A stretch of DNA of 64,000 bases from Falsirhodobacter algicola (GTDB lineage Bacteria; Pseudomonadota; Alphaproteobacteria; Rhodobacterales; Rhodobacteraceae), in assembly GCF_018279165.1 (NCBI RefSeq), contig NZ_CP047289.1, forward strand, positions 248,001 to 312,000, written 5' to 3'. The notes under the pieces are model-generated. The model was not told the origin of the DNA, did no database searches, and saw only the letters and a program-made list of their open reading frames with translations. Positions 1 to 64,000 of the stretch are shown here, piece by piece; the stretch's first letter is position 1; each line of letters begins with the position of its first letter. The position numbers and the translations under genes are program-made.

Positions 1-284
1 GCCACGAAGAACTGGATGAAGAGCGGGGAGCCGCGGAACACGAAGACGATCCAGTCGCAGGGCTTGCGGATCCACGCGCTATGCGCCGTCTTGCCCAAGG
101 CCAGCGCCGTCGCCAGAAAGAACCCCGCCGCCAGCGCGATCACCGCGAAATAGATGTTCCAGATCAGGCCCGATCCGATCAGCGTGAACTGCTGGCACAG
201 ATCGTAGCCTTCGCGCGGCAGCAGCCGTTCGCCATATCCCAGCGAACGCAAGCCATAGGCCTGAATCGTCTCGAGGCAGGTCAT
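1..284 (-). CDS. Amino acid ABC transporter permease (HisM type), 3' end beyond window
   Basis: N-terminal ~94 residues of a polar amino acid importer inner-membrane permease. It begins MTCLETIQAY and reads into a first membrane segment followed by the family-typical RGSPLFIQFF stretch. The gene runs off the left edge, so the EAA loop is not visible. The ATG at 284 overlaps the TGA of the upstream permease (ATGA, 281-284), showing translational coupling. With the genes at 281-2716 it forms a His/Lys/Arg/ornithine-type importer. Two permease subunits acting as a heterodimer is normal for this family. The substrate cannot be fixed from sequence. Confidence 0.88.
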   Translation of the reverse strand, partial: MTCLETIQAYGLRSLGYGERLLPREGYDLCQQFTLIGSGLIWNIYFAVIALAAGFFLATALALGKTAHSAWIRKPCDWIVFVFRGSPLFIQFFV

Positions 285-1138
285 GTCGTCACCTTCGGCT
301 GGCCGGGGGTGACACGGGACAGGATGCGGTTCAACGCGATCTCCGACAGTTTCGTCATGCCGAGATAGAAGACCAGCAGCCCGAGGAAGTACCACAGCCG
401 CCAGTCGGGATGCGGATAGCTGTAGGTCTGCGTCTTCATCGCGCCGATCTGCTGCGCCCAATAGACGATATCCTGAATGCCGAGGATGAACAGCAGCGGC
501 GTCGCCTTGATGAGGATCATCCACAGGTTCGACAGGCCGGGCAGGGCGTGGACCCACATCTGCGGGATCAGGATGCGCCGGTTGATCTGGCGCTGGGTCA
601 TCCCGAAGCTTTCGGCGGTTTCAAGCTGGGCGCGGGGCACGGCCTTCATCGCCCCGGCCAGCACATTGGCCGCAAAGGCGCCGAAGACGATGGCGAAGGT
701 GAAGACCGCCAGCACGAAGGCATAGATCTGATGCACGATCTGCGGCGCATTGCCCGGCGGGATCTTGGCGGCGGGGCAGACGCGGAACTCCCCCCCCTGA
801 CGGACGGGCTGGCTCAGATCGTCGCAGCGCAGGAAATGGGCGAGGTATTCGAGCCCCTGATCCAGCGCGATGATGAAGAACAAAAAGAAGATGATGTCGG
901 GAATGCCCCGCACCATCGCCATGTAGATCCGCCCTGTCCAGCGCAGCGGCGCCAGGTCCGACCGGCTGGCCATCGCGCCGGCAAAGCCGAACAGCAGCGC
1001 CACCGGCGCCGTCACGGCCAGCAGCAGCAGCACCGTCAGGAACGAGGCATAGAACGACAGATGCGTCCCCGTGGTGAGGTAGCATGACAGCCAGTTCAGG
1101 CCTTCGAGGGTCTTGGGATCGGCGCAATAGGCGAACAT
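281..1138 (-). CDS. Amino acid ABC transporter permease (HisQ type) with long insertion
   Basis: 285-residue inner-membrane permease, longer than the usual ~230. Membrane segments lie near residues 30-55, 75-95, 140-165, 205-225 and 250-270. The EAA-like loop (AESFGMTQRQINRRILIPQ, about 180-198) docks the ATPase. An extra loop at about residues 100-135, carrying two cysteines (FLRCDD and FRVCPAA), lies between membrane segments and would face the periplasm. It follows the binding-protein gene and overlaps the next permease by 4 bases. The function is that of the second permease in a HisQMP-like importer. Confidence 0.9.
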   Translation of the reverse strand: MFAYCADPKTLEGLNWLSCYLTTGTHLSFYASFLTVLLLLAVTAPVALLFGFAGAMASRSDLAPLRWTGRIYMAMVRGIPDIIFFLFFIIALDQGLEYLAHFLRCDDLSQPVRQGGEFRVCPAAKIPPGNAPQIVHQIYAFVLAVFTFAIVFGAFAANVLAGAMKAVPRAQLETAESFGMTQRQINRRILIPQMWVHALPGLSNLWMILIKATPLLFILGIQDIVYWAQQIGAMKTQTYSYPHPDWRLWYFLGLLVFYLGMTKLSEIALNRILSRVTPGQPKVTT

Positions 1139-1175
1139 GGGATCGGCGCGCGGCGGGGGCCGCGCGCCCCTGCCG

Positions 1176-1904
1176 TTAGAATTGCGGCGCGTCGTCGCCG
1201 CCGAACCATTCGGTCAGCAGCGCGTTGAGCGAGCCGTCGTCCTTCATGGATTGGATGGCGGTGTCGAAGGTCGCTTTCAGCTCGGTGTCGGACTTGCGCA
1301 GCCCCATGCCGATGCCGTCGCCAAGTTGAACCGGCTCTCCCAGCCAGACGAAGGCCCCGCCGGATTCGTCCACCACCGGCTTCAGATAATCGCTGTCGGA
1401 AAAGACGGCATCGGCCTCGCCGTTGCGGACGGCGCCCACGGCTTCGTCGGGCGTTGCGTATTCCAGAAGCGTCGCACCGGTTTCGGCGACATGGGCGGCC
1501 TGGATGGTGTTCGTCTGCGCGGCCACGACGCCGCCCTCGATATCGGCATCCGGGTCCATCGCGGCATAGGCCGAGAAGGCCGGCGGGTAGTAGTTCTGCG
1601 TGAAGTCGATCACTTCGCGGCGTTCATCCGTGATGGACATGCCGGCCACGATCGCATCGAAATTGCCCGATTGCAGGTTCGGGATCATGCCATCCCAATC
1701 GGTCGTGACCCATTCGCAGCTGACTTCGGCGCGGGTGCACAGCTCGTTGAACAGCGCGATTTCGAACCCATCGACCTGGCCCGCATCGTTGATGAAGTTG
1801 AACGGAGGGTAGGCGCCCTCCGTGGCGAGGCGCACGACCTGCTGGGCCGACACGCTGCCGGCGGTCAGCGCCAGAAGCGCGGTGGTCAGGATCATCGTCT
1901 TCAT
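1176..1904 (-). CDS. Periplasmic amino acid-binding protein of ABC importer
   Basis: 242-residue family 3 solute-binding protein. The N-terminus MKTMILTTALLALTAGSVSA is a clear Sec signal peptide with cleavage before QQVVRLATEG. The mature part opens with GAYPPFNF, typical of the LAO/HisJ family, and continues to the DFTQNYYPP hinge region. The start at 1904 is preceded by AGGGAGA at good spacing; the longer frame to 2063 lacks a signal peptide and overlaps the ATPase gene. It delivers a polar amino acid to the permeases encoded downstream. Confidence 0.93.
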   Translation of the reverse strand: MKTMILTTALLALTAGSVSAQQVVRLATEGAYPPFNFINDAGQVDGFEIALFNELCTRAEVSCEWVTTDWDGMIPNLQSGNFDAIVAGMSITDERREVIDFTQNYYPPAFSAYAAMDPDADIEGGVVAAQTNTIQAAHVAETGATLLEYATPDEAVGAVRNGEADAVFSDSDYLKPVVDESGGAFVWLGEPVQLGDGIGMGLRKSDTELKATFDTAIQSMKDDGSLNALLTEWFGGDDAPQF

Positions 1905-1939
1905 CGTCGTCTCCCTGGGAATTGTTCTGTGTAGTATCG

Positions 1940-2716
1940 TTAGTGACCGCCGGCCGACAGGAAACTGCGCAGCCGTTCGGAACGCGGAGCGCCGAAGAGG
2001 CGGGCGGGTTCGCCTTCCTCCTCGATCCGACCCTGATGCAGGAAGATGACATGGTCCGAACAATCGGCCGCCATCTTCATGTCATGCGTCACGATGATCA
2101 TCGTGCGCCCCTCATCGGCAAGGGCCTTGATGACGCGGACCACCTCCTGCTCCAGCTCGGGGTCGAGGGCGCTGGTGGGTTCGTCGAACAACAGGGCGCG
2201 CGGTTCCATGCAAAGCGCGCGCGCGATGGCGGCGCGCTGCTGCTGGCCGCCCGACAGCTGCGACGGCCATGCATCGGCCTTGTCGCCGATCCCGACCTTA
2301 GCAAGATAGGCGCGGGCCTTCTCCTCCACCTCGTCGCGCGGACGGCCGAGCACGGTGATCGGCGCCTCCATCACGTTCTGAAGGATGGTCATATGCGACC
2401 ACAGGTTGAACTGCTGAAACACCATCGAGAGATTCGTGCGGATGCGCAGCACCTGCTTGCGATCGGCGGGATGACGTTCGGCCCCTTCGCCGCGCCAGAC
2501 CACCGGCTCCCCCTCGAAACGGATGGTGCCGTCCTCGCTGTCCTCCAGCAGGTTGCAGCAGCGCAGCAGCGTCGATTTGCCGGACCCGGACGATCCGATC
2601 AGCGAGATCACATGCCCGCGCGGCGCGGTCAGGTCCACGCCCCGGAGCACGGTCAGATCGCCATAGGATTTGTGCAGGTTCCGGACCTCGATGACCGGAG
2701 CGGAGGGTGGAGTCAC
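1940..2716 (-). CDS. Amino acid ABC transporter ATP-binding protein (HisP type)
   Basis: 258-residue ATPase with Walker A GSSGSGKS, signature LSGGQQQR, Walker B LLFDEPTSALD and the H-loop VTHDM. It is the first gene of the four-gene importer operon and powers the permeases at 281-1138 and 1-284. The chosen start is GTG at 2716, which has GAGAGG a few bases upstream; a longer reading would need a TTG at 2767 with no convincing ribosome binding site. Confidence 0.93.
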   Translation of the reverse strand: MTPPSAPVIEVRNLHKSYGDLTVLRGVDLTAPRGHVISLIGSSGSGKSTLLRCCNLLEDSEDGTIRFEGEPVVWRGEGAERHPADRKQVLRIRTNLSMVFQQFNLWSHMTILQNVMEAPITVLGRPRDEVEEKARAYLAKVGIGDKADAWPSQLSGGQQQRAAIARALCMEPRALLFDEPTSALDPELEQEVVRVIKALADEGRTMIIVTHDMKMAADCSDHVIFLHQGRIEEEGEPARLFGAPRSERLRSFLSAGGH

Positions 2717-2775
2717 GTTGCCTCTCGGATTTTTCCCGTTTTTAGGCGGGATGCCGGGCGGGTGCAACGCGAACG

Positions 2776-3225
2776 TCAGTCCCGGTGCACCTTCTGACGC
2801 GCCAAGGCCGATTCCTGATCGGTGATGCCCAAAAGACGGGCGACGAGGCGGATCAACTGATCTTCGTTGGCATCGCGCCCGCCATCGGCCAGCGCCACGG
2901 CCCAGAGCGCCTGCATCAGGGCGTCGCGATCCTCCATCGGGACGGCGTCCTTCAGGGCGCGGGTGAAGCGGACGGTGTCGGGGGCCTCGGCCTCCAGCGT
3001 CTCGGCCTCATGGCGCAGGGCGGTGGCGTCGGCCGCAGAAAGGCCATGGCGGCGCGCCAGCACCCGGTCGATCCGTGCCACCTCGGCCGAGGAGTATTCG
3101 CCATCGGCGCGGGCGATCCGCACCAGAAGCGCCGCCAGCGCCAGACGCGAATCCGGGTCGGGCAGGCGGCGGTCGGTGGTGTCGGTGATGCGGCGGAGAA
3201 GCTGTTCGAACATGGAGGGAAACAT
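2776..3225 (-). CDS. TerB-family protein
   Basis: About 149 residues of helical protein matching the TerB (tellurite-resistance B-like) fold: LLVRIARADGEYSSAEVARID and later ALADGGRDANEDQLIRLVARLL are the two acidic ADG-type repeats that bind metal in TerB. No other ter genes are nearby, so tellurite resistance is not implied; stand-alone TerB-like proteins are common in Rhodobacterales. Two ATGs are possible, at 3225 and 3213, and neither has a good ribosome binding site. It follows rlmJ after 20 bases and probably shares its transcript. Confidence 0.8.
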   Translation of the reverse strand: MFPSMFEQLLRRITDTTDRRLPDPDSRLALAALLVRIARADGEYSSAEVARIDRVLARRHGLSAADATALRHEAETLEAEAPDTVRFTRALKDAVPMEDRDALMQALWAVALADGGRDANEDQLIRLVARLLGITDQESALARQKVHRD

Positions 3226-3245
3226 GACGTTTCTGGCGCGCAAGT

Positions 3246-4016
3246 CTAGGAAAAAAGCCGTGAGATGCGCTTGGCCTCGGCCTCGGTGCCCCAAGGCGCG
3301 TTGATGATGAACATCCCCGAGCCGATCATCTTGTGCCCGACCTTCGCGGCGGGAAAGCGCACTTCGTGGCGCAACGCGTCCGGGAAACGGGCGGAAAGGT
3401 CGGCCAGCATCCCGATATGCGCGGCATTGGTCAGCAGCGGATACCACAGCGCGATGATGCCCACGTTCCATTTGCGCACGATCTTGGCGATCTGATCGGG
3501 CAGAAGATCGTAATCGGCCTTCACCTCATAGGGCGGGTCGATCAGCATCAGGCCGCGCCGGGGTTCGGGCGGGGTGACGGCCATCGCCATGGCAAGGCCG
3601 TCCTTCTTTTGCAGATGCGGGCTCCATGGGTGGATCACCTCGGACAGGATGCGATGTTCCTGCGGATGCAGTTCGGCCAGATGCATCCGGTCCATGTCGC
3701 GCAGCGACAGCGCCGCCAGCAAGGGCGATCCGGGATAGGCCGCATCCCCCCACCGCGCCCGCGTCTCCGACAGGCGCAGGCGGTAGGGGTGGTCCGGGGC
3801 GAAGGCCTGCTCCAGCGCGGCGATGCCTTTTTCGGCCTCGCCGGTCTTCACCGCCTCTTCGGCATCGAGCATGTAGAGCCCGCGCCCGGCATGCGTCTCG
3901 ATATATGTAAGGGGTTTGTCCTTCTGCACGAGGTAATCCAGCATGAAGCACAGCAGCGCGTGCTTCTGCACATCGGCCAGATTCCCGGCATGATAGAGAT
4001 GTTGATAGGACAGCAT
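3246..4016 (-). CDS. rlmJ: 23S rRNA (adenine(2030)-N6)-methyltransferase RlmJ
   Basis: 256-residue SAM-dependent methyltransferase. The N-terminus MLSYQHLYHAGNLADVQKH and the catalytic motif LIDPPYE are hallmarks of RlmJ, which methylates A2030 of 23S rRNA. THAGRGLY is the family's SAM-site region. It is slightly shorter than E. coli RlmJ (about 280). It is divergent from the MFS gene at 4153 and lies upstream of the TerB gene. Assignment by family motifs is secure. Confidence 0.93.
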   Translation of the reverse strand: MLSYQHLYHAGNLADVQKHALLCFMLDYLVQKDKPLTYIETHAGRGLYMLDAEEAVKTGEAEKGIAALEQAFAPDHPYRLRLSETRARWGDAAYPGSPLLAALSLRDMDRMHLAELHPQEHRILSEVIHPWSPHLQKKDGLAMAMAVTPPEPRRGLMLIDPPYEVKADYDLLPDQIAKIVRKWNVGIIALWYPLLTNAAHIGMLADLSARFPDALRHEVRFPAAKVGHKMIGSGMFIINAPWGTEAEAKRISRLFS

Positions 4017-4152
4017 CCCCAGCAGCTAGCGCCAGTTGACCGGGGGCGCAAGCGCGGCCCGAGGTGGCGTAACAAAATCGTCATTTTGCGGGTTCCCAGC
4101 GAAGCAAAGTTGCGCTATTGCCCCTCTCTGTCAACCTAATCGGAAACACGTC

Positions 4153-5463
4153 ATGACCGACATCACATCCGACGCTGCCACCGGCGCCGCGCAACCGCTG
4201 AACAAGCCGTCGCGTGTGCTGGCGGCCAGCCTGATCGGGACCACGATCGAATTCTACGATTTCTACATCTATGCCACGGCGGCCGTGCTGGTCTTCCCGT
4301 CGCTGTTCTTCCCGAACAGCGATCCGATGACCGCGCTTCTGGCCTCCTTCGCGACCTTCTCCATCGCGTTCTTCGCCCGTCCCTTCGGCGCGGTGGTCTT
4401 CGGCCATTTCGGCGACCGGATCGGCCGCAAGGTCACGCTGGTCGCGGCGCTGCTGACCATGGGGATCTCCACCGTGGTGATCGGCCTTCTGCCGACCTAT
4501 GGCTCCATTGGGGTGCTGGCACCGCTGTTCCTTGCGATGTGCCGGTTCGGTCAGGGCTTCGGTCTGGGCGGCGAATGGGGCGGCGCGGTGCTGATCGCGA
4601 CGGAAAACGCCCCTCCGGGCAAACGCAGCTGGTACGGCATGTTCCCGCAGCTGGGCGCGCCGATCGGGCTGTTCCTTGCCTCGGGGGTGTTCTTCGTCAT
4701 CCTGCACTTCGCCCCGGCCGATGTGGATGCCCGCAACTGGATCGGCGAAAGCGGCATCTGGCGCGCGCCCTTCCTCGCCTCGGCGCTGCTGATCATGATC
4801 GGCCTCTGGGTGCGTCTGTCCATCACCGAAACGCCCGCCTTCCAGAAGGCCATCGACAAGCATGAGCGTGTGGCCGTTCCGCTGGCCGAAGTCTTCACGC
4901 GCCACAAGCGCAGCCTGTTCCTCGGCACCTTCGTGGCGCTGGCGACCTTCGTGCTGTTCTATGTCGGCACCGCCTACCTTCTGTCCTACAACACGAAGGT
5001 GATCGGCATGCCGCTGCTGGAGGCGATCAAGATCCAGCTGATCGGTGCCGTGCTCTTCGGCCTCGCGATCCCGGTGGCCGGCAAGCTGGGCGACCGCTAT
5101 GGCCGCCGCGCGGTCCTGACGGGCGTGACGCTGCTGATCGCCGTCTTCTCCTTCGCGCTGGAGCCGCTGTGGTCCATGGGCGCGACCGGCATCATCATCT
5201 TCGTCGTGATCGGGATGATGCTGATGGGCGTGACCTATGGCGTGATCGGCGCCGCGCTGGCCGCACCGTTCCCGACGCGCGTGCGCTACACCGGCTCGTC
5301 GCTGACGTTCAACTTCGCGGGCATCTTCGGCGCCTCGCTCGCGCCCTATGCTGCCACCTACCTGCAGACGAATTTCGGGCTTCAGGCGGTCGGCTACTAT
5401 GTCTGCGCCTCGGCGATCATCACGCTGCTGTGCATCTGGGGGTCGCGCAAGGGCGAGGTCTGA
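4153..5463 (+). CDS. MFS transporter, metabolite:H+ symporter (MHS) family
   Basis: 436-residue twelve-helix carrier of the ProP/ShiA/KgtP group. Family marks are GTTIEFYDFYIYATAA in helix 1, FGHFGDRIGRK in loop 2-3, the FGLGGEWGGAVL helix, and GKLGDRYGRR in the second half. Substrates in this family include shikimate, dicarboxylates and osmolytes; none can be chosen here. The ATG at 4153 is used because the ORF extension upstream is unlike the family. It is divergent from rlmJ and ends at a strong bidirectional terminator shared with pyrG. Confidence 0.9.
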   Translation: MTDITSDAATGAAQPLNKPSRVLAASLIGTTIEFYDFYIYATAAVLVFPSLFFPNSDPMTALLASFATFSIAFFARPFGAVVFGHFGDRIGRKVTLVAALLTMGISTVVIGLLPTYGSIGVLAPLFLAMCRFGQGFGLGGEWGGAVLIATENAPPGKRSWYGMFPQLGAPIGLFLASGVFFVILHFAPADVDARNWIGESGIWRAPFLASALLIMIGLWVRLSITETPAFQKAIDKHERVAVPLAEVFTRHKRSLFLGTFVALATFVLFYVGTAYLLSYNTKVIGMPLLEAIKIQLIGAVLFGLAIPVAGKLGDRYGRRAVLTGVTLLIAVFSFALEPLWSMGATGIIIFVVIGMMLMGVTYGVIGAALAAPFPTRVRYTGSSLTFNFAGIFGASLAPYAATYLQTNFGLQAVGYYVCASAIITLLCIWGSRKGEV

Positions 5464-5486
5464 TCCCGCCCACCCGCGCAAAGACA

Positions 5487-5513
5487 AAAGCCGCCCCGAG
5501 GGGCGGCTTTTTT
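5487..5513. terminator. Bidirectional intrinsic terminator between MFS gene and pyrG
   Basis: A perfect 11-bp stem (AAAGCCGCCCC / GGGGCGGCTTT) with a GA loop is followed by a T-run on the plus strand, and the A-rich 5' side gives a T-run on the minus strand. It sits between two convergent genes. Confidence 0.9.
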
Positions 5514-5535
5514 CATGCCGGGATCGGCGGGGCGA

Positions 5536-7179
5536 TCAGACGAGGCGGCTCGCCTCGATCGCGGCGCGCACGAAATCGGCAAAGAGCGGGTGGGGCGCGA
5601 AAGGCTTGGATTTGAGTTCGGGGTGGAACTGCACACCGATGAACCACGGATGGCCCTTCATCTCCACGATCTCCGGCAGGCGGCCATCGGGCGACATCCC
5701 CGAGAAGGTAAGCCCGCAAGCCTCCAGCTGCTCGCGATAGGCGATGTCCACCTCGTAGCGGTGGCGGTGACGCTCTTCGATCTCGGTCGTGCCATAGACG
5801 CGCGAGACGAGCGAATCCTCGGCCAGCGCCGCCGAATAGGCGCCCAGACGCATGGTGCCGCCTTTGTTGTCGCCGACCTTGCGTTCCACGACGTGATTGC
5901 CCTGCACCCATTCCTTCAGGTGATAGACGACCGGGGTGAAGCGCTTGCGACCCGTCTCGTGGTCGAACTCTTCCGAACCGGCATCCTCCACCTTGGCGAG
6001 GTTGCGGGCGGCCTCGATCACGGCCATCTGCATGCCGAGGCAAATCCCGAGATAGGGCAGGCCCTTTTCGCGCGCGAATTGCGCGGCCTTGATCTTGCCC
6101 TCGGTCCCACGCTCGCCAAAGCCGCCGGGCACGAGGATCGCGTGATAGCCGCCGAGATAGGGGGCCGGATCGTCATTCTCGAACTGTTCGGCGTCGATCC
6201 ATTCGGCCTTCACGCGGGTGCGGTTGGCCATGCCACCATGGGTCAGCGCCTCGGCGATGGATTTGTAGGCGTCTTCGAGCTGCGTGTACTTGCCGACGAC
6301 CGCGATGCGCACCTCGCCCTCGGCATGGACCAGACGGTCCATCACATCGGTCCAGCGGTCGAGGTTCGGTTTCGGCGCAGGCGCGATCCCGAAGGCGTCG
6401 AGCACGGCCTGATCGAAGCCCTCGCGGTGATAGGCCAGCGGTGCCTCGTAAATGGTCTTGAGATCGGGGGCGGCGATCACCGCATCCTTGCGCACGTTGC
6501 AGAAGAGCGCGATCTTCTCGCGTTCCTTCTCCGGGATCAGATGCTCGGAGCGCAGCAGGAGAACGTCCGGCGCGATCCCGATGGAGCGGAGTTCCTTCAC
6601 GGAGTGCTGCGTCGGCTTGGTCTTCAGCTCCCCCGAGGCGGTGACGTAGGGCAGCAGCGTCAGGTGCACGAAGATGCACTGACCGCGCGGCTTGTCCTGC
6701 GCGAATTGGCGGATCGCTTCGAAGAAGGGCAGCCCTTCGATGTCGCCGACGGTGCCGCCGATCTCGCACAGTTGGAAATCCACCTCGTCATCGCCGACGG
6801 CGAGGAAGTCCTTGATCTCGTTGGTGACGTGCGGAATGACCTGAATGGTCTTGCCGAGGTAGTCGCCGCGGCGCTCCTTCTCCAGCACGGTGGAATAGAT
6901 GCGGCCGGAGGACACGCTGTCCGTCGCGCGGGCCGACACGCCCGTGAAGCGTTCGTAATGGCCGAGGTCGAGGTCGGTTTCCGCCCCGTCATCGGTGACG
7001 AAGACTTCGCCATGTTCGAAGGGGCTCATCGTGCCCGGATCGACGTTCAGATAGGGGTCGAGCTTGCGAAGACGCACGGAATAGCCGCGCGCTTGCAGCA
7101 GCGCGCCGAGCGCCGCCGAGGCCAGACCCTTGCCGAGCGAGGACACCACGCCGCCGGTGATGAAGACATATCGCGCCAT
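5536..7179 (-). CDS. pyrG: CTP synthase
   Basis: 547 residues, full length. The amidoligase domain opens with [19 protein letters not shown] (P-loop, UTP/ATP site). The C-terminal class I glutamine amidotransferase domain has the nucleophile motif LGICLGMQ and the His/Glu pair in VQFHPEL near the end. It makes CTP from UTP, glutamine and ATP in the cytoplasm. ATG 7179 is the family start and has a GGGAG upstream. Its neighbour secG lies 5' on the same strand, a common arrangement in alphaproteobacteria. Confidence 0.98.
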
Positions 7180-7258
7180 GCGTGGATACTCCCGTGAAAG
7201 CTGAATCAAGCTGCGATTCGCCAATGCGAAAACGCGGCATCACGGGACTCGGGATATA

Positions 7259-7279
7259 GCGCAGGGTGGGGCCCTGCGC
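7259..7279 (-). terminator. Weak stem-loop after secG
   Basis: An 8-bp stem (GCGCAGGG / CCCTGCGC) with a 5-base loop lies between secG and pyrG. On the minus strand it is followed by TATATCC rather than a true U-tract, so it may only partly stop transcription from secG. The rest of the 7180-7330 gap shows nothing I recognise. Confidence 0.3.
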
Positions 7280-7330
7280 AACCGGCCCGGGATGCGATGG
7301 ACCGGTGGAGGCCGGCCGTGGGACTTCGGA

Positions 7331-7753
7331 TCAGTTGGACGCGGGCGCGTCGCCCGGCGTCTGCGGTGCCGCCGGGGCATCGTCCAGCCGCGGCGGGGTC
7401 AGCGAACCGCTGCCCTGCGAGGGGGCCGTGCTGGTGCTGGGCGGAAGCAGGTCCGAGCCGTCCGAGGCCGGTTCGGCCGCCGAATCCGCGCCCGAAACGC
7501 CGATCTGGTCCAGAACCGAGGTGCCGGAGGAGTTGCTGGCCGCGACGATGGTCAGCGCGAGCGAGGTACAGATGAAGGCGATGGCGATGATCCAAGTGCC
7601 CCGCGTCAGCGCGTTCGCGGCCTGCCGGCGCGTCATCGCGCCGCCACCGCTGCCGCCCATGCCAAGACCGCCCCCCTCCGACCGTTGCAGCAGCACGATG
7701 ACCACCAGCACGAGTGCGAGAATGAGATGAACGGTAAGGATGACGTTTTCCAT
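7331..7753 (-). CDS. secG: Preprotein translocase subunit SecG
   Basis: 140-residue membrane protein. The two hydrophobic helices (about residues 3-22 and 51-71) flank the conserved cytoplasmic loop LLQRSEGGGLGMGGSGGG, diagnostic for SecG. The C-terminal ~65 residues form a Ser/Pro/Asp-rich tail absent from E. coli SecG but frequent in alphaproteobacteria. It supports SecYE in protein export. The start could be ATG 7753 or an upstream GTG at 7762; the ATG gives the typical N-terminus. Confidence 0.95.
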   Translation of the reverse strand: MENVILTVHLILALVLVVIVLLQRSEGGGLGMGGSGGGAMTRRQAANALTRGTWIIAIAFICTSLALTIVAASNSSGTSVLDQIGVSGADSAAEPASDGSDLLPPSTSTAPSQGSGSLTPPRLDDAPAAPQTPGDAPASN

Positions 7754-7823
7754 GCGGGTCACGGCCTTCGGATGCTGACGCGCCTATCTAGAAGCAAGCC
7801 GCCCGTCCCGCAACCCCAAAGCC

Positions 7824-8033
7824 TCAACCCTGTCGCAGGGTTTCGGCCATGAGGCGCGCGAGGCGGGCCGATTCAGGCCGTCCCTCGGCGGAAAAGGAAG
7901 CGAGCCGCGCGGCAAGGGACGCACGGGCGGGTCCCGGAAGATCCCGCATCGCAAACAAAAGCACATCCACCGCAGCCCGTCGGACATCGATGGCGGTTCG
8001 TTCCAGATAAATGATCCGTTCCTCGGGTGACAT
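7824..8033 (-). CDS. Small hypothetical protein, 69 aa
   Basis: Starts MSPEERIIYLERTAIDVRR, is predicted largely helical, and ends with a stretch rich in Ala, Arg and Leu. No domain is recognised. The ATG at 8033 has AAGGGC upstream at workable spacing. It lies on the minus strand between the HlyD gene and secG. It has the high third-position GC expected of a coding frame, but as a short orphan it remains unproven. Confidence 0.55.
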   Translation of the reverse strand: MSPEERIIYLERTAIDVRRAAVDVLLFAMRDLPGPARASLAARLASFSAEGRPESARLARLMAETLRQG

Positions 8034-8086
8034 AACAGGCCCTTGCAACACACTTGGCCCTAGATAGGGCTGGCCCGGCACGAAGG

Positions 8087-9142
8087 CTACTGAACCTTTT
8101 GGTGATCGACGGGTTCGGAGGAGGTATCTACGCGAACTTCCACCGACAGACCGGGAACGAGGCCGCTTGCCTCATCATCCAGCGCGATGCGTACCGGCAG
8201 GCGCTGCGTGACTTTGGTGAAGTTTCCCGTCGCGTTATCGGTCTTCAGCACCGAGAATTCGTTGCCCGTCGCCGGAGAGACGCTCTCGATCCAGCCGGTC
8301 AGCTTCCGGCCCTTCCACGCATCGACGTAGATCTCGGCGGGTTGGCCGATCTTCATATCCGCGACCTGCGTTTCCTTGAAGTTGGCGACGACCCAGACGC
8401 GGTGCGGCACGAGGCCCATCATCTGCGTCCCGGCGGTGACGTATTGCCCGACGCGGGTGCCGATCTCGCCGAGGCGGCCATCCTCGGGGGCGAGGATGCG
8501 CGTGTTGTCGAGGTCGATCTGCGCCAATTGCAGCGCGGCCTTGGCGGCCTCGATCGCGGCTTCGGTGCTGCCGCGGGCGGTTTCGGCGGCCAGGATGTCC
8601 TGCTTGGCGATCTCCACCTGCGCTTCGGCGGAGTTCACGTCGGCGGCGGCCTGATCGCGCTTGGCCCGCGCCGTATCGAGATCGGCCTGCGAGGTGACGC
8701 CGCGCTGCACCAGCGTCTGGAACCGGTCGAATTCGCGCTGCGCGACATCGCTGTTAACGCGGGCGGCGTTCAGCGCGGCCTCTGCCGCGCCTTCCTGCGC
8801 GGTGGCCGAGGCCCGCTGTTGCGCCGCCGAGGCCAGCGCCGCCTGCTGCTGGGCCAGTTGCGCCTTGGCCTGCGCCACCTGCTGGACATAGATGCGGTCG
8901 TCGATCCGGGCCAGCAGATCGCCCGCCTTCACCTCCTGATAATCGGTCACGAGGACTTCGGCGACATGGCCCTGCACCTGCGGCGCGACGAAGGTGATCT
9001 TGCTGCGGGCATAGGCGTTGTCCGTCCGCTCCACCGAGGTGGAGAAGGGCGGCAACTGCCATGCGAAGAGCACGAAGGCCACGCCGATCACCCCGAGGAC
9101 CAAGGCCAGAATCGTGCCCGGATGGCGTATCAGTTTTCCCAT
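8087..9142 (-). CDS. HlyD/EmrA-family membrane fusion protein
   Basis: 351 residues: a single N-terminal membrane anchor (about 8-28), a short biotinyl-lipoyl half (SKITFVAPQVQGHVAEV), a long Ala/Gln-rich coiled-coil hairpin (about 85-195), then the second lipoyl half and a beta-barrel domain. VERTDNAYA is the EmrA-type entry motif. It bridges the 14-helix exporter encoded just upstream to an outer-membrane channel, not encoded here. It is the last gene of the marR-MFS-HlyD operon, starting 7 bases after the MFS stop. Confidence 0.92.
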   Translation of the reverse strand: MGKLIRHPGTILALVLGVIGVAFVLFAWQLPPFSTSVERTDNAYARSKITFVAPQVQGHVAEVLVTDYQEVKAGDLLARIDDRIYVQQVAQAKAQLAQQQAALASAAQQRASATAQEGAAEAALNAARVNSDVAQREFDRFQTLVQRGVTSQADLDTARAKRDQAAADVNSAEAQVEIAKQDILAAETARGSTEAAIEAAKAALQLAQIDLDNTRILAPEDGRLGEIGTRVGQYVTAGTQMMGLVPHRVWVVANFKETQVADMKIGQPAEIYVDAWKGRKLTGWIESVSPATGNEFSVLKTDNATGNFTKVTQRLPVRIALDDEASGLVPGLSVEVRVDTSSEPVDHQKVQ

Positions 9143-9149
9143 GGATCGT

Positions 9150-10760
9150 TCACCCGTTGCTGGAAGGTTGCGCGCGGCGGGCCTGCATCCACAGCCAGCC
9201 CTGATGGACGGCCAGAACGGCAAGCGCGGCCCCCGCGACACATGCGATGAGGAAGAAGACGTCGTTATAGGCCATGACCGTGCTTTCGCGCGTCACCACC
9301 TGCGACAGGGTGGTGAGCGCCTGCGACTGCCGCGCGGCGGCCTCGGCCATCTGCCCGTTGTAGATCGCGGCATAGGTTTGCAGCCGCGCCGTCACCAGCG
9401 GATCGGCCTGCGACAGGCTGGCCTCCAATTCGGACAGATGGGCGTTCTGGCGAAAGCGGATCACCGTCTGGAACAGCGCCGAGCCTGCGATCCCGCCCAG
9501 CCGCTGCGTCGTCAGGAACACGATCACGAAGCTGAGGATATAGAGCGGCCCGCGCCGCAGCGCCGTCATCAGCCCCGAGGCCATGGCCGCCGGCAGGAAG
9601 ATCGCGCTGGCAAAGGCGATCAGCCCTTGGCTGAACATCATCTGCGCCGGGCGCGTCAGGCTGGTGGTGTGGGAATCGATCAGCGCCCCCACCACGATCA
9701 TGATCAACGCGGCGGAATGGATCGCGGCCTCGCGCCCCGGTTTCAGGATCACGGCACTGACGAGCCCGCCCAGGATCGTGACGGCGACGATCATCCAGAA
9801 CATGCCCTGCATCTGCTGGTTCTGCAGGCCGAGCGCGATATAGAAGCCCGGCGCCCCCGATGTCTGTTCGGCCAGCACGATGCGGAACACGATCAGCGCC
9901 CCCGTCAGTTGCAGGATGGCCGGAGAGGCGAGCCAGCGCACGTCGATCAGCGGGTCCTTGCGGTGCAGCTCGATCGTGGCGGCGATCACCAGCGTGACGA
10001 TCGCCAGCGCCACAAGCGTGCCGAGCCATGGGGTGTCGAACCACCAATGGCTGGTGCCCACCGTCAGCACGACGGCCAGCGCCCCCATCCCGATCGCGAT
10101 CAGCGGAAAGCTGATGAGGTCCGCGCGCTCGATCACCTTCTGGCGGGGCACCGGCGTGAGCGGCAGCAGCAGTACCACCGCAAATCCCAGCAGCGCCAGC
10201 GCCAGATCCAGCAGGTTCAACTGCTGCAACCCGCCCAGATCCAACAGATGCGGCGCCAGCACCCGCGACAGGGGCGTGCCGAGCGAGATGCCCGTCAGCG
10301 CCAGCGACAACCCCACCGACAGCTTGCGCGCCGCGGGAAACGGCTCCAGCATGTAGAGGAACGCAAGGGTGGACATCGGCGCGGCGGCAAGCCCGCTCAT
10401 GAAACGCACGGCGATGCCCGAATGCAGATCCGTGACCGCGAGGTTCAGGAGCGAGGCCAGCACGAAGGCCGTCAGCGCCACCTGCGCGAACAGGCGCAGA
10501 CCGAATTGCGTGCGGATCTTGATGAGCGCCAGCGTGACCGAGGCCGAGGGCGCCATATAGGCCGCGATGAGCCACAGCGCCTCTTGCTGCGTGGCGCCGA
10601 TCTCCCCCTGAACTTGGGTGATGTTGCTGCTCAGAAGGCTCATCCCGAGCCCCTGCGAGATGCCGAGGAGGAACGAGGCGAAGATATAGCACAGCGCCCG
10701 CGGCACCGGCATGACGAACAGGCCCGGCGCGGCGGGCGGGGGGGCGGCGGCGTCGCTCAT
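9150..10760 (-). CDS. MFS multidrug exporter, DHA2/EmrB type
   Basis: 536-residue membrane protein with about 14 hydrophobic segments, the length and layout of the drug:H+ antiporter-2 group. Near the N-terminus it reads LGISQGLGMSLLSSNITQVQ and EALWLIAAYMAPSA, the usual helix 1-2 region. Paired with an EmrA-like adaptor and a MarR regulator, it is expected to expel amphipathic toxic compounds; no specific substrate is evident. The start at 10760 is one base after the marR stop. Confidence 0.9.
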   Translation of the reverse strand: MSDAAAPPPAAPGLFVMPVPRALCYIFASFLLGISQGLGMSLLSSNITQVQGEIGATQQEALWLIAAYMAPSASVTLALIKIRTQFGLRLFAQVALTAFVLASLLNLAVTDLHSGIAVRFMSGLAAAPMSTLAFLYMLEPFPAARKLSVGLSLALTGISLGTPLSRVLAPHLLDLGGLQQLNLLDLALALLGFAVVLLLPLTPVPRQKVIERADLISFPLIAIGMGALAVVLTVGTSHWWFDTPWLGTLVALAIVTLVIAATIELHRKDPLIDVRWLASPAILQLTGALIVFRIVLAEQTSGAPGFYIALGLQNQQMQGMFWMIVAVTILGGLVSAVILKPGREAAIHSAALIMIVVGALIDSHTTSLTRPAQMMFSQGLIAFASAIFLPAAMASGLMTALRRGPLYILSFVIVFLTTQRLGGIAGSALFQTVIRFRQNAHLSELEASLSQADPLVTARLQTYAAIYNGQMAEAAARQSQALTTLSQVVTRESTVMAYNDVFFLIACVAGAALAVLAVHQGWLWMQARRAQPSSNG

Positions 10761-10761
10761 G

Positions 10762-11193
10762 TCAGCTTGGGGGCGCTGTGTTGGCCAGCACCCGTTCGAG
10801 GACGGCAGTGGCGCTTCGCAGATCGTCCTCGGGGATGCCGGCGAAGAATTCGGCCCGCAGCGTCGCGACGTAATCCAAAAGCGCCTGCGCATCCTTGCGG
10901 GCGGCGGGCGTCAGATGGATGCACCGGGTGCGCCGGTCGCCCGCACCTTCGCGCCGCTCGACCATGCCCGCCTTTACCAAGGCATCAACCAGCCCGACGA
11001 TGGAGGGCTGCTCCACCTCCAGCGCTTGGGCAAGCTGGGTTTGCGTCTGTCCGTCCTGCCGCGCCAGCGTCACCAAAAGGCGCGCGCGCGACAGGGTCAG
11101 GCCCTGTTCGCGGGCCCGAGCATCGAAGGCGGTCCGCAGCTTGCGGTTCACCTTCACGAGGTGGTCGAGAAAGGATTCTGCGGGGCTGGGCAT
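10762..11193 (-). CDS. MarR-family transcriptional regulator
   Basis: 143-residue winged-helix protein. The core reads LTLSRARLLVTLARQDGQTQTQLAQALEVEQPSIVGLVDALVKAGMVER followed by the wing GDRRTRCIHLTPAAR, typical of MarR. It is first in the efflux operon and so probably represses it. The start is ATG 11193. The 124-base gap to the divergent gene at 11318 contains the AT-rich stretch 11208-11232 with two TAAATG copies 19 bp apart, the likely promoter and operator area. Confidence 0.92.
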   Translation of the reverse strand: MPSPAESFLDHLVKVNRKLRTAFDARAREQGLTLSRARLLVTLARQDGQTQTQLAQALEVEQPSIVGLVDALVKAGMVERREGAGDRRTRCIHLTPAARKDAQALLDYVATLRAEFFAGIPEDDLRSATAVLERVLANTAPPS

Positions 11194-11317
11194 TGTCGGT
11201 AGGTGCCTAAATGTTATGATCCTATGTAAATGCGGGCGCGTCGTCCGTCAAGCGGTCCGGCGCGCTTGCGGAAGGCCGTTGCATCCCGCGCCGCAACGCG
11301 TAAGGGCGGGGTTTTCG

Positions 11318-11989
11318 ATGAAAGACATTGCGATGATTCCCAAGCCTGACCATCCCGAACGCCTCCGATCCCTGTGGGTGGCGGTGCGCTGCGCCGCCTG
11401 TGCGCTTTTGGCCGCCGCATGGGCGCTGAGCCTGCGCGCCCCGCTGCCCGTCGGGTGGGAGAACGGGCCGCTGGAATCGGCGCAGGTCGGGGTATTGCTG
11501 GCGGGGATGATCGCGGCACTGCTGCTGTGCCGCGTGGGGGAGGGGCCGTCTCGGCGCCTCTGGATCGCGGCCGCGATCCTCTGGGCGCTCCTTGCCGCGC
11601 GCGAGATGAGCTGGGGCGCGGTCTTTCTGGACCCCATTGCCATGACCGATCACGGGCCGAGCTTCTCGTCCTCCCAGCTTGCGTATCGGCCGGCGGTGAC
11701 GCCGGTGGTGGCGGCGCTGCTGCTGGGGGCGGTGATCGCCTTCGTCATGGCCGGGCCGCGCCGGATCTGGACGCGCGTACGCCAGACGCGGCGGCTGCCG
11801 CTGCTGGACGGGCTGGGCGTGGTCGCGGCGATGCTGCTCTCCACCGCCGCCGAACGTCATATGGGCCTCAGCCTCGGCGGTTGGCCCGGCGATCCGCAGA
11901 TCCTCGAGGAAGGGGTGGAGCTTGCGGCCTACGCCTTCCTTCTGTCGGCCCAGTTCCGCATCGCCGAAGGGCTGGCCTTGCCGGTCTGA
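11318..11989 (+). CDS. Multi-pass membrane protein of unknown function
   Basis: 223 residues with about five hydrophobic segments (near 22-42, 57-72, 80-98, 128-146 and 165-180). MKDIAMIPKPDHPERLR is a soluble N-tail. AAREMSWGAVFLDP in the middle is a distinctive, possibly conserved segment. I do not recognise the family. AAGGGCGGGG before the ATG at 11318 supports the start. Its TGA directly abuts the stop of the convergent choline-sulfatase gene (TGATCA), leaving no room for a terminator. Confidence 0.75.
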   Translation: MKDIAMIPKPDHPERLRSLWVAVRCAACALLAAAWALSLRAPLPVGWENGPLESAQVGVLLAGMIAALLLCRVGEGPSRRLWIAAAILWALLAAREMSWGAVFLDPIAMTDHGPSFSSSQLAYRPAVTPVVAALLLGAVIAFVMAGPRRIWTRVRQTRRLPLLDGLGVVAAMLLSTAAERHMGLSLGGWPGDPQILEEGVELAAYAFLLSAQFRIAEGLALPV

Positions 11990-13489
11990 TCACTCGCCTC
12001 GGGGGAAGCGTTTGCTTTCCTCGAGGATGTTCAGATCCATGTGGTTGCGCATGAACATCTCCGAGGCGTCGGGCATTGGCTGATGATCCCAAGGGCGGTA
12101 ATCGCCCTGCCGCAGCGCCTCGTAGACGACCCAGCGGCGGGCCTGACTTTCGCGCACCTCGGCGTCGAAGCGGGCAAGGTCCCAGCGGGCATCGGCCTCG
12201 GCGCGAAGCCGGGCCAGAACCTCGGCGGCGGCCGGATCGCCTGCGCGGTTCACCCGTTCGCCGGGATCGTCCTCCAGATCGTACAGTTGTTCAGGATCGA
12301 CGGCGCAGCGGATGTACTTCCACCGCCCCTCCCGCAGCGCGACGAGGGGGGCGATGCTGCCCTCGGCGGCGTATTCCATCGGCACCGCCGCGCGCGCCCC
12401 GCCCGCCGCCACCGGCAGCAGGCTGACCCCGTCCGTCCATGGCGCGATCTCGGTCATCGGGATACCAGCCAGATCGCAGAGCGTCGGCGCGATATCGAGG
12501 GTGGAGACCGGGACCTCCACCCGCCCGGTCTGGGGCAGGCCCGCGATCATCAGCGGCACGCGGGAGGAATTCTCGAAGAAGGACATCTTGAACCACATCC
12601 CCCGGTCGCCCAGCATGTCGCCGTGATCGGAGGTGAAGACGATCACCGCCTCCTGCCGCGTCGCGTCCAGCACATCGAGGATCTCGCCGATCTTGTCGTC
12701 AATATAGGAGATGCTGGCGAAATAGCCGCGCCGCGCCCGGCGCACCATGTCCTCGGTGATCGTGCTGGCGGTATGATCGAAGGAATCCATCAGCCGCTGG
12801 GAATGGGGGTCCATCTCCTCGTAGGGGATGGGGGCGGGCGGATCGAGTTCGGCGCAATCCTTGTAGAGATCCCAATATTTGCGCCGCGCGACGTAGGGAT
12901 CGTGGGGATGCGTGAAGCTGACGGTCAGGCACCACGGGCGCGGATCGGCGCCGCGCGACAGATCGTAGATCTTGCGGACGGCCTGATGGGCCACCGCATC
13001 GTCGTATTCGAGCTGGTTGGTGATCTCGGCCACGCCCGCCCCGCTGACGGAGCCGAGGTTGTGATACCACCAGTCGATCCGCTCGCCCGGTTTGCGGTAA
13101 TCGGGGGTCCAGCCGAAATCGGCGGGGTAGATGTCGGTCGTCAGACGTTCCTCCAGCCCATGCAACTGATCGGGGCCGACGAAATGCATCTTGCCTGACA
13201 GAGAGGTCTGATACCCCGCGCGGCGCAGATGATGGGCATAGGTCGGCACGCTGGAGGCGAATTCGGCAGCGTTGTCATACACCCCGGTGCGCGAGGGAAG
13301 CTGTCCCGACATGAAGCTGGCACGCGCCGGAGAGCAGAGCGGCGAGGCGGTATAGGCCGTCTCGAACCGCAGCGAGCGTTCGGCAAGGCGGCGCAGGTTC
13401 GGGGCGTGCAGGAAATCCGCCGGGCCGTCGCGGAACAGCGTTCCGGCGAGTTGATCGACCATCAGGATCAGGATGTTGGGGCGCGACAT
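11990..13489 (-). CDS. betC: Choline-sulfatase
   Basis: 499-residue type I sulfatase. MSRPNILILMVDQLAG holds the first metal-binding Asp. LCSPARASF carries the CxPxR motif whose Cys52 becomes formylglycine. VFTSDHGDMLGDRG is the second metal site. TDIYPADFGWTPDY and the C-terminal HMDLNILEESKRFPR are characteristic of choline-sulfatases rather than arylsulfatases. The enzyme releases choline and sulfate from choline-O-sulfate; choline can then feed glycine betaine synthesis. GGAGGA lies upstream of ATG 13489. No bet genes adjoin it here. Confidence 0.88.
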   Translation of the reverse strand: MSRPNILILMVDQLAGTLFRDGPADFLHAPNLRRLAERSLRFETAYTASPLCSPARASFMSGQLPSRTGVYDNAAEFASSVPTYAHHLRRAGYQTSLSGKMHFVGPDQLHGLEERLTTDIYPADFGWTPDYRKPGERIDWWYHNLGSVSGAGVAEITNQLEYDDAVAHQAVRKIYDLSRGADPRPWCLTVSFTHPHDPYVARRKYWDLYKDCAELDPPAPIPYEEMDPHSQRLMDSFDHTASTITEDMVRRARRGYFASISYIDDKIGEILDVLDATRQEAVIVFTSDHGDMLGDRGMWFKMSFFENSSRVPLMIAGLPQTGRVEVPVSTLDIAPTLCDLAGIPMTEIAPWTDGVSLLPVAAGGARAAVPMEYAAEGSIAPLVALREGRWKYIRCAVDPEQLYDLEDDPGERVNRAGDPAAAEVLARLRAEADARWDLARFDAEVRESQARRWVVYEALRQGDYRPWDHQPMPDASEMFMRNHMDLNILEESKRFPRGE

Positions 13490-13531
13490 TGGGTCCTCCG
13501 GCAGATTCGCTGCCCTCGGGATGTCGCACGG

Positions 13532-13583
13532 GCGGCCTTCGGGCCGCAAGCATCGCGCCGATCCGCCGGGACCGCCGCGATGC
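13532..13583. other. Two stem-loops between cold shock gene and betC
   Basis: 13532-13547 is a perfect 6-bp stem closed by a TTCG tetraloop (GCGGCC/GGCCGC). 13550-13583 is an 8-bp stem (GCATCGCG/CGCGATGC) around an 18-base loop. Both lie downstream of the cold shock gene on the minus strand and could end its transcript, but neither is followed by a T-run. Confidence 0.4.
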
Positions 13584-13605
13584 GGGGGGCGCGGGGCCCC
13601 GAATG

Positions 13606-13812
13606 TCAGGCGATCTGAATGTTCACCGCGGATTCGCGACCATCGCGGCCCGATTGGATGTCGAAGGTCACGGCCTGACCATCGGCGAGCGAGCGCAGGC
13701 CAGCGCGTTCCAGCGCAGTGATATGGACGAACACGTCCTTGCTGCCACCTTCAGGGGCGATGAAACCATAGCCCTTGGTGGTGTTGAACCATTTCACGGT
13801 GCCCTTGGCCAT
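13606..13812 (-). CDS. Cold shock protein, CspA family
   Basis: 68-residue single OB-fold protein. MAKGTVKWFNTTKGYGFIAPE includes RNP1 (KGYGFI), and DVFVHITAL is RNP2. It binds single-stranded nucleic acid and acts as an RNA chaperone. AGGAGA precedes the ATG at good spacing. The 178 bases to ettA (13813-13990) hold its promoter and probably a long 5' leader, as is common for csp genes; no known thermosensor can be assigned by eye. Confidence 0.95.
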   Translation of the reverse strand: MAKGTVKWFNTTKGYGFIAPEGGSKDVFVHITALERAGLRSLADGQAVTFDIQSGRDGRESAVNIQIA

Positions 13813-13990
13813 CGTGAGTGTCTCCTGTTCCGGTACCGTCCGCACTATGCGACGGCGTGGCTAAGTCAGAGCAAGATCGAATCGCTGTGGCCGCAATGGA
13901 CAGGTCGATAAAGAGTAACGTCGCATACAGGACGCTAGCACGAGAAATGATTCGCGCAAGCGTCCTGTTCAGGCATGATCACGTTTAGCG

Positions 13991-15646
13991 TTAACGGGTG
14001 AATTTCTTGTGTTTCACGCGCTTTGGCTCCACCGCGTCGGGGCCGAGACGGCGGATCTTGTCCTTTTCATAGTCCTCGAAGTTGCCCTCGAAGAACTCCA
14101 CATGCGCGTCGCCCTCGAAGGCGAGGATGTGCGTGCAGAGCCGGTCGAGGAAGAAGCGATCGTGGCTGATGATGATCGCGCAACCGGCGAAGTTCTCGAT
14201 CGCCGCTTCCAGCGCCTGCAGCGTCTCCACGTCCAGATCGTTGGTCGGTTCGTCGAGGAGCAGGACGTTTCCGCCCGATTTCAGCAGCTTGGCCATGTGG
14301 ACGCGGTTGCGTTCCCCGCCCGACAGAAGGCCGACCTTCTTCTGCTGGTCCGTGCCCTTGAAGTTGAAGGCCCCGACATAGTTGCGGCTGTTGATCTGCG
14401 CATCGCCCAGTTCGATCAATTCGGCCCCGCCGGAGATCTCTTCCCAGACGTTCTTGTCGGGGTCGAGCGCATCGCGCGACTGGTCCACATAGGCCATCTT
14501 CACCGTGTCGCCGACCTCGATCGTGCCGGCATCGGGCGTCTCGTTGCCGGTCAGCATCTTGAACAGCGTTGATTTGCCGGCGCCGTTCGGGCCGATCACA
14601 CCGATGATGCCGCCCGGGGGCAGGGTGAAGGTCAGGTTCTCGATCAGTTGCTTGTCGCCCATCGCCTTGGACAGACCTTCGACCTCGATCACCTTGGAGC
14701 CGAGGCGCGGACCGTGCGGGATGACGATCTGCGCCTTGCCCACCAGATCCTTGACCGATTCGTCCGCCATCTTGTTGTAGGCGGAGATACGGGCCTTGGA
14801 TTTCGCCTGACGGGCCTTGGCCCCGGCGCGGATCCATTCCAGCTCGCGCTCCAGCACCTTCTGCTTGGCTTTGTCCTCGCGGGCCTCTTGCGCCATGCGC
14901 TTGGCCTTGGCCTCCAGCCACGAGGAATAGTTCCCCTCATGCGGCAGGCCGCGGCCCCGCTCCAGCTCCAGAATCCAGCTGGTGATGTCGTCGAGGAAGT
15001 AACGGTCGTGGGTGACCGTCAGGATCGTGCCCTTGTATTCGATCAGGTGCTTTTGCAGCCATGCGATCGTTTCGGCATCGAGGTGGTTGGTCGGTTCGTC
15101 CAGCAGCAGCATGTCCGGCTCTTCGAGCAGCAGCTTGCACAGCGCGACGCGGCGACGCTCCCCGCCCGAGAGGGTTGCGACATCGGCATCGTCCGCCGGG
15201 CAGCGCAGCGCCTCCATGGCGATGTCGACTTGGTTGTCGAGTTCCCACAGGTTCTGGGCGTCGATCTGATCCTGAAGCTGCGCCATCTCCTCGGCCGTCT
15301 CGTCCGAGTAGTTCATGGCCAGTTCGTTGTACCGCTCGAGGATGGCGCGCTTGGCGGCGACGCCTTCCATGACGTTGCCGCGCACATCGAGGCTTTCGTC
15401 CAGATGCGGTTCCTGCGGCAGATAGCCGACGCGCGCATCCTTGGCGGCCCATGCTTCGCCTTGGAAATCCTTGTCGATGCCGGCCATGACCTTCAGCAGC
15501 GTCGATTTCCCCGCGCCGTTGACGCCGACCACGCCGATCTTGACGCCCGGAAGGAAGTTCAGGCGGATGTTCTCGAACACCTTCTTGCCGCCCGGATAGG
15601 TCTTGGAGACGCCATCCATGTGATAGACGTATTGATACGAAGCCAT
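13991..15646 (-). CDS. ettA: Energy-dependent translational throttle protein EttA (ABC-F)
   Basis: 551 residues with two ABC domains and no membrane segment. First domain: Walker [10 protein letters not shown], signature LSGGERRR, Walker [12 protein letters not shown]. Second domain: [28 protein letters not shown]. The linker between them (about 245-320) is the P-site tRNA interaction motif region. The [21 protein letters not shown] start matches EttA. It binds the ribosomal E site and gates entry into elongation according to ATP/ADP ratio. It is divergent from nadD. Confidence 0.95.
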
Positions 15647-15752
15647 GGGGTGTGTTCCATCTTTCAGGGATTTGGCCGCCTTCATAACGATAACGCTGGA
15701 CAAGGGCAATCAGGGGGTGATTTGTGGCGCCCGCGCAATCGGGGGAAATGAC

Positions 15753-16340
15753 GTGCAGGGCTGGCCAACGGCGCGACGGGGGATGGTGATCGGTTTGCTG
15801 GGTGGGTCCTTCGATCCCGCCCATGCCGGCCATGTCCACATCACGCGCGAGGCGATGACCCGTTTCGGGCTGGACCGCGTCTGGTGGCTGGTCAGCCCCG
15901 GCAACCCGCTGAAGCCCCGCGGCCCCCGCCCCTTGGAGGAGCGGATGGCCCATGCCCGCACCGTCATGCGCCACCCCCGCGTCGCCGTCACCGACCTCGA
16001 GGCGCGGATCGGCACCCGCCACACCGCACAGACGCTGCGGGCGCTGCAGGCGCGCTATCCCGGGGTGCGCTTCGTGTGGCTGATGGGGGCGGACAACCTC
16101 GTGCAGTTCCACCGCTGGGAAGATTGGCGCTGGATCATGAAGAACGTGCCCATCGGCGTGCTGGCCCGGCCGGGCTGGGGGGTGCGCGGGCGTCTGGGGC
16201 GGGCGGCGCGGGCCTTTTCGGGCTGCCGGGTGCCGCCCGTCCGGCTGGGCCGGGCCGAGCCGCCGGCATGGGCCTTTGCGGACCTGCCGATGATCGACGT
16301 TTCCTCCTCGGCGATCCGGGCGCGCGGCGAATGGGGCTAG
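15753..16340 (+). CDS. nadD: Nicotinate-nucleotide adenylyltransferase
   Basis: 195 residues. [17 protein letters not shown] is the nucleotidyltransferase GxFxPxHxGH motif and [11 protein letters not shown] is the C-terminal (I/V)SSxxIR motif. It makes deamido-NAD from NaMN and ATP. I chose GTG 15753 because GGGGGA lies 7 bases upstream and the resulting QGWPTARRG tail resembles other Rhodobacter NadD N-termini; ATG 15783 has no spaced ribosome binding site. dacB follows after 33 bases. Confidence 0.93.
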
Positions 16341-16373
16341 CGCCGCAGAGGCGGGACGGATAGCGTCGGGCGC

Positions 16374-17804
16374 ATGATTTCCAGACGCTTTCTTCTGGGC
16401 GGCCTGTCCGCCATCGCTGCGGTTCCCGGCTGTGCCGGCGCACCCGACCGTTCCCCCCGTCCGCCCGTCGTCGCACGCGGCTCGGCCACGTCCGAGGCGC
16501 TGGTGGCGCGTTCGGGGGTGACGGGCACCGTGGCCTTCGCGGTCGCCGATGCGTCGGGCCGGATGCTCGACGGGCGGGGGGCGGATGTCGCCCTGCCGCC
16601 GGCCTCTACCGCCAAGGCGATCACGGCGCTCTATGCGCTGGACCGGCTGGGCGCGGGGCACCGCTTCGGCACCTCGCTCGTGGCCTCGGGGCCGGTGCGG
16701 GGCGGCATCGTGCAGGGCGATCTGTGGCTGGTGGGCGGCGGGGATCCGACGCTCGACACCGATGGGCTGGACGACATGGCGGCCGAGCTGGCGGCGCAGG
16801 GCGTGCGCGGCGTCACGGGGCGGTTCATGGCCTATGGCGGCGCGCTGCCCTTCATCGACGAGATCGACCGCGGCCAATCGATCGACGCCAATTACAACGC
16901 GGCGATCTCGGGGCTGAACCTGAACTTCAACCGCGTCTATTTCGCATGGGGCGCGGGCGGTGCGGCGGTCAGCCTCGATGCGCGTTCGGGCCGGGTGGTG
17001 CCGCCGGTGACGATGGCGCGGATGCGCGTGGTGGGCCGGTCCAGCCCGACCTATACCTACGATGCGGGGCAGGGCGTGGACAATTGGACCGTCGCGCAGG
17101 CCGCGCTGGGCCGCGGGGGCAACCGCTGGCTGCCGGTGCGCCAGCCCGACAGCTATGCCGGCGACGTGTTTCGCTGGCTCGCCGCGCGGCGCGGCGTTGC
17201 GCTTCCGGCGCCGGTCGTCACGCGCAGCGCGCCCTCCGGCACGGTGCTGCTGACCCATTCCAGCCCGCCCTTGTCCGAAATCCTGCAGGACATGCTGAAA
17301 TATTCCAACAACATGACCGCCGAAACGGTGGGCCTGACCGCCTCGCGGCAGGGATCGCTCACGGCGTCGGGGGCGGCGATGGGGCAGTGGGTGGCGGCGA
17401 AATACGGCGCCTCCGTGGATCTGCGCGACCATTCGGGCCTGTCGGGGGCGTCGCGCGTCGCGCCGTCGCAGATGGTCCGGGTGCTGGTCGGGGCGCAGGC
17501 CGATCCCGCGGGCCGCGCGCTGCGCGGGCTGATGAAGGACGAGGGGCTGTTCGATGCCGGTGGGCGCGAGCATCTGTCCGACACCCTGCGCATCAAGGCC
17601 AAGACCGGCACGCTCAGCTTCGCGTCCGGTCTCGTGGGATATGCCAGCGCGGGCGGCACGGAGCGGGTCTTCGCCATCCTCTCCGCCGATCTGGCGCGCC
17701 GCGACGCGATGAGCGACAGCGACACCCGCCCCGCCGGAAGCAGCACGTGGATCCGCAACGCGCGCATCCTGCAAAGCCGCCTGATCGAGACGTGGGTGGG
17801 CTGA
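16374..17804 (+). CDS. dacB: D-alanyl-D-alanine carboxypeptidase/endopeptidase (PBP4, DacB)
   Basis: 476-residue class C penicillin-binding protein. Active-site motifs are SxxK (PPASTAKAI), SxN (YSNNMTAE) and KTG (KAKTGTLS). The N-terminus MISRRFLLGGLSAIAAVPG is an export signal with a twin-arginine-like SRRFLLGG, so Tat export is possible. It trims peptidoglycan peptides in the periplasm. It ends 4 bases before the convergent pyruvyl transferase gene. Confidence 0.93.
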   Translation: MISRRFLLGGLSAIAAVPGCAGAPDRSPRPPVVARGSATSEALVARSGVTGTVAFAVADASGRMLDGRGADVALPPASTAKAITALYALDRLGAGHRFGTSLVASGPVRGGIVQGDLWLVGGGDPTLDTDGLDDMAAELAAQGVRGVTGRFMAYGGALPFIDEIDRGQSIDANYNAAISGLNLNFNRVYFAWGAGGAAVSLDARSGRVVPPVTMARMRVVGRSSPTYTYDAGQGVDNWTVAQAALGRGGNRWLPVRQPDSYAGDVFRWLAARRGVALPAPVVTRSAPSGTVLLTHSSPPLSEILQDMLKYSNNMTAETVGLTASRQGSLTASGAAMGQWVAAKYGASVDLRDHSGLSGASRVAPSQMVRVLVGAQADPAGRALRGLMKDEGLFDAGGREHLSDTLRIKAKTGTLSFASGLVGYASAGGTERVFAILSADLARRDAMSDSDTRPAGSSTWIRNARILQSRLIETWVG

Positions 17805-17808
17805 GGCC

Positions 17809-18633
17809 CTAGGACGGGCGTGCGACGAGATGTGCGGGGAACGCGGCCAGCAGCGCCGCGCACGCATCCTCGATCGCAGCGGCGTAGGGCAGGGGCGCGT
17901 TGCGGCGGGCACCGTCCACCGCGTCCTGTAGCCCGTCCAGCGACACGACATCGCGGAGCTGCCGGTGAATCCCGGCGGCATAATCGTAGAACTTGAACCA
18001 CGCCGAGGCATGGATCCCGGCCGGCACGATCAGATTGTTCGGGATGCCGTAGGAATCCGCGATGATCAGCCCGTGCAGGCTCTGCGAGAAGATGTGACGG
18101 CACGCCGCGATCTGGCGGATGACGGAGGCGGAATCGTCCTCGCGCGGGTCGATGATCGTGACGCGGGGATCGCCCGCGAACATCTCGTGCCAGCAGGGAT
18201 CGTCCGCTTGGGAATGGTGCGGCACGATGCCGACCTGCTCGCCGCGCTCCACCTCGCCGATCCAATGGCGGGCCAGAAGTCCCGGATCGCCGAAGGCAAC
18301 GGGCGGCAGCCCGAGGATCCCGGCCGTGCCGGGCCCGCGCACCGCCGCGACATGCGCCCCGGCAACCCAATCGCTTTCGAGAAACTTCATGCAGCCGGTT
18401 CCCCAGACCACGAGGGGCGCGCGGCGCGCATCCCGCTTCATCGTGCCCTTGCGCGCGTTCCACATGATGCTGCCAACGGAGATGAGGTCGGCATTCCGTT
18501 CCTTGGACCAGACCACGGGCCTGCGCGCGACATGCCCGATGATATCCCGGCCAAGCGTATCCCCGAAGTTGGGCGTCACATTCCACCAGAACAGCCGCAG
18601 CGGTTCAGTCGGTCTCGCTTTCGCGTTTTGCAT
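17809..18633 (-). CDS. Polysaccharide pyruvyl transferase family protein
   Basis: 274 residues. LRLFWWNVTPNFGDTLGRDI at the N-terminus and the late segment FSQSLHGLIIADSYGIPNN match the polysaccharide pyruvyl transferase (CsaB/ExoV-like) family, which adds ketal pyruvate to sugars in exopolysaccharides and capsules. Two ATGs lie at 18639 and 18633; GAGGG is properly spaced only for 18633. It overlaps the upstream glycosyltransferase-like gene by 29 bases, so the two are co-translated and probably act on the same glycan. Confidence 0.87.
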   Translation of the reverse strand: MQNAKARPTEPLRLFWWNVTPNFGDTLGRDIIGHVARRPVVWSKERNADLISVGSIMWNARKGTMKRDARRAPLVVWGTGCMKFLESDWVAGAHVAAVRGPGTAGILGLPPVAFGDPGLLARHWIGEVERGEQVGIVPHHSQADDPCWHEMFAGDPRVTIIDPREDDSASVIRQIAACRHIFSQSLHGLIIADSYGIPNNLIVPAGIHASAWFKFYDYAAGIHRQLRDVVSLDGLQDAVDGARRNAPLPYAAAIEDACAALLAAFPAHLVARPS

Positions 18634-19483
18634 CAACATCCCTCAGGGCGGAGGCGATCGCCTCCTGCTGATCAGGGGACGCTTCCTCGAGAATCTTTCT
18701 CAGTCGATACGGGAAGTAATTTTTGTTCCCCTTCGCAATCCTTTCCAAAACATTAACAAGAGTCACCACAGGATGGATCGCCTGCGACGTTCTGACACGG
18801 GGCAGAATGGCCTCGGCAAGATGCGGGGGATTGGTGTTGAAATCCTCGTGGCCGAAAACATCCGGCATTATTTCGTCGAGTGACAAGAAGGACAGGTCGG
18901 GGTGCTGCGCCGCACCGCACAAGACGCCTTCGTCGTTCAGCCGTTGGAAGCCGCGCCGGGACGAAACGCGGCGAAGCTTATGCATGACTTTCACGGCCGC
19001 CGCCGAAGCGCGGGTGACAGGTAGGATGCAGCCCCAAGTCGGATCGAGGTGAAGTCGGGTCAGTTGCCGCGAGAATCTCTGAGGCTCGTCTTTCGGTCCC
19101 AGATCGACCGCCAGAAGGTCCGCATCCACGCCATCCAGACCTTTCAGAAAGGCGCTCGCGGATTGGCCGGGCATCGCGACGTCGGATTCGATCAGGCAGT
19201 AATAGGCCGCATCGGGATAAACCTGCCGGGCCGCGTAATAGCAGATATCCCCGCAGAACCAGCCCCAATGCTCGGGCAGTATGGGCAGGCCGAGCGCGGC
19301 GGGCGTATCCGCCCCAATGCTGACCTTGGGATAGGGCGCGGTATCCGCTGGCCCCGCGCGTTCATCCATCACGGCGACGATACGGCGCGCGCCCGCAGCC
19401 TCCAGCGCGGCGGCGGTGTGGCGCGCCACCACGTCCATCTGCTGACCGCGGATCAGGAAGATCGTATCGTCGAGCGTTCCCAT
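18605..19483 (-). CDS. Putative glycosyltransferase-like protein, 292 aa
   Basis: Not confidently recognised. The N-terminus GTLDDTIFLIRGQQMDVVARH and the central YYCLIESDVAMPG look like a nucleotide-sugar transferase (GT-A) fold, with ESDVA in the position of a DxD motif; HLDPTWGCILPVTRASAAA would follow in the acceptor region. Its overlap with a pyruvyl transferase supports a role in surface glycan synthesis. It starts one base after the stop of the TerB gene. The function stays tentative; an unknown Rhodobacterales family is also possible. Confidence 0.7.
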   Translation of the reverse strand: MGTLDDTIFLIRGQQMDVVARHTAAALEAAGARRIVAVMDERAGPADTAPYPKVSIGADTPAALGLPILPEHWGWFCGDICYYAARQVYPDAAYYCLIESDVAMPGQSASAFLKGLDGVDADLLAVDLGPKDEPQRFSRQLTRLHLDPTWGCILPVTRASAAAVKVMHKLRRVSSRRGFQRLNDEGVLCGAAQHPDLSFLSLDEIMPDVFGHEDFNTNPPHLAEAILPRVRTSQAIHPVVTLVNVLERIAKGNKNYFPYRLRKILEEASPDQQEAIASALRDVDAKRESETD

Positions 19484-19484
19484 C

Positions 19485-19907
19485 CTAGCCCCGCATGTGC
19501 CGCGCGCGGGCGCCGCGCTCGATCGCGGCGGCGTGCAGGCGGTCGATCCGCAGCTCTTCGCGGATCTCCTCCAGCAGGCGCAGTTCGGTCTGATAGAGGT
19601 GGCCATCCGCCGCCGCGACGTCGCAGGCCAGCGCATAGGCCGTTTCGTGCAGACGTTCCTCAAGGGCCGTGCGCACCAGCGCGAACAGCGCATCCAGACC
19701 GTCCTCTTCGTTGAACAGGTCGAACACCGTGCGCGCAACATGGCCAAGGCGGTTGATGTCGTAATCGGCAAAGACCGGCAGATGATTCAGCATCTGCTGG
19801 ATCGCGACCAGTTCCGACGTTTCCACCGCCCCATGCGAGGCGGACACCGCGATCATCAGCGCCACCAGCGCATCCTGCTGCGAGAGGGAGGGGAGGGTGT
19901 CGTCCAT
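19485..19907 (-). CDS. TerB-family protein
   Basis: 140 residues, helical and acidic. The segment ALACDVAAADGHLYQTELRLLEEIREEL is the conserved TerB-like metal-binding region. AAGGA stands 8 bases before ATG 19907. It is the first gene of a tight three-gene run with the glycosyltransferase-like and pyruvyl transferase genes (gaps of 1 base and an overlap of 29). The role is unknown; co-transcription hints at a regulatory or structural link to the glycan enzymes. Confidence 0.8.
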   Translation of the reverse strand: MDDTLPSLSQQDALVALMIAVSASHGAVETSELVAIQQMLNHLPVFADYDINRLGHVARTVFDLFNEEDGLDALFALVRTALEERLHETAYALACDVAAADGHLYQTELRLLEEIREELRIDRLHAAAIERGARARHMRG

Positions 19908-20005
19908 GGTCGCGTCCTTCTTTTGCCCCAGATTATTGACGAGCCAGTGTGGCGGCAATAGACGAAGCGCAGCGGCAAGGTGCCGCAGAAAAGGGAGATG
20001 TGCCC

Positions 20006-21586
20006 ATGACGGCCCTGCAGGACGCCGCGATGAATTCCAAAGCCTGGCCCTTCGAGGAGGCTCGCCGGATTCTGAAACGCGTCGGTGGTAAGGCGCCGGA
20101 GAAGGGCTATGTGCTCTTCGAGACGGGCTACGGCCCCTCGGGGCTGCCCCATATCGGCACCTTCGGCGAGGTGGCGCGCACCACCATGATCCGCCGCGCC
20201 TTCGAGGCGATCTGCGACATCCCGACCCGGCTGATCTGTTTCTCGGACGATCTGGACGGCATGCGCAAGGTGCCCGACAACGTGCCCCAGCAGGACATGC
20301 TGCGCGAGAATCTGCAGCGCCCGCTGACCTCGGTCCCCGATCCCTTCGGCGAATACGACAGCTTCGGCGATCACAACAACGCCATGCTGCGCCGCTTCCT
20401 CGATACGTTCGGCTTCGATTACGAATTCTACTCGGCCACCGATTTCTACCGTTCGGGCCGGTTCGATCAGATCCTGCTGCGCGCCTGCGAGCGGTATGAC
20501 GATCTGATGAAGGTGATGCTGGCCAGCCTGCGCGAAGAGCGCAGCGCGACCTATTCCATCTTCCTGCCGATCAGCCCCACCACGGGCCGCGTCCTTTATG
20601 TCCCGATCCGCGACGTGAACGCCAAGGACGGCACCATCACCTTCGACGACGAGGACGGCACCGAAACCACGCTGCCCGTCACCGGCGGCAACGTGAAGCT
20701 TCAGTGGAAGCCCGATTTCGGCGCGCGCTGGGCCGCGCTCGACGTCGATTTCGAGATGTACGGCAAGGACCATTCCACCAACACGCCGATCTACGACCGC
20801 ATCTGCGAGATCCTCGGCGGGCGCAAGCCGGAGCATTTCACCTATGAGCTGTTCCTCGACGCCAATGGCGAGAAGATCTCCAAATCCAAGGGCAACGGCC
20901 TGACCATCGACGAATGGCTGACCTATGCCTCGACCGAGAGCCTTGCCTATTTCATGTATCTCAAGCCGAAGACGGCGAAGCGGATGCATTTCGACGTGAT
21001 CCCGAAGGCGGTGGACGAATACCACCAGCAGCTGCGCGCCTATGCCACGCAGGACGAAGCCAAGCGCATCGACAACCCGGTCTGGCACATCCACAACGGC
21101 AATCCGCCGGAATCGCGGATGGTGGTGCCCTTTGCCATGCTGCTGAATCTTGCCTCCGTGTCGGCGGCCAAGGACAAGGACGTGCTCTGGGGCTTCATCC
21201 AGAACTACGCGCCCGACGCCTCGCCCGAGGGGAACCCCGATCTGGATGCCGCGGCGGGCTTCGCCGTGCGCTACTTCCACGATTTCGTCGCGCCCACGCG
21301 CCGCTTCCGCCTGCCGACCGATCAGGAACGCGCCGCGATGGAGGATCTGCTTACTCGTCTGCGCGGCTGGGAGGGCGGGCTCGACGCCGAGGCGCTTCAG
21401 ACGATGGTCTTCGCCGTCGGCAAGGATCACGGGTTCGAGCCGCTGCGCGACTGGTTCAAGGCGCTCTACGAGGTGCTGCTCGGCGCGTCCGAAGGGCCGC
21501 GCTTCGGCGGGTTCATCGCGCTTTACGGCGTCGCGGAGACGATCGCCCTGATGGAGCAGGCCTTGCGCGGTGAACTCGCGGCCTGA
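20006..21586 (+). CDS. lysS: Lysyl-tRNA synthetase, class I
   Basis: 526 residues of an archaeal-type class I LysRS (LysK), the form used by many alphaproteobacteria. The HIGH motif is in [12 protein letters not shown] and the KMSKS motif in [10 protein letters not shown]. It charges tRNA-Lys with lysine. AAGGGAG is well placed for ATG 20006; the frame could extend to a GTG at 19949 without support. It is divergent from the TerB gene. Confidence 0.96.
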
Positions 21587-21600
21587 TGCCGCGTTGCCCT

Positions 21601-21618
21601 CCGCACGGTGGCGTGCGG
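21601..21618 (+). terminator. Stem-loop after lysS
   Basis: A perfect 7-bp GC-rich stem (CCGCACG/CGTGCGG) with a GTGG loop lies 14 bases after the lysS stop. It has no T-run directly after it, so termination efficiency is uncertain. Confidence 0.45.
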
Positions 21619-21623
21619 GGGCC

Positions 21624-21638
21624 TTAACGTTTCGTTGG
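21624..21638 (+). promoter_or_regulatory. Weak CtrA-like box upstream of beta-helix gene
   Basis: TTAA-N7-TTGG, two mismatches in the second half from the alphaproteobacterial CtrA consensus TTAA-N7-TTAA, located about 40 bases before the start codon at 21677. Suggestive only. Confidence 0.25.
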
Positions 21639-21676
21639 TAATCCTGCCCGCAACCCCAAGCGAGGTGAGGATTGCG

Positions 21677-23965
21677 ATGAACAAGGCGATTACCGAAGGT
21701 CTGGTCCTGATGCCCCCGGCCTTTTCGGCCGGGCTGGACCTATGGTCGCGCGAGGATGGCGAGCCGGGGCAGGGCAGCTATGCCGGCCAGTCCAACGCCG
21801 CCACCGTCGCGGCGGATCAGGATTTCGCCGGCTGTCTGGAACTCCTGAAGCTCGATTCCGTGCAGAAGCTGCGCTGCTTCCAGCAGATCCCGTTCCAGCC
21901 GGGCCTGTATCTTCAGGTCCGCGCCAAGGTGAAATGCGTCTCGGGGGCGTTCCCGACGGTGCGCATCGCCGCCTATGCCGGCAACAGCAAGGGCAAGGCG
22001 GTGAAGGTGCCGCTGACCGGGCCGGAAGTGACCCTGTCGCGCTATGGCGAGGTGGTGGAGGTGTCGGCCATCATCGGATCGGGCAACCGCTCGGGCGTGG
22101 ACATGGCGTGGGGGACGGAGCCGGTCTATGCCCATCTGGGTCTAGATCTGACCGGCGCGTCGGGCGGCGTGGTGCGCATCGACGACATCACCGTGGAGGA
22201 TGTGACCGCCGTCTTCCTGCGCGACATGCTCGATTTGGTGGATGTGCGCGATTACGGCGCGCTGGGCGATGGGACGACCGATGACGCGGCGGCCTTCGCG
22301 GCGGCGGATGCGGCGGCGGCGGGCGCGCGGCGGATCTTCGTATCGGCCGGCACCTACAAGCTGGCTTCGCATGTCACGCTGAACAGCCCCGTCTTCTTCG
22401 AGGGGCAGGTGAAGATGGGCGCGTCGCTGCGCCTTGCGTGCACGCGCAACTTCGATCTCGACACCTACACCGCCGCCTTCGGCGATCCGCTGGAGGGGCT
22501 GCGCCGCGCGTTGCAGGCCATCTTCTCCTATACCGGGCATGTCACGCTCGATCTGTCGGGGCGCCGCGTCGATGTGACCGAGCCGCTGGATGTCGCGGCG
22601 CTGGCCGGGACCAACCGCTTCGAGCAGCGCCGCGTTCTGGCCAATGGCCAGCTCAGCGCCAAGGACGGCACCGCGTGGGAGGCCAAGAAGGTCACCTCCT
22701 CGGCGACCTATTCCACCAGCGATCCCTACCGGCTGACCAACGTCGCCAACGTGGCCGAAATCCCGGTCGGCGCGCGCGTCACCGGCAACAACGTCCCGCG
22801 CGAAATCTATGTGCGCGCCGTCAATGTCGGCGCGGGCACGGTGGAGTTGAACCTGCCGCCCGGATCGGTCGGCGGCACCCGCACCTTCACCTTCGAGCGG
22901 TTCCGCTACATGCTCGACTTCTCGGGGTTCGAGAAGATGTCGAAATTCGAGATCACGGATATGGAGCTGCAATGCGACGGCATCGCCAGCGCCATCCTGC
23001 TGCCGCCCGCAGGCACCGTGTTCCGCATCGCCGATTGCGTGATCAACAAGCCCAAGGACCGGGGCATCACCTCCATCGGGACGGGATGTCAGGGGCTGAT
23101 GGTGGATCAGTGCCAGTTCCTGTCGAACGAGCAGAGCGACAAGGTGCAGGACCGCACCACCATCGCCCTCAACGTCAATTCCAACGACACCAAGCTGCGC
23201 AACAACCGCGTCGTGAAATTCGCCCATTTCGCGGTGATGAAGGGCACGGGGCACATGTTCATCGGCAACCACTTCTTCCACGGCGACGACGAGCCGTCGG
23301 GCGTGCGCCGCGCCGGGGTCGTGCTGACCGAGAAGAACGTGAAGGTGCTGTTCACCGGCAACTACATCGACAACAACTTCATCGAATGGACGAACGAGCA
23401 TGATCCCGAACCCGATTACGAGGATGAATTCTCGTTCGGGGGGCTGACGGTCACGGGCAACATCTTCACCGCCAACGGGGTGGGGGCCTCGTTCCGCTGG
23501 CTGGTGGTGACGCCGCGCGGCACCGGGCAGTTCATCAGCGGGCTGAGCGTGACGGGCAACGCCTTCCGCACCATCAACGCCACCGTGGACCGGGTGGAAG
23601 CGGTGGACGAAAGCTTTGCCAAGCTGGATTACGGGCGTTTCCGCAACGTCGTCTTCGAGGCGAACACCTTCAACGGCATCACGCAGGCCACCGCGAACCC
23701 CGTGACCGTGACGCATGAACAGAACACCGCCGCCAGCACATGGCAGGTCGATGCCTCGGGCTATCTGCCCTTTGCATCTTGGGCGCGCAACGTGCCGGCG
23801 GTGGTGGCGCAGGGTGCCGTCACGACGGCCGAAGGCGCGACGCAGGCGCCCTGCTGCTGGGCGGAGGCGACGAAGGGGACCAAGAGCAACCTCGTCAACC
23901 TGCGCTGGCAGCAGACGGTGAAGGGCACCGCGCTGGTCACGATCCGCTGCGACAACCCGATCTGA
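21677..23965 (+). CDS. Right-handed beta-helix protein, glycoside hydrolase 28-related
   Basis: 762 residues. The first ~190 form a beta-rich, jelly-roll-like module. VDVRDYGALGDGTTDDAAAFAAA (about 195-217) is the entry motif of pectate-lyase-like tailspike and GH28-related beta-helices, and repeated helix rungs such as FIGNHFF, FTGNYIDNN and VTGNIFTAN follow to about 680. No signal peptide is visible, unlike secreted lyases but like phage spike proteins. GAGGTGAGG supports ATG 21677. The last 29 bases overlap the convergent guaD. It could be a surface glycan-binding spike or a polysaccharide depolymerase; see findings for a gene-transfer-agent idea. Confidence 0.85.
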   Translation: MNKAITEGLVLMPPAFSAGLDLWSREDGEPGQGSYAGQSNAATVAADQDFAGCLELLKLDSVQKLRCFQQIPFQPGLYLQVRAKVKCVSGAFPTVRIAAYAGNSKGKAVKVPLTGPEVTLSRYGEVVEVSAIIGSGNRSGVDMAWGTEPVYAHLGLDLTGASGGVVRIDDITVEDVTAVFLRDMLDLVDVRDYGALGDGTTDDAAAFAAADAAAAGARRIFVSAGTYKLASHVTLNSPVFFEGQVKMGASLRLACTRNFDLDTYTAAFGDPLEGLRRALQAIFSYTGHVTLDLSGRRVDVTEPLDVAALAGTNRFEQRRVLANGQLSAKDGTAWEAKKVTSSATYSTSDPYRLTNVANVAEIPVGARVTGNNVPREIYVRAVNVGAGTVELNLPPGSVGGTRTFTFERFRYMLDFSGFEKMSKFEITDMELQCDGIASAILLPPAGTVFRIADCVINKPKDRGITSIGTGCQGLMVDQCQFLSNEQSDKVQDRTTIALNVNSNDTKLRNNRVVKFAHFAVMKGTGHMFIGNHFFHGDDEPSGVRRAGVVLTEKNVKVLFTGNYIDNNFIEWTNEHDPEPDYEDEFSFGGLTVTGNIFTANGVGASFRWLVVTPRGTGQFISGLSVTGNAFRTINATVDRVEAVDESFAKLDYGRFRNVVFEANTFNGITQATANPVTVTHEQNTAASTWQVDASGYLPFASWARNVPAVVAQGAVTTAEGATQAPCCWAEATKGTKSNLVNLRWQQTVKGTALVTIRCDNPI

Positions 23966-25217
23966 GGGTTCCGTTCGTCCAGACGGCGCGGATGGCACGG
24001 TCGTCGCCCATCATGATGGTGGGGAAGACGGCCTGCCAGATGTCCTCGGCGCGGCGGGTGGCCTGTTCGATCGCGGGGGTGGAGGCGAGGTCGATCACCA
24101 CGAGATCGGCCTCCATCTCCGGGGCGATGTTGCCGACCCGGTCCTCGGCCCGCAGCGCGCGGGCCGATCCGGCCGTCGCCAGCCACCACAGCTGCGACGG
24201 ATGCAGCGGATCGCGGCGCAGCTGCCCGATCTCGTAGGCCGCCGCCATCGTGCGCAGCATGGAGAAGCTGGACCCGCCGCCCGTATCGGTGGCCAGCCCC
24301 ACCCGCATCTGCCGTGCCAGCCCCATATCGAAGAGGCCCGAACCGATGAACGTGTTGGAGGTCGGGCAATGCACCACCGAGGCCCCCGCTTCGATGAGCC
24401 GCGCGCGTTCGCGGTCCGTCAGGTGGATGGCATGGCCGAAGACCGCCCCCTCGCGCAGCAGGCCCTGCGCCTCGTAGGTGTCGAGATAGTCGCGCGACTG
24501 GGGGAACAGCTCGCGCACCCATTCGATCTCGTCGGTCTGTTCGGACAGATGCGTCTGCATCAGGCAGTCCGGCCGTTCCCGCCACAGCGCACCGAGGGCG
24601 GCCAGCTGCTCCGGCGTCGAGGTCGGGGAGAAGCGCGGCGTGATGACATAGGACAGCCGGTCCACGCCATGCCAATCGTCCAGAAGGCGCAGCGAATCGT
24701 CATAGGCCGATTGCGCGGTGTCGCGCAGCCCTTCGGGGGCGTTGCGGTCCATGCAGGTCTTGCCGGCATAGAGGCGCAGGCCCCGATCCTGCCCGGCGCG
24801 GAAGATCGCCTCCACGCTTTCGGGGTGGATCGTGGCATAGGTGCAGACCGTGGTCGTGCCATTGGCCAGCGCCAGATCGAGGTAACGACCCGCGATCTCG
24901 TCGGCATAGGCGGGATCGGAGAAGCGCATTTCTTCGGGGAAGGTGTAGCTTTCCAGCCAGTCGATCAGACGCTTGCCCCAGCTGGCGATGATCGCCGTCT
25001 GCGGATAATGCACATGCGCGTCCACGAACCCGGCCGAGATCAGGCACCGACCGTGATCGGTCACGCGGGCCTCCGGCCATTCGGCGCGCAGCCGGTCCGC
25101 GGGGCCGACGGCCTTGATGCGGCCCCCGTCGATGGCCACGGCTTCGTCGATATGCGCGCGGCCCCCCGCAAAGGGATCGCCGTCGAATCGCAGCACTTGG
25201 CCCAGAAGAATATCCAT
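23937..25217 (-). CDS. guaD: Guanine deaminase
   Basis: 426-residue amidohydrolase. VDAHVHYPQTAIIASWG carries the HxH zinc ligands and the guanine-deaminase YPQ signature; QTHLSEQTDEIEW, FGHAIHL and LATDTGGG supply the later ligands. It converts guanine to xanthine. GAGAG precedes ATG 25217. The 3' end overlaps the convergent beta-helix gene by 29 bases. It is divergent from mgtE with a 95-base gap that must hold both promoters. Confidence 0.95.
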   Translation of the reverse strand: MDILLGQVLRFDGDPFAGGRAHIDEAVAIDGGRIKAVGPADRLRAEWPEARVTDHGRCLISAGFVDAHVHYPQTAIIASWGKRLIDWLESYTFPEEMRFSDPAYADEIAGRYLDLALANGTTTVCTYATIHPESVEAIFRAGQDRGLRLYAGKTCMDRNAPEGLRDTAQSAYDDSLRLLDDWHGVDRLSYVITPRFSPTSTPEQLAALGALWRERPDCLMQTHLSEQTDEIEWVRELFPQSRDYLDTYEAQGLLREGAVFGHAIHLTDRERARLIEAGASVVHCPTSNTFIGSGLFDMGLARQMRVGLATDTGGGSSFSMLRTMAAAYEIGQLRRDPLHPSQLWWLATAGSARALRAEDRVGNIAPEMEADLVVIDLASTPAIEQATRRAEDIWQAVFPTIMMGDDRAIRAVWTNGTLRSGCRSGS

Positions 25218-25312
25218 TACGTCTCTCGCTTTACCGTGATGTCACACTAAACCCTCTTTCTCGCCGGGGAAACGCAGAGTATCGCCGCAAAGACCAGAAC
25301 ACGCGAGGCAGC

Positions 25313-26680
25313 ATGGCAGAATCCGAAGAGCGCGAGGATGAGGGCCTCAACGAACGCCTCGTTCAGGACATTCTGGACGCGGTGGATCAGGCGGAGGGGT
25401 CGCGCCTCACGCAGCTTCTGGAGCCGCTGCACCCCGCCGACATCGCCGACCTTCTGGAGCAGATCAGCCCCGAGGAACGCCACGCGCTTCTGACGCTGTG
25501 GCAGGGCCTCGATGGCGAGGTGCTGTCCGAGATCCGCGAAGGCATCCGCGAAGAGGTCATCGACACGATGGCCCCCGAGGTTCTGGCCGATGCGGTGCGC
25601 GAACTGGACACCGACGATGTGGTGGACATCGTTCAGGATCTGGAACTGCCGCAGCAGGAGATCATCCTCGGCGCGCTGAACCGGGCCGACCGGGCGGCGG
25701 TGGAAAAGGCGCTGACCTATCCCGAATATTCGGCGGGCCGTCTGATGCAGCGCGAGGCGGTGGTCGCCCCCGAACACTGGACCGTGGGCGAGGCGATCGA
25801 CTTCCTGCGCGAGGCCGAATACCTGCCCGATCAGTTCTATCATGTCATACTGGTCGATCCGCGGATGAAGCCGCTGTCCTACGTCACGCTGGGGCGGGTT
25901 CTGTCGTCGCGGCGCGACGGGCAATTGCGCGATCTGGCCGAGGACAGCTTCCGCACCTTCCATCCCGCAGATCCCGAATCCGATGTCGCCTATCAGTTCA
26001 ACCAGTATCACCTGATCTCCGCCCCCGTGGTGGATGACGACGGGCGGCTGGTGGGCGTCATCACCATCGACGACGCCATGAACGTGCTCGACGAAGAGCA
26101 CGAGGAGGACATCCTGCGCCTTGCCGGTGTCGGTGATGACAGCTCCATTTCCGATGGCGTGGTGGAAACGCTGCGCCAGCGCACGCCGTGGCTGCTGGTG
26201 AACCTTGGAACGGCGAACATCTCGGCATGGGTCATCTCGCAGTTCGAGGGGACGATCGCCATCATCGTGGCGCTGGCGGCGCTGATGCCGATCATCGCCT
26301 CCATGGGGGGCAATGCGGGCACGCAATCGCTGACGGTGGCGGTGCGGGCACTGGCGACGCGCGATCTGACCAGTTCCAACGCGGCGCGGGTCGTGCGGCG
26401 CGAGGTGGCGGTGGGGCTGGTGAACGGGCTCTTCTTTGCGGTGGTGATGGGGGCGCTGGGGGTGACGCTCTATGGCGGCACCGTGATGCTGGGCGTGGTG
26501 ATCGCCCTTGCGATGATCATCAACCTTGCCGTGGCGGCGCTGGCGGGGGTGATCGTGCCGCTGACGCTGCAAAAGCTGCGGCTGGACCCGGCGCTGGCCT
26601 CGGGGACGTTCGTGATGACGCTGACGGATGTGGTCGGCTTCTTCTCCTTCCTCGGGCTTGCGACGGTGATGCTGCTGTGA
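25313..26680 (+). CDS. mgtE: Magnesium transporter MgtE
   Basis: 455 residues: an N-domain of acidic helical repeats (about 15-140), a tandem CBS pair (about 150-270), and five membrane helices. MGGNAGTQSLTVAVRAL is the signature Mg2+ pore helix, and the C-terminus LTDVVGFFSFLGLATV is typical. It forms a dimeric gated Mg2+ channel. CGAGG precedes ATG 25313. The TGA overlaps the GTG start of the next gene. Confidence 0.97.
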   Translation: MAESEEREDEGLNERLVQDILDAVDQAEGSRLTQLLEPLHPADIADLLEQISPEERHALLTLWQGLDGEVLSEIREGIREEVIDTMAPEVLADAVRELDTDDVVDIVQDLELPQQEIILGALNRADRAAVEKALTYPEYSAGRLMQREAVVAPEHWTVGEAIDFLREAEYLPDQFYHVILVDPRMKPLSYVTLGRVLSSRRDGQLRDLAEDSFRTFHPADPESDVAYQFNQYHLISAPVVDDDGRLVGVITIDDAMNVLDEEHEEDILRLAGVGDDSSISDGVVETLRQRTPWLLVNLGTANISAWVISQFEGTIAIIVALAALMPIIASMGGNAGTQSLTVAVRALATRDLTSSNAARVVRREVAVGLVNGLFFAVVMGALGVTLYGGTVMLGVVIALAMIINLAVAALAGVIVPLTLQKLRLDPALASGTFVMTLTDVVGFFSFLGLATVMLL

Positions 26681-27210
26681 AGGCCGAGCTTCGCCATCAG
26701 GCGCTGGCGGCGCGGGGCATCGCCCATGGCGCGGGGCAGGGCGCGGCGGCGGCGCATCTGGCCGACTGGCTCGCCCCCCATGCGGGGCGCGTGCTGGCCG
26801 GATACCTGCCGCTGCGCACCGAGATCGACCCCCGCGCCGCGATGGCCGCCCATGACGGCCCCGTCTGCGTGCCGGTGATCGAGGCCGCCGGTCTGCCCCT
26901 GCGGTTTCGCCGCTGGACGCAGGACACCCCGCTGGAGCACGGCCCCTTTGGTGTGATGATCCCCGCCACCGGCGACTGGCTGGAGCCGGAGGTGGTGATC
27001 GTGCCGCTCGTCGCCTTCGACGCCAGCGGCTATCGCCTCGGCTATGGCGGCGGCTTCTACGACCGGACGCTGGAACGGCTGCGCCAGCGCGGCCCGGTGG
27101 TGGCGGTGGGCTTTGCCTTTGCCGCGCAGCAATGGCCCGCCGTGCCGGTGGAGGTGACGGATCAGCCCCTCGATGCGGTCATCACAGAACTCGGTCTGAC
27201 GACGTTCTGA
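26677..27210 (+). CDS. 5-formyltetrahydrofolate cyclo-ligase
   Basis: 177 residues. YLPLRTEIDP and the C-terminal GYRLGYGGGFYDRTL (nucleotide and folate-binding signature) identify the 5-FTHF cyclo-ligase family, which recycles 5-formyl-THF to 5,10-methenyl-THF with ATP. The start is GTG 26677 inside the mgtE stop (GTGA), so translation is coupled to mgtE although the functions are unrelated. This frame reads on from mgtE's shadow frame, so the upstream part of the open frame is not coding. Confidence 0.92.
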   Translation: MKAELRHQALAARGIAHGAGQGAAAAHLADWLAPHAGRVLAGYLPLRTEIDPRAAMAAHDGPVCVPVIEAAGLPLRFRRWTQDTPLEHGPFGVMIPATGDWLEPEVVIVPLVAFDASGYRLGYGGGFYDRTLERLRQRGPVVAVGFAFAAQQWPAVPVEVTDQPLDAVITELGLTTF

Positions 27211-27265
27211 CCCGCGCCCATTTGTCCCATGGCGCCGGGGGTCGGCGGTTTGGCAATTGGTGCGT

Positions 27266-27279
27266 CATCCTATAGGATG
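27266..27279. promoter_or_regulatory. Perfect palindrome, candidate GntR operator
   Basis: CATCCTATAGGATG is a perfect 14-bp palindrome 24 bases before the start of the GntR-family gene. A self-complementary site at this position fits autoregulation by a dimeric FadR-type protein. Confidence 0.5.
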
Positions 27280-27303
27280 GGCGGACATACGAAGGACCGA
27301 ACC

Positions 27304-28017
27304 ATGACCACCACTCCACTTCGCCCGCGGGCCGGCAACCTCGTGGCCCGTGTCGGGGAGATGCTGCGCGCCGACATCGTCGAGGGCCGCCTGAAGCCCG
27401 GAGATCGCCTGCCGTCCGAGGCGAAGCTGACCGAGATGCATGGCGTCAGCCGCACCGTCGTGCGCGAAGCCGTGGCCGCCCTGCGCGCCGACCGGCTGGT
27501 GGAGGCGCGTCAGGGGGCCGGCGTCTTCGTGCTGGAACCGCCGGTGCCGGAACCCGCGCCGTTCCAGAACATCGACTATGTGCGCCTGTCTTCGATGATC
27601 GAGATGCTGGAACTGCGCACCGCCGTCGAGGTGGAGGCCGCGGGCCTTGCCGCGCTGCGCCGCTCGGCCCAGCAGGAGGAGCGGATCGTGGAAGCCTTCC
27701 GCGCCGTGGCCGAGGCGATCGAGGCCGATGCCCCGACCTCGGCCGTCGATTACGATCTGCACCTTGCCATCGCCGAGGCGACGAACAACCCCCGCTTCAC
27801 CGAGTTTCTGGCCCTTCTGGGCGCGCAGGTGATTCCGCGTCGCGCCGTACGGGCCAATGACGAACCCGCCCCCCGCGCCTATCTGGAGCAGCTTCAGGCC
27901 GAGCATGACCGCATCGTGACCGCGATCCTCGCCGGCGACGAGGCCGGTGCGCGGGCGGGGATGCGGGTGCATCTGCGCGGCGCGCAGGACCGCTACCGGG
28001 CGCTGCTGCGCGGCTAG
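27304..28017 (+). CDS. GntR-family regulator, FadR subfamily
   Basis: 237 residues. The N-terminal winged helix reads GDRLPSEAKLTEMHGVSRTVVREAVAALRADRLVEARQGAGVFV. The C-terminal all-helical FCD effector domain has the DLHLAIAEATNNPRFTEFL metal/ligand segment. It is placed upstream of kdgD and a lactonase-like gene, so a sugar acid of the hexarate pathway is the likely ligand. A palindrome stands upstream of this gene and a second short inverted repeat upstream of kdgD. Confidence 0.92.
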   Translation: MTTTPLRPRAGNLVARVGEMLRADIVEGRLKPGDRLPSEAKLTEMHGVSRTVVREAVAALRADRLVEARQGAGVFVLEPPVPEPAPFQNIDYVRLSSMIEMLELRTAVEVEAAGLAALRRSAQQEERIVEAFRAVAEAIEADAPTSAVDYDLHLAIAEATNNPRFTEFLALLGAQVIPRRAVRANDEPAPRAYLEQLQAEHDRIVTAILAGDEAGARAGMRVHLRGAQDRYRALLRG

Positions 28018-28037
28018 TTGTCACGCATTCTTGTTCA

Positions 28038-28053
28038 CAGGTATGATGACCTG
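28038..28053. promoter_or_regulatory. Inverted repeat upstream of kdgD, candidate operator
   Basis: CAGGTATGATGACCTG has 5-bp inverted arms around 6 bases. It is followed at once by ATAGG, so CCTGATAGG here resembles CCTATAGG in the palindrome at 27266. It lies 35 bases before kdgD and may be a second site for the GntR regulator. Confidence 0.35.
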
Positions 28054-28057
28054 ATAG

Positions 28058-29008
<951 letters not shown>

Positions 29009-29031
29009 CGCCGAACCCTCAGGAGGTCCGC

Positions 29032-29895
29032 ATGGACATGATCCGCACCCTGTCCGGCCCCGCGCCGCAGACCGTCCTGCCCCATGGCACGATCGATTCC
29101 CACATGCACATGTATCTGCCGGGATACGAGGCGCAGCCGGGCGGCCCGCCGCTGCCGCTGGGGGCCTTGCCCGATGCGGATCAATATCGGCGCTTCATGC
29201 GCTGGATCGGGATCGACCGGGTGGTGATCACCCAAGGCAATGCGCATCAATCGGACAATGCGAACCTGCTGGCCTGTCTGGCCGAGATGGGGGAGGTGGC
29301 GCGCGGCGTGGCCGTCATCCACCCGGATACGGAGGAGGCGGAGATCGCGCGGCTGGATGCGGCGGGCGTCGTCGGCGCGCGCATCATGGATCTGGCGGGC
29401 GGTGCGGTGGGCCTTGCCGCGCTGGAGGGGGTGGACGCACGCGCCCATGATGCCGGCTGGGTGACGATCGTGCAGTTCGACGGCAGCCAGATTTCGGCGC
29501 AGGAGGATCGGCTGGCCGCATTGCGCAGCCGCTGGGTTCTGGATCATCACGGCAAGTTCCTGAGCGGGGTCGGGCGGGCGGAGGTGGAGGCGATGAAGCG
29601 CCTGATCGATCGCGGCAATTGCTGGATCAAGTTCGCCGGCGCGTATGAGTGGAGTCGGAGCGGCCCGCCGGATTACGCCGACGTGGCCGCCATCGCCCGC
29701 GAGATCGCCGCCCATGCGCCCGATCGCATCGTCTGGGGCAGCAACTGGCCGCACAATCAGGCCCGCACCACCGCCGATTATCCCGACGACCGGGCGCTGA
29801 CGGATACGGTGCTGTCATGGCTGCCTTCGGACGATGCGCGGCATCAGGCGCTGGTCACGACGCCCGAGGCGCTGTTCGGTTTTCCGCCCCTTTGA
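29032..29895 (+). CDS. Amidohydrolase-family protein, D-galactarolactone isomerase-like
   Basis: 287 residues of the LigI/Gli amidohydrolase branch. IDSHMHMYLPGY holds the HxH pair (His24, His26), followed by WVLDHHGKF and VWGSNWPHNQ. In this family the last motif is usually GSDWPH; here position 238 is Asn. D-galactarolactone isomerase (Gli) feeds galactarate intermediates to KdgD in Agrobacterium, which suits the 23-base spacing after kdgD. A perfect AGGAGGT lies upstream of ATG 29032. Another lactonase activity is possible. Confidence 0.8.
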   Translation: MDMIRTLSGPAPQTVLPHGTIDSHMHMYLPGYEAQPGGPPLPLGALPDADQYRRFMRWIGIDRVVITQGNAHQSDNANLLACLAEMGEVARGVAVIHPDTEEAEIARLDAAGVVGARIMDLAGGAVGLAALEGVDARAHDAGWVTIVQFDGSQISAQEDRLAALRSRWVLDHHGKFLSGVGRAEVEAMKRLIDRGNCWIKFAGAYEWSRSGPPDYADVAAIAREIAAHAPDRIVWGSNWPHNQARTTADYPDDRALTDTVLSWLPSDDARHQALVTTPEALFGFPPL

Positions 29896-29904
29896 CGGGG
29901 GCAA

Positions 29905-29946
29905 AGGGTTCTTCGCAAAGGGCGTGATATTTTTGCGAAGAACCCT
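29905..29946. repeat. 15-bp perfect inverted repeat downstream of lactonase gene
   Basis: Arms AGGGTTCTTCGCAAA and its exact complement enclose a 12-base loop, starting 9 bases after the stop at 29895. No T-run follows on the plus strand; TTTG follows on the minus strand. It may act as a transcript end for the kdgD operon or be a remnant palindromic element. The rest of the gap to the tRNA shows nothing else. Confidence 0.6.
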
Positions 29947-30011
29947 CTGGACACGGTCGGCGGGCTGCCGTAAACGTGCGCCACCAACGCAGAACAGACC
30001 TGCACAAGGTT

Positions 30012-30087
30012 GCCCAGATAGCTCAGTTGGTAGAGCAACGGATTGAAAATCCGTGTGTCGCTGGTTCGATCCCGGCTCTGGGCACCA
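30012..30087 (+). tRNA. tRNA-Phe (GAA)
   Basis: 76-base cloverleaf with 7-bp acceptor stem GCCCAGA/TCTGGGC, discriminator A and encoded CCA (30085-30087). The D-arm is GCTCAGTTGGTAGAGC, the anticodon loop TTGAAAA with GAA at 30045-30047, and the T-loop GGTTCGATCCC. It is a single tRNA gene. Confidence 0.97.
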
Positions 30088-30115
30088 CCCAAATCTTCCG
30101 CTTTCAGAATACCGC

Positions 30116-30132
30116 CGCCCAATGGGCGTTTT
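30116..30132 (+). terminator. Terminator after tRNA-Phe
   Basis: CGCCC-AAT-GGGCG stem-loop followed by TTTT, 28 bases past the tRNA end. Confidence 0.6.
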
Positions 30133-30153
30133 CGCATGTCTTGCGCAGGGATC

Positions 30154-30176
30154 GCACCCGCCACGGGGGCGGGTGC
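30154..30176 (-). terminator. Stem-loop after kdsA
   Basis: A perfect 9-bp stem (GCACCCGCC/GGCGGGTGC) with a 5-base loop lies 11 bases past the kdsA stop on the minus strand. No T-run follows, so it is a weak or factor-assisted terminator. Confidence 0.45.
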
Positions 30177-30187
30177 ATCTACGTGGA

Positions 30188-31018
30188 TCAGACGCGCAGC
30201 GGATCGGCCTTCGCCAGCCCGTCGAAGGCCATCAGGCTTTCCACCAGCGCCTGCATCTGATCGAGGCGGATCATGTTCGGCCCGTCCGACGGGGCATTGT
30301 CCGGGTCTTCGTGCGTTTCGATGAAGACGCCCGCAATCCCAAGGCTGACCGCCGCACGCGCCATCACCGGCGCAAATTCGCGCTGCCCACCCGAGGCGCC
30401 GCCGAGGCCGCCCGGCTGTTGCACCGAATGGGTCGCGTCCATGATGACCGGATAGCCGGTGCGCGCCATGGTCGGCAGGCCGCGCATATCCGCGACGAGG
30501 GCGTTGTAGCCAAAGGAGGTGCCGCGCTCGGTCAGCAGGATGCGCTCGTTCCCGGTGGAGGCGACCTTCTCGGCGACATTGGCCATGTCCCACGGCGCGA
30601 GGAACTGGCCCTTCTTGATGTTGACCACCGCGCCCGTCTCACCGGCGGCAAGCAGCAGGTCCGTCTGGCGGCAGAGGAAGGCCGGAATCTGGATCACATC
30701 CACGACGCTCGCCGCCTCGCGCGCTTGCCCCGCATCGTGCACATCGGTCAAGACCGGCAGGCCGGTGGCGCGGATCGCTTCGAGCACCTTCAGGCCCGCC
30801 TCGATCCCCATGCCGCGGCGCCCCTTCAGCGAGGTGCGGTTGGCCTTGTCGTAGCTGGCCTTGAAGACATATTGCGCGCCCGCCGCCTTGCAGATCTCGG
30901 CCATGCGGCCGGCGATCATCTGCGCATGATCGAGGCTTTCGAGCTGGCACGGCCCGGAGATGAGCAGAAGCGGCAGGTCGTTGGCGGTGACGAGATTGCC
31001 GATGGAAACGCGTTTCAT
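30188..31018 (-). CDS. kdsA: 3-deoxy-8-phosphooctulonate synthase
   Basis: 276 residues. LISGPCQLESLDHA, FKASYDKANRTS, LTDVHDAGQA and DATHSVQQPGG form the active site. It condenses PEP with arabinose-5-phosphate to make KDO-8-phosphate. Cys24 in SGPC is the metal-ligand cysteine of metal-dependent KdsA enzymes; the E. coli enzyme has Asn there and needs no metal. It is third behind kpsT and kpsE, so KDO may serve the capsule anchor as well as lipopolysaccharide. Confidence 0.96.
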   Translation of the reverse strand: MKRVSIGNLVTANDLPLLLISGPCQLESLDHAQMIAGRMAEICKAAGAQYVFKASYDKANRTSLKGRRGMGIEAGLKVLEAIRATGLPVLTDVHDAGQAREAASVVDVIQIPAFLCRQTDLLLAAGETGAVVNIKKGQFLAPWDMANVAEKVASTGNERILLTERGTSFGYNALVADMRGLPTMARTGYPVIMDATHSVQQPGGLGGASGGQREFAPVMARAAVSLGIAGVFIETHEDPDNAPSDGPNMIRLDQMQALVESLMAFDGLAKADPLRV

Positions 31019-31027
31019 TCCTGTTCC

Positions 31028-32626
31028 TTATGACGAGACCTGCTCGCGCAGGATCGCGGCGGTCATGGAGATCATCAGGTAGATACCCAAAAAGATCAGC
31101 AAAGCCACGAGGGTGTTTTCGAAGGCGCGCGGATAGGTGGCCTCATCCGGCGGGGTGGGGTTGACCGAACGGGACAGGTACCGCGTCTGGCGCGTGGCTT
31201 CCACCCGTGCGGCCTCCATCGCCTCCAGCGACTGGGCCAGAAGGGTCTGGCGCATCTCGATGTCGGACTGGGCGACCAGCAATTCGCTTTGAAGGCGCGC
31301 GATGGACGGATCGTTGGCGGTGCTGCTGGTCAGCTGGCCGCGCAGGTCCGCGATCTGCTGCTGCATCCGGTCGATGCGCTCGCGCAGCGGTTCGGCGCGG
31401 GCCTCGTTCGGGGTGGGGTTCGATTCGATCTGCGCCAGCGACAGGCGGTCCTCGAGGATCTGGCTTTGCAACGTGCCGATCTGCGAGGTCACGAGGCTCA
31501 CCTCCATATCGGAGGAGAGGACGCTGAAGCGTTCCTGCAGGTCCACCAGCTTCTGGTTGGCGGCCAGCATGTTCGCCTCGGCCTTTTCGTATCCCGCCTG
31601 CGCCCCGGCCATCTGGTCGGCCCGCATCCGCTGGGTCAGTTGATCCACCTGCTCCTCGGCATAGCCGATCAGCGCGTTGGAGAAGGCGACCGCGACATGG
31701 GGATCGTCCGCCGTCACGTCCATCTTCACGATGCCTTCGGTCGGATCGTAGGCGATCTGCACATTGTCCTTATAAACGCCATAGATTGCTTCGGTGGTGG
31801 CGTCGTCGGGCAGGCGCTGAAGGGCGTCGATATGATCGCCCACAAACTTTCCGGCGAAGTTCAGATCGTTGTTCAGGCGCAGCATCGCCTCGCGCGATTG
31901 AAGATAGCCCTGAACGGCGATCGAATCCTGCGCGACGCCCATCAGCCCGGCCGAACTGGTGGTCAGAAGGCCGCCGCCGCCCGACGCGGCCTGCGGCGCC
32001 ATCGCCTGCTGGATCACGAATTCGGAATGGGCCTCGTACATCGGGGTCGCGACGCGGAAATAATACCAGCCGACGACGAAGGTCGGCAGCAGCACGAAGA
32101 CCGCAAGGCGCAGTGCCAGCATGATCAGCTTGCGGCGGCGGCGGCGGGCGATGTCGCGCTGGATGCGGATCAGATCCGACAGGTGGCTTTCCTCGGCCCG
32201 CTGTTCGGTGGAGGGCACGCTGATCGGTTTGATGCGCTGGGGAAGTTGGACGTTCTCGCCGTTTTCCCCCTCGCTCTCGCGGGGGACGACGAGATCCATC
32301 ACCGTCGTACGCTGGAACGGGTCGATCCCCTTGCGGCGCAGCAGCACGACCGCCTCCGGGTCCGAAGAGGCGGCGATGCCTTGCTTCAGCGCCATGCGGC
32401 GGGCCATGCGCAATTGGCGCGCGGTCAGGTTCTCGGCCTCCACGGCCGCGATCTCTTCGGGGCGCACGCCTTCGCGGCGCTTGCCGGTGGGCGGGGGCGG
32501 CAGATCCAGCCCCGGGCCCATGCCGTCATCGGGTTCGTTGAACAGATCGTCCAGCGGCGGCGCTTCCGCCCCCGCCGCACCCGCCTTGCGCATGTTGAAC
32601 CGCTTAGCCGTGAGCTTTGTAGTCAT
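31028..32626 (-). CDS. kpsE: Capsule polysaccharide export inner-membrane protein, KpsE family
   Basis: 532 residues. A cytoplasmic N-terminal part of about 165 residues, with LTARQLRMARRMALKQG and DPFQRTTVMDLV, precedes a membrane helix (about 168-190), a long periplasmic coiled-coil (about 330-480) and a C-terminal helix (about 505-525). This is the polysaccharide co-polymerase (PCP-3) plan; E. coli KpsE is about 380 residues, so the N-terminal extension is extra. It links the KpsMT exporter to the outer-membrane KpsD/Wza channel. The start overlaps the kpsT end by 23 bases. Confidence 0.88.
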   Translation of the reverse strand: MTTKLTAKRFNMRKAGAAGAEAPPLDDLFNEPDDGMGPGLDLPPPPTGKRREGVRPEEIAAVEAENLTARQLRMARRMALKQGIAASSDPEAVVLLRRKGIDPFQRTTVMDLVVPRESEGENGENVQLPQRIKPISVPSTEQRAEESHLSDLIRIQRDIARRRRRKLIMLALRLAVFVLLPTFVVGWYYFRVATPMYEAHSEFVIQQAMAPQAASGGGGLLTTSSAGLMGVAQDSIAVQGYLQSREAMLRLNNDLNFAGKFVGDHIDALQRLPDDATTEAIYGVYKDNVQIAYDPTEGIVKMDVTADDPHVAVAFSNALIGYAEEQVDQLTQRMRADQMAGAQAGYEKAEANMLAANQKLVDLQERFSVLSSDMEVSLVTSQIGTLQSQILEDRLSLAQIESNPTPNEARAEPLRERIDRMQQQIADLRGQLTSSTANDPSIARLQSELLVAQSDIEMRQTLLAQSLEAMEAARVEATRQTRYLSRSVNPTPPDEATYPRAFENTLVALLIFLGIYLMISMTAAILREQVSS

Positions 32627-33263
32627 AAAGGCGCTTCGCCTCCTCCAGCGAGTCGAACATGTAGAGCTGGCCGTTCCGCAGCACGGCCGCCGTGCGGCAG
32701 AACTTCTCCAGCGTCTTGGGCTGGTGGGACACGATCACCATCGTGCCCTTGGCCAGCCGCTCGCGCAGGATCATCCCGGCCTTGCGATTGAATTCCACGT
32801 CGGTGGAGGTCGGCATCCCCTCGTCCACCAGATAGATGTCGAATTCCAGCGCCAGCATCAGCGCAAGGCTGAAACGGGCCTTCATTCCCGACGACCAGAT
32901 CGACATCGGTTGATCGAAATATTCGCCGATATCGGCCAGCCAGCGGCAGAATCCCTCCACATAATCGGGATCGAGGCTGTAAAGGCGGGCGATATAGCGC
33001 GCATTTTCATTGGCGGTGTGCTTGCCCGCGATTCCGCCCATGAACCCCAGCGGAAAGGAAATGCGCGAGGTGCGGCGGATCGTGCCTTCGTCCGGCTTTT
33101 CCATTCCGGCCATCATTTTGATGATCGTCGTCTTTCCGGTGCCGTTGGGCGCCAGAATGCCGAGGGAATTGCCCGGTTCCACACGGAACGAGGCCCGGTC
33201 AAGGATCACCTTGCGCTGGGTTCCGCTCCAGAAGGATTTGCTGACATTGTCGAATTCAATCAT
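32604..33263 (-). CDS. kpsT: Capsule polysaccharide ABC exporter ATP-binding protein, KpsT family
   Basis: 219 residues. Walker A is APNGTGKTT, Walker B is IYLVDEGM, and the C-loop is WSSGMKARFSLAL instead of LSGGQ, as normal for ABC-2 polysaccharide ATPases. Asp-Glu-Gly-Met also replaces the common DEP. It should pair with a KpsM permease, but none is encoded in this window. kpsE and kdsA follow on the same transcript. It is divergent from the SseB-like gene with a 163-base gap. Confidence 0.92.
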   Translation of the reverse strand: MIEFDNVSKSFWSGTQRKVILDRASFRVEPGNSLGILAPNGTGKTTIIKMMAGMEKPDEGTIRRTSRISFPLGFMGGIAGKHTANENARYIARLYSLDPDYVEGFCRWLADIGEYFDQPMSIWSSGMKARFSLALMLALEFDIYLVDEGMPTSTDVEFNRKAGMILRERLAKGTMVIVSHQPKTLEKFCRTAAVLRNGQLYMFDSLEEAKRLYDYKAHG

Positions 33264-33426
33264 ACACGCGCCTCGTCACACACTCCCCTGTAACGCGGCA
33301 GGGATTAACGACTGGTCACCGCCTATGTAACGGCAAGGGGGGTGGCTGTGCAATTCGGAATGGCGATTGGGACTGCTTGTGCCTGCGGGGTGGTGCGATT
33401 ACGTCATGCCGGCAAAGGAGACGCCC

Positions 33427-34200
33427 ATGACCCCGCTCGATCAGGCCTATGCCGCTATGGCCGCCACGCCCGAAGACGATGCCGCGCGCCTGCGCTATTA
33501 CGAACGGCTGGCCGATGACGAACTTGTGCTGCTGGTCGAGGGCGAGGCGCAGGGCGGCAGCATCACGCCGCGCCTGTTCCCGCTGGAGGACGGTCCCTTC
33601 GTGCTGGCCTTCGACAGCGAGGAGAAGCTCTCGGCCTTCACCGGCTCGATCAATGCCTATGCGGCGCTGCCGGGGCGGGTGATCGCGCAGCAACTGGCGG
33701 GGCAGGGGACGGGGCTGGCCGTGAACCTTGGGGCCGACAGCGCGATGCTGCTGCCGCCCGAGGCCGTGGACTGGCTGGCCAGCACCCTCGAGCATGGCCC
33801 CGAAGCCGCCGAGGCGGTTCCGACCGGGTTCCAAGAGGCGCGCGTTCCGCAGCGCCTTCTGGATGCGTTGGGTCAGAAGCTGGCGCGCGCGGGCGGGCTT
33901 GCCAGCCATGCGCTTCTGGCGGGCGTGTCCTATTCGGACGGGCGCAACGGGCATCTTCTGGCCTTCATCGGCGCGCGCGACGGGGCCGAGGACGCGCTGG
34001 CCCGCGCCGCCGCCGAGGCGCTGACCTTCTCCGGCATCGACGCGGGGGAGATGGATGTCGTCTGTCTGCCGGACGGGCCGGCCGCGCGCCGCATGGCCGA
34101 GATCGGCCTGCGCCTCGACATGCCGGTCCCCGCCGCGCCCGAACGCCCCGCGCCGCAGGCCCCCGGAAGCGATCCGAAGCGCCCGCCGCGCCTGCGTTGA
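33427..34200 (+). CDS. SseB-family protein
   Basis: 257 residues. The N-terminal half (LDQAYAAMAATPEDDAARLRYYERLADDELVLLVEG, then FPLEDGPFVLAFDSEEKL) is the SseB N-domain; the C-terminal half resembles the SseB C-domain and ends in a Pro/Arg-rich tail. Function in free-living bacteria is unknown; the name comes from Salmonella enhanced serine sensitivity. AGGAGAC precedes ATG 33427. An intrinsic terminator follows directly. Confidence 0.85.
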   Translation: MTPLDQAYAAMAATPEDDAARLRYYERLADDELVLLVEGEAQGGSITPRLFPLEDGPFVLAFDSEEKLSAFTGSINAYAALPGRVIAQQLAGQGTGLAVNLGADSAMLLPPEAVDWLASTLEHGPEAAEAVPTGFQEARVPQRLLDALGQKLARAGGLASHALLAGVSYSDGRNGHLLAFIGARDGAEDALARAAAEALTFSGIDAGEMDVVCLPDGPAARRMAEIGLRLDMPVPAAPERPAPQAPGSDPKRPPRLR

Positions 34201-34203
34201 TGG

Positions 34204-34223
34204 GGTATTATAATACCTTTTTT
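34204..34223 (+). terminator. Intrinsic terminator after SseB-like gene
   Basis: A perfect AT-rich palindrome GGTATTATAATACC followed by TTTTTT, 3 bases after the stop codon. It separates this gene from the ribosomal protein operon. Confidence 0.85.
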
Positions 34224-34265
34224 GCAAGGTATTGATTTAGAACGGTTTTTGCAGGCGAACGGCGC

Positions 34266-34294
34266 TTGACCTGACGCCCGATCCGTCCGATACA
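34266..34294 (+). promoter_or_regulatory. Sigma70-type promoter of rplM-rpsI
   Basis: TTGACC, 17 bases, GATACA: near-consensus -35 and -10 elements with ideal spacing, about 50 bases before rplM. Confidence 0.65.
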
Positions 34295-34346
34295 CGCCCA
34301 TCAATTCGCGGGGCCTCGCCTCGCCCCACTTCGATAGGGTTCAGGA

Positions 34347-34811
34347 ATGAAAACCTTCACCGCTACTCCGGCGGACATCGAGAAGAAGTGGATCCTGATC
34401 GATGCCGAAGGCATCGTTCTGGGCCGCCTCGCCACGATCGTCGCCAACATCCTGCGCGGCAAGAACAAGCCGTCCTTCACCCCCCACATGGACATGGGTG
34501 ACAATGTGATCGTGATCAACGCCGACAAGGTGCAGATCACGGGCAACAAGCGTCAGGACAAGCGCTACTACTGGCACACCGGCCACCCGGGCGGGATCAA
34601 GTTCCGCACCGCGGCGCAGATCCTGGACGGCGCTCATCCCGAGCGTGTCGTGACCAAGGCCGTCGAGCGTATGATCACCCGCAACTCGCTGGGTCGTCAA
34701 CAAATGACGAACCTCCGCGTCTATGCCGGTGCCGAGCATCCGCACGAAGCTCAGCAGCCGACCGTTCTCGACCTCGCGTCGCTGAACCCGAAAAACACCC
34801 GGAGCGCCTGA
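34347..34811 (+). CDS. rplM: 50S ribosomal protein L13
   Basis: 154 residues. Starts [30 protein letters not shown] and contains [29 protein letters not shown] and [20 protein letters not shown], all diagnostic of L13. It is an early-assembly protein of the large subunit. rpsI follows after 2 bases, the conserved L13-S9 operon. Confidence 0.98.
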
Positions 34812-34813
34812 TC

Positions 34814-35302
34814 ATGGCTGACATCAAATCCCTCGACGATCTGAAATCGGCCGTCTCGGACGCGGCGCCGGAAGCCACGACGACGACGATCGCTCGCGAA
34901 CCCGTGCGTGACGCACAGGGCCGCGCCTATGCCACCGGCAAGCGTAAGGACGCGGTCGCCCGCGTCTGGATCAAGCCGGGTTCGGGCAAGGTCACCGTCA
35001 ACGGCAAGGAAATGGCGGTCTACTTCGCCCGTCCCGTGCTGCAGATGATCCTGCGTCAGCCCTTCCAGATCACCAATGTCGAAGGCCAATTCGACGTGGT
35101 CGCCACGGTCGCCGGCGGCGGTCTGTCGGGTCAGGCCGGTGCTGTGAAGCACGGCGTGTCCAAGGCTCTGCAACTCTACGATCCCGCCCTGCGCGGCGCG
35201 CTGAAAGCCGCAGGCTTCCTGACGCGCGACAGCCGCGTCGTGGAACGGAAGAAATACGGTAAAGCCAAGGCTCGCCGCAGCTTCCAGTTCTCCAAGCGCT
35301 GA
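34814..35302 (+). CDS. rpsI: 30S ribosomal protein S9
   Basis: 162 residues. After an acidic N-terminal extension of ~35 residues typical of alphaproteobacteria comes [30 protein letters not shown]. It ends with [24 protein letters not shown], the tail that reaches the P-site tRNA. It is co-transcribed with rplM and ends at a strong terminator. Confidence 0.98.
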
Positions 35303-35322
35303 TCCGTCGATCCGACGATCTC

Positions 35323-35353
35323 GAAAGGCCCGCCCCTCGTGGCGGGCCTTTCT
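35323..35353 (+). terminator. Intrinsic terminator after rpsI
   Basis: A 12-bp perfect stem (GAAAGGCCCGCC/GGCGGGCCTTTC) with loop CCTCGT. The A-rich and T-rich ends make it usable from both strands, so it also serves the convergent SMR gene. Confidence 0.88.
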
Positions 35354-35364
35354 GCATGAGGGGG

Positions 35365-35685
35365 TCAGTGCGGGCTGGCCATCTTCATCAGCAGCAGCCC
35401 CGCCACGATCAGCAGCGCCGCCAAGAGGCGCATGGGCGTCGCCGCTTCGCCCAAGACCGTGATCCCAAGGACGAAGGCCCCGATCGCGCCGATCCCGGTC
35501 CAGACCGTATAGGCCGTTCCCAGCGGCAGCGTCCGCATCGCCAGCGACAGCAGCGCCACGCTGGCGAACATCAGCACCAGCGTGATCACGGCCATCCCCG
35601 GCCGGGTGAATCCTTGCGACAATTTCATGGAGTAGGACCAGCCGACCTCCAGCAAACCGGCGATCAGAAGTATGATCCAAGGCAT
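35365..35685 (-). CDS. gdx: SMR-family guanidinium exporter (Gdx/SugE type)
   Basis: 106 residues, four helices. MPWIILLIAGLLEVGWSYSMKLSQGF carries the membrane-embedded Glu, and GTAYTVWTGIGAIGAFVLG is the GxxYxxWTGxG segment of the SMR fold. Its Trp/Gly pattern is that of the Gdx (formerly SugE) subtype that exports guanidinium in exchange for protons, rather than EmrE-type drug pumps. The guanidine-II riboswitch upstream strongly supports this. ATG 35685 is preferred to 35688 because GGAG is 6 bases away. Confidence 0.92.
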   Translation of the reverse strand: MPWIILLIAGLLEVGWSYSMKLSQGFTRPGMAVITLVLMFASVALLSLAMRTLPLGTAYTVWTGIGAIGAFVLGITVLGEAATPMRLLAALLIVAGLLLMKMASPH

Positions 35686-35706
35686 CATGCGCTCCGCATG
35701 TTAGGG

Positions 35707-35751
35707 CCGGGTCGTCCCGGAGTAAGAGCCGTAATGGAGAGGTCGTCCTCT
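35707..35751 (-). ncRNA. Guanidine-II riboswitch (mini-ykkC)
   Basis: On the minus strand two perfect hairpins each close on an ACGA tetraloop. P1 at 35751-35738 is AGAGG-ACGA-CCUCU; P2 at 35720-35707 is CCGGG-ACGA-CCCGG; a 17-base linker separates them. Paired ACGR-loop hairpins are the defining features of the guanidine-II class. P2 ends 11 bases before the GGAG of the SMR gene, so guanidine binding and loop-loop contact would control translation. There is no terminator between it and the gene. Confidence 0.9.
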
Positions 35752-35781
35752 GCCCCGGACCTTAGGCAAGGCACGCGCGGA

Positions 35782-35811
35782 TAAAAAGAGGGCCGGAACA
35801 TGTCCGGCCCT
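35782..35811 (-). terminator. Intrinsic terminator after DUF1127 gene
   Basis: On the minus strand a 9-bp stem (AGGGCCGGA/TCCGGCCCT) with a 5-base loop is followed by CTTTTTAT. It lies just upstream of the riboswitch and insulates the SMR gene from the DUF1127 transcript. Confidence 0.85.
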
Positions 35812-35836
35812 AGGGGTGTTCGCAGAGATGAGGAAT

Positions 35837-36043
35837 TCAGCGCCAGAAGGGGCGTATCGCCTCAATCCGCGCCGCTTCGGCGGTCAGCCCGATATCGTCC
35901 AGCAGATGCGGATCCAGATCCGCAAGCCGCCGCCGGGACATGCGGCGCAGTTCCCATTGCAGAAGGGTGGTGGCCACGCCGAACGCCGCCCGGGCAAGCG
36001 GCGGCAGGGGCATCGCTGTCGGAGTGGAGAACGAGACGGTCAT
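35837..36043 (-). CDS. DUF1127 domain protein
   Basis: 68 residues. The C-terminal WELRRMSRRRLADLDPHLLDDIGLTAEAARIEAIRPFWR is the DUF1127 motif, a short Arg-rich helical module common in alphaproteobacteria and linked in some species to RNA binding and phosphate or stress responses. It is divergent from the MocR regulator with an 83-base gap and may be under its control. AAGGTG precedes ATG 36043. Confidence 0.88.
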   Translation of the reverse strand: MTVSFSTPTAMPLPPLARAAFGVATTLLQWELRRMSRRRLADLDPHLLDDIGLTAEAARIEAIRPFWR

Positions 36044-36059
36044 GTCAGCACCTTGTTTC

Positions 36060-36142
36060 GATACAAATTTGGTTATACGGTAAGCCTGACATAGATTGTT
36101 TCACTACTGCGGGCGAATCTTTTATTGTGACTGATACAAATT
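36060..36142. repeat. Direct repeats GATACAAATT in the DUF1127-MocR promoter region
   Basis: GATACAAATT occurs at 36060-36069 and again at 36133-36142, the second just inside the MocR gene. MocR/GabR-type regulators usually bind direct repeats, so these could be its site; the 73-base spacing is larger than typical. Confidence 0.35.
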
Positions 36143-37524
36143 GGCAGCCGGATCTGGCACAATTCCCCGGACCCAAATACCTCGCTTTGTCGCGCGCGCT
36201 GCGGGCGGCGGTGCGGGACGGGATATTGCTGGCGGGCACGCGGCTGCCGACGGTGCGCGATCTGGCATGGCGGCTCGACATCACGCCCGGCACGGTGTCG
36301 CGCGCGTATCAACTGGCCACGCAGGAGGGGCTGCTTCAGGCCACGGTCGGGCGCGGCACCTTCGTCGCTGCCACCGCGCCGAAGCTCGGCCCGACCCAGC
36401 CGCTGTTTGTCGAACGCCCGGAACGCTTGGGCGTGGTCGATCTGCGATCGCCGTCCTTGCCGCATCTGGGGCAGGGGGCGGCGATCCGGGCCGCGATGCA
36501 CCGCGTCACCGACGCCTTCGAGGATGATTATGTCGATTACCCCACCCAGACCGACGAGGCCGAGCTGCGCGATGCCGTCGTCGATTGGGTGTCGGACCGG
36601 CAGATGGGCCCGGTCGATGCCGACGATGTCGCGCTGACCTTCGGCGGGCAGGCGGCGATCAACCTCGTGCTCGGCTGCTGCCTGCGCGGCGATCGGCCCG
36701 TGGTCCTGTGCGAGGATCTGGCCTATCCCGGTTTCCGACATGCCGCCCGCCTGTCGCGTGCCGAAACCGTGGGGGTGGAGCTGGACCAGCACGGCCTGCG
36801 CCCCGACGCGCTGGAGGCCGCCTGCCGCCGCCACAAGGCCCAGATCCTGTGCATCACCACCGAGGCGCAGAACCCCACCGCCGCCCGGATGCCCGAAAGC
36901 CGCCGCTCCGAGGTGGCGCTGATCGCCCGCGCCTATGATCTGCAGGTGATCGAGGACGACTGCTATTCCGTGCCGGACAGCGCCACGCCCATGATCCGCG
37001 CGCATGTGCCGGAGCGGACATGGCATATCGGCAGCCTGTCGAAATCGGTCTCGGCGGCGCTGCGCTTCGGCTATGTCATCTGCCCGCAGGGGATGGGCAA
37101 TGCCGGGCGGTTGACGGCGCAGCATTACAGTTTCGCCTTGCCCCGGCCGATGGCCGAACTGTGCCTCGATCTGTTCCGTTCGGGGGTGGCGACGGATCTG
37201 CGCCGCCGGGTGCAGGCCGAATTCTCCGACCGGCTGGCCATGGTCGTGGAGGCGCTGGACGGGCAGGATCTGCGCTGGCAGCCGGGGCTGCCCTTCGTCT
37301 GGCTGCGCCTGCCGTCGGGGTGGCGCGCCTCCACCTTCACCCGCATGGCCGAGGCGGAGGGCATCCTCATGCGCTCCGCCGACGAATATGTGCTGATCCA
37401 TGGCCATGCGCCCAATGCCGTGCGGTTGGCGATCGGCGGCGCCGTGCCGCGCGAACGGCTGCGTGCGGCGCTGGCACAATTGAGGCAGATGCTGCTGGAC
37501 CCGCCTTCGGAAATCGCGATCTGA
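36127..37524 (+). CDS. MocR-family regulator (GntR HTH fused to aminotransferase)
   Basis: 465 residues. A winged helix (AVRDGILLAGTRLPTVRDLAWRLDITPGTVSRAYQLA) fills about 20-75. A class I aminotransferase domain follows, with DDCYSVPD for PLP contact and GSLSKSVSAALRFGYV carrying the Schiff-base Lys. PLP-dependent MocR proteins control taurine, GABA, pyridoxine or polyamine genes. The only sensible start is GTG 36127, without a clear Shine-Dalgarno. The ABC importer 93 bases downstream is a likely target. Confidence 0.88.
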   Translation: MTDTNWQPDLAQFPGPKYLALSRALRAAVRDGILLAGTRLPTVRDLAWRLDITPGTVSRAYQLATQEGLLQATVGRGTFVAATAPKLGPTQPLFVERPERLGVVDLRSPSLPHLGQGAAIRAAMHRVTDAFEDDYVDYPTQTDEAELRDAVVDWVSDRQMGPVDADDVALTFGGQAAINLVLGCCLRGDRPVVLCEDLAYPGFRHAARLSRAETVGVELDQHGLRPDALEAACRRHKAQILCITTEAQNPTAARMPESRRSEVALIARAYDLQVIEDDCYSVPDSATPMIRAHVPERTWHIGSLSKSVSAALRFGYVICPQGMGNAGRLTAQHYSFALPRPMAELCLDLFRSGVATDLRRRVQAEFSDRLAMVVEALDGQDLRWQPGLPFVWLRLPSGWRASTFTRMAEAEGILMRSADEYVLIHGHAPNAVRLAIGGAVPRERLRAALAQLRQMLLDPPSEIAI

Positions 37525-37616
37525 CCAAGTTTTGATGGCGGCCCGAAATCTTCGCTTGTCGTTTCAACCCGCTGCATGCCAAAGGTGAATCACGCGGGAT
37601 CGGGACAGGGGGCCAC

Positions 37617-38489
37617 ATGGCGGGACGCCTTCGGAAAAGCGAGGCGGCGGGCGGCCTTGCGCTGATCGCGGCACCTGCGGTCTATGCCCTCTTGCTGTTG
37701 GCGGCGCCGCTCGCCCTGCTTCTGGTCTACAGCTTCCTGACCGACGGCTATCTGGAGATCATCCGCCAGTTCACCTTCGCCAACTATGTCGAGGCATGGA
37801 CCAACCCGCTCTATCGCGGGGTGATGCTGCGCTCGTTGGCGGTGGCGGCGCTGGTGACGGCGGCGACGGTGCTGCTGGCCTTTCCGGTCGCCTATTTCGT
37901 CAGCTTCCGCGTGGCCCCGGCGCGCAAATCGACATGGCTGTTCCTGATCACCATCCCGTTCTGGACCTCCTATCTGATCCGCGTGTTCCTGTGGAAGGTC
38001 ATCCTCGGCTACAACGGGGTGATGAACGTGGCGCTGATGAAGGTCGGCATCATCGACGAGCCGGTGACTTTCCTGCTCTATAACGTCAATTCGGTGGTGA
38101 TCACGCTGGCGCATGCCTATGCGCCCTTTGCGATCCTGCCGATCTTCGTCGCGCTGGAGAAGATCGACCGCGCGCTGCTGGAGGCGTCGCGCGATCTGGG
38201 GGAATCCCGGTTCACCACCTTCCTGCGGGTCACGCTGCCTCTGGCGATGCCGGGGGTCGTGGCCTCGGTGCTGATCGTGTTCATCCCGACCATCGGCGAT
38301 TACGTCACCCCGCAGCTCGTGGGCGGGCCAGAGGGGCGGATGGTCGCCAACCTGATCCAGTTGCAATACCTGCGGCTCGACAACTATCCGCTCGGCTCGG
38401 CGCTGGCGATTTCGGCCATGGGGATCGTGGCGGTGATCAGCGCGATCTTCCTGCTGTTGACGCGCCGCTACATCCGGGGGCCGAAATGA
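37617..38489 (+). CDS. Spermidine/putrescine-type ABC transporter permease (PotB family)
   Basis: 290 residues, six membrane helices. Family marks are FPVAYFVSFR, IPFWTSYLIRVFLWKVILG and the EAA loop LEASRDLGESRFTTFLRVTLPLAMPG. IGDYVTPQLVGG near the end is characteristic of PotB/PotH permeases. It overlaps the next permease by 4 bases (ATGA). Confidence 0.92.
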   Translation: MAGRLRKSEAAGGLALIAAPAVYALLLLAAPLALLLVYSFLTDGYLEIIRQFTFANYVEAWTNPLYRGVMLRSLAVAALVTAATVLLAFPVAYFVSFRVAPARKSTWLFLITIPFWTSYLIRVFLWKVILGYNGVMNVALMKVGIIDEPVTFLLYNVNSVVITLAHAYAPFAILPIFVALEKIDRALLEASRDLGESRFTTFLRVTLPLAMPGVVASVLIVFIPTIGDYVTPQLVGGPEGRMVANLIQLQYLRLDNYPLGSALAISAMGIVAVISAIFLLLTRRYIRGPK

Positions 38490-39283
38490 TCTTCCGCGCC
38501 TATGCCGTCGCCTATCTGCTGTTCCTCTATGCGCCGATCATCCTGCTGCCGATCTTCGCCTTCAACGACGGCACGGTGATCGCCTTCCCGCTTCAGGGCT
38601 TCACCACGCGCTGGTTCGTGCAGATGTGGACCGAGCCGGGTCTTGGCCCGGCAGTCAAGAATTCGCTGATCATCGCGGTGTCCACGGCCGTCATCTCCAC
38701 CATGCTGGGGGTGCTGGCGGCGCGGGCCTCCACCCGCTACCGCTTTCCGGGCAAGGGGCCGGTGATGGGGCTGATCATGCTGCCGCTGGTCCTGCCCGAG
38801 ATCATCGTCGCGGTCTCGCTGCTGGTGGTGCTGCTGGGCATCGGGGTGCCGCTGTCGATCCTCACGATCATCCTCGGCCATGTGCTGATGACGACGCCCT
38901 TCGCCATCGCGATCCTGTCCTCGGCGTTCCAAGGGCTCGATCGCTCGCTGGAGGAGGCGGCCCACGATCTGGGCGAAACCCCCGTCAGCGCCTTCCGGCT
39001 GGTGATCCTGCCGCTGGTGATGCCGGGGATCATCTCCTCGCTGCTGATCTCGTTCACGCTGTCGCTGGACGAATTCATCATCGCCTTCTTCCTCGGCGGC
39101 ACGCAGGTGACGCTGCCCGTCTACATCTTCTCGCAGTTCCGTTTCCCGGCCTCGGTGCCGGTGATCATGGCGCTGGGAACGATCCTCGTCGCGCTGTCGG
39201 TGCTGCTGCTGACCATCGCCGAATACTATCGCCGCCGCGGCATCGCACGCTCCGGCGCCAAGGATACCGGAGGTTTCCTGTGA
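38486..39283 (+). CDS. Spermidine/putrescine-type ABC transporter permease (PotC family)
   Basis: 265 residues. FAFNDGTVIAFPLQGFTTRWF, the EAA loop EEAAHDLGETPVSAFRLVILPLVMPG and LDEFIIAFFLGG are typical of PotC/PotI. It is translationally coupled at both ends: ATGA with the PotB-like gene and GTGA with the ATPase gene. Confidence 0.92.
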   Translation: MIFRAYAVAYLLFLYAPIILLPIFAFNDGTVIAFPLQGFTTRWFVQMWTEPGLGPAVKNSLIIAVSTAVISTMLGVLAARASTRYRFPGKGPVMGLIMLPLVLPEIIVAVSLLVVLLGIGVPLSILTIILGHVLMTTPFAIAILSSAFQGLDRSLEEAAHDLGETPVSAFRLVILPLVMPGIISSLLISFTLSLDEFIIAFFLGGTQVTLPVYIFSQFRFPASVPVIMALGTILVALSVLLLTIAEYYRRRGIARSGAKDTGGFL

Positions 39284-40386
39284 CACCCAAGGCCCCGATC
39301 CCGGACATCCCGATGATCGCCTTCCGCAACGTGCACAAATGGTACGGCGACTATCACGCGCTGCGCGGGATCGACGCCACCATCCGCGCGGGGGAGTTCT
39401 TCTCGCTCCTCGGCCCGTCGGGCTGCGGCAAGACCACGCTGCTGCGCACCATCGCCGGGTTCGAGGGGATTTCGGAAGGCGTGGTGCTCTTGGACGGGCG
39501 GGACATGGCGCATGTGCCGGCCAACAAGCGCCCCACCAACATGGTGTTCCAAAGCTATGCCATCTTCCCGCATCTGAGCGTGGCGGAGAACGTGGGCTTC
39601 GGCCTGCGCCGCCAGCGTCTGCCGAAGGCCGAACTCGCCGCCCGCGTCGATGAGGCGCTGGCCATGGTCGGTCTGCGCGGTTTCGGCGCGCGGGCGGCCC
39701 ATGCGCTCTCGGGTGGGCAGCGGCAGCGCGTGGCGCTGGCACGGGCGCTGATCCTGAAGCCGAAGGTGCTGCTTCTGGATGAACCGCTTTCGGCCCTCGA
39801 CAAGAAGATGCGCGAGCAGATGCAGGTGGAACTGATCCGCCTGCAGCGTCAGGTCGGCATCACCTTCGTTCTGGTCACCCACGATCAGGAAGAGGCGCTG
39901 GTCATGTCCGACCGCATCGCCGTCATGTTCGAGGGGCAGATCGCCCAGCTTTCGGATGCCGAGACGCTGTATCGCCGCCCCAATTCGCGCAAGGTGGCCG
40001 ATTTCATCGGCACGATGAATTTCCTCGGCGCCACCGTCCTGTCCGAAGGCCCGGACGGCGTGGAGGTGGAGGCCGAGGGCTTCGGCCGGGTGCGGGTGCC
40101 GGCGGCGCAGGTCGCGGCCGATGACGGCGAAGGGGTGGTCGTTGGCTTCCGCCCCGAGGTGCTGACCATCCTCTATGACGGGCAGACCGCCCCCGATCTG
40201 GAGGTGCATGGCCAGATCGAAGAAGTCGTCTATTACGGCGATATGACCTATTACGACGTGCGGATCGACGGCACGTCCAAACCCGTGCGCCTGTCGGCCC
40301 GCAACGTGTTCGGCCGCCCGGTGCTGGACCGGGGCCTGCGCGTCCGCGTCGGGTGGAGCCCGGGGGCCCTCGTCCTCTTCCGCTAG
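39280..40386 (+). CDS. Spermidine/putrescine-type ABC transporter ATP-binding protein (PotA family)
   Basis: 368 residues. Walker A GPSGCGKTT, signature LSGGQRQR, Walker B LLLDEPLSALD, then a C-terminal TOBE/MOP domain (about 275-368). The start is GTG 39280, with CCGGAGGT 6 bases upstream and overlap with the permease stop. Unusually, no periplasmic binding protein is found beside these three genes. The last 4 bases (CTAG) are shared with the convergent DUF2254 gene. Confidence 0.92.
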   Translation: MTPKAPIPDIPMIAFRNVHKWYGDYHALRGIDATIRAGEFFSLLGPSGCGKTTLLRTIAGFEGISEGVVLLDGRDMAHVPANKRPTNMVFQSYAIFPHLSVAENVGFGLRRQRLPKAELAARVDEALAMVGLRGFGARAAHALSGGQRQRVALARALILKPKVLLLDEPLSALDKKMREQMQVELIRLQRQVGITFVLVTHDQEEALVMSDRIAVMFEGQIAQLSDAETLYRRPNSRKVADFIGTMNFLGATVLSEGPDGVEVEAEGFGRVRVPAAQVAADDGEGVVVGFRPEVLTILYDGQTAPDLEVHGQIEEVVYYGDMTYYDVRIDGTSKPVRLSARNVFGRPVLDRGLRVRVGWSPGALVLFR

Positions 40387-41618
40387 GGCAGCAGGACGCG
40401 CAGCCGGGCGATGTCGCCCGGATGATCCATCGCGCGTTCGGCCCGCGCAAAGGCCGACAGGGCATGATCGCGCGCAAGGCCCGGATATTCGGGGTGGGAC
40501 GCACCGCCAAGCGCGGCCAGCGCCTTTTGCAGACGGATCTGCACCTGCACCACACCGGCCCCGTCACGCGCTATGGCGGTGAACAGATCGTCGAAGAGAT
40601 CCGCCGCCACGAGGTCGGGCACCACCACGCGGGCAAAGCGCGGGGGCCGCGGCTCGGTCTTTGCCAAACCCTCTGCCCAGAGCAGCAGCAGCCGGGTGCC
40701 GCGCCCGATCACGTCGATCGCGGTGCCGGAATCGTTGATGGCCGGGGACAGCGCCCGCGAGGCGACCTCGCTCAGCACGATCATCCCAAAGCGGGGGTCC
40801 TGATCGAAGGACCGCCCGGACCCGATCGTGAAGGCGCGGGCCGCATCCTCGGGGTCCGGCAGATCGCCCTCTAGGAAGGCGACGGGCTGGCCGGTGCAGA
40901 CGAAGGCGCCGGGCAGGATGGCAAGGTGCAGCCGGGCACCGGCATCCTCGGCTAGATCCTGAAGCCGGGCCATGTCCACATGCTGCACATAGCCGGTATC
41001 CCGCGCTAGAAGGGGCGTGCGGCCCGGACGGCCCGCGGGCCCAGTGGCCGGCACCCCGCCAAGCCAGCGATCCTTCAGCCGCGCCTCCATCGCCTTGCGC
41101 GTGGCGCGTTCCACCCGCGCCGTGGTATCCGCCACGCGGCCAAGGCTGTTCAGATGGTCGATCCAGCGCAGCAGCATCACCACGATCAGCGCGACCACGG
41201 CCACGGTGAACACGAACAGCACCGTGCGCCCCTGTTCGCCATAGGCGCCGGTCTGCAGCACGATGATCCCAACGAGGCTGAACAGGAACGATCCGACGAA
41301 GGTCGCGAGCGTGTTCTGCGTGACGCTGTCTTCCATGATCAGCTGGGTGGCGCGGGGGGTGACGTTGCTCGTGGCCGAGGAATAGGCCGCCGTCACCACC
41401 GACAGCGAAAAGGTCGTCACCGCCAACATGGAGGAGGCGATGATCCCCAGCACGGTATCCACCGCATTCGCGCCGAGGGTGGGCATGTCCCACGGGATGA
41501 ACCGGTCCGCCACGATCGCCAGCACCGCCGCCGCGACGCCCAGAAGGCCGATCGCCGTCGCCCGGATCCACAGGCGCCGCGTCAGGCGGGACAGCAGCCA
41601 GCGCCATTTTCCAAGCAT
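40383..41618 (-). CDS. DUF2254 family membrane protein
   Basis: 411 residues. Four N-terminal membrane helices (about 20-40, 58-78, 105-125 and 140-160) include SSMLAVTTFSLSVVTAAYSSATSNVTPRATQLIMED, the DUF2254 core. A soluble part follows with FGMIVLSEVASRALSPAINDSGTAIDVI, a conserved segment. Function is unknown. It starts one base after the TetR stop and is third in the PPK2-TetR-DUF2254 run. Confidence 0.88.
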   Translation of the reverse strand: MLGKWRWLLSRLTRRLWIRATAIGLLGVAAAVLAIVADRFIPWDMPTLGANAVDTVLGIIASSMLAVTTFSLSVVTAAYSSATSNVTPRATQLIMEDSVTQNTLATFVGSFLFSLVGIIVLQTGAYGEQGRTVLFVFTVAVVALIVVMLLRWIDHLNSLGRVADTTARVERATRKAMEARLKDRWLGGVPATGPAGRPGRTPLLARDTGYVQHVDMARLQDLAEDAGARLHLAILPGAFVCTGQPVAFLEGDLPDPEDAARAFTIGSGRSFDQDPRFGMIVLSEVASRALSPAINDSGTAIDVIGRGTRLLLLWAEGLAKTEPRPPRFARVVVPDLVAADLFDDLFTAIARDGAGVVQVQIRLQKALAALGGASHPEYPGLARDHALSAFARAERAMDHPGDIARLRVLLP

Positions 41619-41619
41619 G

Positions 41620-42231
41620 TCAGGCGTCCTGCGGCAAAAGGCCAAGGCCGCGCAGATAGATGCCGATCCCGGCCTCCAGCAGGTCCTCGGCAGGGAAGGG
41701 GGAGCGGGTTTCCCCGCGGGTGAAGAGTTCCACCACGCCATGGCTCATGGCCCAGACATGGGCCGAGAACATGGCCGCGGGCGGGCGCTTTTCGGGCGGG
41801 ATATGCGCCGACAGCCGTTCGGCCGCGCGTTCCAGCACCGCCGTGCAGCGCGCCGCCGCCTGCGCCAGATCCGCATGGCGCTGCACCGACAGCCCGCTTT
41901 CGAACATCGCCATGTAATGGCCGGGATATTTGCGGGCAAAGGCGATATAGGCGCGGCCCACCGCCTCGAAGGCCGACAGCGCCGAGGGGCGGCCCTCGTC
42001 ATAGGCGTAATCCATCAGCGCGCCGAAGATGTCGTAGCCCTGACGCGCGGCCTCCATGATCAGATCGTCGCGGCCCGCGAAATGGCGATAGACGGCGGCC
42101 GGGGTCACATCGGCGCGTTTGGCGGCTTCGGACAGGGTGAAGCCCTGCGGCCCCTTTTCGGCGATCAGTTCCAGCGCGGCCTCGACCAGCGCTTGGCGCA
42201 GATTGCCGTGGTGATAGCCGCGCCTAGCCAC
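41620..42231 (-). CDS. TetR/AcrR-family regulator (WHG-type C-domain)
   Basis: 203 residues. The HTH reads [53 protein letters not shown]; this YHHGNLR start and the C-terminal [12 protein letters not shown] segment (WHG domain) define the subgroup. The start is GTG 42231, which overlaps the ppk2 stop by 8 bases, with GGAG upstream. Overlapping placement between ppk2 and DUF2254 suggests it controls this operon. Confidence 0.92.
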
Positions 42232-43090
42232 GAAGCTCCGGCCCTCCGGCGATGCGGGGGTCCGGCTCGCCGATCAGCGCGTCGTCCCGATCCTCGTAAT
42301 CGACGGCGCGCAGCACGGTCTGCACCGCCGCGATCCGCGCCCGCCGCTTGTCGTCCGAGCGGATGACCGTCCACGGGGCGACATCGGTATGCGAACGGTC
42401 CAGCGTTTCGGCGATAGCATCGGTGTAATCGTCCCAGAGGGCGAGGCCTTCGACATCCACGCGGCTCAACTTCCATTGCTTCAGCGGATCGCCTTCGCGC
42501 GCAAGGAAGCGGCGCAGCTGTTCGGCGCGGCTGACATTCAGCCACAGCTTCACCAGCGTGATCCCCTCCTCCACCAGCATGCGTTCGAAATCGGGGACTT
42601 GGTGGAAGAACCGCTCCCGCTCGGCCGGGGTACAAAAGCCGAAGACCTGTTCCACCACGCCGCGATTGTACCAACTGCGGTCGAACAAAGCCATCTCTCC
42701 GGCGGCGGGCAGGCGGGCGACGTAGCGTTGGAAGTACCACTCGCCCCGCTCCCGCTCGTTCGGGGCGGACAGGGCGACGACATTGGCGACGCGGGGATTC
42801 AGGTTCTCGCGGATGACGTTGATGGTGCCGCCCTTGCCGGCGGCGTCGCGCCCCTCGAACACGACGAGGACGCGCTTGCCCGTCGCCTTCAGATCGGCGG
42901 CCATGCGCACCAACTGGCGCTGCAAATCCTCCATATGGGATTTGTAATCTTTGCGGTGCAGGCGTTCCTTCCAATGCCAATCCTCGGCAAGGATGTCATC
43001 CTTGTCGGCCTTTTCGATCGCCTTGCGCACGGCATCGGGCGCACCGTCGTTCAGATAGCGCGTGATGGCGCCGTCGAAGGGCAGGGTCAT
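42224..43090 (-). CDS. ppk2: Polyphosphate kinase 2
   Basis: 288 residues of a one-domain PPK2 (class I). Walker [11 protein letters not shown] (79-88), the [26 protein letters not shown] lid region, and Walker [15 protein letters not shown] are diagnostic. It phosphorylates nucleoside diphosphates from polyphosphate. AAAGGAGCG precedes ATG 43090. It heads the overlapping run with TetR and DUF2254 genes. Confidence 0.95.
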
Positions 43091-43136
43091 GGAACGCTCC
43101 TTTCACAGGTCAGTATCGCGGGAACGGGCGGCTTGT

Positions 43137-44069
43137 TCAATCGGCGCGCGCGGCGGCGCGGTCGATGGCGGCCACCACCTCGTCGGGGATGACGTGATGC
43201 ACCATATGCCCCACCCCCGGCGCGGCCGTCAGGCGCACATTGGGCAGCGCCGTCATCTGCAGCGATTCGACGGTGTAATCCACCACATCGTCATCCAGCC
43301 CGTGCACGATCTCGATCGGCATGTGCAGTTTGTAGTAATTCGGGGCCATGATCCAAAGATGATCCTTCAGCGCGTTCAACTGGCGCAGATTGGCGCGCAG
43401 TTCGGGCAGGCGCAGCGCCAGTTCCGCGCCGGTATCGGCGGCATAGCCGGGGGGCGGGGTGTTCGGCTCGAAGAGGTTCTTCACGATGCGCTTCAATCCC
43501 CAATCGGGCATGAAGGCCGCGACCATCGGCTCCACCGTCGCCTCGCCCACGGGGGTGGAGGCAAAGCGCGACAGCCCGTCCAGCCCGCCTTCCCACGGCA
43601 GCACCGCGCCGGCCAGAAGCACCACCGCCCGCGTATGGCCGGGATCGCGCAGCGCCCAAGCCATCGCCACCGCGCCGCCATAGCTGTGCCCCAGCACGAT
43701 CGGGTCCGTCACGCCCAGTTGCCGGGACGCCGCGATCAGGTAATCGGCCTGTACGAGAGGACTGTTCCCCGCCCGGCCCAGATCGCTGGAATAGCCGAGG
43801 CCCGGACGGTCGAAGCGGATCACGCGGTAGCGGTCCGACAGGCGCCGGGCCAGATCGGCCATGTCGCCCGTCGATCCGCTGGCGCCGTGGATCAGCACCA
43901 GATCCGGCCCATGGCCCGACACTTCGGCATGGATGGTGGCCGAGCCTACGGTCAGCATCTGGCCTTGCGGCGGGTTGCGCGCCTCGATCCGGGCGCTGCG
44001 GGCGTCGGCGAGGGGGCCACAGGCGCCCAGCAGGAGGATCAGGCTAAGCGCCGATAGCGTCGATTTCAT
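43137..44069 (-). CDS. Alpha/beta hydrolase, predicted lipoprotein
   Basis: 310 residues. [20 protein letters not shown] is a signal peptide with a lipobox (LGAC, Cys17), so the enzyme is probably membrane-anchored in the envelope. [13 protein letters not shown] is the oxyanion segment, GHSYGGAVA holds the nucleophile Ser, and GVGHMVHH the His. The substrate is unknown. Its start lies 26 bases inside the metA 3' end. Confidence 0.88.
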
Positions 44070-44961
44070 AAGGCGTGGACTGGTAAATCTCGTTGATCCA
44101 GTTGCCATATAGAAGATGCGCGTGACTTCTCCAGCGATTGCGCGGCCTTTGCGCGGGATCGTCGCCGGGATAATAGTCCACCGGCACCGTGACGGGCGTG
44201 CCCGAGGCCACGTCGCGGTCGTATTCCTGTTTCAGCGTGTCGCTGTCATATTCGAAATGGTTGAAGATATAGAGCGCGCGATGCGCCGCATCCGCCACGA
44301 GGCACGGCCCCACCTGATCGGAGCCCAGCAGCGTGACGAGGCCGGGCTGGGCGTCGATCTCGCGCTGGTCCATCTCGGTCCAGCGGCTGACGGGGATCAC
44401 GAATTCATCCGAGAATCCGCGCAGGAACGGCGAGGTCGGTTGCAGATTGTCGTGGCGGAAGCAGCCGAAGGCCTTGGCCTTCAGCATATGCTTCTGCACG
44501 CCGTGGAAATGGTGGATCATCGCCATCCCGCCCCAGCAGACGCCGAAGGTGGAATGCACATGGGTCTGCGTCCAGTCGAAGACCTCGCGCAACTCGTCCC
44601 AATAGGTCACCTGCTCGAAGGGCAGATGTTCGATCGGGGCGCCGGTGATGATGAGGCCGTCGAACTTCTCGTGCTTCACATCTTGGAAGGGGCGGTAGAA
44701 GGCTTCCATATGCTCGGCCGCGGTGTTGCGGGTGCGATGCTCGGTCATGCGGATCAGGTGCAGGTCGATCTGCAGGGGCGTCGCGCCGATCAGACGGGCG
44801 AACTGGTTCTCCGTCTGGATCTTCTTGGGCATGAGGTTCAGCAGCCCGATCTTCAGCGGCCGGATGTCCTGCATGGCGGCGCGGCCCGGCGACATGACCA
44901 TCACCCCCTCTTGGGAGAGGATGTCATAGGCGGGCAGCGTTTCGGGCAGGGTAATGGGCAT
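44044..44961 (-). CDS. metA: Homoserine O-acyltransferase MetA, predicted acetyl-CoA type
   Basis: 305 residues. Cys142 in [10 protein letters not shown] is the nucleophile, and FNHFEYD carries the active-site His-Glu. Residue 111 in [11 protein letters not shown] is Glu. In the MetA family Glu111 goes with acetyl-CoA use and Gly111 with succinyl-CoA, so O-acetylhomoserine is the predicted product. AAAGGT precedes ATG 44961. No SAM-II riboswitch is seen in the 27-base gap before it; the gene is read through from the P-loop gene upstream. Confidence 0.95.
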
Positions 44962-44988
44962 GATCGTGACCTTTCAGAGGCGCCGTAT

Positions 44989-45858
44989 CTAACCCTCCGC
45001 GCCCCGTTTTGCCAGTGCCTGTGCGATCAGATCCTCGAAGGCGGCCGCGCTGGCAAGGCCGGCGACCTCTTCGGCGGTGACCGTCACGCCCCAGCGGGCC
45101 ATGGCGGCATAGCGGGGCTGGCGATGGGCCAGCGCGCGGGCATAGGTCCAGCGGATGAAGGCGTCGGGATCGACGGCATCCTCGGCCCGGCCGGTTTCGG
45201 CCAGATAGGCCGTCCAGCACTCCGTCAGGAATTGCGGCTGGTAATACATCGGCTTCGGCGCACGGTCGAAGCGGCGGATCAACTCTTGCGTATGCGCCTC
45301 GGACCCCTTGATCCAGACCATCAGCAGGTTCGAGGAAAGCTCGGTCAGGATCGGATCGGCGGGATCCTCGGGGTCCACCACCTCGCAGATGGAGCCGCCG
45401 GAATCGCATACGAAATTGGAATAGCCGTAGATATCCTCGGCCCGGCGGATGAACTGCGTCGTGTCCAGCAGGGCCGACATCTCCGCCTTCATGTGCTGCG
45501 TCTGCCGATGGCGGTATTCGCCGATCGGCAGGCCGCCCCGCGCCGGATCGCCCGGTTTGCCCAGATAGGTGGACAGCGGGGCAAGGTTCTCGAACGTGAT
45601 GTTGGAGGCGATATAGACCGAATCCGTCATCAGGAGTTCGCGCAGGAAGGGGACCTTCATCGCCTCGCGCTTGAAGTTGTCGGCGATATGCTCGCCCATG
45701 TAGCGGGTGCCGATGCGGTAATCCACGCTGTAGTGGAACCAGCCGCCGCTGCCCCGCAGCAGGCTGGAGACATGGGTCTTGCCAAGGCCGGACATGCCGA
45801 AGAGCAGCACGCGCTTGCGGGGGTCGGCCTGCCATTCGGCGGGGCTGGGCAGGGGCAT
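44989..45858 (-). CDS. P-loop ATPase-like protein, unknown function
   Basis: 289 residues. GMSGLGKTHV at 21-30 is a clean Walker A after RKRVLLF. Downstream SVDYRIGTRYMGEHIADNFKREAM resembles a kinase-type acceptor region, and FVCDSGGSICEV may be the Walker B strand. Not related to any enzyme I can name. AAGGAGACC precedes ATG 45858. Its place 27 bases upstream of metA on the same strand suggests a shared transcript. Confidence 0.8.
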   Translation of the reverse strand: MPLPSPAEWQADPRKRVLLFGMSGLGKTHVSSLLRGSGGWFHYSVDYRIGTRYMGEHIADNFKREAMKVPFLRELLMTDSVYIASNITFENLAPLSTYLGKPGDPARGGLPIGEYRHRQTQHMKAEMSALLDTTQFIRRAEDIYGYSNFVCDSGGSICEVVDPEDPADPILTELSSNLLMVWIKGSEAHTQELIRRFDRAPKPMYYQPQFLTECWTAYLAETGRAEDAVDPDAFIRWTYARALAHRQPRYAAMARWGVTVTAEEVAGLASAAAFEDLIAQALAKRGAEG

Positions 45859-45884
45859 CGCGGTCTCCTTCGCGCGTGGGTCGG

Positions 45885-46124
45885 TCAGATCCCGATCCAA
45901 TGGGCGACGGTGGCCGGGCTGGGCAGCGGCCCCAGCGCCATCGCCGCCAGCGTCAGCGCCGTCGTGAAGGCCCAGAGCAGGATCAGCACCGTCATGCGCG
46001 ACGCCTCGTTCCCGCTGATGCGGAAGACCGGGATCGGCATGGGGCCAAGCCAGACGGCCCCCATCAGGATGGTGTATTCGGCCGTGCCCAGCCAGCGGGC
46101 ACTGCGGCGCAGGAAGTCGAGCAT
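45885..46124 (-). CDS. Small membrane protein, 79 aa
   Basis: Two hydrophobic helices (about 12-30 and 42-65) after MLDFLRRSARWLG. No domain recognised. It lies 26 bases upstream of the P-loop gene on the same strand, so it may be first in the metA transcript. A longer start at 46163 is possible but adds a Cys/Pro-rich tail without support. Confidence 0.6.
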   Translation of the reverse strand: MLDFLRRSARWLGTAEYTILMGAVWLGPMPIPVFRISGNEASRMTVLILLWAFTTALTLAAMALGPLPSPATVAHWIGI

Positions 46125-46221
46125 GTCAGGATCCGGCTTGGAGTTGCAGGGCGCGCATACCATGCACGCCCCGCGTCACGCAAGATTTTCCAAAGCCCGG
46201 GGCCGCGATGCGGTGCCCTTT

Positions 46222-47976
46222 TCAGGACGCGGCCACCAGATGCCCATCCCCGACATTGCGCAGCATCACCCGCTGCGGACCGGCCCCGACGGGGTGGACC
46301 GGGCTTGGAACCTCGCCCGACAGGCGCGGGGAGGGGGCGCGGATGCGGCCGGGTTCGGGCACCGGCACCGCCGCCATCAGCCGCTTGGTATAGGGATGGC
46401 ACGGCGCACCGAAGATCTGCGCCCGCGTCCCCATCTCCACGATCTGGCCCATATACATCACCCCGATCCGGTCGGAGATATTCTCCACCACCGCCATGTC
46501 GTGGCTGATGAAGAGGTAAGCGATCCCGAATTCACGTTTCAGCGCGTTCAAGAGATCGAGGACCCGCGCCTGCACCGACACATCCAGCGCCGAGACGCTT
46601 TCATCCGCCACGATCAGCCGCGGTTGCAGCGCCAGCGCCCGCGCGATGCAGATGCGCTGCCGCTGACCGCCGGAGAATTCGTGCGGAAAACGATCGAGCT
46701 GGTCGCGCGTCAGCCCCACCCGTTCGAAGAGGTCGGCCGTTTTCGCGCGCCGCTCCTCGCGGGTGCCGATCCCGTGGATGACCAGCGGTTCGGCCACCAG
46801 ATCGCCCACCCGCATCCGCGGATCGAGCGCGGCCATCGGGTCCTGAAACACGATCTGCACATCCCGGCGCATGGCCTTCATCGCCGCGGCATCGAGGCCG
46901 CCCAGCGTATGGCCCGCCACCTCGATCCGGCCCTGATGCGGCACCAGCCCCGTCAGCGCCTTGGCGATGGTGGATTTGCCGCAGCCGCTTTCCCCGACGA
47001 GGGAGAACGTCTCCCCCGCATGGATGTCGAAGCTGACCCCTTCGACCGCATGCACGCGGTGGGTGACCTGCGAAAGAATGCCGCCGCGGATGTCGAAGCG
47101 CACCGTCACGTCGCGCAGACGGGCCACCGGCTCTGCGTCCGGGCGGGCGGCGGGGGCGCCGCTGCCATCGCCCATGCGGGGCACGGCGGCCAGAAGATCG
47201 CGGGTATATTCCTCGCGCGGGGAGGCGAAGATGCGCTCGATGGGGCCGGCCTCCACGGCGCGGCCGCCCTTCATCACGATCACGCGCTGCGCCATCTCGG
47301 CCACCACACCCAGATCGTGGGTGATGAGGATGATCGCGGTGCCCATCTCGCGTTGCAGATCGCGCAGCAGATCCAGCACCTCGCGCTGCACGGTCACATC
47401 GAGCGCGGTCGTCGGCTCGTCGGCGATCAGCACGTCGGGGCGCAGCGCCAGCGCCATGGCGATCATCACCCGCTGGCGCATGCCGCCCGACAATTCGTGC
47501 GGATATTGGCGCATGCGCCGCTCCGCCTCGGAGATGCGGACCCGCCGCAGCGCCTCCAGCGCGCGGGCCTGCGCCTCGCGTTTGGAGATCGGTTCATGCG
47601 CGCGGATCGCTTCGGTCAGTTGCAGGCCGATCGTCAGGATCGGGTTCAGCGAGGTCATCGGCTCTTGGAAGATCATCGCGATGCGGTTGCCGCGGATTGC
47701 GCGCATCCGGCCTTCGGGCAGGGCGCTCAGATCCGCGCCGTCGAAGCGGATCGCACCCGCGCTGACCCGCAGCGCCGGCGGGGGCAGCAGCCCCATGATT
47801 GCCAGCGAGGTGAGCGATTTTCCCGACCCGCTTTCCCCCGCGATGGCGATGGTTTCCCCGCGCGCCAGCGTGAAGCTCAGATCGCTGACCAGCGCCCGCT
47901 CGCGCCCCTCGGCGCGGACCGAGATGGTCAGCCCCTCCACGCTGAGGACCGGTGCCCCGTCATCCACCCCCGTCAT
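46222..47976 (-). CDS. Peptide/amide ABC importer ATPase, two nucleotide-binding domains fused (DppD-DppF)
   Basis: 584 residues. Domain 1: Walker A GESGSGKS, signature LSGGMRQR, Walker B LIADEPTTALD. Domain 2 from about 285: GESGCGKS, FSGGQRQR, LIVADESVSALD. Each half has the C-terminal oligopeptide-transporter tail (HPYTKRLMAAVP in the second). One protein replaces the usual DppD plus DppF. It is the last gene of the amide operon and overlaps the amidase stop (ATGA). Confidence 0.93.
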   Translation of the reverse strand: MTGVDDGAPVLSVEGLTISVRAEGRERALVSDLSFTLARGETIAIAGESGSGKSLTSLAIMGLLPPPALRVSAGAIRFDGADLSALPEGRMRAIRGNRIAMIFQEPMTSLNPILTIGLQLTEAIRAHEPISKREAQARALEALRRVRISEAERRMRQYPHELSGGMRQRVMIAMALALRPDVLIADEPTTALDVTVQREVLDLLRDLQREMGTAIILITHDLGVVAEMAQRVIVMKGGRAVEAGPIERIFASPREEYTRDLLAAVPRMGDGSGAPAARPDAEPVARLRDVTVRFDIRGGILSQVTHRVHAVEGVSFDIHAGETFSLVGESGCGKSTIAKALTGLVPHQGRIEVAGHTLGGLDAAAMKAMRRDVQIVFQDPMAALDPRMRVGDLVAEPLVIHGIGTREERRAKTADLFERVGLTRDQLDRFPHEFSGGQRQRICIARALALQPRLIVADESVSALDVSVQARVLDLLNALKREFGIAYLFISHDMAVVENISDRIGVMYMGQIVEMGTRAQIFGAPCHPYTKRLMAAVPVPEPGRIRAPSPRLSGEVPSPVHPVGAGPQRVMLRNVGDGHLVAAS

Positions 47977-48932
47977 TCGAACACGTTTCGCGGGAAGTAG
48001 AAGCTGACCACCCAGTTCGGCATGTCCACGATTTCCGAAATGCGCAGATCGCCGCAGGTGGAGACGAGCATATAGGCATCGACCGCCGACATTCCGCGCG
48101 TGCGGCACAGAAGATCGATCATCCCCGCGACCGCATCGCGCGCCCCCGACATGAGGTCGGGCCCGATGCCGGTCGTCACCTCGTACCCGGCCGTATCCAG
48201 ATGGCGCGTGACGGGGCCGGGCGTGGTGAAGCGCGGGAATTTCAGCGGCTCGTTGCGGATCAGATCCAGCGTCAGGACGCAGTTCATCGGGCTTTCGATG
48301 GCCGTGCCGCACACCTCGCCATCGCCCTGCGCGGCATGGGTATCCCCGACCGAGAAGAGCGCCCCCGCCACCTCGACCGGCAGATAGAGCACGGTGCCCG
48401 CAGCCAGATCGCGGATGTCGAGATTGCCGCCCACGCGGCGGGGCGGAACGATGGAATGCAGGCCCGCCTCGGCCGGGGCGACCCCGATCGTGCCGCAGAA
48501 CGGCTTCAACGCGACCTTCCCCTCGGTCCCCCACAGCGCCTTGTCGGGCGCGGCGGCGTCGTATTTCCAGATGGTTAGCGCTGGATCCTTGAACTGATCG
48601 GCCAGCAGCCCGAAACCGGGGATGTTCGCCGTCCAGCCCCATGCCGAACCGTCCTGTTCGCGCGGGGTGAAGCTGTCGATCGTCACCTTCAGCACATCGC
48701 CCGGCATCGCCCCTTCGACATGGATCGGCCCCGAGACGGGATTGATCTTGCCGAAATCGAGGGCCGTCACATCCGCCACCGTGGAGGACGGCCCAAGCTG
48801 CCCGGCCGAACTGTCGTGGCAGTGGAATTCAATGGTCGATCCGGGGGCCACCGTTCTGGCCGGGACAAGCGAGTTGTCCCAGCCGAAATGGTGCTGTGCG
48901 CCGTGGATCGTGTAATCGCAGGCTTTGCACAT
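47973..48932 (-). CDS. Acetamidase/formamidase family protein
   Basis: 319 residues of the FmdA/AmdA family. HHFGWDNSLVPARTVAPGSTIEF at the start, PFCGTIGVAP and VSVGDTHAAQGDGEVCG-like segments (here SVGDTHAAQGDGE) are conserved, and the C-terminus has MLVSTCGDLRISEIVD. It hydrolyses short amides to ammonia and an acid in the cytoplasm. Its place between the binding protein and ATPase genes of an importer suggests it acts on the imported compound. Confidence 0.93.
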   Translation of the reverse strand: MCKACDYTIHGAQHHFGWDNSLVPARTVAPGSTIEFHCHDSSAGQLGPSSTVADVTALDFGKINPVSGPIHVEGAMPGDVLKVTIDSFTPREQDGSAWGWTANIPGFGLLADQFKDPALTIWKYDAAAPDKALWGTEGKVALKPFCGTIGVAPAEAGLHSIVPPRRVGGNLDIRDLAAGTVLYLPVEVAGALFSVGDTHAAQGDGEVCGTAIESPMNCVLTLDLIRNEPLKFPRFTTPGPVTRHLDTAGYEVTTGIGPDLMSGARDAVAGMIDLLCRTRGMSAVDAYMLVSTCGDLRISEIVDMPNWVVSFYFPRNVFE

Positions 48933-48938
48933 GCGTGT

Positions 48939-50585
48939 TCACTCCGTGACGTAGACGTAATCGTAGTTCACCGGGATGGAGACCGGATCGACGTAGAGCG
49001 CATCCGCGCCGCCCATCCGGGCCGACTTCATGGTGTAGCGGTTTTCGTTGAAGACGGGGACCCAAGGGGCGTCTTCCATCACCTTCATGTAGACATCGGA
49101 CCACTTTTGCAGGCGTTCGTCCTGACGGGCGGGGTCGGTGATGGAATCGGCCTCGGCCGCCATCGCGTCCAGATCGGGGTTGCAGTACCACGACCAGTTC
49201 CAGCCGCCTTCGACCGCGCCCGCACACCCAAGGATCGGCCCGTAGAAGTTGGACGGATCGGGGAAATCGGCGATCCATGCCATGCCGCCCGACCAGATCA
49301 TCGGAGCCGTGTCCGGTGTGCCGCCCGCCTCGATGACATTGGCCTGCGCCAGCGCCCGGATCTCGGCCCGCACGCCGATCGCCGAAAGATCCTGCTGGAT
49401 CGCCTGCGCGATGCGCGGGTTCGGATCGGTGTTCATGACATAGAGTTCGGTGTCGAAACCGTCCGGCAGACCGGCCTCGGCCAGCATCTCCTTGGCCTTT
49501 TCGGGATCGAAGGGATAGCCGTCGTAATCCTTGGTATAGCCGGGCATGGAGGGCGGAAGCAGCTGGTTCGCGGGCGTGGCGCGCCCGTTGATCATCTGCA
49601 CGATGCGATCCTTGTTGATCGCCATGTTGATCGCCTGCCGCACCTCCACATCGTCGAAGGGCGGCATGTTCACGTTCAGGGTGATGTAGCCGGTATGCAG
49701 CTGCCCGCCCGTGACCACGCGCGCGGCTTCGTCGGGATTGCTCATCACCTCGTTGAATTTCGCGGGCGGGATGCCGTCGCCGGGCACGTCCACCTCGCCC
49801 TTTTGCAGGCGCAGCAGGGCCACGATCGGTTCCTGCCCGACTTCGAAGGTGATGCTGTCAAGATAGGGCACGCCGCTGCGCCAGTAATCGGCGTTCTTGC
49901 GGAAGACGAGCTTCTGGCCGATCGTCCAATCCTCCAGCGCGAAGGCGCCGGTGCCGACGGGATGCTTGCCGAAATCGCTGCCATATTCCTCCACCGCCTC
50001 CTTCGGCACGATCGAGGCGAAGTTCAGCGCCATCACATGCAGGAAGGTGGCATCGGGGCGCGACAGTTCGATCCGAACGGTGCGGGGATCGACGACGCTG
50101 ACCCCTTCGAGGCCGCTGGCCGATCCGTCCGCCACCGCGTCATAGCCCTTGATCGAGCCGAAGAAGCCCGCGCCCGGCGATTGGGTGGCCGGGTCCGTCA
50201 CCCGGTCGAGCGAGTATTTCACGTCATCGGCCGTCATCTCGCGGCCATTGTGGAAACGCACCCCCGTGCGCAGCGTGAAGGTATAGACCGTGCCGTCTTC
50301 GGAAATCTCGTAGCTTTCCGCCAGACCGGGGCGCAATTCGGTCGTGCCGGGCACATAATCCATCAGCCCGTCGAAGACCGATTTGATCATGGACCAGTTC
50401 TGCCAGTCATAGCCGATGGCCGGGTCCAGCGTTGCGACATCGTCCTTGTAGGTCACGATGATGTCGCCGCCCTCCTGCGCGTTGGGATCGGGCTGATAGT
50501 CCTGCGCAGCGGCAAGGCCCGCCGGGCCGAGACCGAGGGACAGCGACAGGGCGCTGGTGGCGAGGATGTTCTTCATCAGGCTCAT
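48939..50585 (-). CDS. Peptide/amide ABC importer periplasmic binding protein (DppA family)
   Basis: 548-residue family 5 solute-binding protein. The signal peptide MSLMKNILATSALSLSLGLG ends near AAAQ. Inside are RPGLAESYEISEDGTVYTFTLRTGVRFHNG, the family signature, and KHPVGTGAFALEDW. It is expected to capture a short peptide or an amide-bearing compound for the permeases at 50656-52463. The amidase gene follows after 6 bases. Confidence 0.93.
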   Translation of the reverse strand: MSLMKNILATSALSLSLGLGPAGLAAAQDYQPDPNAQEGGDIIVTYKDDVATLDPAIGYDWQNWSMIKSVFDGLMDYVPGTTELRPGLAESYEISEDGTVYTFTLRTGVRFHNGREMTADDVKYSLDRVTDPATQSPGAGFFGSIKGYDAVADGSASGLEGVSVVDPRTVRIELSRPDATFLHVMALNFASIVPKEAVEEYGSDFGKHPVGTGAFALEDWTIGQKLVFRKNADYWRSGVPYLDSITFEVGQEPIVALLRLQKGEVDVPGDGIPPAKFNEVMSNPDEAARVVTGGQLHTGYITLNVNMPPFDDVEVRQAINMAINKDRIVQMINGRATPANQLLPPSMPGYTKDYDGYPFDPEKAKEMLAEAGLPDGFDTELYVMNTDPNPRIAQAIQQDLSAIGVRAEIRALAQANVIEAGGTPDTAPMIWSGGMAWIADFPDPSNFYGPILGCAGAVEGGWNWSWYCNPDLDAMAAEADSITDPARQDERLQKWSDVYMKVMEDAPWVPVFNENRYTMKSARMGGADALYVDPVSIPVNYDYVYVTE

Positions 50586-50655
50586 TTGGGATATACTCCA
50601 GCTGTTGGACCGTGTTTCCGTCTGTCCCCGGTTGGTCCGGGGTCCGGTGTTGCGA

Positions 50656-51576
50656 TCAGCGCAGTTTGATGCGCGGATCGATGAAGGGGGTGACGAGATC
50701 GGCCAGCAGATTGCCGAGCACGATCGCGCAGGCCGATACGAGCGTGACGCCCATGATGATCGGAATGTCCACGCGCTGAATGGCCTGCCATGCCAGCTGT
50801 CCGATGCCGGGCCAGCCGAAGACGCTTTCCACCACGACGATGCCGGACATGAAGATGCCGATGTCGATCCCGATCATGGCGATGATCGGCAGGATCGCAT
50901 TGGGCATGGCGTGCAGCGCCAGAACCCGCGCGCGCCCCAGCCCCTTGGCCCGCGCCGTGCGGATATAGTCCGAGCGCAGCACGTCGATCATCGAGGACCG
51001 CATCATCCGGCTGTACCAGCCCGACCCCATGATCCCGAGCGTCAGCGCCGGCAGCACCAGATGGGACAGCCCGCCATAGCCGCCGATCGGGAACCAGCCC
51101 AGCCGGACCGCGAAGACATAGAGCAGCAGCAGCCCCACCACGAATTGCGGCGCCGACACCGCCACGAAGGAGGTGATCATCAGCGACTGATCGAGCGTTC
51201 CGCCGCGCCGGATCGCCGCGATGATGCCCAGCGTCAGGCCAAGGGCCAGTTCGGCCGCGATGGCCCCGAGCATCAGCAGAAGCGTCGCCGGAAGCCGCGC
51301 CGTGATGAGCGAGGCGACCTCGGTCTTTTGCAAGTAGCTGCGGCCCATGTCGCCTTGGAGCAGCCCCATCAGATAGCGCCCGTACTGCACCACGAAGGGC
51401 TGATCGAGGCCAAGCTGATGGCGGATGTTTGCCACCGTTTCGGGCGTGGCCGAACGGCCCGCGATCTGGCGCACCGGATCGGCGGGCAGCACATAGAGCA
51501 GCAGAAAGGTGATGAAGGACACGCCCAGCAGGATCAAGGCAGCCTGCACCAGACGGCGGAAGAGATAGGCCAGCAT
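50656..51576 (-). CDS. Peptide/amide ABC importer permease (DppB family)
   Basis: 306 residues. MLAYLFRRLVQAALILLGVSFITFLLL, the DppB first helix, then ADPVRQIAG and the EAA loop RTARAKGLGRARVLALHAMPNAILP. The start shares one base with the upstream permease stop (TGATG). Confidence 0.93.
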   Translation of the reverse strand: MLAYLFRRLVQAALILLGVSFITFLLLYVLPADPVRQIAGRSATPETVANIRHQLGLDQPFVVQYGRYLMGLLQGDMGRSYLQKTEVASLITARLPATLLLMLGAIAAELALGLTLGIIAAIRRGGTLDQSLMITSFVAVSAPQFVVGLLLLYVFAVRLGWFPIGGYGGLSHLVLPALTLGIMGSGWYSRMMRSSMIDVLRSDYIRTARAKGLGRARVLALHAMPNAILPIIAMIGIDIGIFMSGIVVVESVFGWPGIGQLAWQAIQRVDIPIIMGVTLVSACAIVLGNLLADLVTPFIDPRIKLR

Positions 51577-52463
51577 CAGTCACGCCCCCGCTGCGTCGGG
51601 TCGAGCACGTCGCGCAGCGCGTCGCCCACCAGATTGAAGGACAGCGCCAGCAGCAGGATCGCCGCGCCCGGAATGAAGACGAGCCATGGGGCCGCCTGGA
51701 AATAGGTCTGGTTCTCGAAGATGATGTTGCCCCAGCTGGGCGTCGGCGGCTGTACGCCCACACCGAGATAGGACAGCGTCGCCTCCAGCAGGACGGTGGT
51801 GGAAATGCCCAGCGTGCCCCAGACGATGATCATCGGCACCAGATGCGGCAGCACATGGCGCAGGAGGATGCGCAGGGTTCCGGCGCCCAGCGTCCGCTCG
51901 GCGGCGATGAACTCCCGCTCGGCCAAGGCCGAGGTTTCGGTATAGACGACGCGCGCGGTCTGCACCCAGTTCACCAGCGCGATCACCATCGCGACGATCC
52001 ACAGCGACGGCGTGAAGATCGCGGCGAGGCAGATCGCCAGCAGCAGCGCCGGAAAGGCCATCATCAGATCGGTGAAGCGCATCAGGACCGCGCCGACCCA
52101 GCCCCGGAAATAGCCCGCGGTGACGCCGATCAGCGTCCCGATCAGCAGCGCCAGCCCGTTCGCGACGACGCCGATGATCAGCGAGGTGCGCGCCCCATAA
52201 AGGATGCGCGAGAAGAGATCCCGGCCCAGCAGGTCGGTGCCCAGCCAGAACGTCCCGCCCGGCGGCATCGGCGCGCCTTCCAGCGTCAGGCCGTCGAACA
52301 TCTGTTCCTGCGGCGCGAAGGGCGCGATCAGCGGCGCGAAGATCGCCCCCAGCGTCACCACGGCGATGATCGCAAAGCCGAGCAGCGCCAGCTTGCGGCG
52401 CAGCAGGCGGCGCAGCGCGCCTTGCGGCCGTATCGGCACGTCAGCGATGGTCGCGTTGGTCAT
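51576..52463 (-). CDS. Peptide/amide ABC importer permease (DppC family)
   Basis: 295 residues. FWLGTDLLGRDLFSRILYGARTSL is the DppC signature before the permease core, and EREFIAAERTLGAGTLRILLRHVLPHLVP is the EAA loop. Two ATGs lie at 52466 and 52463; AAGGGGGGC fits the second better. It overlaps the ANTAR gene 3' end by 23 bases. Confidence 0.92.
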   Translation of the reverse strand: MTNATIADVPIRPQGALRRLLRRKLALLGFAIIAVVTLGAIFAPLIAPFAPQEQMFDGLTLEGAPMPPGGTFWLGTDLLGRDLFSRILYGARTSLIIGVVANGLALLIGTLIGVTAGYFRGWVGAVLMRFTDLMMAFPALLLAICLAAIFTPSLWIVAMVIALVNWVQTARVVYTETSALAEREFIAAERTLGAGTLRILLRHVLPHLVPMIIVWGTLGISTTVLLEATLSYLGVGVQPPTPSWGNIIFENQTYFQAAPWLVFIPGAAILLLALSFNLVGDALRDVLDPTQRGRD

Positions 52464-53049
52464 CATGCCCCCCTTGTTCCGTGTGATTGGCCACGATGCG
52501 GCGCGCGGCATCCTCGAAGGTGACGCGCCACGCCATCGCCATCTGGCGCAGCTGGTCATAGGCCTGCGCCTCGTCCTTGCCGCGCGCGGCCAGCAGCGTG
52601 ACGGCCCGCACCACCGTCTGGCGTTCGTCGAGGCGGCGGCGCAGATCGGCGATCTCGGCCGAAAGGGTGCGGCGCGCCTCGAAGGCCATGCGCGCGATCA
52701 GCAGCGCCGAATAGACGCCGCCATCGCCGACCGGCTTCAGCAATTGCGCATGGGCGCCTGCTTCCAGCGACCATTCGATCCGGCCCGGCGCCTCGGACCC
52801 GATCAGCGCGATCATCGGCATCGGGCTGGCCCCGGCGGCCCATGGGAATTGCTCGTCATGGCCCTGATCGGCGTCGAAGAACACGAAATCGCCCGACAGC
52901 GCCTCGGGGGGCAGGTCCGGCCAGCAGTGGATCACGGTCAGGCCGATGGCGCGCAACTGCCGCTCCAGCGCCTGAACGGTGGGGTGCGGGCGGTGCAGGA
53001 TATAGGCGTGCGCGCCGCCGAGGTTCGGCATGGAGATCTTGCGCTTCAT
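52441..53049 (-). CDS. ANTAR-domain antitermination protein (AmiR-like)
   Basis: 202 residues: a pseudo-receiver domain (about 12-115, FVFFDADQGHDEQF lacking a clear phospho-Asp context), a coiled-coil (FEARRTLSAEIADLRRRLDERQ), then the three-helix ANTAR domain (VRAVTLLAARGKDEAQAYDQLRQMAMAWRVTFEDAARRIV). ANTAR proteins bind two-hairpin RNA motifs and prevent termination. It overlaps the AmiC-like gene by 4 bases (ATGA), as amiC and amiR are adjacent in Pseudomonas aeruginosa. A terminator in the operon leader is the likely target. Confidence 0.9.
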   Translation of the reverse strand: MKRKISMPNLGGAHAYILHRPHPTVQALERQLRAIGLTVIHCWPDLPPEALSGDFVFFDADQGHDEQFPWAAGASPMPMIALIGSEAPGRIEWSLEAGAHAQLLKPVGDGGVYSALLIARMAFEARRTLSAEIADLRRRLDERQTVVRAVTLLAARGKDEAQAYDQLRQMAMAWRVTFEDAARRIVANHTEQGGHDDQRDHR

Positions 53050-54152
53050 GACACCACCCTCAGCCGTGGGGGGCGGGGGACCGCCCCGCCGCGCCCATGC
53101 GCGAGATAGGGATCCCCGGCCACGGTGCCGACATCCTCGCGGATGGCGAAGGCGCCGCGTTCGTATTGCGCGATCCGCACGGGAAGGGCGGTGTGATGGG
53201 TGGCAAGGTCGATCCCCTCCGGGCCGCCCGGCGCCTCGGCCAAAAGGCGCGAGAGGCCCTGCGTCTCCGCCCCCTCATGCCCCGACAGAAGACGCGCCAA
53301 TCGGTGCACCGCCGACCATGCCGCCGCCTCGTGCGAAGAGCCGAAGCCCCGCGCCGCGCCCTCGGGCCAGCCGGGGGCCCCGCGGAAATAGGGGCCTGCG
53401 GCCACCAACCCCTCGGCGGCGGCGGGCAGGATGGCGGGCATCTCGCATTCGGTCAGGTTGCAGGACAGAATGGGGCAGGTTTCGGCATGGAAATAGGGGT
53501 CTTCCTCTCCAAGCCGGTGATAGGCGGCAAGGAAGGCGTATTGTGACGGGCCGATCAGGTTGTTCAGCACGAAATCGGGGCGCGTCGCCCGGATTTCGGC
53601 GATCATCCGGTCGATCTCCAGCGAGCCGAGTTGCAGATACCGCTCGCCCAGAACCTCGCCGCCGGCGGCGCAGATCACCTCGCGCGCAAGGCGGTTCATC
53701 TCCCACCCCCAGATGTAGTTCGAGCCGATCAGGAAGCTGCGCCGCCCCCGCCGCGCAAAGGCCCACCCGAGGAGCGGCAGCAGATGCTGGTTGGGGCAGC
53801 CATGGGTGTAGACGATGTGATCGGACGCCTCGAACCCCTCGTAGGGGATGGCGTACCAAAGGGTGCCGCCGAATTTCTCCAGCACCGGGATGACTTCCTT
53901 GCGGCTCCAGGAAGTGACGCAGCCGATGACATGGCGCGCGCCGCTGTCGCGCAGGATCTCTTCGCACAGGGGGGCATAGGCGTCGATATTGCCGCCGGGA
54001 TCACGCTCGATCGGAGCGAAGGTCAGCGGGATGGCGGGATCGGCGTTGATCTCGGCGATCGCGTTCAGCGCCCCGGTCCGGCACGCCTCGGAGATGAGGG
54101 CGTAGCTTCCCGAACGGGAATAGAGAAGGCCGAGTTCGATCCGTTTGTTCAT
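53046..54152 (-). CDS. AmiC-like amide sensor (periplasmic-binding-protein fold)
   Basis: 368 residues starting MNKRIELGLLYSRSGSYALI with no signal peptide, so it is a cytoplasmic member of the branched-chain/amide-urea binding family. FIGSNYIWGWEMNR-like (here LIGSNYIWGWEMNR) and VLNNLIGPSQYAFLAAYHRLG match AmiC/UrtA-type proteins. In P. aeruginosa AmiC sequesters AmiR until an amide binds. First gene of the operon; its ATG is 35 bases after the leader terminator. Confidence 0.9.
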   Translation of the reverse strand: MNKRIELGLLYSRSGSYALISEACRTGALNAIAEINADPAIPLTFAPIERDPGGNIDAYAPLCEEILRDSGARHVIGCVTSWSRKEVIPVLEKFGGTLWYAIPYEGFEASDHIVYTHGCPNQHLLPLLGWAFARRGRRSFLIGSNYIWGWEMNRLAREVICAAGGEVLGERYLQLGSLEIDRMIAEIRATRPDFVLNNLIGPSQYAFLAAYHRLGEEDPYFHAETCPILSCNLTECEMPAILPAAAEGLVAAGPYFRGAPGWPEGAARGFGSSHEAAAWSAVHRLARLLSGHEGAETQGLSRLLAEAPGGPEGIDLATHHTALPVRIAQYERGAFAIREDVGTVAGDPYLAHGRGGAVPRPPRLRVVS

Positions 54153-54186
54153 CGCCACATCCGCAGTTTGCCGGGGGCCGGAACGC

Positions 54187-54234
54187 AAAACGCCTCGCCG
54201 ACATGCCGCGATAGCGCGGTGTCAGGCGAGGCGT
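54187..54234 (-). terminator. Leader terminator (candidate attenuator) before the amide operon
   Basis: On the minus strand ACGCCTCGCC pairs with GGCGAGGCGT, continued by TGAC/GTC-type and CCGCG/CGCGG inner stems with small bulges, and the 3' arm runs into TTTT. It ends 35 bases before the AmiC-like start, inside the operon's own leader, so it should stop transcription unless relieved by the ANTAR protein. I could not identify the paired hexaloop hairpins of an ANTAR site by eye. Confidence 0.75.
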
Positions 54235-54392
54235 GAATGCCGTTCGGAAATATCCCGATATGCGTTCAGGCTGGCAGATGGGACGCAGGGCCACAAGGCA
54301 CCGGGGGGCAATCGGCCTATGTTCTTAGGGCGATGCCCGCATTTTGCAGGCCTCTGCCTATCCCTTGGGCGGAATGTGAACGTCGGCGCAGC

Positions 54393-54416
54393 AAAAAGCC
54401 CGCAAGGATGCGGGCT
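54393..54416 (-). terminator. Intrinsic terminator after guaA
   Basis: A perfect 8-bp stem (AGCCCGCA/TGCGGGCT) with a 4-base loop followed by TTTT on the minus strand, 27 bases past the guaA stop. The bases from here to 54235 should therefore hold the amide operon promoter and leader; no clear -35/-10 pair is seen. Confidence 0.88.
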
Positions 54417-54443
54417 TCAGCAGGTCCGGATACGGGCCGTGGG

Positions 54444-56006
54444 TCATTCCCACTCGATCGTGCCGGGCGGTTTGGACGTGATGTCATAGGTCACGCGGTT
54501 GATGCCCTGCACCTCGTTGATGATGCGGGTCGCCGTCTCGCCGAGGAAATCGTGGCTGAACGGGTAATAGTCCGCCGTCATGCCGTCCACGCTCGTGACC
54601 GCGCGCAGGGCGCAGGCGAAATCGTAGGTGCGCCCGTCGCCCATCACGCCCACGGTGCGGACGGGAAGGATGGCGACGAAGGCCTGCCAGATCTCGTCGT
54701 AGAGGCCGTGCTTGCGGATCTGGTCGATATAGACGGCGTCGGCCTTGCGCAGGATCTCCAGCTTTTCGCGGGTGATCTCTCCGGGGCAGCGGATCGCAAG
54801 GCCGGGGCCGGGGAAGGGGTGACGGCCGATGAAGCTGTCGGGAAGGCCCAGTTCGCGGCCAAGGGCGCGCACCTCGTCCTTGAACAGCTCGCGCAGCGGT
54901 TCCACCAACTTCAGGCCCATCTTTTCGGGCAGCCCGCCGACATTGTGGTGCGATTTGATCGTGACCGACGGCCCCCCCGAGAAGGAGACCGATTCGATCA
55001 CGTCGGGATAGAGCGTCCCCTGCGCAAGGAAGGTCGCGCCGCCCACTTCGGCCGCGTGCTTCTGGAACACGTCGATGAACAGCTTGCCGATGATCTTGCG
55101 CTTGGTTTCCGGGTCCGACTGACCCTCCAGCTGGCCAAGGAACAGCTCGCTTTCGTCGGCATGGATCAGCGGCATGTTGTAATGGTCGCGGAACATGGTC
55201 ACGACCTGCTCCGCCTCGCCCTGCCGCAGCAGGCCGTGATCGACGAAGACGCAGGTCAGCTGATCACCGATCGCTTCGTGGATCAGCACCGCCGCGACCG
55301 AGGAATCGACGCCGCCCGACAGGCCGCAGATCACCTTCTGATCGCCGACCTGTTCGCGGATGCGGCGGATCGCCTCTTCGCGGTAGGCGCCCATCGTCCA
55401 GTCGCCCGAGAAGCCGGCCAGCTTCACGAAATTCTCGTAGAGTTTCGCACCGCGCGGGGTGTGGTGCACCTCGGGGTGGAACTGCACGGCGTAGAAGTTG
55501 CGCGACACGTCCGCCGTGATGGCGAAGGGCGCATTGGGCGAGGTGCCGTGCACGGTGAAGCCCGGCGCGATCGCCGAGACGTGGTCGCCATGGCTCATCC
55601 ACACCTGCTCGCGCCCGTCGGCATCGCCGAACCAGCCTTCCAGCAGGGGAATGCGCTCCTCGCTCGGGGTGACGAAGGCGCGGCCGAATTCGGCGGTGCC
55701 GTGGCCGCGTTCCACCTTGCCGCCAAGGCAATGCATCATGACCTGCTGGCCGTAGCAGATGCCCAGCATCGGCACGCCGAGGTCGAACACGCCCTTCGGC
55801 GGCATCGGCGCCCCTTCGGCAAAGACCGAGGACGGCCCGCCCGACAGGATCACCGCCTTGGGCGCGAACTCCGCAAGGAAGGCGTCGTCCACCTTGTTGA
55901 ACGGGTGAATTTCGCAATAGACGTTCAGTTCGCGCAGGCGGCGCGCGATCAGCTGCGTCACCTGCGAACCGAAGTCGATGATGAGAAGGCGGTCATGCTG
56001 GGTCAT
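54444..56006 (-). CDS. guaA: GMP synthase (glutamine-hydrolysing)
   Basis: 520 residues. The N-terminal amidotransferase has LGICYGQQ (nucleophile Cys) and QFHPEVHH. The ATP-PPase domain has [10 protein letters not shown]. The C-terminal dimerisation domain ends [14 protein letters not shown]. It makes GMP from XMP; guaB (IMP dehydrogenase) is 5 kb away on the other strand. It overlaps the upstream DUF6477 gene by 14 bases. Confidence 0.98.
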
Positions 56007-56322
56007 GTCCCGCCATTAGGGTCAAAGGCCCTGCTTGGCAAGGGATCACGCGCAGGGGCGGGCGCATGCGGGCCTCGGCCATCAGCGCAATCAGCACCTC
56101 GACATGGCGCATGGCCGAATAGGAGGCGCATCCCCGGCGGCGCGTCTCTTCCAGACGCTCTTCCTGTTCCAAGAGGTGGGGCAGGGGCGAATCGGTGCCG
56201 GTCGTCCCGGTCAGGCGGCGCAGATCGCGGTCGCGCCGATAATCGGCGACACCCATGCGCGCGGCCCGAACCAGAAGCCGCGGGCGGGAAAGGGTGGCGA
56301 GGGTGGCGCGAATGTCTGTCAT
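55993..56322 (-). CDS. DUF6477 family protein
   Basis: 109 residues. [36 protein letters not shown] is the conserved basic N-terminal region of the Rhodobacterales DUF6477 family; the rest ([32 protein letters not shown]) is helical. Function is unknown. TGGAGAC precedes ATG 56322. It overlaps guaA by 14 bases and is divergent from the DUF6456 gene across a 215-base AT-rich gap that holds a CtrA-like box. Confidence 0.8.
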
Positions 56323-56454
56323 GTTCGTGTCTCCATTAAGGCAGACACAAGGATGCACGGTTTCGGGCGGTGTTGCGCCAAGGCGGGGATCTCCGCGCGC
56401 AGGCCCCAGCTGCTTTTAACAATTTTAGATAAATATGCAGGATCGGGGGCGCGG

Positions 56455-56469
56455 TTAAGACTCCGCTAA
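56455..56469 (+). promoter_or_regulatory. CtrA-like box between DUF6477 and DUF6456 genes
   Basis: TTAA-N7-CTAA, followed by C, differs by one base from the CtrA consensus TTAA-N7-TTAA. It also forms an inverted pair GGTTA/TAACC (56453-56471). It lies 70 bases before the DUF6456 start, next to the AT-rich stretch at 56415-56440. Confidence 0.45.
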
Positions 56470-56537
56470 CCCTTATTGATGAAATCTCAATTGTGGCGCA
56501 ACTAAGGCCCATTCGGGCGAAGGCAAGGAAAAACAGG

Positions 56538-57512
56538 ATGGGTCCGCTCCGGCCGATCATTCCGCGATACCCCGAATGGCTTCCGGCTGCGGTGCGGCTC
56601 TATCTCGATCACACGGTGGCGGGGGTGTCGCTGCGGGTGCTGGCCCGCCGCGAGGGGGTGCACCCCTCCACCGTGCTGCGCCATGTCCGCCGCATCGAAA
56701 CCCACCGCGACGATCCACTGACCGATGCCGCGCTTTCGCGCCTCGGCCCCCATTGCCCGAAGGAGGCCGCCATGGTCCCGTTCCCCCCGTCCGAAACCAC
56801 CTTGGAAATGGAGGCGCAGCGCATCCTGCGCCGTCTGGCCGAACCCGGCACGCTTCTGGCCTTCGCCCCCGAGATGGAGAAGGCCGTGGTCCTGCGCGAA
56901 CTGCCGGGGGGCGAGACGGCGCGCCTTGCCGTCGTCGCCCGCGAATTGGCGGAGGCGTTCGTGCTGAAGGACTGGATCGCCTGCCGCAAGGCCGGACGGA
57001 TCAGCACCTATGGCCTGACGCCGCAGGGGCGGCATCATCTGCGCCAAGGGGCCGGACTGGCGGAGGCGCCCGCCGCCTTCGACTGGAACCGGGCCGAGCC
57101 GCCGCGTATCCTGCCGGTGGAAACGCCGGTGGCGCAGATGGGGCGGCGGCGGGACAAGGACGGCCAGCCCTTCCTGTCGGCCGAACTCGTGGCCGCCGCC
57201 GAGCGCCTGCGCGAGGATTTCGAACTGGCGCAGATGGATGCGGCCCCGGCCCCCGTCTGGGAAGGGTTCCTGGATATGGCATCGGCGCCGTTTCCGGCCA
57301 CGACGGCGCGGGGGCGGGTGGCGGCGGCTCTGCGCGACCTCGGCCCCGGTCTGGGGGACGTGGTGCTGCGGGTCTGCTGCTATCTGGAGGGGCTGGAGCC
57401 GTGCGAGAAGCGGATGGGCTGGGCCGCCCGGTCGGGCAAGGTCGTCCTGCGCATCGGGCTGGAGCGGCTACGCCGGCATTACGCCGAACTTTCCCGCCCC
57501 ATGATCGGATAG
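56538..57512 (+). CDS. DUF6456 HTH protein, candidate gene-transfer-agent activator (GafA-like)
   Basis: 324 residues. An N-terminal helix-turn-helix (YLDHTVAGVSLRVLARREGVHPSTVLRHVRRIE, about 23-55) is followed by a winged middle domain (about 100-175) and a C-terminal DUF6456 domain (DVVLRVCCYLEGLEPCEKRMGWAARSGKVVLRIGLERLRRHY). From memory, Rhodobacter capsulatus GafA, which activates GTA genes and is itself under CtrA, has a DnaA-like N-terminal HTH and this C-terminal region. AAGGAA precedes ATG 56538; the frame could extend to a GTG at 56493. Confidence 0.8.
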   Translation: MGPLRPIIPRYPEWLPAAVRLYLDHTVAGVSLRVLARREGVHPSTVLRHVRRIETHRDDPLTDAALSRLGPHCPKEAAMVPFPPSETTLEMEAQRILRRLAEPGTLLAFAPEMEKAVVLRELPGGETARLAVVARELAEAFVLKDWIACRKAGRISTYGLTPQGRHHLRQGAGLAEAPAAFDWNRAEPPRILPVETPVAQMGRRRDKDGQPFLSAELVAAAERLREDFELAQMDAAPAPVWEGFLDMASAPFPATTARGRVAAALRDLGPGLGDVVLRVCCYLEGLEPCEKRMGWAARSGKVVLRIGLERLRRHYAELSRPMIG

Positions 57513-57515
57513 GAA

Positions 57516-57541
57516 GAAGGGGGGCCGTGCGGCCCCCCTTC
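57516..57541. terminator. Stem-loop between convergent DUF6456 gene and katA
   Basis: An 11-bp perfect stem (GAAGGGGGGCC/GGCCCCCCTTC) with a GTGC loop. The T-run is minimal on both sides, but its position 3 bases after one stop and 8 before the other suggests a shared terminator. Confidence 0.7.
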
Positions 57542-57549
57542 GGTCGTCG

Positions 57550-59055
57550 TCACTCGGTGGTGTCGACCTTCGTTTCGTCCGTGACCGAGATCGCGTTCAC
57601 GTCGCTGTCTTTCTTCAGCGAGGCGCGCACACCGGCGGCGTAGTCCGGGTGGACCTTCGCCAGCACCGAGAGCCAACGCTCCGCCACCGGCTCCGAGCAC
57701 GGGCCCATTGCGGCGGCCATGTTGTCGAACAGGCGCTGCTTCTCATCCTGCGGCAGCAGGTTGAACAGGGCGCGCGGCTGGACGTAGTCGGCATCCGCTT
57801 CCAGTTGGTCGTAACGGTCCGCATCGCCCGAGATCTTCAGCGGCGGTTCCTGCACGCTGACATCGGCCGAGGGGCCACCGTACTGGTTCGGCTCGTAATA
57901 GGCGTCCGGGTTGCCGAAATCGTTCGTGAAGAACCGCATCGAGCCATCTTTGTGGTAGTGATGGACCGGGCATTTCGGCGCGTTCGCCGGCAGGGCTTCG
58001 TAATGGGTGCCCAGACGGTAGCGGTGCGCGTCGGCATAGGAGAAGATCCGCGCCTGCAGCATCTTGTCCGGCGAGAAGCCGATGCCCGGCACCACGTTCG
58101 ACGGCGAGAACGCGGCGTTCTCGATGTAGACGAAGTAGTTCTCGGGGTTGCGGTTCAGCTCCATCTCGCCGACCTCGATCAGCGGGTAGTCGGAATGCGG
58201 CCACACCTTGGTCAGGTCGAACGGGTTGTAGGGAACGTTCAGCGCGTCCTCTTCCGGCATCGCCTGGATGCACAGCTTCCATTTCGGGAAACGGCCCTCG
58301 TCGATCGCGTTGTAGAGGTCTTCTTGATAGTTCTCACGCGTTTCGCCGATGATCTTCTGGGCTTCGGCGTTGGTGTAGTTGCGGATGGGCTGCTGGCAGC
58401 GCCAGTGGAACTTCACCCAGTGACGCACGCCGTCCTTGTTCCACACGGAGAAGGTGTGGCTGCCGTAGCCGTGCATGTGCATCGGGTTCACCGGGATGCC
58501 GCGGTCGGACATCAGGATCGTGACTTGGTGCACCGATTCGGGCTGCGCGGCCCAGAAATCGAACATCGCCTCGGGCGAACGCAGGTTCGTCTTGGGGTGA
58601 CGCTTCTGGGTGCGGATGAAGTCGGGGAACTTGATGCCGTCACGGATGAAGAAGATCGGGGTGTTGTTGCCCACGATGTCCCAGTTGCCTTCTTCGGTGT
58701 AGAACTTCACCGAGAAGCCGCGCACGTCGCGCTCGGCATCCGCCGCGCCCAGCTCGCCCGCAACGGTGGAGAAGCGCGTCAGCACTTCGGTCGTCTTGCC
58801 GACGGTGTCGAAGACCTTGGCGGCCGACAGATGGGTGATGTCGTTCGTGACCTTGAACGTACCGAACGCGCCCCAGCCTTTGGCGTGCACGACACGCTCC
58901 GGGATACGCTCGCGGTTCTGGTGGGCCAGCTTCTCGATCAGCTGGTAATCCTGCAGCAGCACCGGGCCGCGGTTGCCGGCCGTTTGGCTGGTGCTGTTGG
59001 ACGCGACAGGCGCGCCGGCCGTCGTCGTCATGCGGGGTTTGGGGGTGTCGGTCAT
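57550..59055 (-). CDS. katA: Catalase (monofunctional, small-subunit)
   Basis: 501 residues. [15 protein letters not shown] holds the distal His, [14 protein letters not shown] the Asn-side pocket, and [14 protein letters not shown] the proximal Tyr heme ligand. Length fits clade 3 catalases. It removes H2O2 in the cytoplasm. GGAGGAAG precedes ATG 59055. Divergent oxyR across a 105-base gap with a candidate OxyR operator points to peroxide induction. Confidence 0.97.
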
Positions 59056-59107
59056 GGGCTTCCTCCGAAAGGTGGCGTTTGCTCTGCCCTATGTGCCCGA
59101 TCGAGCC

Positions 59108-59151
59108 GATAAAGGGAAATACGATTTACTTGGGAGGCCGATCAGTTTATC
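59108..59151. promoter_or_regulatory. Candidate OxyR operator between katA and oxyR
   Basis: GATAAA at 59108 and TTTATC ending at 59151 are inverted, and CGAT recurs at 59098, 59107, 59122 and 59139 through the gap. A symmetric site in this divergent gap is what tetrameric OxyR would use; the exact contacts cannot be given. Confidence 0.45.
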
Positions 59152-59153
59152 TT
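59125..59153 (+). promoter_or_regulatory. Candidate oxyR promoter (leaderless)
   Basis: TTTACT, 17 bases, TATCTT. Counting 7 bases on from the -10 element gives a start at or next to the A of the oxyR ATG (59161), and no Shine-Dalgarno is present. Confidence 0.4.
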
Positions 59154-59160
59154 ATGTACC

Positions 59161-60054
59161 ATGCTGACCCTGCGCCAACTTTCTTATTTTCTCGCCTTGG
59201 CGGAAACGCGGCATTTTGGTCATGCGGCGGCCAAGGTGCATGTCACGCAGCCCGCCCTCTCCATGCAGATCCGCGAGATGGAGGCATCGCTCGGCATGCC
59301 GCTGCTGGAACGGGGGCGCGAATTGCGGCTGACCCCGGCGGGCCGCGAGGTGGCTGCCCGCGCCGCCCGCGTGCTGGCCGAGGTGCGCGAGATCGAGACG
59401 ATGGCCCGCCGCCGCACCTTGGGCGGGCAGATCAATATCGGCATGATCCCCACCGTCGCGCCCTATCTGCTGCCCGATCTCTTGCCCCGTCTGCCGCTGC
59501 AACTGCGCCTGCGCGAGGCGCAGACCGACCGGCTTCTGACCGAACTGCGCGACGGTGTCCTCGATGCGGTGGTGGTGGCGACGAAGGTGCGCCCCGACGA
59601 TCTGGTGGTCCGCCCGCTCTTTCGCGACCGCTTTTTGCTGGCCGCCAATGCCGCCCGGCTGGAGGCGCTGCCCTCGGTGGAGGATCTGCGCCCCGTCACC
59701 CTCGACCCCGAACAGCTTCTGCTGCTGGACGAGGGGCATTGCCTTGCCGATCAGGCGCTGGAGGTGTGCGGGCTGGAGCGTCGGGGCACGCGGCTCGATC
59801 TGGGGGCGTCCTCGCTCTCGACGCTGGCGGGGCTGGTGGGGCAGGGGGTCGGCATCACCTTCATGCCCGAGATCGCCGTCCCGACCGAGGCGGCGGCCCA
59901 CCCCTCCATCCGGCTGGCGCGCTTTTCCGCGCCCGAGCCGGCGCGCGATGTCGCGCTGATCGGCCGCGTCAGCACCGCCGCCGAGCCGTGGTTCGCCACG
60001 CTGGCCGGGGCGTTGATCCAGACGGCCGAACAGCGGCTGGCGCTCTGCCCCTGA
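59161..60054 (+). CDS. oxyR: Hydrogen peroxide sensor-regulator OxyR
   Basis: 297-residue LysR-type regulator. [30 protein letters not shown]. Redox cysteines Cys194 and Cys203 in [15 protein letters not shown] have the 9-residue spacing of E. coli OxyR Cys199/Cys208. The start ATG has no ribosome binding site. It is divergent from katA, its expected target, and probably autoregulated. Confidence 0.95.
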
Positions 60055-60122
60055 CGCCCTTGGTTGCAAAGGCGCCGCCTTCGCCTTATATTTGTGCCCA
60101 CGTGCCGCAAGGGAGGATTTCC

Positions 60123-62589
<2,467 letters not shown>

Positions 62590-62598
62590 GGTAGGTGG

Positions 62599-62617
62599 GG
62601 GCCGGCGCTGCCGGCCC
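62599..62617. terminator. Stem-loop between guaB and the convergent lipoprotein gene
   Basis: GGGCCGGC-GCT-GCCGGCCC, an 8-bp perfect stem 10 bases after guaB, without a T-run. Confidence 0.55.
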
Positions 62618-62624
62618 GCCGCCA

Positions 62625-62810
62625 TCAGTTCACGGCGCCGATGCCGCCACCGATCAGCGCACCCGCGATCGGCTCATCCGCGACGACCTGACCGGCCACG
62701 GCGCCGCCGAGGGCGCCGGTCGCCACGCGCTGGCTGCGCGTGTTGCCGCAGGCCGAGATCGTGGCCACGAGGGTCAGGGCCGTGATGGCCATGAGAGCAT
62801 TGCGTTTCAT
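62625..62810 (-). CDS. Small glycine-zipper lipoprotein
   Basis: 61 residues. MKRNALMAITALTLVATISACGNT is a lipoprotein signal with Cys21. The mature part ATGALGGAVAGQVVADEPIAGALIGGGIGAVN is a glycine zipper that probably inserts in or packs against membrane. The role is unknown; such proteins are common envelope components. AAGGAG precedes ATG 62810. Confidence 0.82.
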   Translation of the reverse strand: MKRNALMAITALTLVATISACGNTRSQRVATGALGGAVAGQVVADEPIAGALIGGGIGAVN

Positions 62811-62961
62811 ATCGTCCACTCCTTCCTCCATCGGGCGAAGCCCGAACACTGCGGATGAAAGGCGCGGCGGGGCGCATGGTTCCACATCCGCGTGAATTCA
62901 TGGCCCCTCGGGGTGGTGGCCGCCGCGCCCGCGCCCCATATTCCGGGCGAAGGGAGACATG

Positions 62962-64000
62962 ATGACCGTTCACTTCCAAAGCGACTATGCCGCCGCGCTG
63001 CCCGATCTGTGCCTTGACTGGACCAGCGCCGACTGCCCCGATCCGCGCATCCTGAAGTACAACGAGGCCCTTGGCGGGCTCTTGGGCATGGACCGCCCGG
63101 AGGCCCGGCTGCTGTCGGGCCATGATCTGCCGCCGGGCACGCGCCCTGTGGCGCAGGCCTATGCCGGGCACCAGTTCGGCGGGTTTTCCCCGCGGCTGGG
63201 CGACGGGCGGGCGCTGCTGCTGGGCGAGGTGCGGGGCACGGATGGCGCGCTGCGGGATGTGGCGCTGAAGGGTTCGGGCGCGACGCCGTTTTCGCGCGGG
63301 GCGGATGGCCGCGCCGCGCTGGGCCCGGTTCTGCGCGAATACCTGATGGGCGAGGCGATGGCCGCGCTGAACATCCCCACGACGCGCGCCTTGGCGGCCC
63401 TGACGACCGGCGAGGATGTCTGGCGCGAGGAGGGGGCGCTTCCCGGCGCGATCCTCGTGCGCGTGGCTGCCAGCCATCTGCGCGTCGGCACCTTCCAATA
63501 CGCCGCCGCGCAGGGCGATCTGGAACAGGTGCGCCGCTTGGCCGATTACGCCATCGCGCGGCATTATCCCGATCTTGCGGGCGATTACGCCGGGTTCTTC
63601 GCGGCCGTCGCCGGGCGGCAGGCGCGGCTGATCGCGCAGTGGATGCTGGTGGGGTTCGTGCATGGCGTGATGAACACCGACAACATGACCATCTCGGGGC
63701 AGACGATCGACTACGGCCCCTGCGCCTTCATGGAGGCCTATGCACCGGGAACGGTCTTCTCCTCCATCGACCGGCAGGGGCGCTATGCCTATGGCAACCA
63801 GCCGTTGATCCTCGGCTGGAACCTCGCGCGGCTGGCCGAGACGCTGCTGCCCCTGATCGATGCGGACGAGGGCCGCGCGGTGGAGCGGGCGACCCGCATC
63901 CTCGAAGGGGTGGCCGGTCAGTATCAGGATGCGTGGCTGGAGGGGATGCGCAGCAAGCTGGGCCTCGACGGCACCGATCCGGGCGACCGCGATCTGGCCG
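62962..64000 (+). CDS. selO: Protein adenylyltransferase SelO (YdiU), 5' part
   Basis: First 346 residues, open to the window edge. [24 protein letters not shown], the nucleotide-loop [32 protein letters not shown], and [24 protein letters not shown] (pseudokinase catalytic and metal residues) define SelO. It transfers AMP to Ser, Thr or Tyr on target proteins and supports redox balance. The C-terminal portion, where some homologues have selenocysteine, is outside. Start ATG 62962 is 5 bases after AGGGAG; ATG 62959 is too close. Confidence 0.95.

Follow-up and report, generated by a model that had tools for sequence, protein, structure and literature searches.

Antitermination by ANTAR proteins is described by a motif of two hexaloops, each with A at position 1 (A1) and G at position 4 (G4) (PMC3369931, PMC8934654). 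Walshe et al. found that the ANTAR domains of EutV contact one hexaloop at a time and held contact with each hexaloop to be necessary to prevent termination; in the same paper, R142, Y164, R168 and M172 are given as four ANTAR residues that contact the RNA, and a triple alanine change of N173, R175 and R177 abolished binding (PMC8934654). By the description in another paper, pKOS9-W1 carries an acetamidase operon; acetamidase activity is reported there for Klebsiella lysates, the strain's single acetamidase gene forming an operon together with amiC, amiR and four ABC genes (PMC13209695). A binding protein of Mesorhizobium sp. AP09 is represented among solved structures by PDB 8UPI, the title of which reads 'bound to aminoserine'.

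The window analysed here is a stretch of 64,000 nucleotides from Falsirhodobacter algicola (NZ_CP047289.1, positions 248,001 to 312,000). It carries on the minus strand an operon of seven genes (46222-54152; Table 1), for which all the expected domains were found by profile matches, in agreement with a preliminary description of the genes as AmiC, ANTAR protein, DppC, DppB, DppA, FmdA and a fused ATPase. The AmiC and AmiR genes overlap by 4 bases, the AmiR and DppC-like genes by 26 (23 if the second ATG is used), the DppC-like and DppB-like genes by 1 and the FmdA and fused ATPase genes by 4, and gaps of 70 and 6 bases separate the binding-protein gene from the DppB-like gene and from FmdA, respectively. 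The overlaps of 1-26 bases described earlier therefore stand, and the largest gap, given as 69 bases, measures 70. Since the AmiC ATG lies at 54152, the coding part of the operon stops there and not at 54234, the end of the stretch described earlier.

Table 1. Genes and predicted leader elements of the amide operon (positions within the window)
Feature	Position	Strand	Remarks
Possible promoter	54268..54296	(-)	TTGTGG (54291-54296), 17 bases, CAGCCT (54268-54273); weighted scan, 81 leaders; 26 bases before P2
P1 hairpin	54244..54258	(-)	TCGGG-ATATT-TCCGA; just upstream of P2; 5 loop bases in best fold
P2 hairpin, ANTAR-type hexaloop	54230..54241	(-)	GGC-ATTCAC-GCC; pattern in 81/81 leaders
Intrinsic terminator	54187..54233	(-)	stem 54191-54233, then TTTT; 5' arm includes P2 3' arm
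AmiC-type amide sensor	53046..54152	(-)	368 aa; PF13433/PF13458
AmiR-type antiterminator (AmiR_N + ANTAR)	52441..53049	(-)	202 aa; PF21332 + PF03861
DppC/OppC-type permease	51576..52466	(-)	PF00528 + PF12911
DppB-type permease	50656..51576	(-)	PF00528 + PF19300
Binding protein (SBP_bac_5)	48939..50585	(-)	PDB 8UPI orthologue by sequence relation
FmdA/AmdA-family amidase	47973..48932	(-)	319 aa; PF03069
Fused DppD-DppF ATPase	46222..47976	(-)	584 aa; two ABC_tran stretches

Conservation of this order in relatives, the absence of which was named earlier as a result that would speak against the operon's interpretation, was assessed in 80 loci picked through and fetched with the ANTAR gene. The full seven-gene order is present in 76 of them, including L104 with its ATPase gene interrupted at a contig end, and the other four (L034, L053, L066, L068) are cut off by contig ends. 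An FmdA-based test on 198 genomes of the family (E <= 1e-60) identified FmdA in 29. The AmiC/AmiR pair is present too in 20 of these, in 19 cases on one contig; two are cut by contig ends, and seven carry a more distant FmdA (60-69% identical), near which AmiC, AmiR, DppA, DppB and DppC were unmatched within the 17-18 kb searched. The FmdA of the window is 76-94% identical to 18 orthologues. The gene order is not due to chance, and the gene set is known and widely shared, not new.

The closest solved relative of the AmiC-type protein is AmiC 1PEA (E 3.3e-42), and by eye its N-terminus is without a signal-like stretch. In a tree of 49 proteins, a branch with support 100/97 separates AmiC from the 12 proteins labelled as exported, a label given from N-termini judged by eye; the clustering of AmiC with exported binding proteins, named earlier as a result that would speak against its role, was thus not observed, and the protein is probably cytosolic, judging from these sequence features. 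The AmiR-type protein has the AmiR of 1QO0 as its closest solved relative, matches both AmiR_N and ANTAR above cut-off and is the sole ANTAR match in the genome.

A leader RNA does not figure in the preliminary description. The pattern GGC-A(N5)-GCC, picked after inspection of the leaders, occurs before AmiC in 81/81 leaders as against 2.2/81 in shuffles, and a T-rich end stands in register in 78/81 as against 0.36 in shuffles. A1 of the P2 loop is present in 81/81 leaders and 33/33 distinct loops, a search not requiring it giving 80/81 and L060 being then re-picked with A1 required. In 78 of the 81 leaders the 5' arm of the terminator includes the 3' arm of P2, which makes the two predicted structures mutually exclusive. 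The terminator helix, evaluated in 36 of the 81 leaders, is 95.2% paired and has a covariation score of 0.463, compared with a mean of 0.248 for shuffled versions and 0.06-0.18 when the helix is slid. Of five covariation measures, one does not exceed the shuffles, namely the number of pairs in which both sides have changed (5 versus 4.1 in shuffles, with 146/500 shuffles as high). The fold of the window's leader beats 200/200 shuffles (z -3.9). The bases shared by P2 and terminator, together with the covariation, support antitermination, so that the RNA antitermination proposed earlier fits the leader.

The terminator was not listed by a simple scan, probably on account of bulges in its long stem. 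The window's promoter candidate is weak, and a stricter scan of 45800-54500 returned no promoter; the match is clearer in many relatives (TTGAC..., 16-17 bases, TA...T, 20-35 bases before P2). Rfam has no match at the leader, its two gathering-score matches in the window being a tRNA and a Guanidine-II riboswitch. A leader model (R1) was built on an RNAalifold structure in which the 3' arm of P1 pairs with the 5' arm of P2, a pairing taken as an artefact because of the two-base loops in most sequences. Its one strong match in the window's genome is the operon's own leader (68.8 bits); hits 2 and 3 (24.9 and 19.7 bits), considered as further AmiR targets, were set aside because by eye they resemble plain terminators behind genes, and a fourth match scores 16.5 bits. 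Among the 198 genomes, the model, run with strict filters, matched eight at E <= 1e-5, all of them operon-bearing, of the 20 that carry the operon. No literature on the leader of these operons was found in the open literature, which is no proof of absence as subscription papers were mostly not covered.

The leaders depart from the dual-hexaloop rule in both hairpins. G4 of the P2 loop is found in 1/81 leaders versus 1848/5036 control loops elsewhere in the loci. A script search identified a P1-like hairpin in 64/81 leaders versus 9.7% of 4860 control positions; 11 of the 64 are hexaloops in the best fold, and opening one pair in each of four tetraloops would bring this to as many as 15. The script found none in the other 17/81; by eye 14 leaders are P1-less, since L049, L055 and L057 have P1 as 3-pair stems below the script's threshold. 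In eight P1-less leaders only 13-16 bases lie between the end of the best promoter match and the hairpin.

R142, R168 and M172 of EutV are retained in 81/81 ANTAR proteins, as is Y164 in the form of Y or F. Other contact positions are changed or mixed: that of K149 is V or I in 81/81, R177 is S or T in 80/81, N173 is mostly A or S, and at R175 there are 46 proteins with R and 35 with Q. The idea that G4 was lost together with Lys149, the residue of EutV that contacts it, was considered and rejected, as the Val-bearing loci L114, L118 and L160 have G4 loops and L162 combines Lys with A4.

These changed contact residues, the missing G4 and the P1 that is mostly non-hexaloop or not found would be compatible with a plain terminator or attenuator as the hairpin before AmiC, with AmiR acting elsewhere or otherwise, as would the scan beyond the 81 leaders, in which no P2-terminator leader was found before AmiC in L117 and L158. 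Such an explanation is nevertheless quite improbable: the leaders vary elsewhere but retain P2 and the bases it shares with the terminator, a P2-type leader also precedes an apparent classical amiE operon (L162), L112, the one genome with a swapped-in foreign transporter, has a second leader of this kind (8283-8388) before that transporter, and hits 2 and 3 in the window's own genome resemble post-gene terminators. In the AmiR-like loci L163-L169 the scan gave no convincing candidate.

We tentatively propose, at slightly less than even chances, that FmdA-linked AmiR acts on a single hexaloop with A1 and mostly without G4, that P1 is accessory and missing in several lineages, and that at least one genome has a two-transcript AmiR regulon in which one leader bears P1 and the other lacks it. 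If this is true, the leaders are natural test objects for a single-hexaloop model of ANTAR action, and the P1-less ones natural cases for probing directly the requirement for each hexaloop held for EutV. Through the operon a known amide-scavenging family is connected with its switch, the 81 leaders marking the most likely sites of AmiR action.

The cargo was addressed through the binding protein, which is 77% identical to 8UPI in the Foldseek alignment; the orthologues in Mesorhizobium loci are up to 98.8% identical to 8UPI. The relation is based on sequence; the protein's AlphaFold model is poor (mean pLDDT 62.8) and served only for Foldseek to name 8UPI. D440, invariant in 20/20 sequences, aligns with the amine anchor D408 of DppA (precursor D436), and the carboxylate-anchoring R355 of DppA (precursor R383) falls in an alignment gap. 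Amino-acid-amide binding is reportedly the subject of the publication of 8UPI by Frkic et al. (2024, in Biochemistry). The amine Asp kept and the carboxylate Arg missing, taken with the 8UPI title and that publication, suggest L-amino-acid amides as the likely cargo, and the earlier idea of an amide larger than acetamide agrees with the orthology and the anchor residues.

The transporter was placed in the Dpp/Opp/Gsi/Nik families by Pfam and NCBIfam, and the fused ATPase is above several general NCBIfam cut-offs, as would befit a dipeptide or oligopeptide importer beside which the amidase stands by chance. We consider this extremely unlikely, given that the binding protein and the two permeases miss every NCBIfam equivalog cut-off listed for them, that the Arg for the carboxyl end of a dipeptide lies in a gap, and that FmdA and AmiC/AmiR accompany the transporter in 76 of the 80 loci, with the remaining four cut by contig ends. 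An operon for short-chain amides, with acetamide or formamide as the true substrate imported by the Dpp-type system, would accord with the FmdA_AmdA family of the amidase and with the acetamidase activity reported for Klebsiella (PMC13209695), the FmdA of another Klebsiella plasmid being 68% identical to that of the window. It is an unlikely reading, since the amidase falls short of the formamidase equivalog NF045496 (128 bits versus a cut-off of 500) though meeting the wider PF03069, the binding-protein orthologue was solved with 'aminoserine', acetamide would be an odd cargo for a binding protein of the Dpp type that anchors an amine, and operons of FmdA with a urea-type importer occur separately. 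The activity associated with the seemingly homologous Klebsiella operon does suggest that acetamide may be a substrate too (PMC13209695).

We favour, as likely, an operon that regulates itself and serves to scavenge nitrogen from small amides, most likely L-amino-acid amides. By analogy with the AmiC-AmiR family, AmiC would keep AmiR bound without amide, most transcripts ending near 54187, and would bind amide inside the cell and free AmiR. Freed AmiR would clamp P2 on the nascent RNA and block the terminator, so that RNA polymerase reads on and increased amounts of sensor, AmiR, importer and amidase are made. The exported binding protein would pass amides that bear a free amino group on to the Dpp-type importer; their hydrolysis by FmdA would yield amino acid and ammonia.

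Comparison with known systems does not bear out the novelty hinted at in the preliminary description, as 8UPI covers the Mesorhizobium binding protein, the seven genes occur on Klebsiella plasmids and the regulator-first order is also present in the FmdA-plus-importer operons examined elsewhere. In the Mesorhizobium loci, FmdA and the ABC genes are arranged as in the window. On the Klebsiella plasmid NZ_OP378655.1 all seven genes recur with their order unchanged. This seems to be the 'acetamidase operon' of PMC13209695, and its setting is a conjugative plasmid; its DppA is 66% and its FmdA 68% identical to those of the window, its AmiC only 38.7%, and its leader has the loop AATGAA, with G at position 4, a stem GGT/GCC and no P1 found. 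As the operon is widespread on Klebsiella plasmids, the identity of its cargo deserves to be settled. The operons of FmdA with a urea-type importer (L113, L117, L118, L160) also begin with AmiC and AmiR and include FmdA (32-33% identical to the window's in L113, L117 and L118), and the importer of L160 is annotated as branched-chain/urea-type ABC genes, not Dpp-type. The Pseudomonas-type amiE-amiC-amiR operon of L162 shares the AmiC/AmiR pair and a P2-terminator leader (loop AACAAG); its order by eye is an AmiE-like amidase, two genes, then AmiC and AmiR (the latter by PF21332), and no Dpp-type gene was matched within 14 kb. The window's family differs from the EutV dual-hexaloop motif in the rarity of G4 and in a P1 that is seldom a hexaloop, and shares with it an A1 hexaloop whose 3' arm also belongs to a terminator; of the ANTAR contact residues some are kept and others changed.

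The minus-strand operon proposed in the preliminary description was confirmed by its coordinates and by the Pfam domains of its seven genes. In order of transcription, these encode an AmiC-type protein (Peripla_BP_5/6), a protein with AmiR_N and ANTAR domains, one with OppC_N and BPD_transp_1, a second BPD_transp_1 protein with its own N-terminal domain, SBP_bac_5, FmdA_AmdA, and a protein containing two ABC_tran stretches. The overlaps were as claimed, but the widest gap is 70 bases rather than 69, and position 54234, previously given as the end coordinate, falls inside the leader, the AmiC ATG lying at 54152. Inspection by eye shows a GC-rich inverted repeat (CCCCGG...CCGGGG) in the 70-base gap, which precedes the binding-protein gene; the repeat has no T run and may serve as a hairpin that stabilizes the mRNA.

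Coordinates of the operon, related loci and other features (L-numbers denote fetched loci, G-numbers genomes)
Feature	Location	Strand	Remarks
Seven-gene operon	54152-46222	minus	overlaps of 1-26 bases and short gaps
Gap with inverted repeat	50586-50655	minus	70 bases
Guanidine-II riboswitch (mini-ykkC)	35707-35754	minus	38.7 bits against a cut-off of 32; elsewhere in window
Operon with foreign transporter	L112 2769-9450 (G037)
Second leader	L112 8283-8388		between FmdA and swapped-in transporter; leader model
Operon copy	L181 5406-12730 (G007)
Klebsiella operon	L157 8998-16830 = NZ_OP378655.1 67982-75814		plasmid

The conservation of the gene order was examined in loci fetched via the ANTAR protein (the best 80 of 195). 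All seven genes occur in the same order and on the same strand in 76 of the 80, from Rhodobacter relatives and rhizobia, and the remaining four run into contig ends; the seven-gene order is thus conserved among relatives. A second permease and ATPase gene set directly follows the ATPase gene in several Rhodobacter relatives (L044, L056, L099, L102, L159). As the first locus set had been selected by the ANTAR gene, the search was repeated through the family with FmdA as the query (198 genomes, E <= 1e-60), and an orthologue was identified in 29. The AmiC/AmiR pair is also present in 20 of these, on one contig in 19 and across two contigs in G091; in seven genomes AmiC, AmiR, DppA, DppB and DppC were unmatched within 17-18 kb around an FmdA that is 60-69% identical (L171-L177), and two are interrupted by contig ends. 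Therefore, the regulators accompany the operon wherever both sides are visible. The distribution of the operon in the family is patchy, and it is absent from G150, the sole other genome of the same genus among the 198. The copy in G007, with a partial AmiC match and split DppA and ATPase matches, is probably decayed.

The nearest solved relative of the AmiC protein is 1PEA, AmiC of the amidase operon (E 3.3e-42). The N-termini of 49 AmiC relatives were read by eye as signal-like in 12 and not so in 37, although some of the 37 have longer possible starts and hydrophobicity alone fails to separate the two sets. For the 37 without such an N-terminus, the distance from the closest start codon to the first strand is 2-10 residues, or 17 in a single case; an ANTAR neighbour was not seen for one of them, L120. 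In a maximum-likelihood tree of the 49 proteins, the 12 labelled signal-like by eye form one side of a branch (support 100/97), which sets AmiC apart from exported binding proteins. The window AmiC belongs to a set of 22 (support 100/99), each encoded in an FmdA-linked operon; the order is of the Dpp type (peptide-class ABC importer) in 21, and L112 has a swapped transporter.

The leader preceding AmiC was overlooked in the preliminary description. The pattern GGC-A(N5)-GCC, corresponding to an ANTAR-type hexaloop hairpin (hereafter P2), is present in all 81 leaders, comprising the 80 loci and the window; without requiring A at position 1 (A1), P2 was recovered in 80, the pick in L060 having been made with A1 required. 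When the corresponding 170-base stretches were dinucleotide-shuffled, the pattern, which had been selected after inspection of the leaders, occurred in 2.2 of 81; P2 with a T-rich end in register was observed in 78 against 0.36 in shuffles. The 3' arm of P2 pairs with the downstream terminator arm in 78 of 81 folds. In 36 selected leaders (A5), the terminator helix is 95.2% paired and its covariation score is 0.463 against 0.248 when shuffled (0/500 as high) and 0.06-0.18 in slid versions; five of nine pairs changed on both sides, no excess over shuffles (4.1; 146/500 as high). The shared arm and the covariation thus indicate that P2 and the terminator exclude each other, as has been described for ANTAR targets (Ramesh et al., PMC3369931). 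The window's genome encodes one ANTAR protein and gives a single strong match to the leader covariance model (68.8 bits). At E <= 1e-5 the model found eight of the 198 genomes, all within the 20 operon carriers; it is therefore specific, yet missed 12. A simple terminator scan did not list the leader terminator and a promoter scan found no promoter.

The published ANTAR motif consists of two hexaloops with A1 and a G at position 4 (G4) (PMC3369931), from which these leaders depart. A G occupies position 4 of P2 in one of 81 leaders (one of 33 distinct loops) and a purine position 5 in all 81, biases that control GGC-N6-GCC words from other parts of these loci do not share. A scripted search placed a hairpin directly upstream of P2 (P1) in 64 of 81 leaders, against 9.7% of control positions, and none in 17; just 11 of the 64 best folds have a six-base loop, a number that rises to 15 when one pair is opened in each of four tetraloops. 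By eye, 14 leaders lack P1. P1-less leaders, among them those of L112 and L161, which were checked individually, fall in distinct parts of the tree (L048/L051; L099; L096 with L112 and L161). In eight of the 14, the best promoter match ends 13-16 bases before P2 (median 30 in the other 67), thus leaving no room for P1 if those promoters are correct. A scan of further loci, which demanded A1, identified loops with G4 in L114, L118, L160 and the Klebsiella locus L157, loops without G4 in L113, L115, L161, L162 (an amiE-type operon; AACAAG), L170 and L179, and no leader in L117 and L158. According to Walshe et al. (PMC8934654), ANTAR touches a single hexaloop, yet both must be contacted to block termination. 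Of the residues through which EutV contacts RNA, R142, R168 and M172 are conserved in 81/81 and Y164 is Y or F, whereas K149 is V/I in 81/81, R177 is S/T in 80, R175 is retained in 46 and replaced by Q in 35, and N173 is mainly A or S. Comparison across relatives led to the rejection of a simple association of K149 with G4. Antitermination by AmiR is considered the probable mechanism, with confidence slightly reduced because of the changed contact residues.

In G037, the transporter is replaced by a different Dpp-type set, whose binding protein is 27% identical. Here AmiC, AmiR and FmdA are followed by the foreign set in the order DF-A-B-C, preceded by a second leader with its own TTGACC promoter match, P1, P2 (GGC-ATTCAA-GCC) and terminator; P1 was not found in the leader before AmiC of the same genome. 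Of the natural evidence for the element being a movable AmiR target, this second leader is the strongest. In L178, a comparable foreign transporter, arranged A-C-B-DF, comes after FmdA.

The window binding protein matches PDB 8UPI (E 4e-284), whose Foldseek title is 'Structure of a periplasmic peptide binding protein from Mesorhizobium sp. AP09 bound to aminoserine'. Sequence identity between 8UPI and the binding proteins encoded by this operon in Mesorhizobium loci reaches 98.8%. Frkic et al. 2024 (Biochemistry) reportedly found that the 8UPI protein binds L-amino-acid amides and that about 610 homologues occur in FmdA-linked ABC operons. In E. coli DppA, R383 and D436 (precursor numbering) hold the carboxyl and amino ends of the dipeptide, respectively (PMC12136057). 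D436 aligns with D440 of the window protein, invariant in 20/20, and R383 lands in a four-residue alignment gap; this alignment suggests a ligand that carries a free amino group but lacks a carboxylate.

The same seven genes in identical order are carried by a Klebsiella pneumoniae plasmid record, near a fec iron-citrate cluster and an IS5-type element. The 8.1 kb operon stretch is at least 80% covered in 735 of 72,556 plasmid records; any match to it occurs in 1141, of which 758 are from Klebsiella and 706 are typed as conjugative. A Klebsiella plasmid operon in which four ABC genes accompany amiC and amiR has been described as an 'acetamidase operon', with acetamidase activity measured in lysates (PMC13209695); its identity with the present operon is assumed from that paper's description rather than from sequence. 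Hence the gene set itself is already known. The preliminary observation is confirmed and its interpretation, an importer and amidase under RNA antitermination, supported; the operon belongs to a known kind, to which the present study adds the leader analysis, and the single-hexaloop leader may be the new part of the system.
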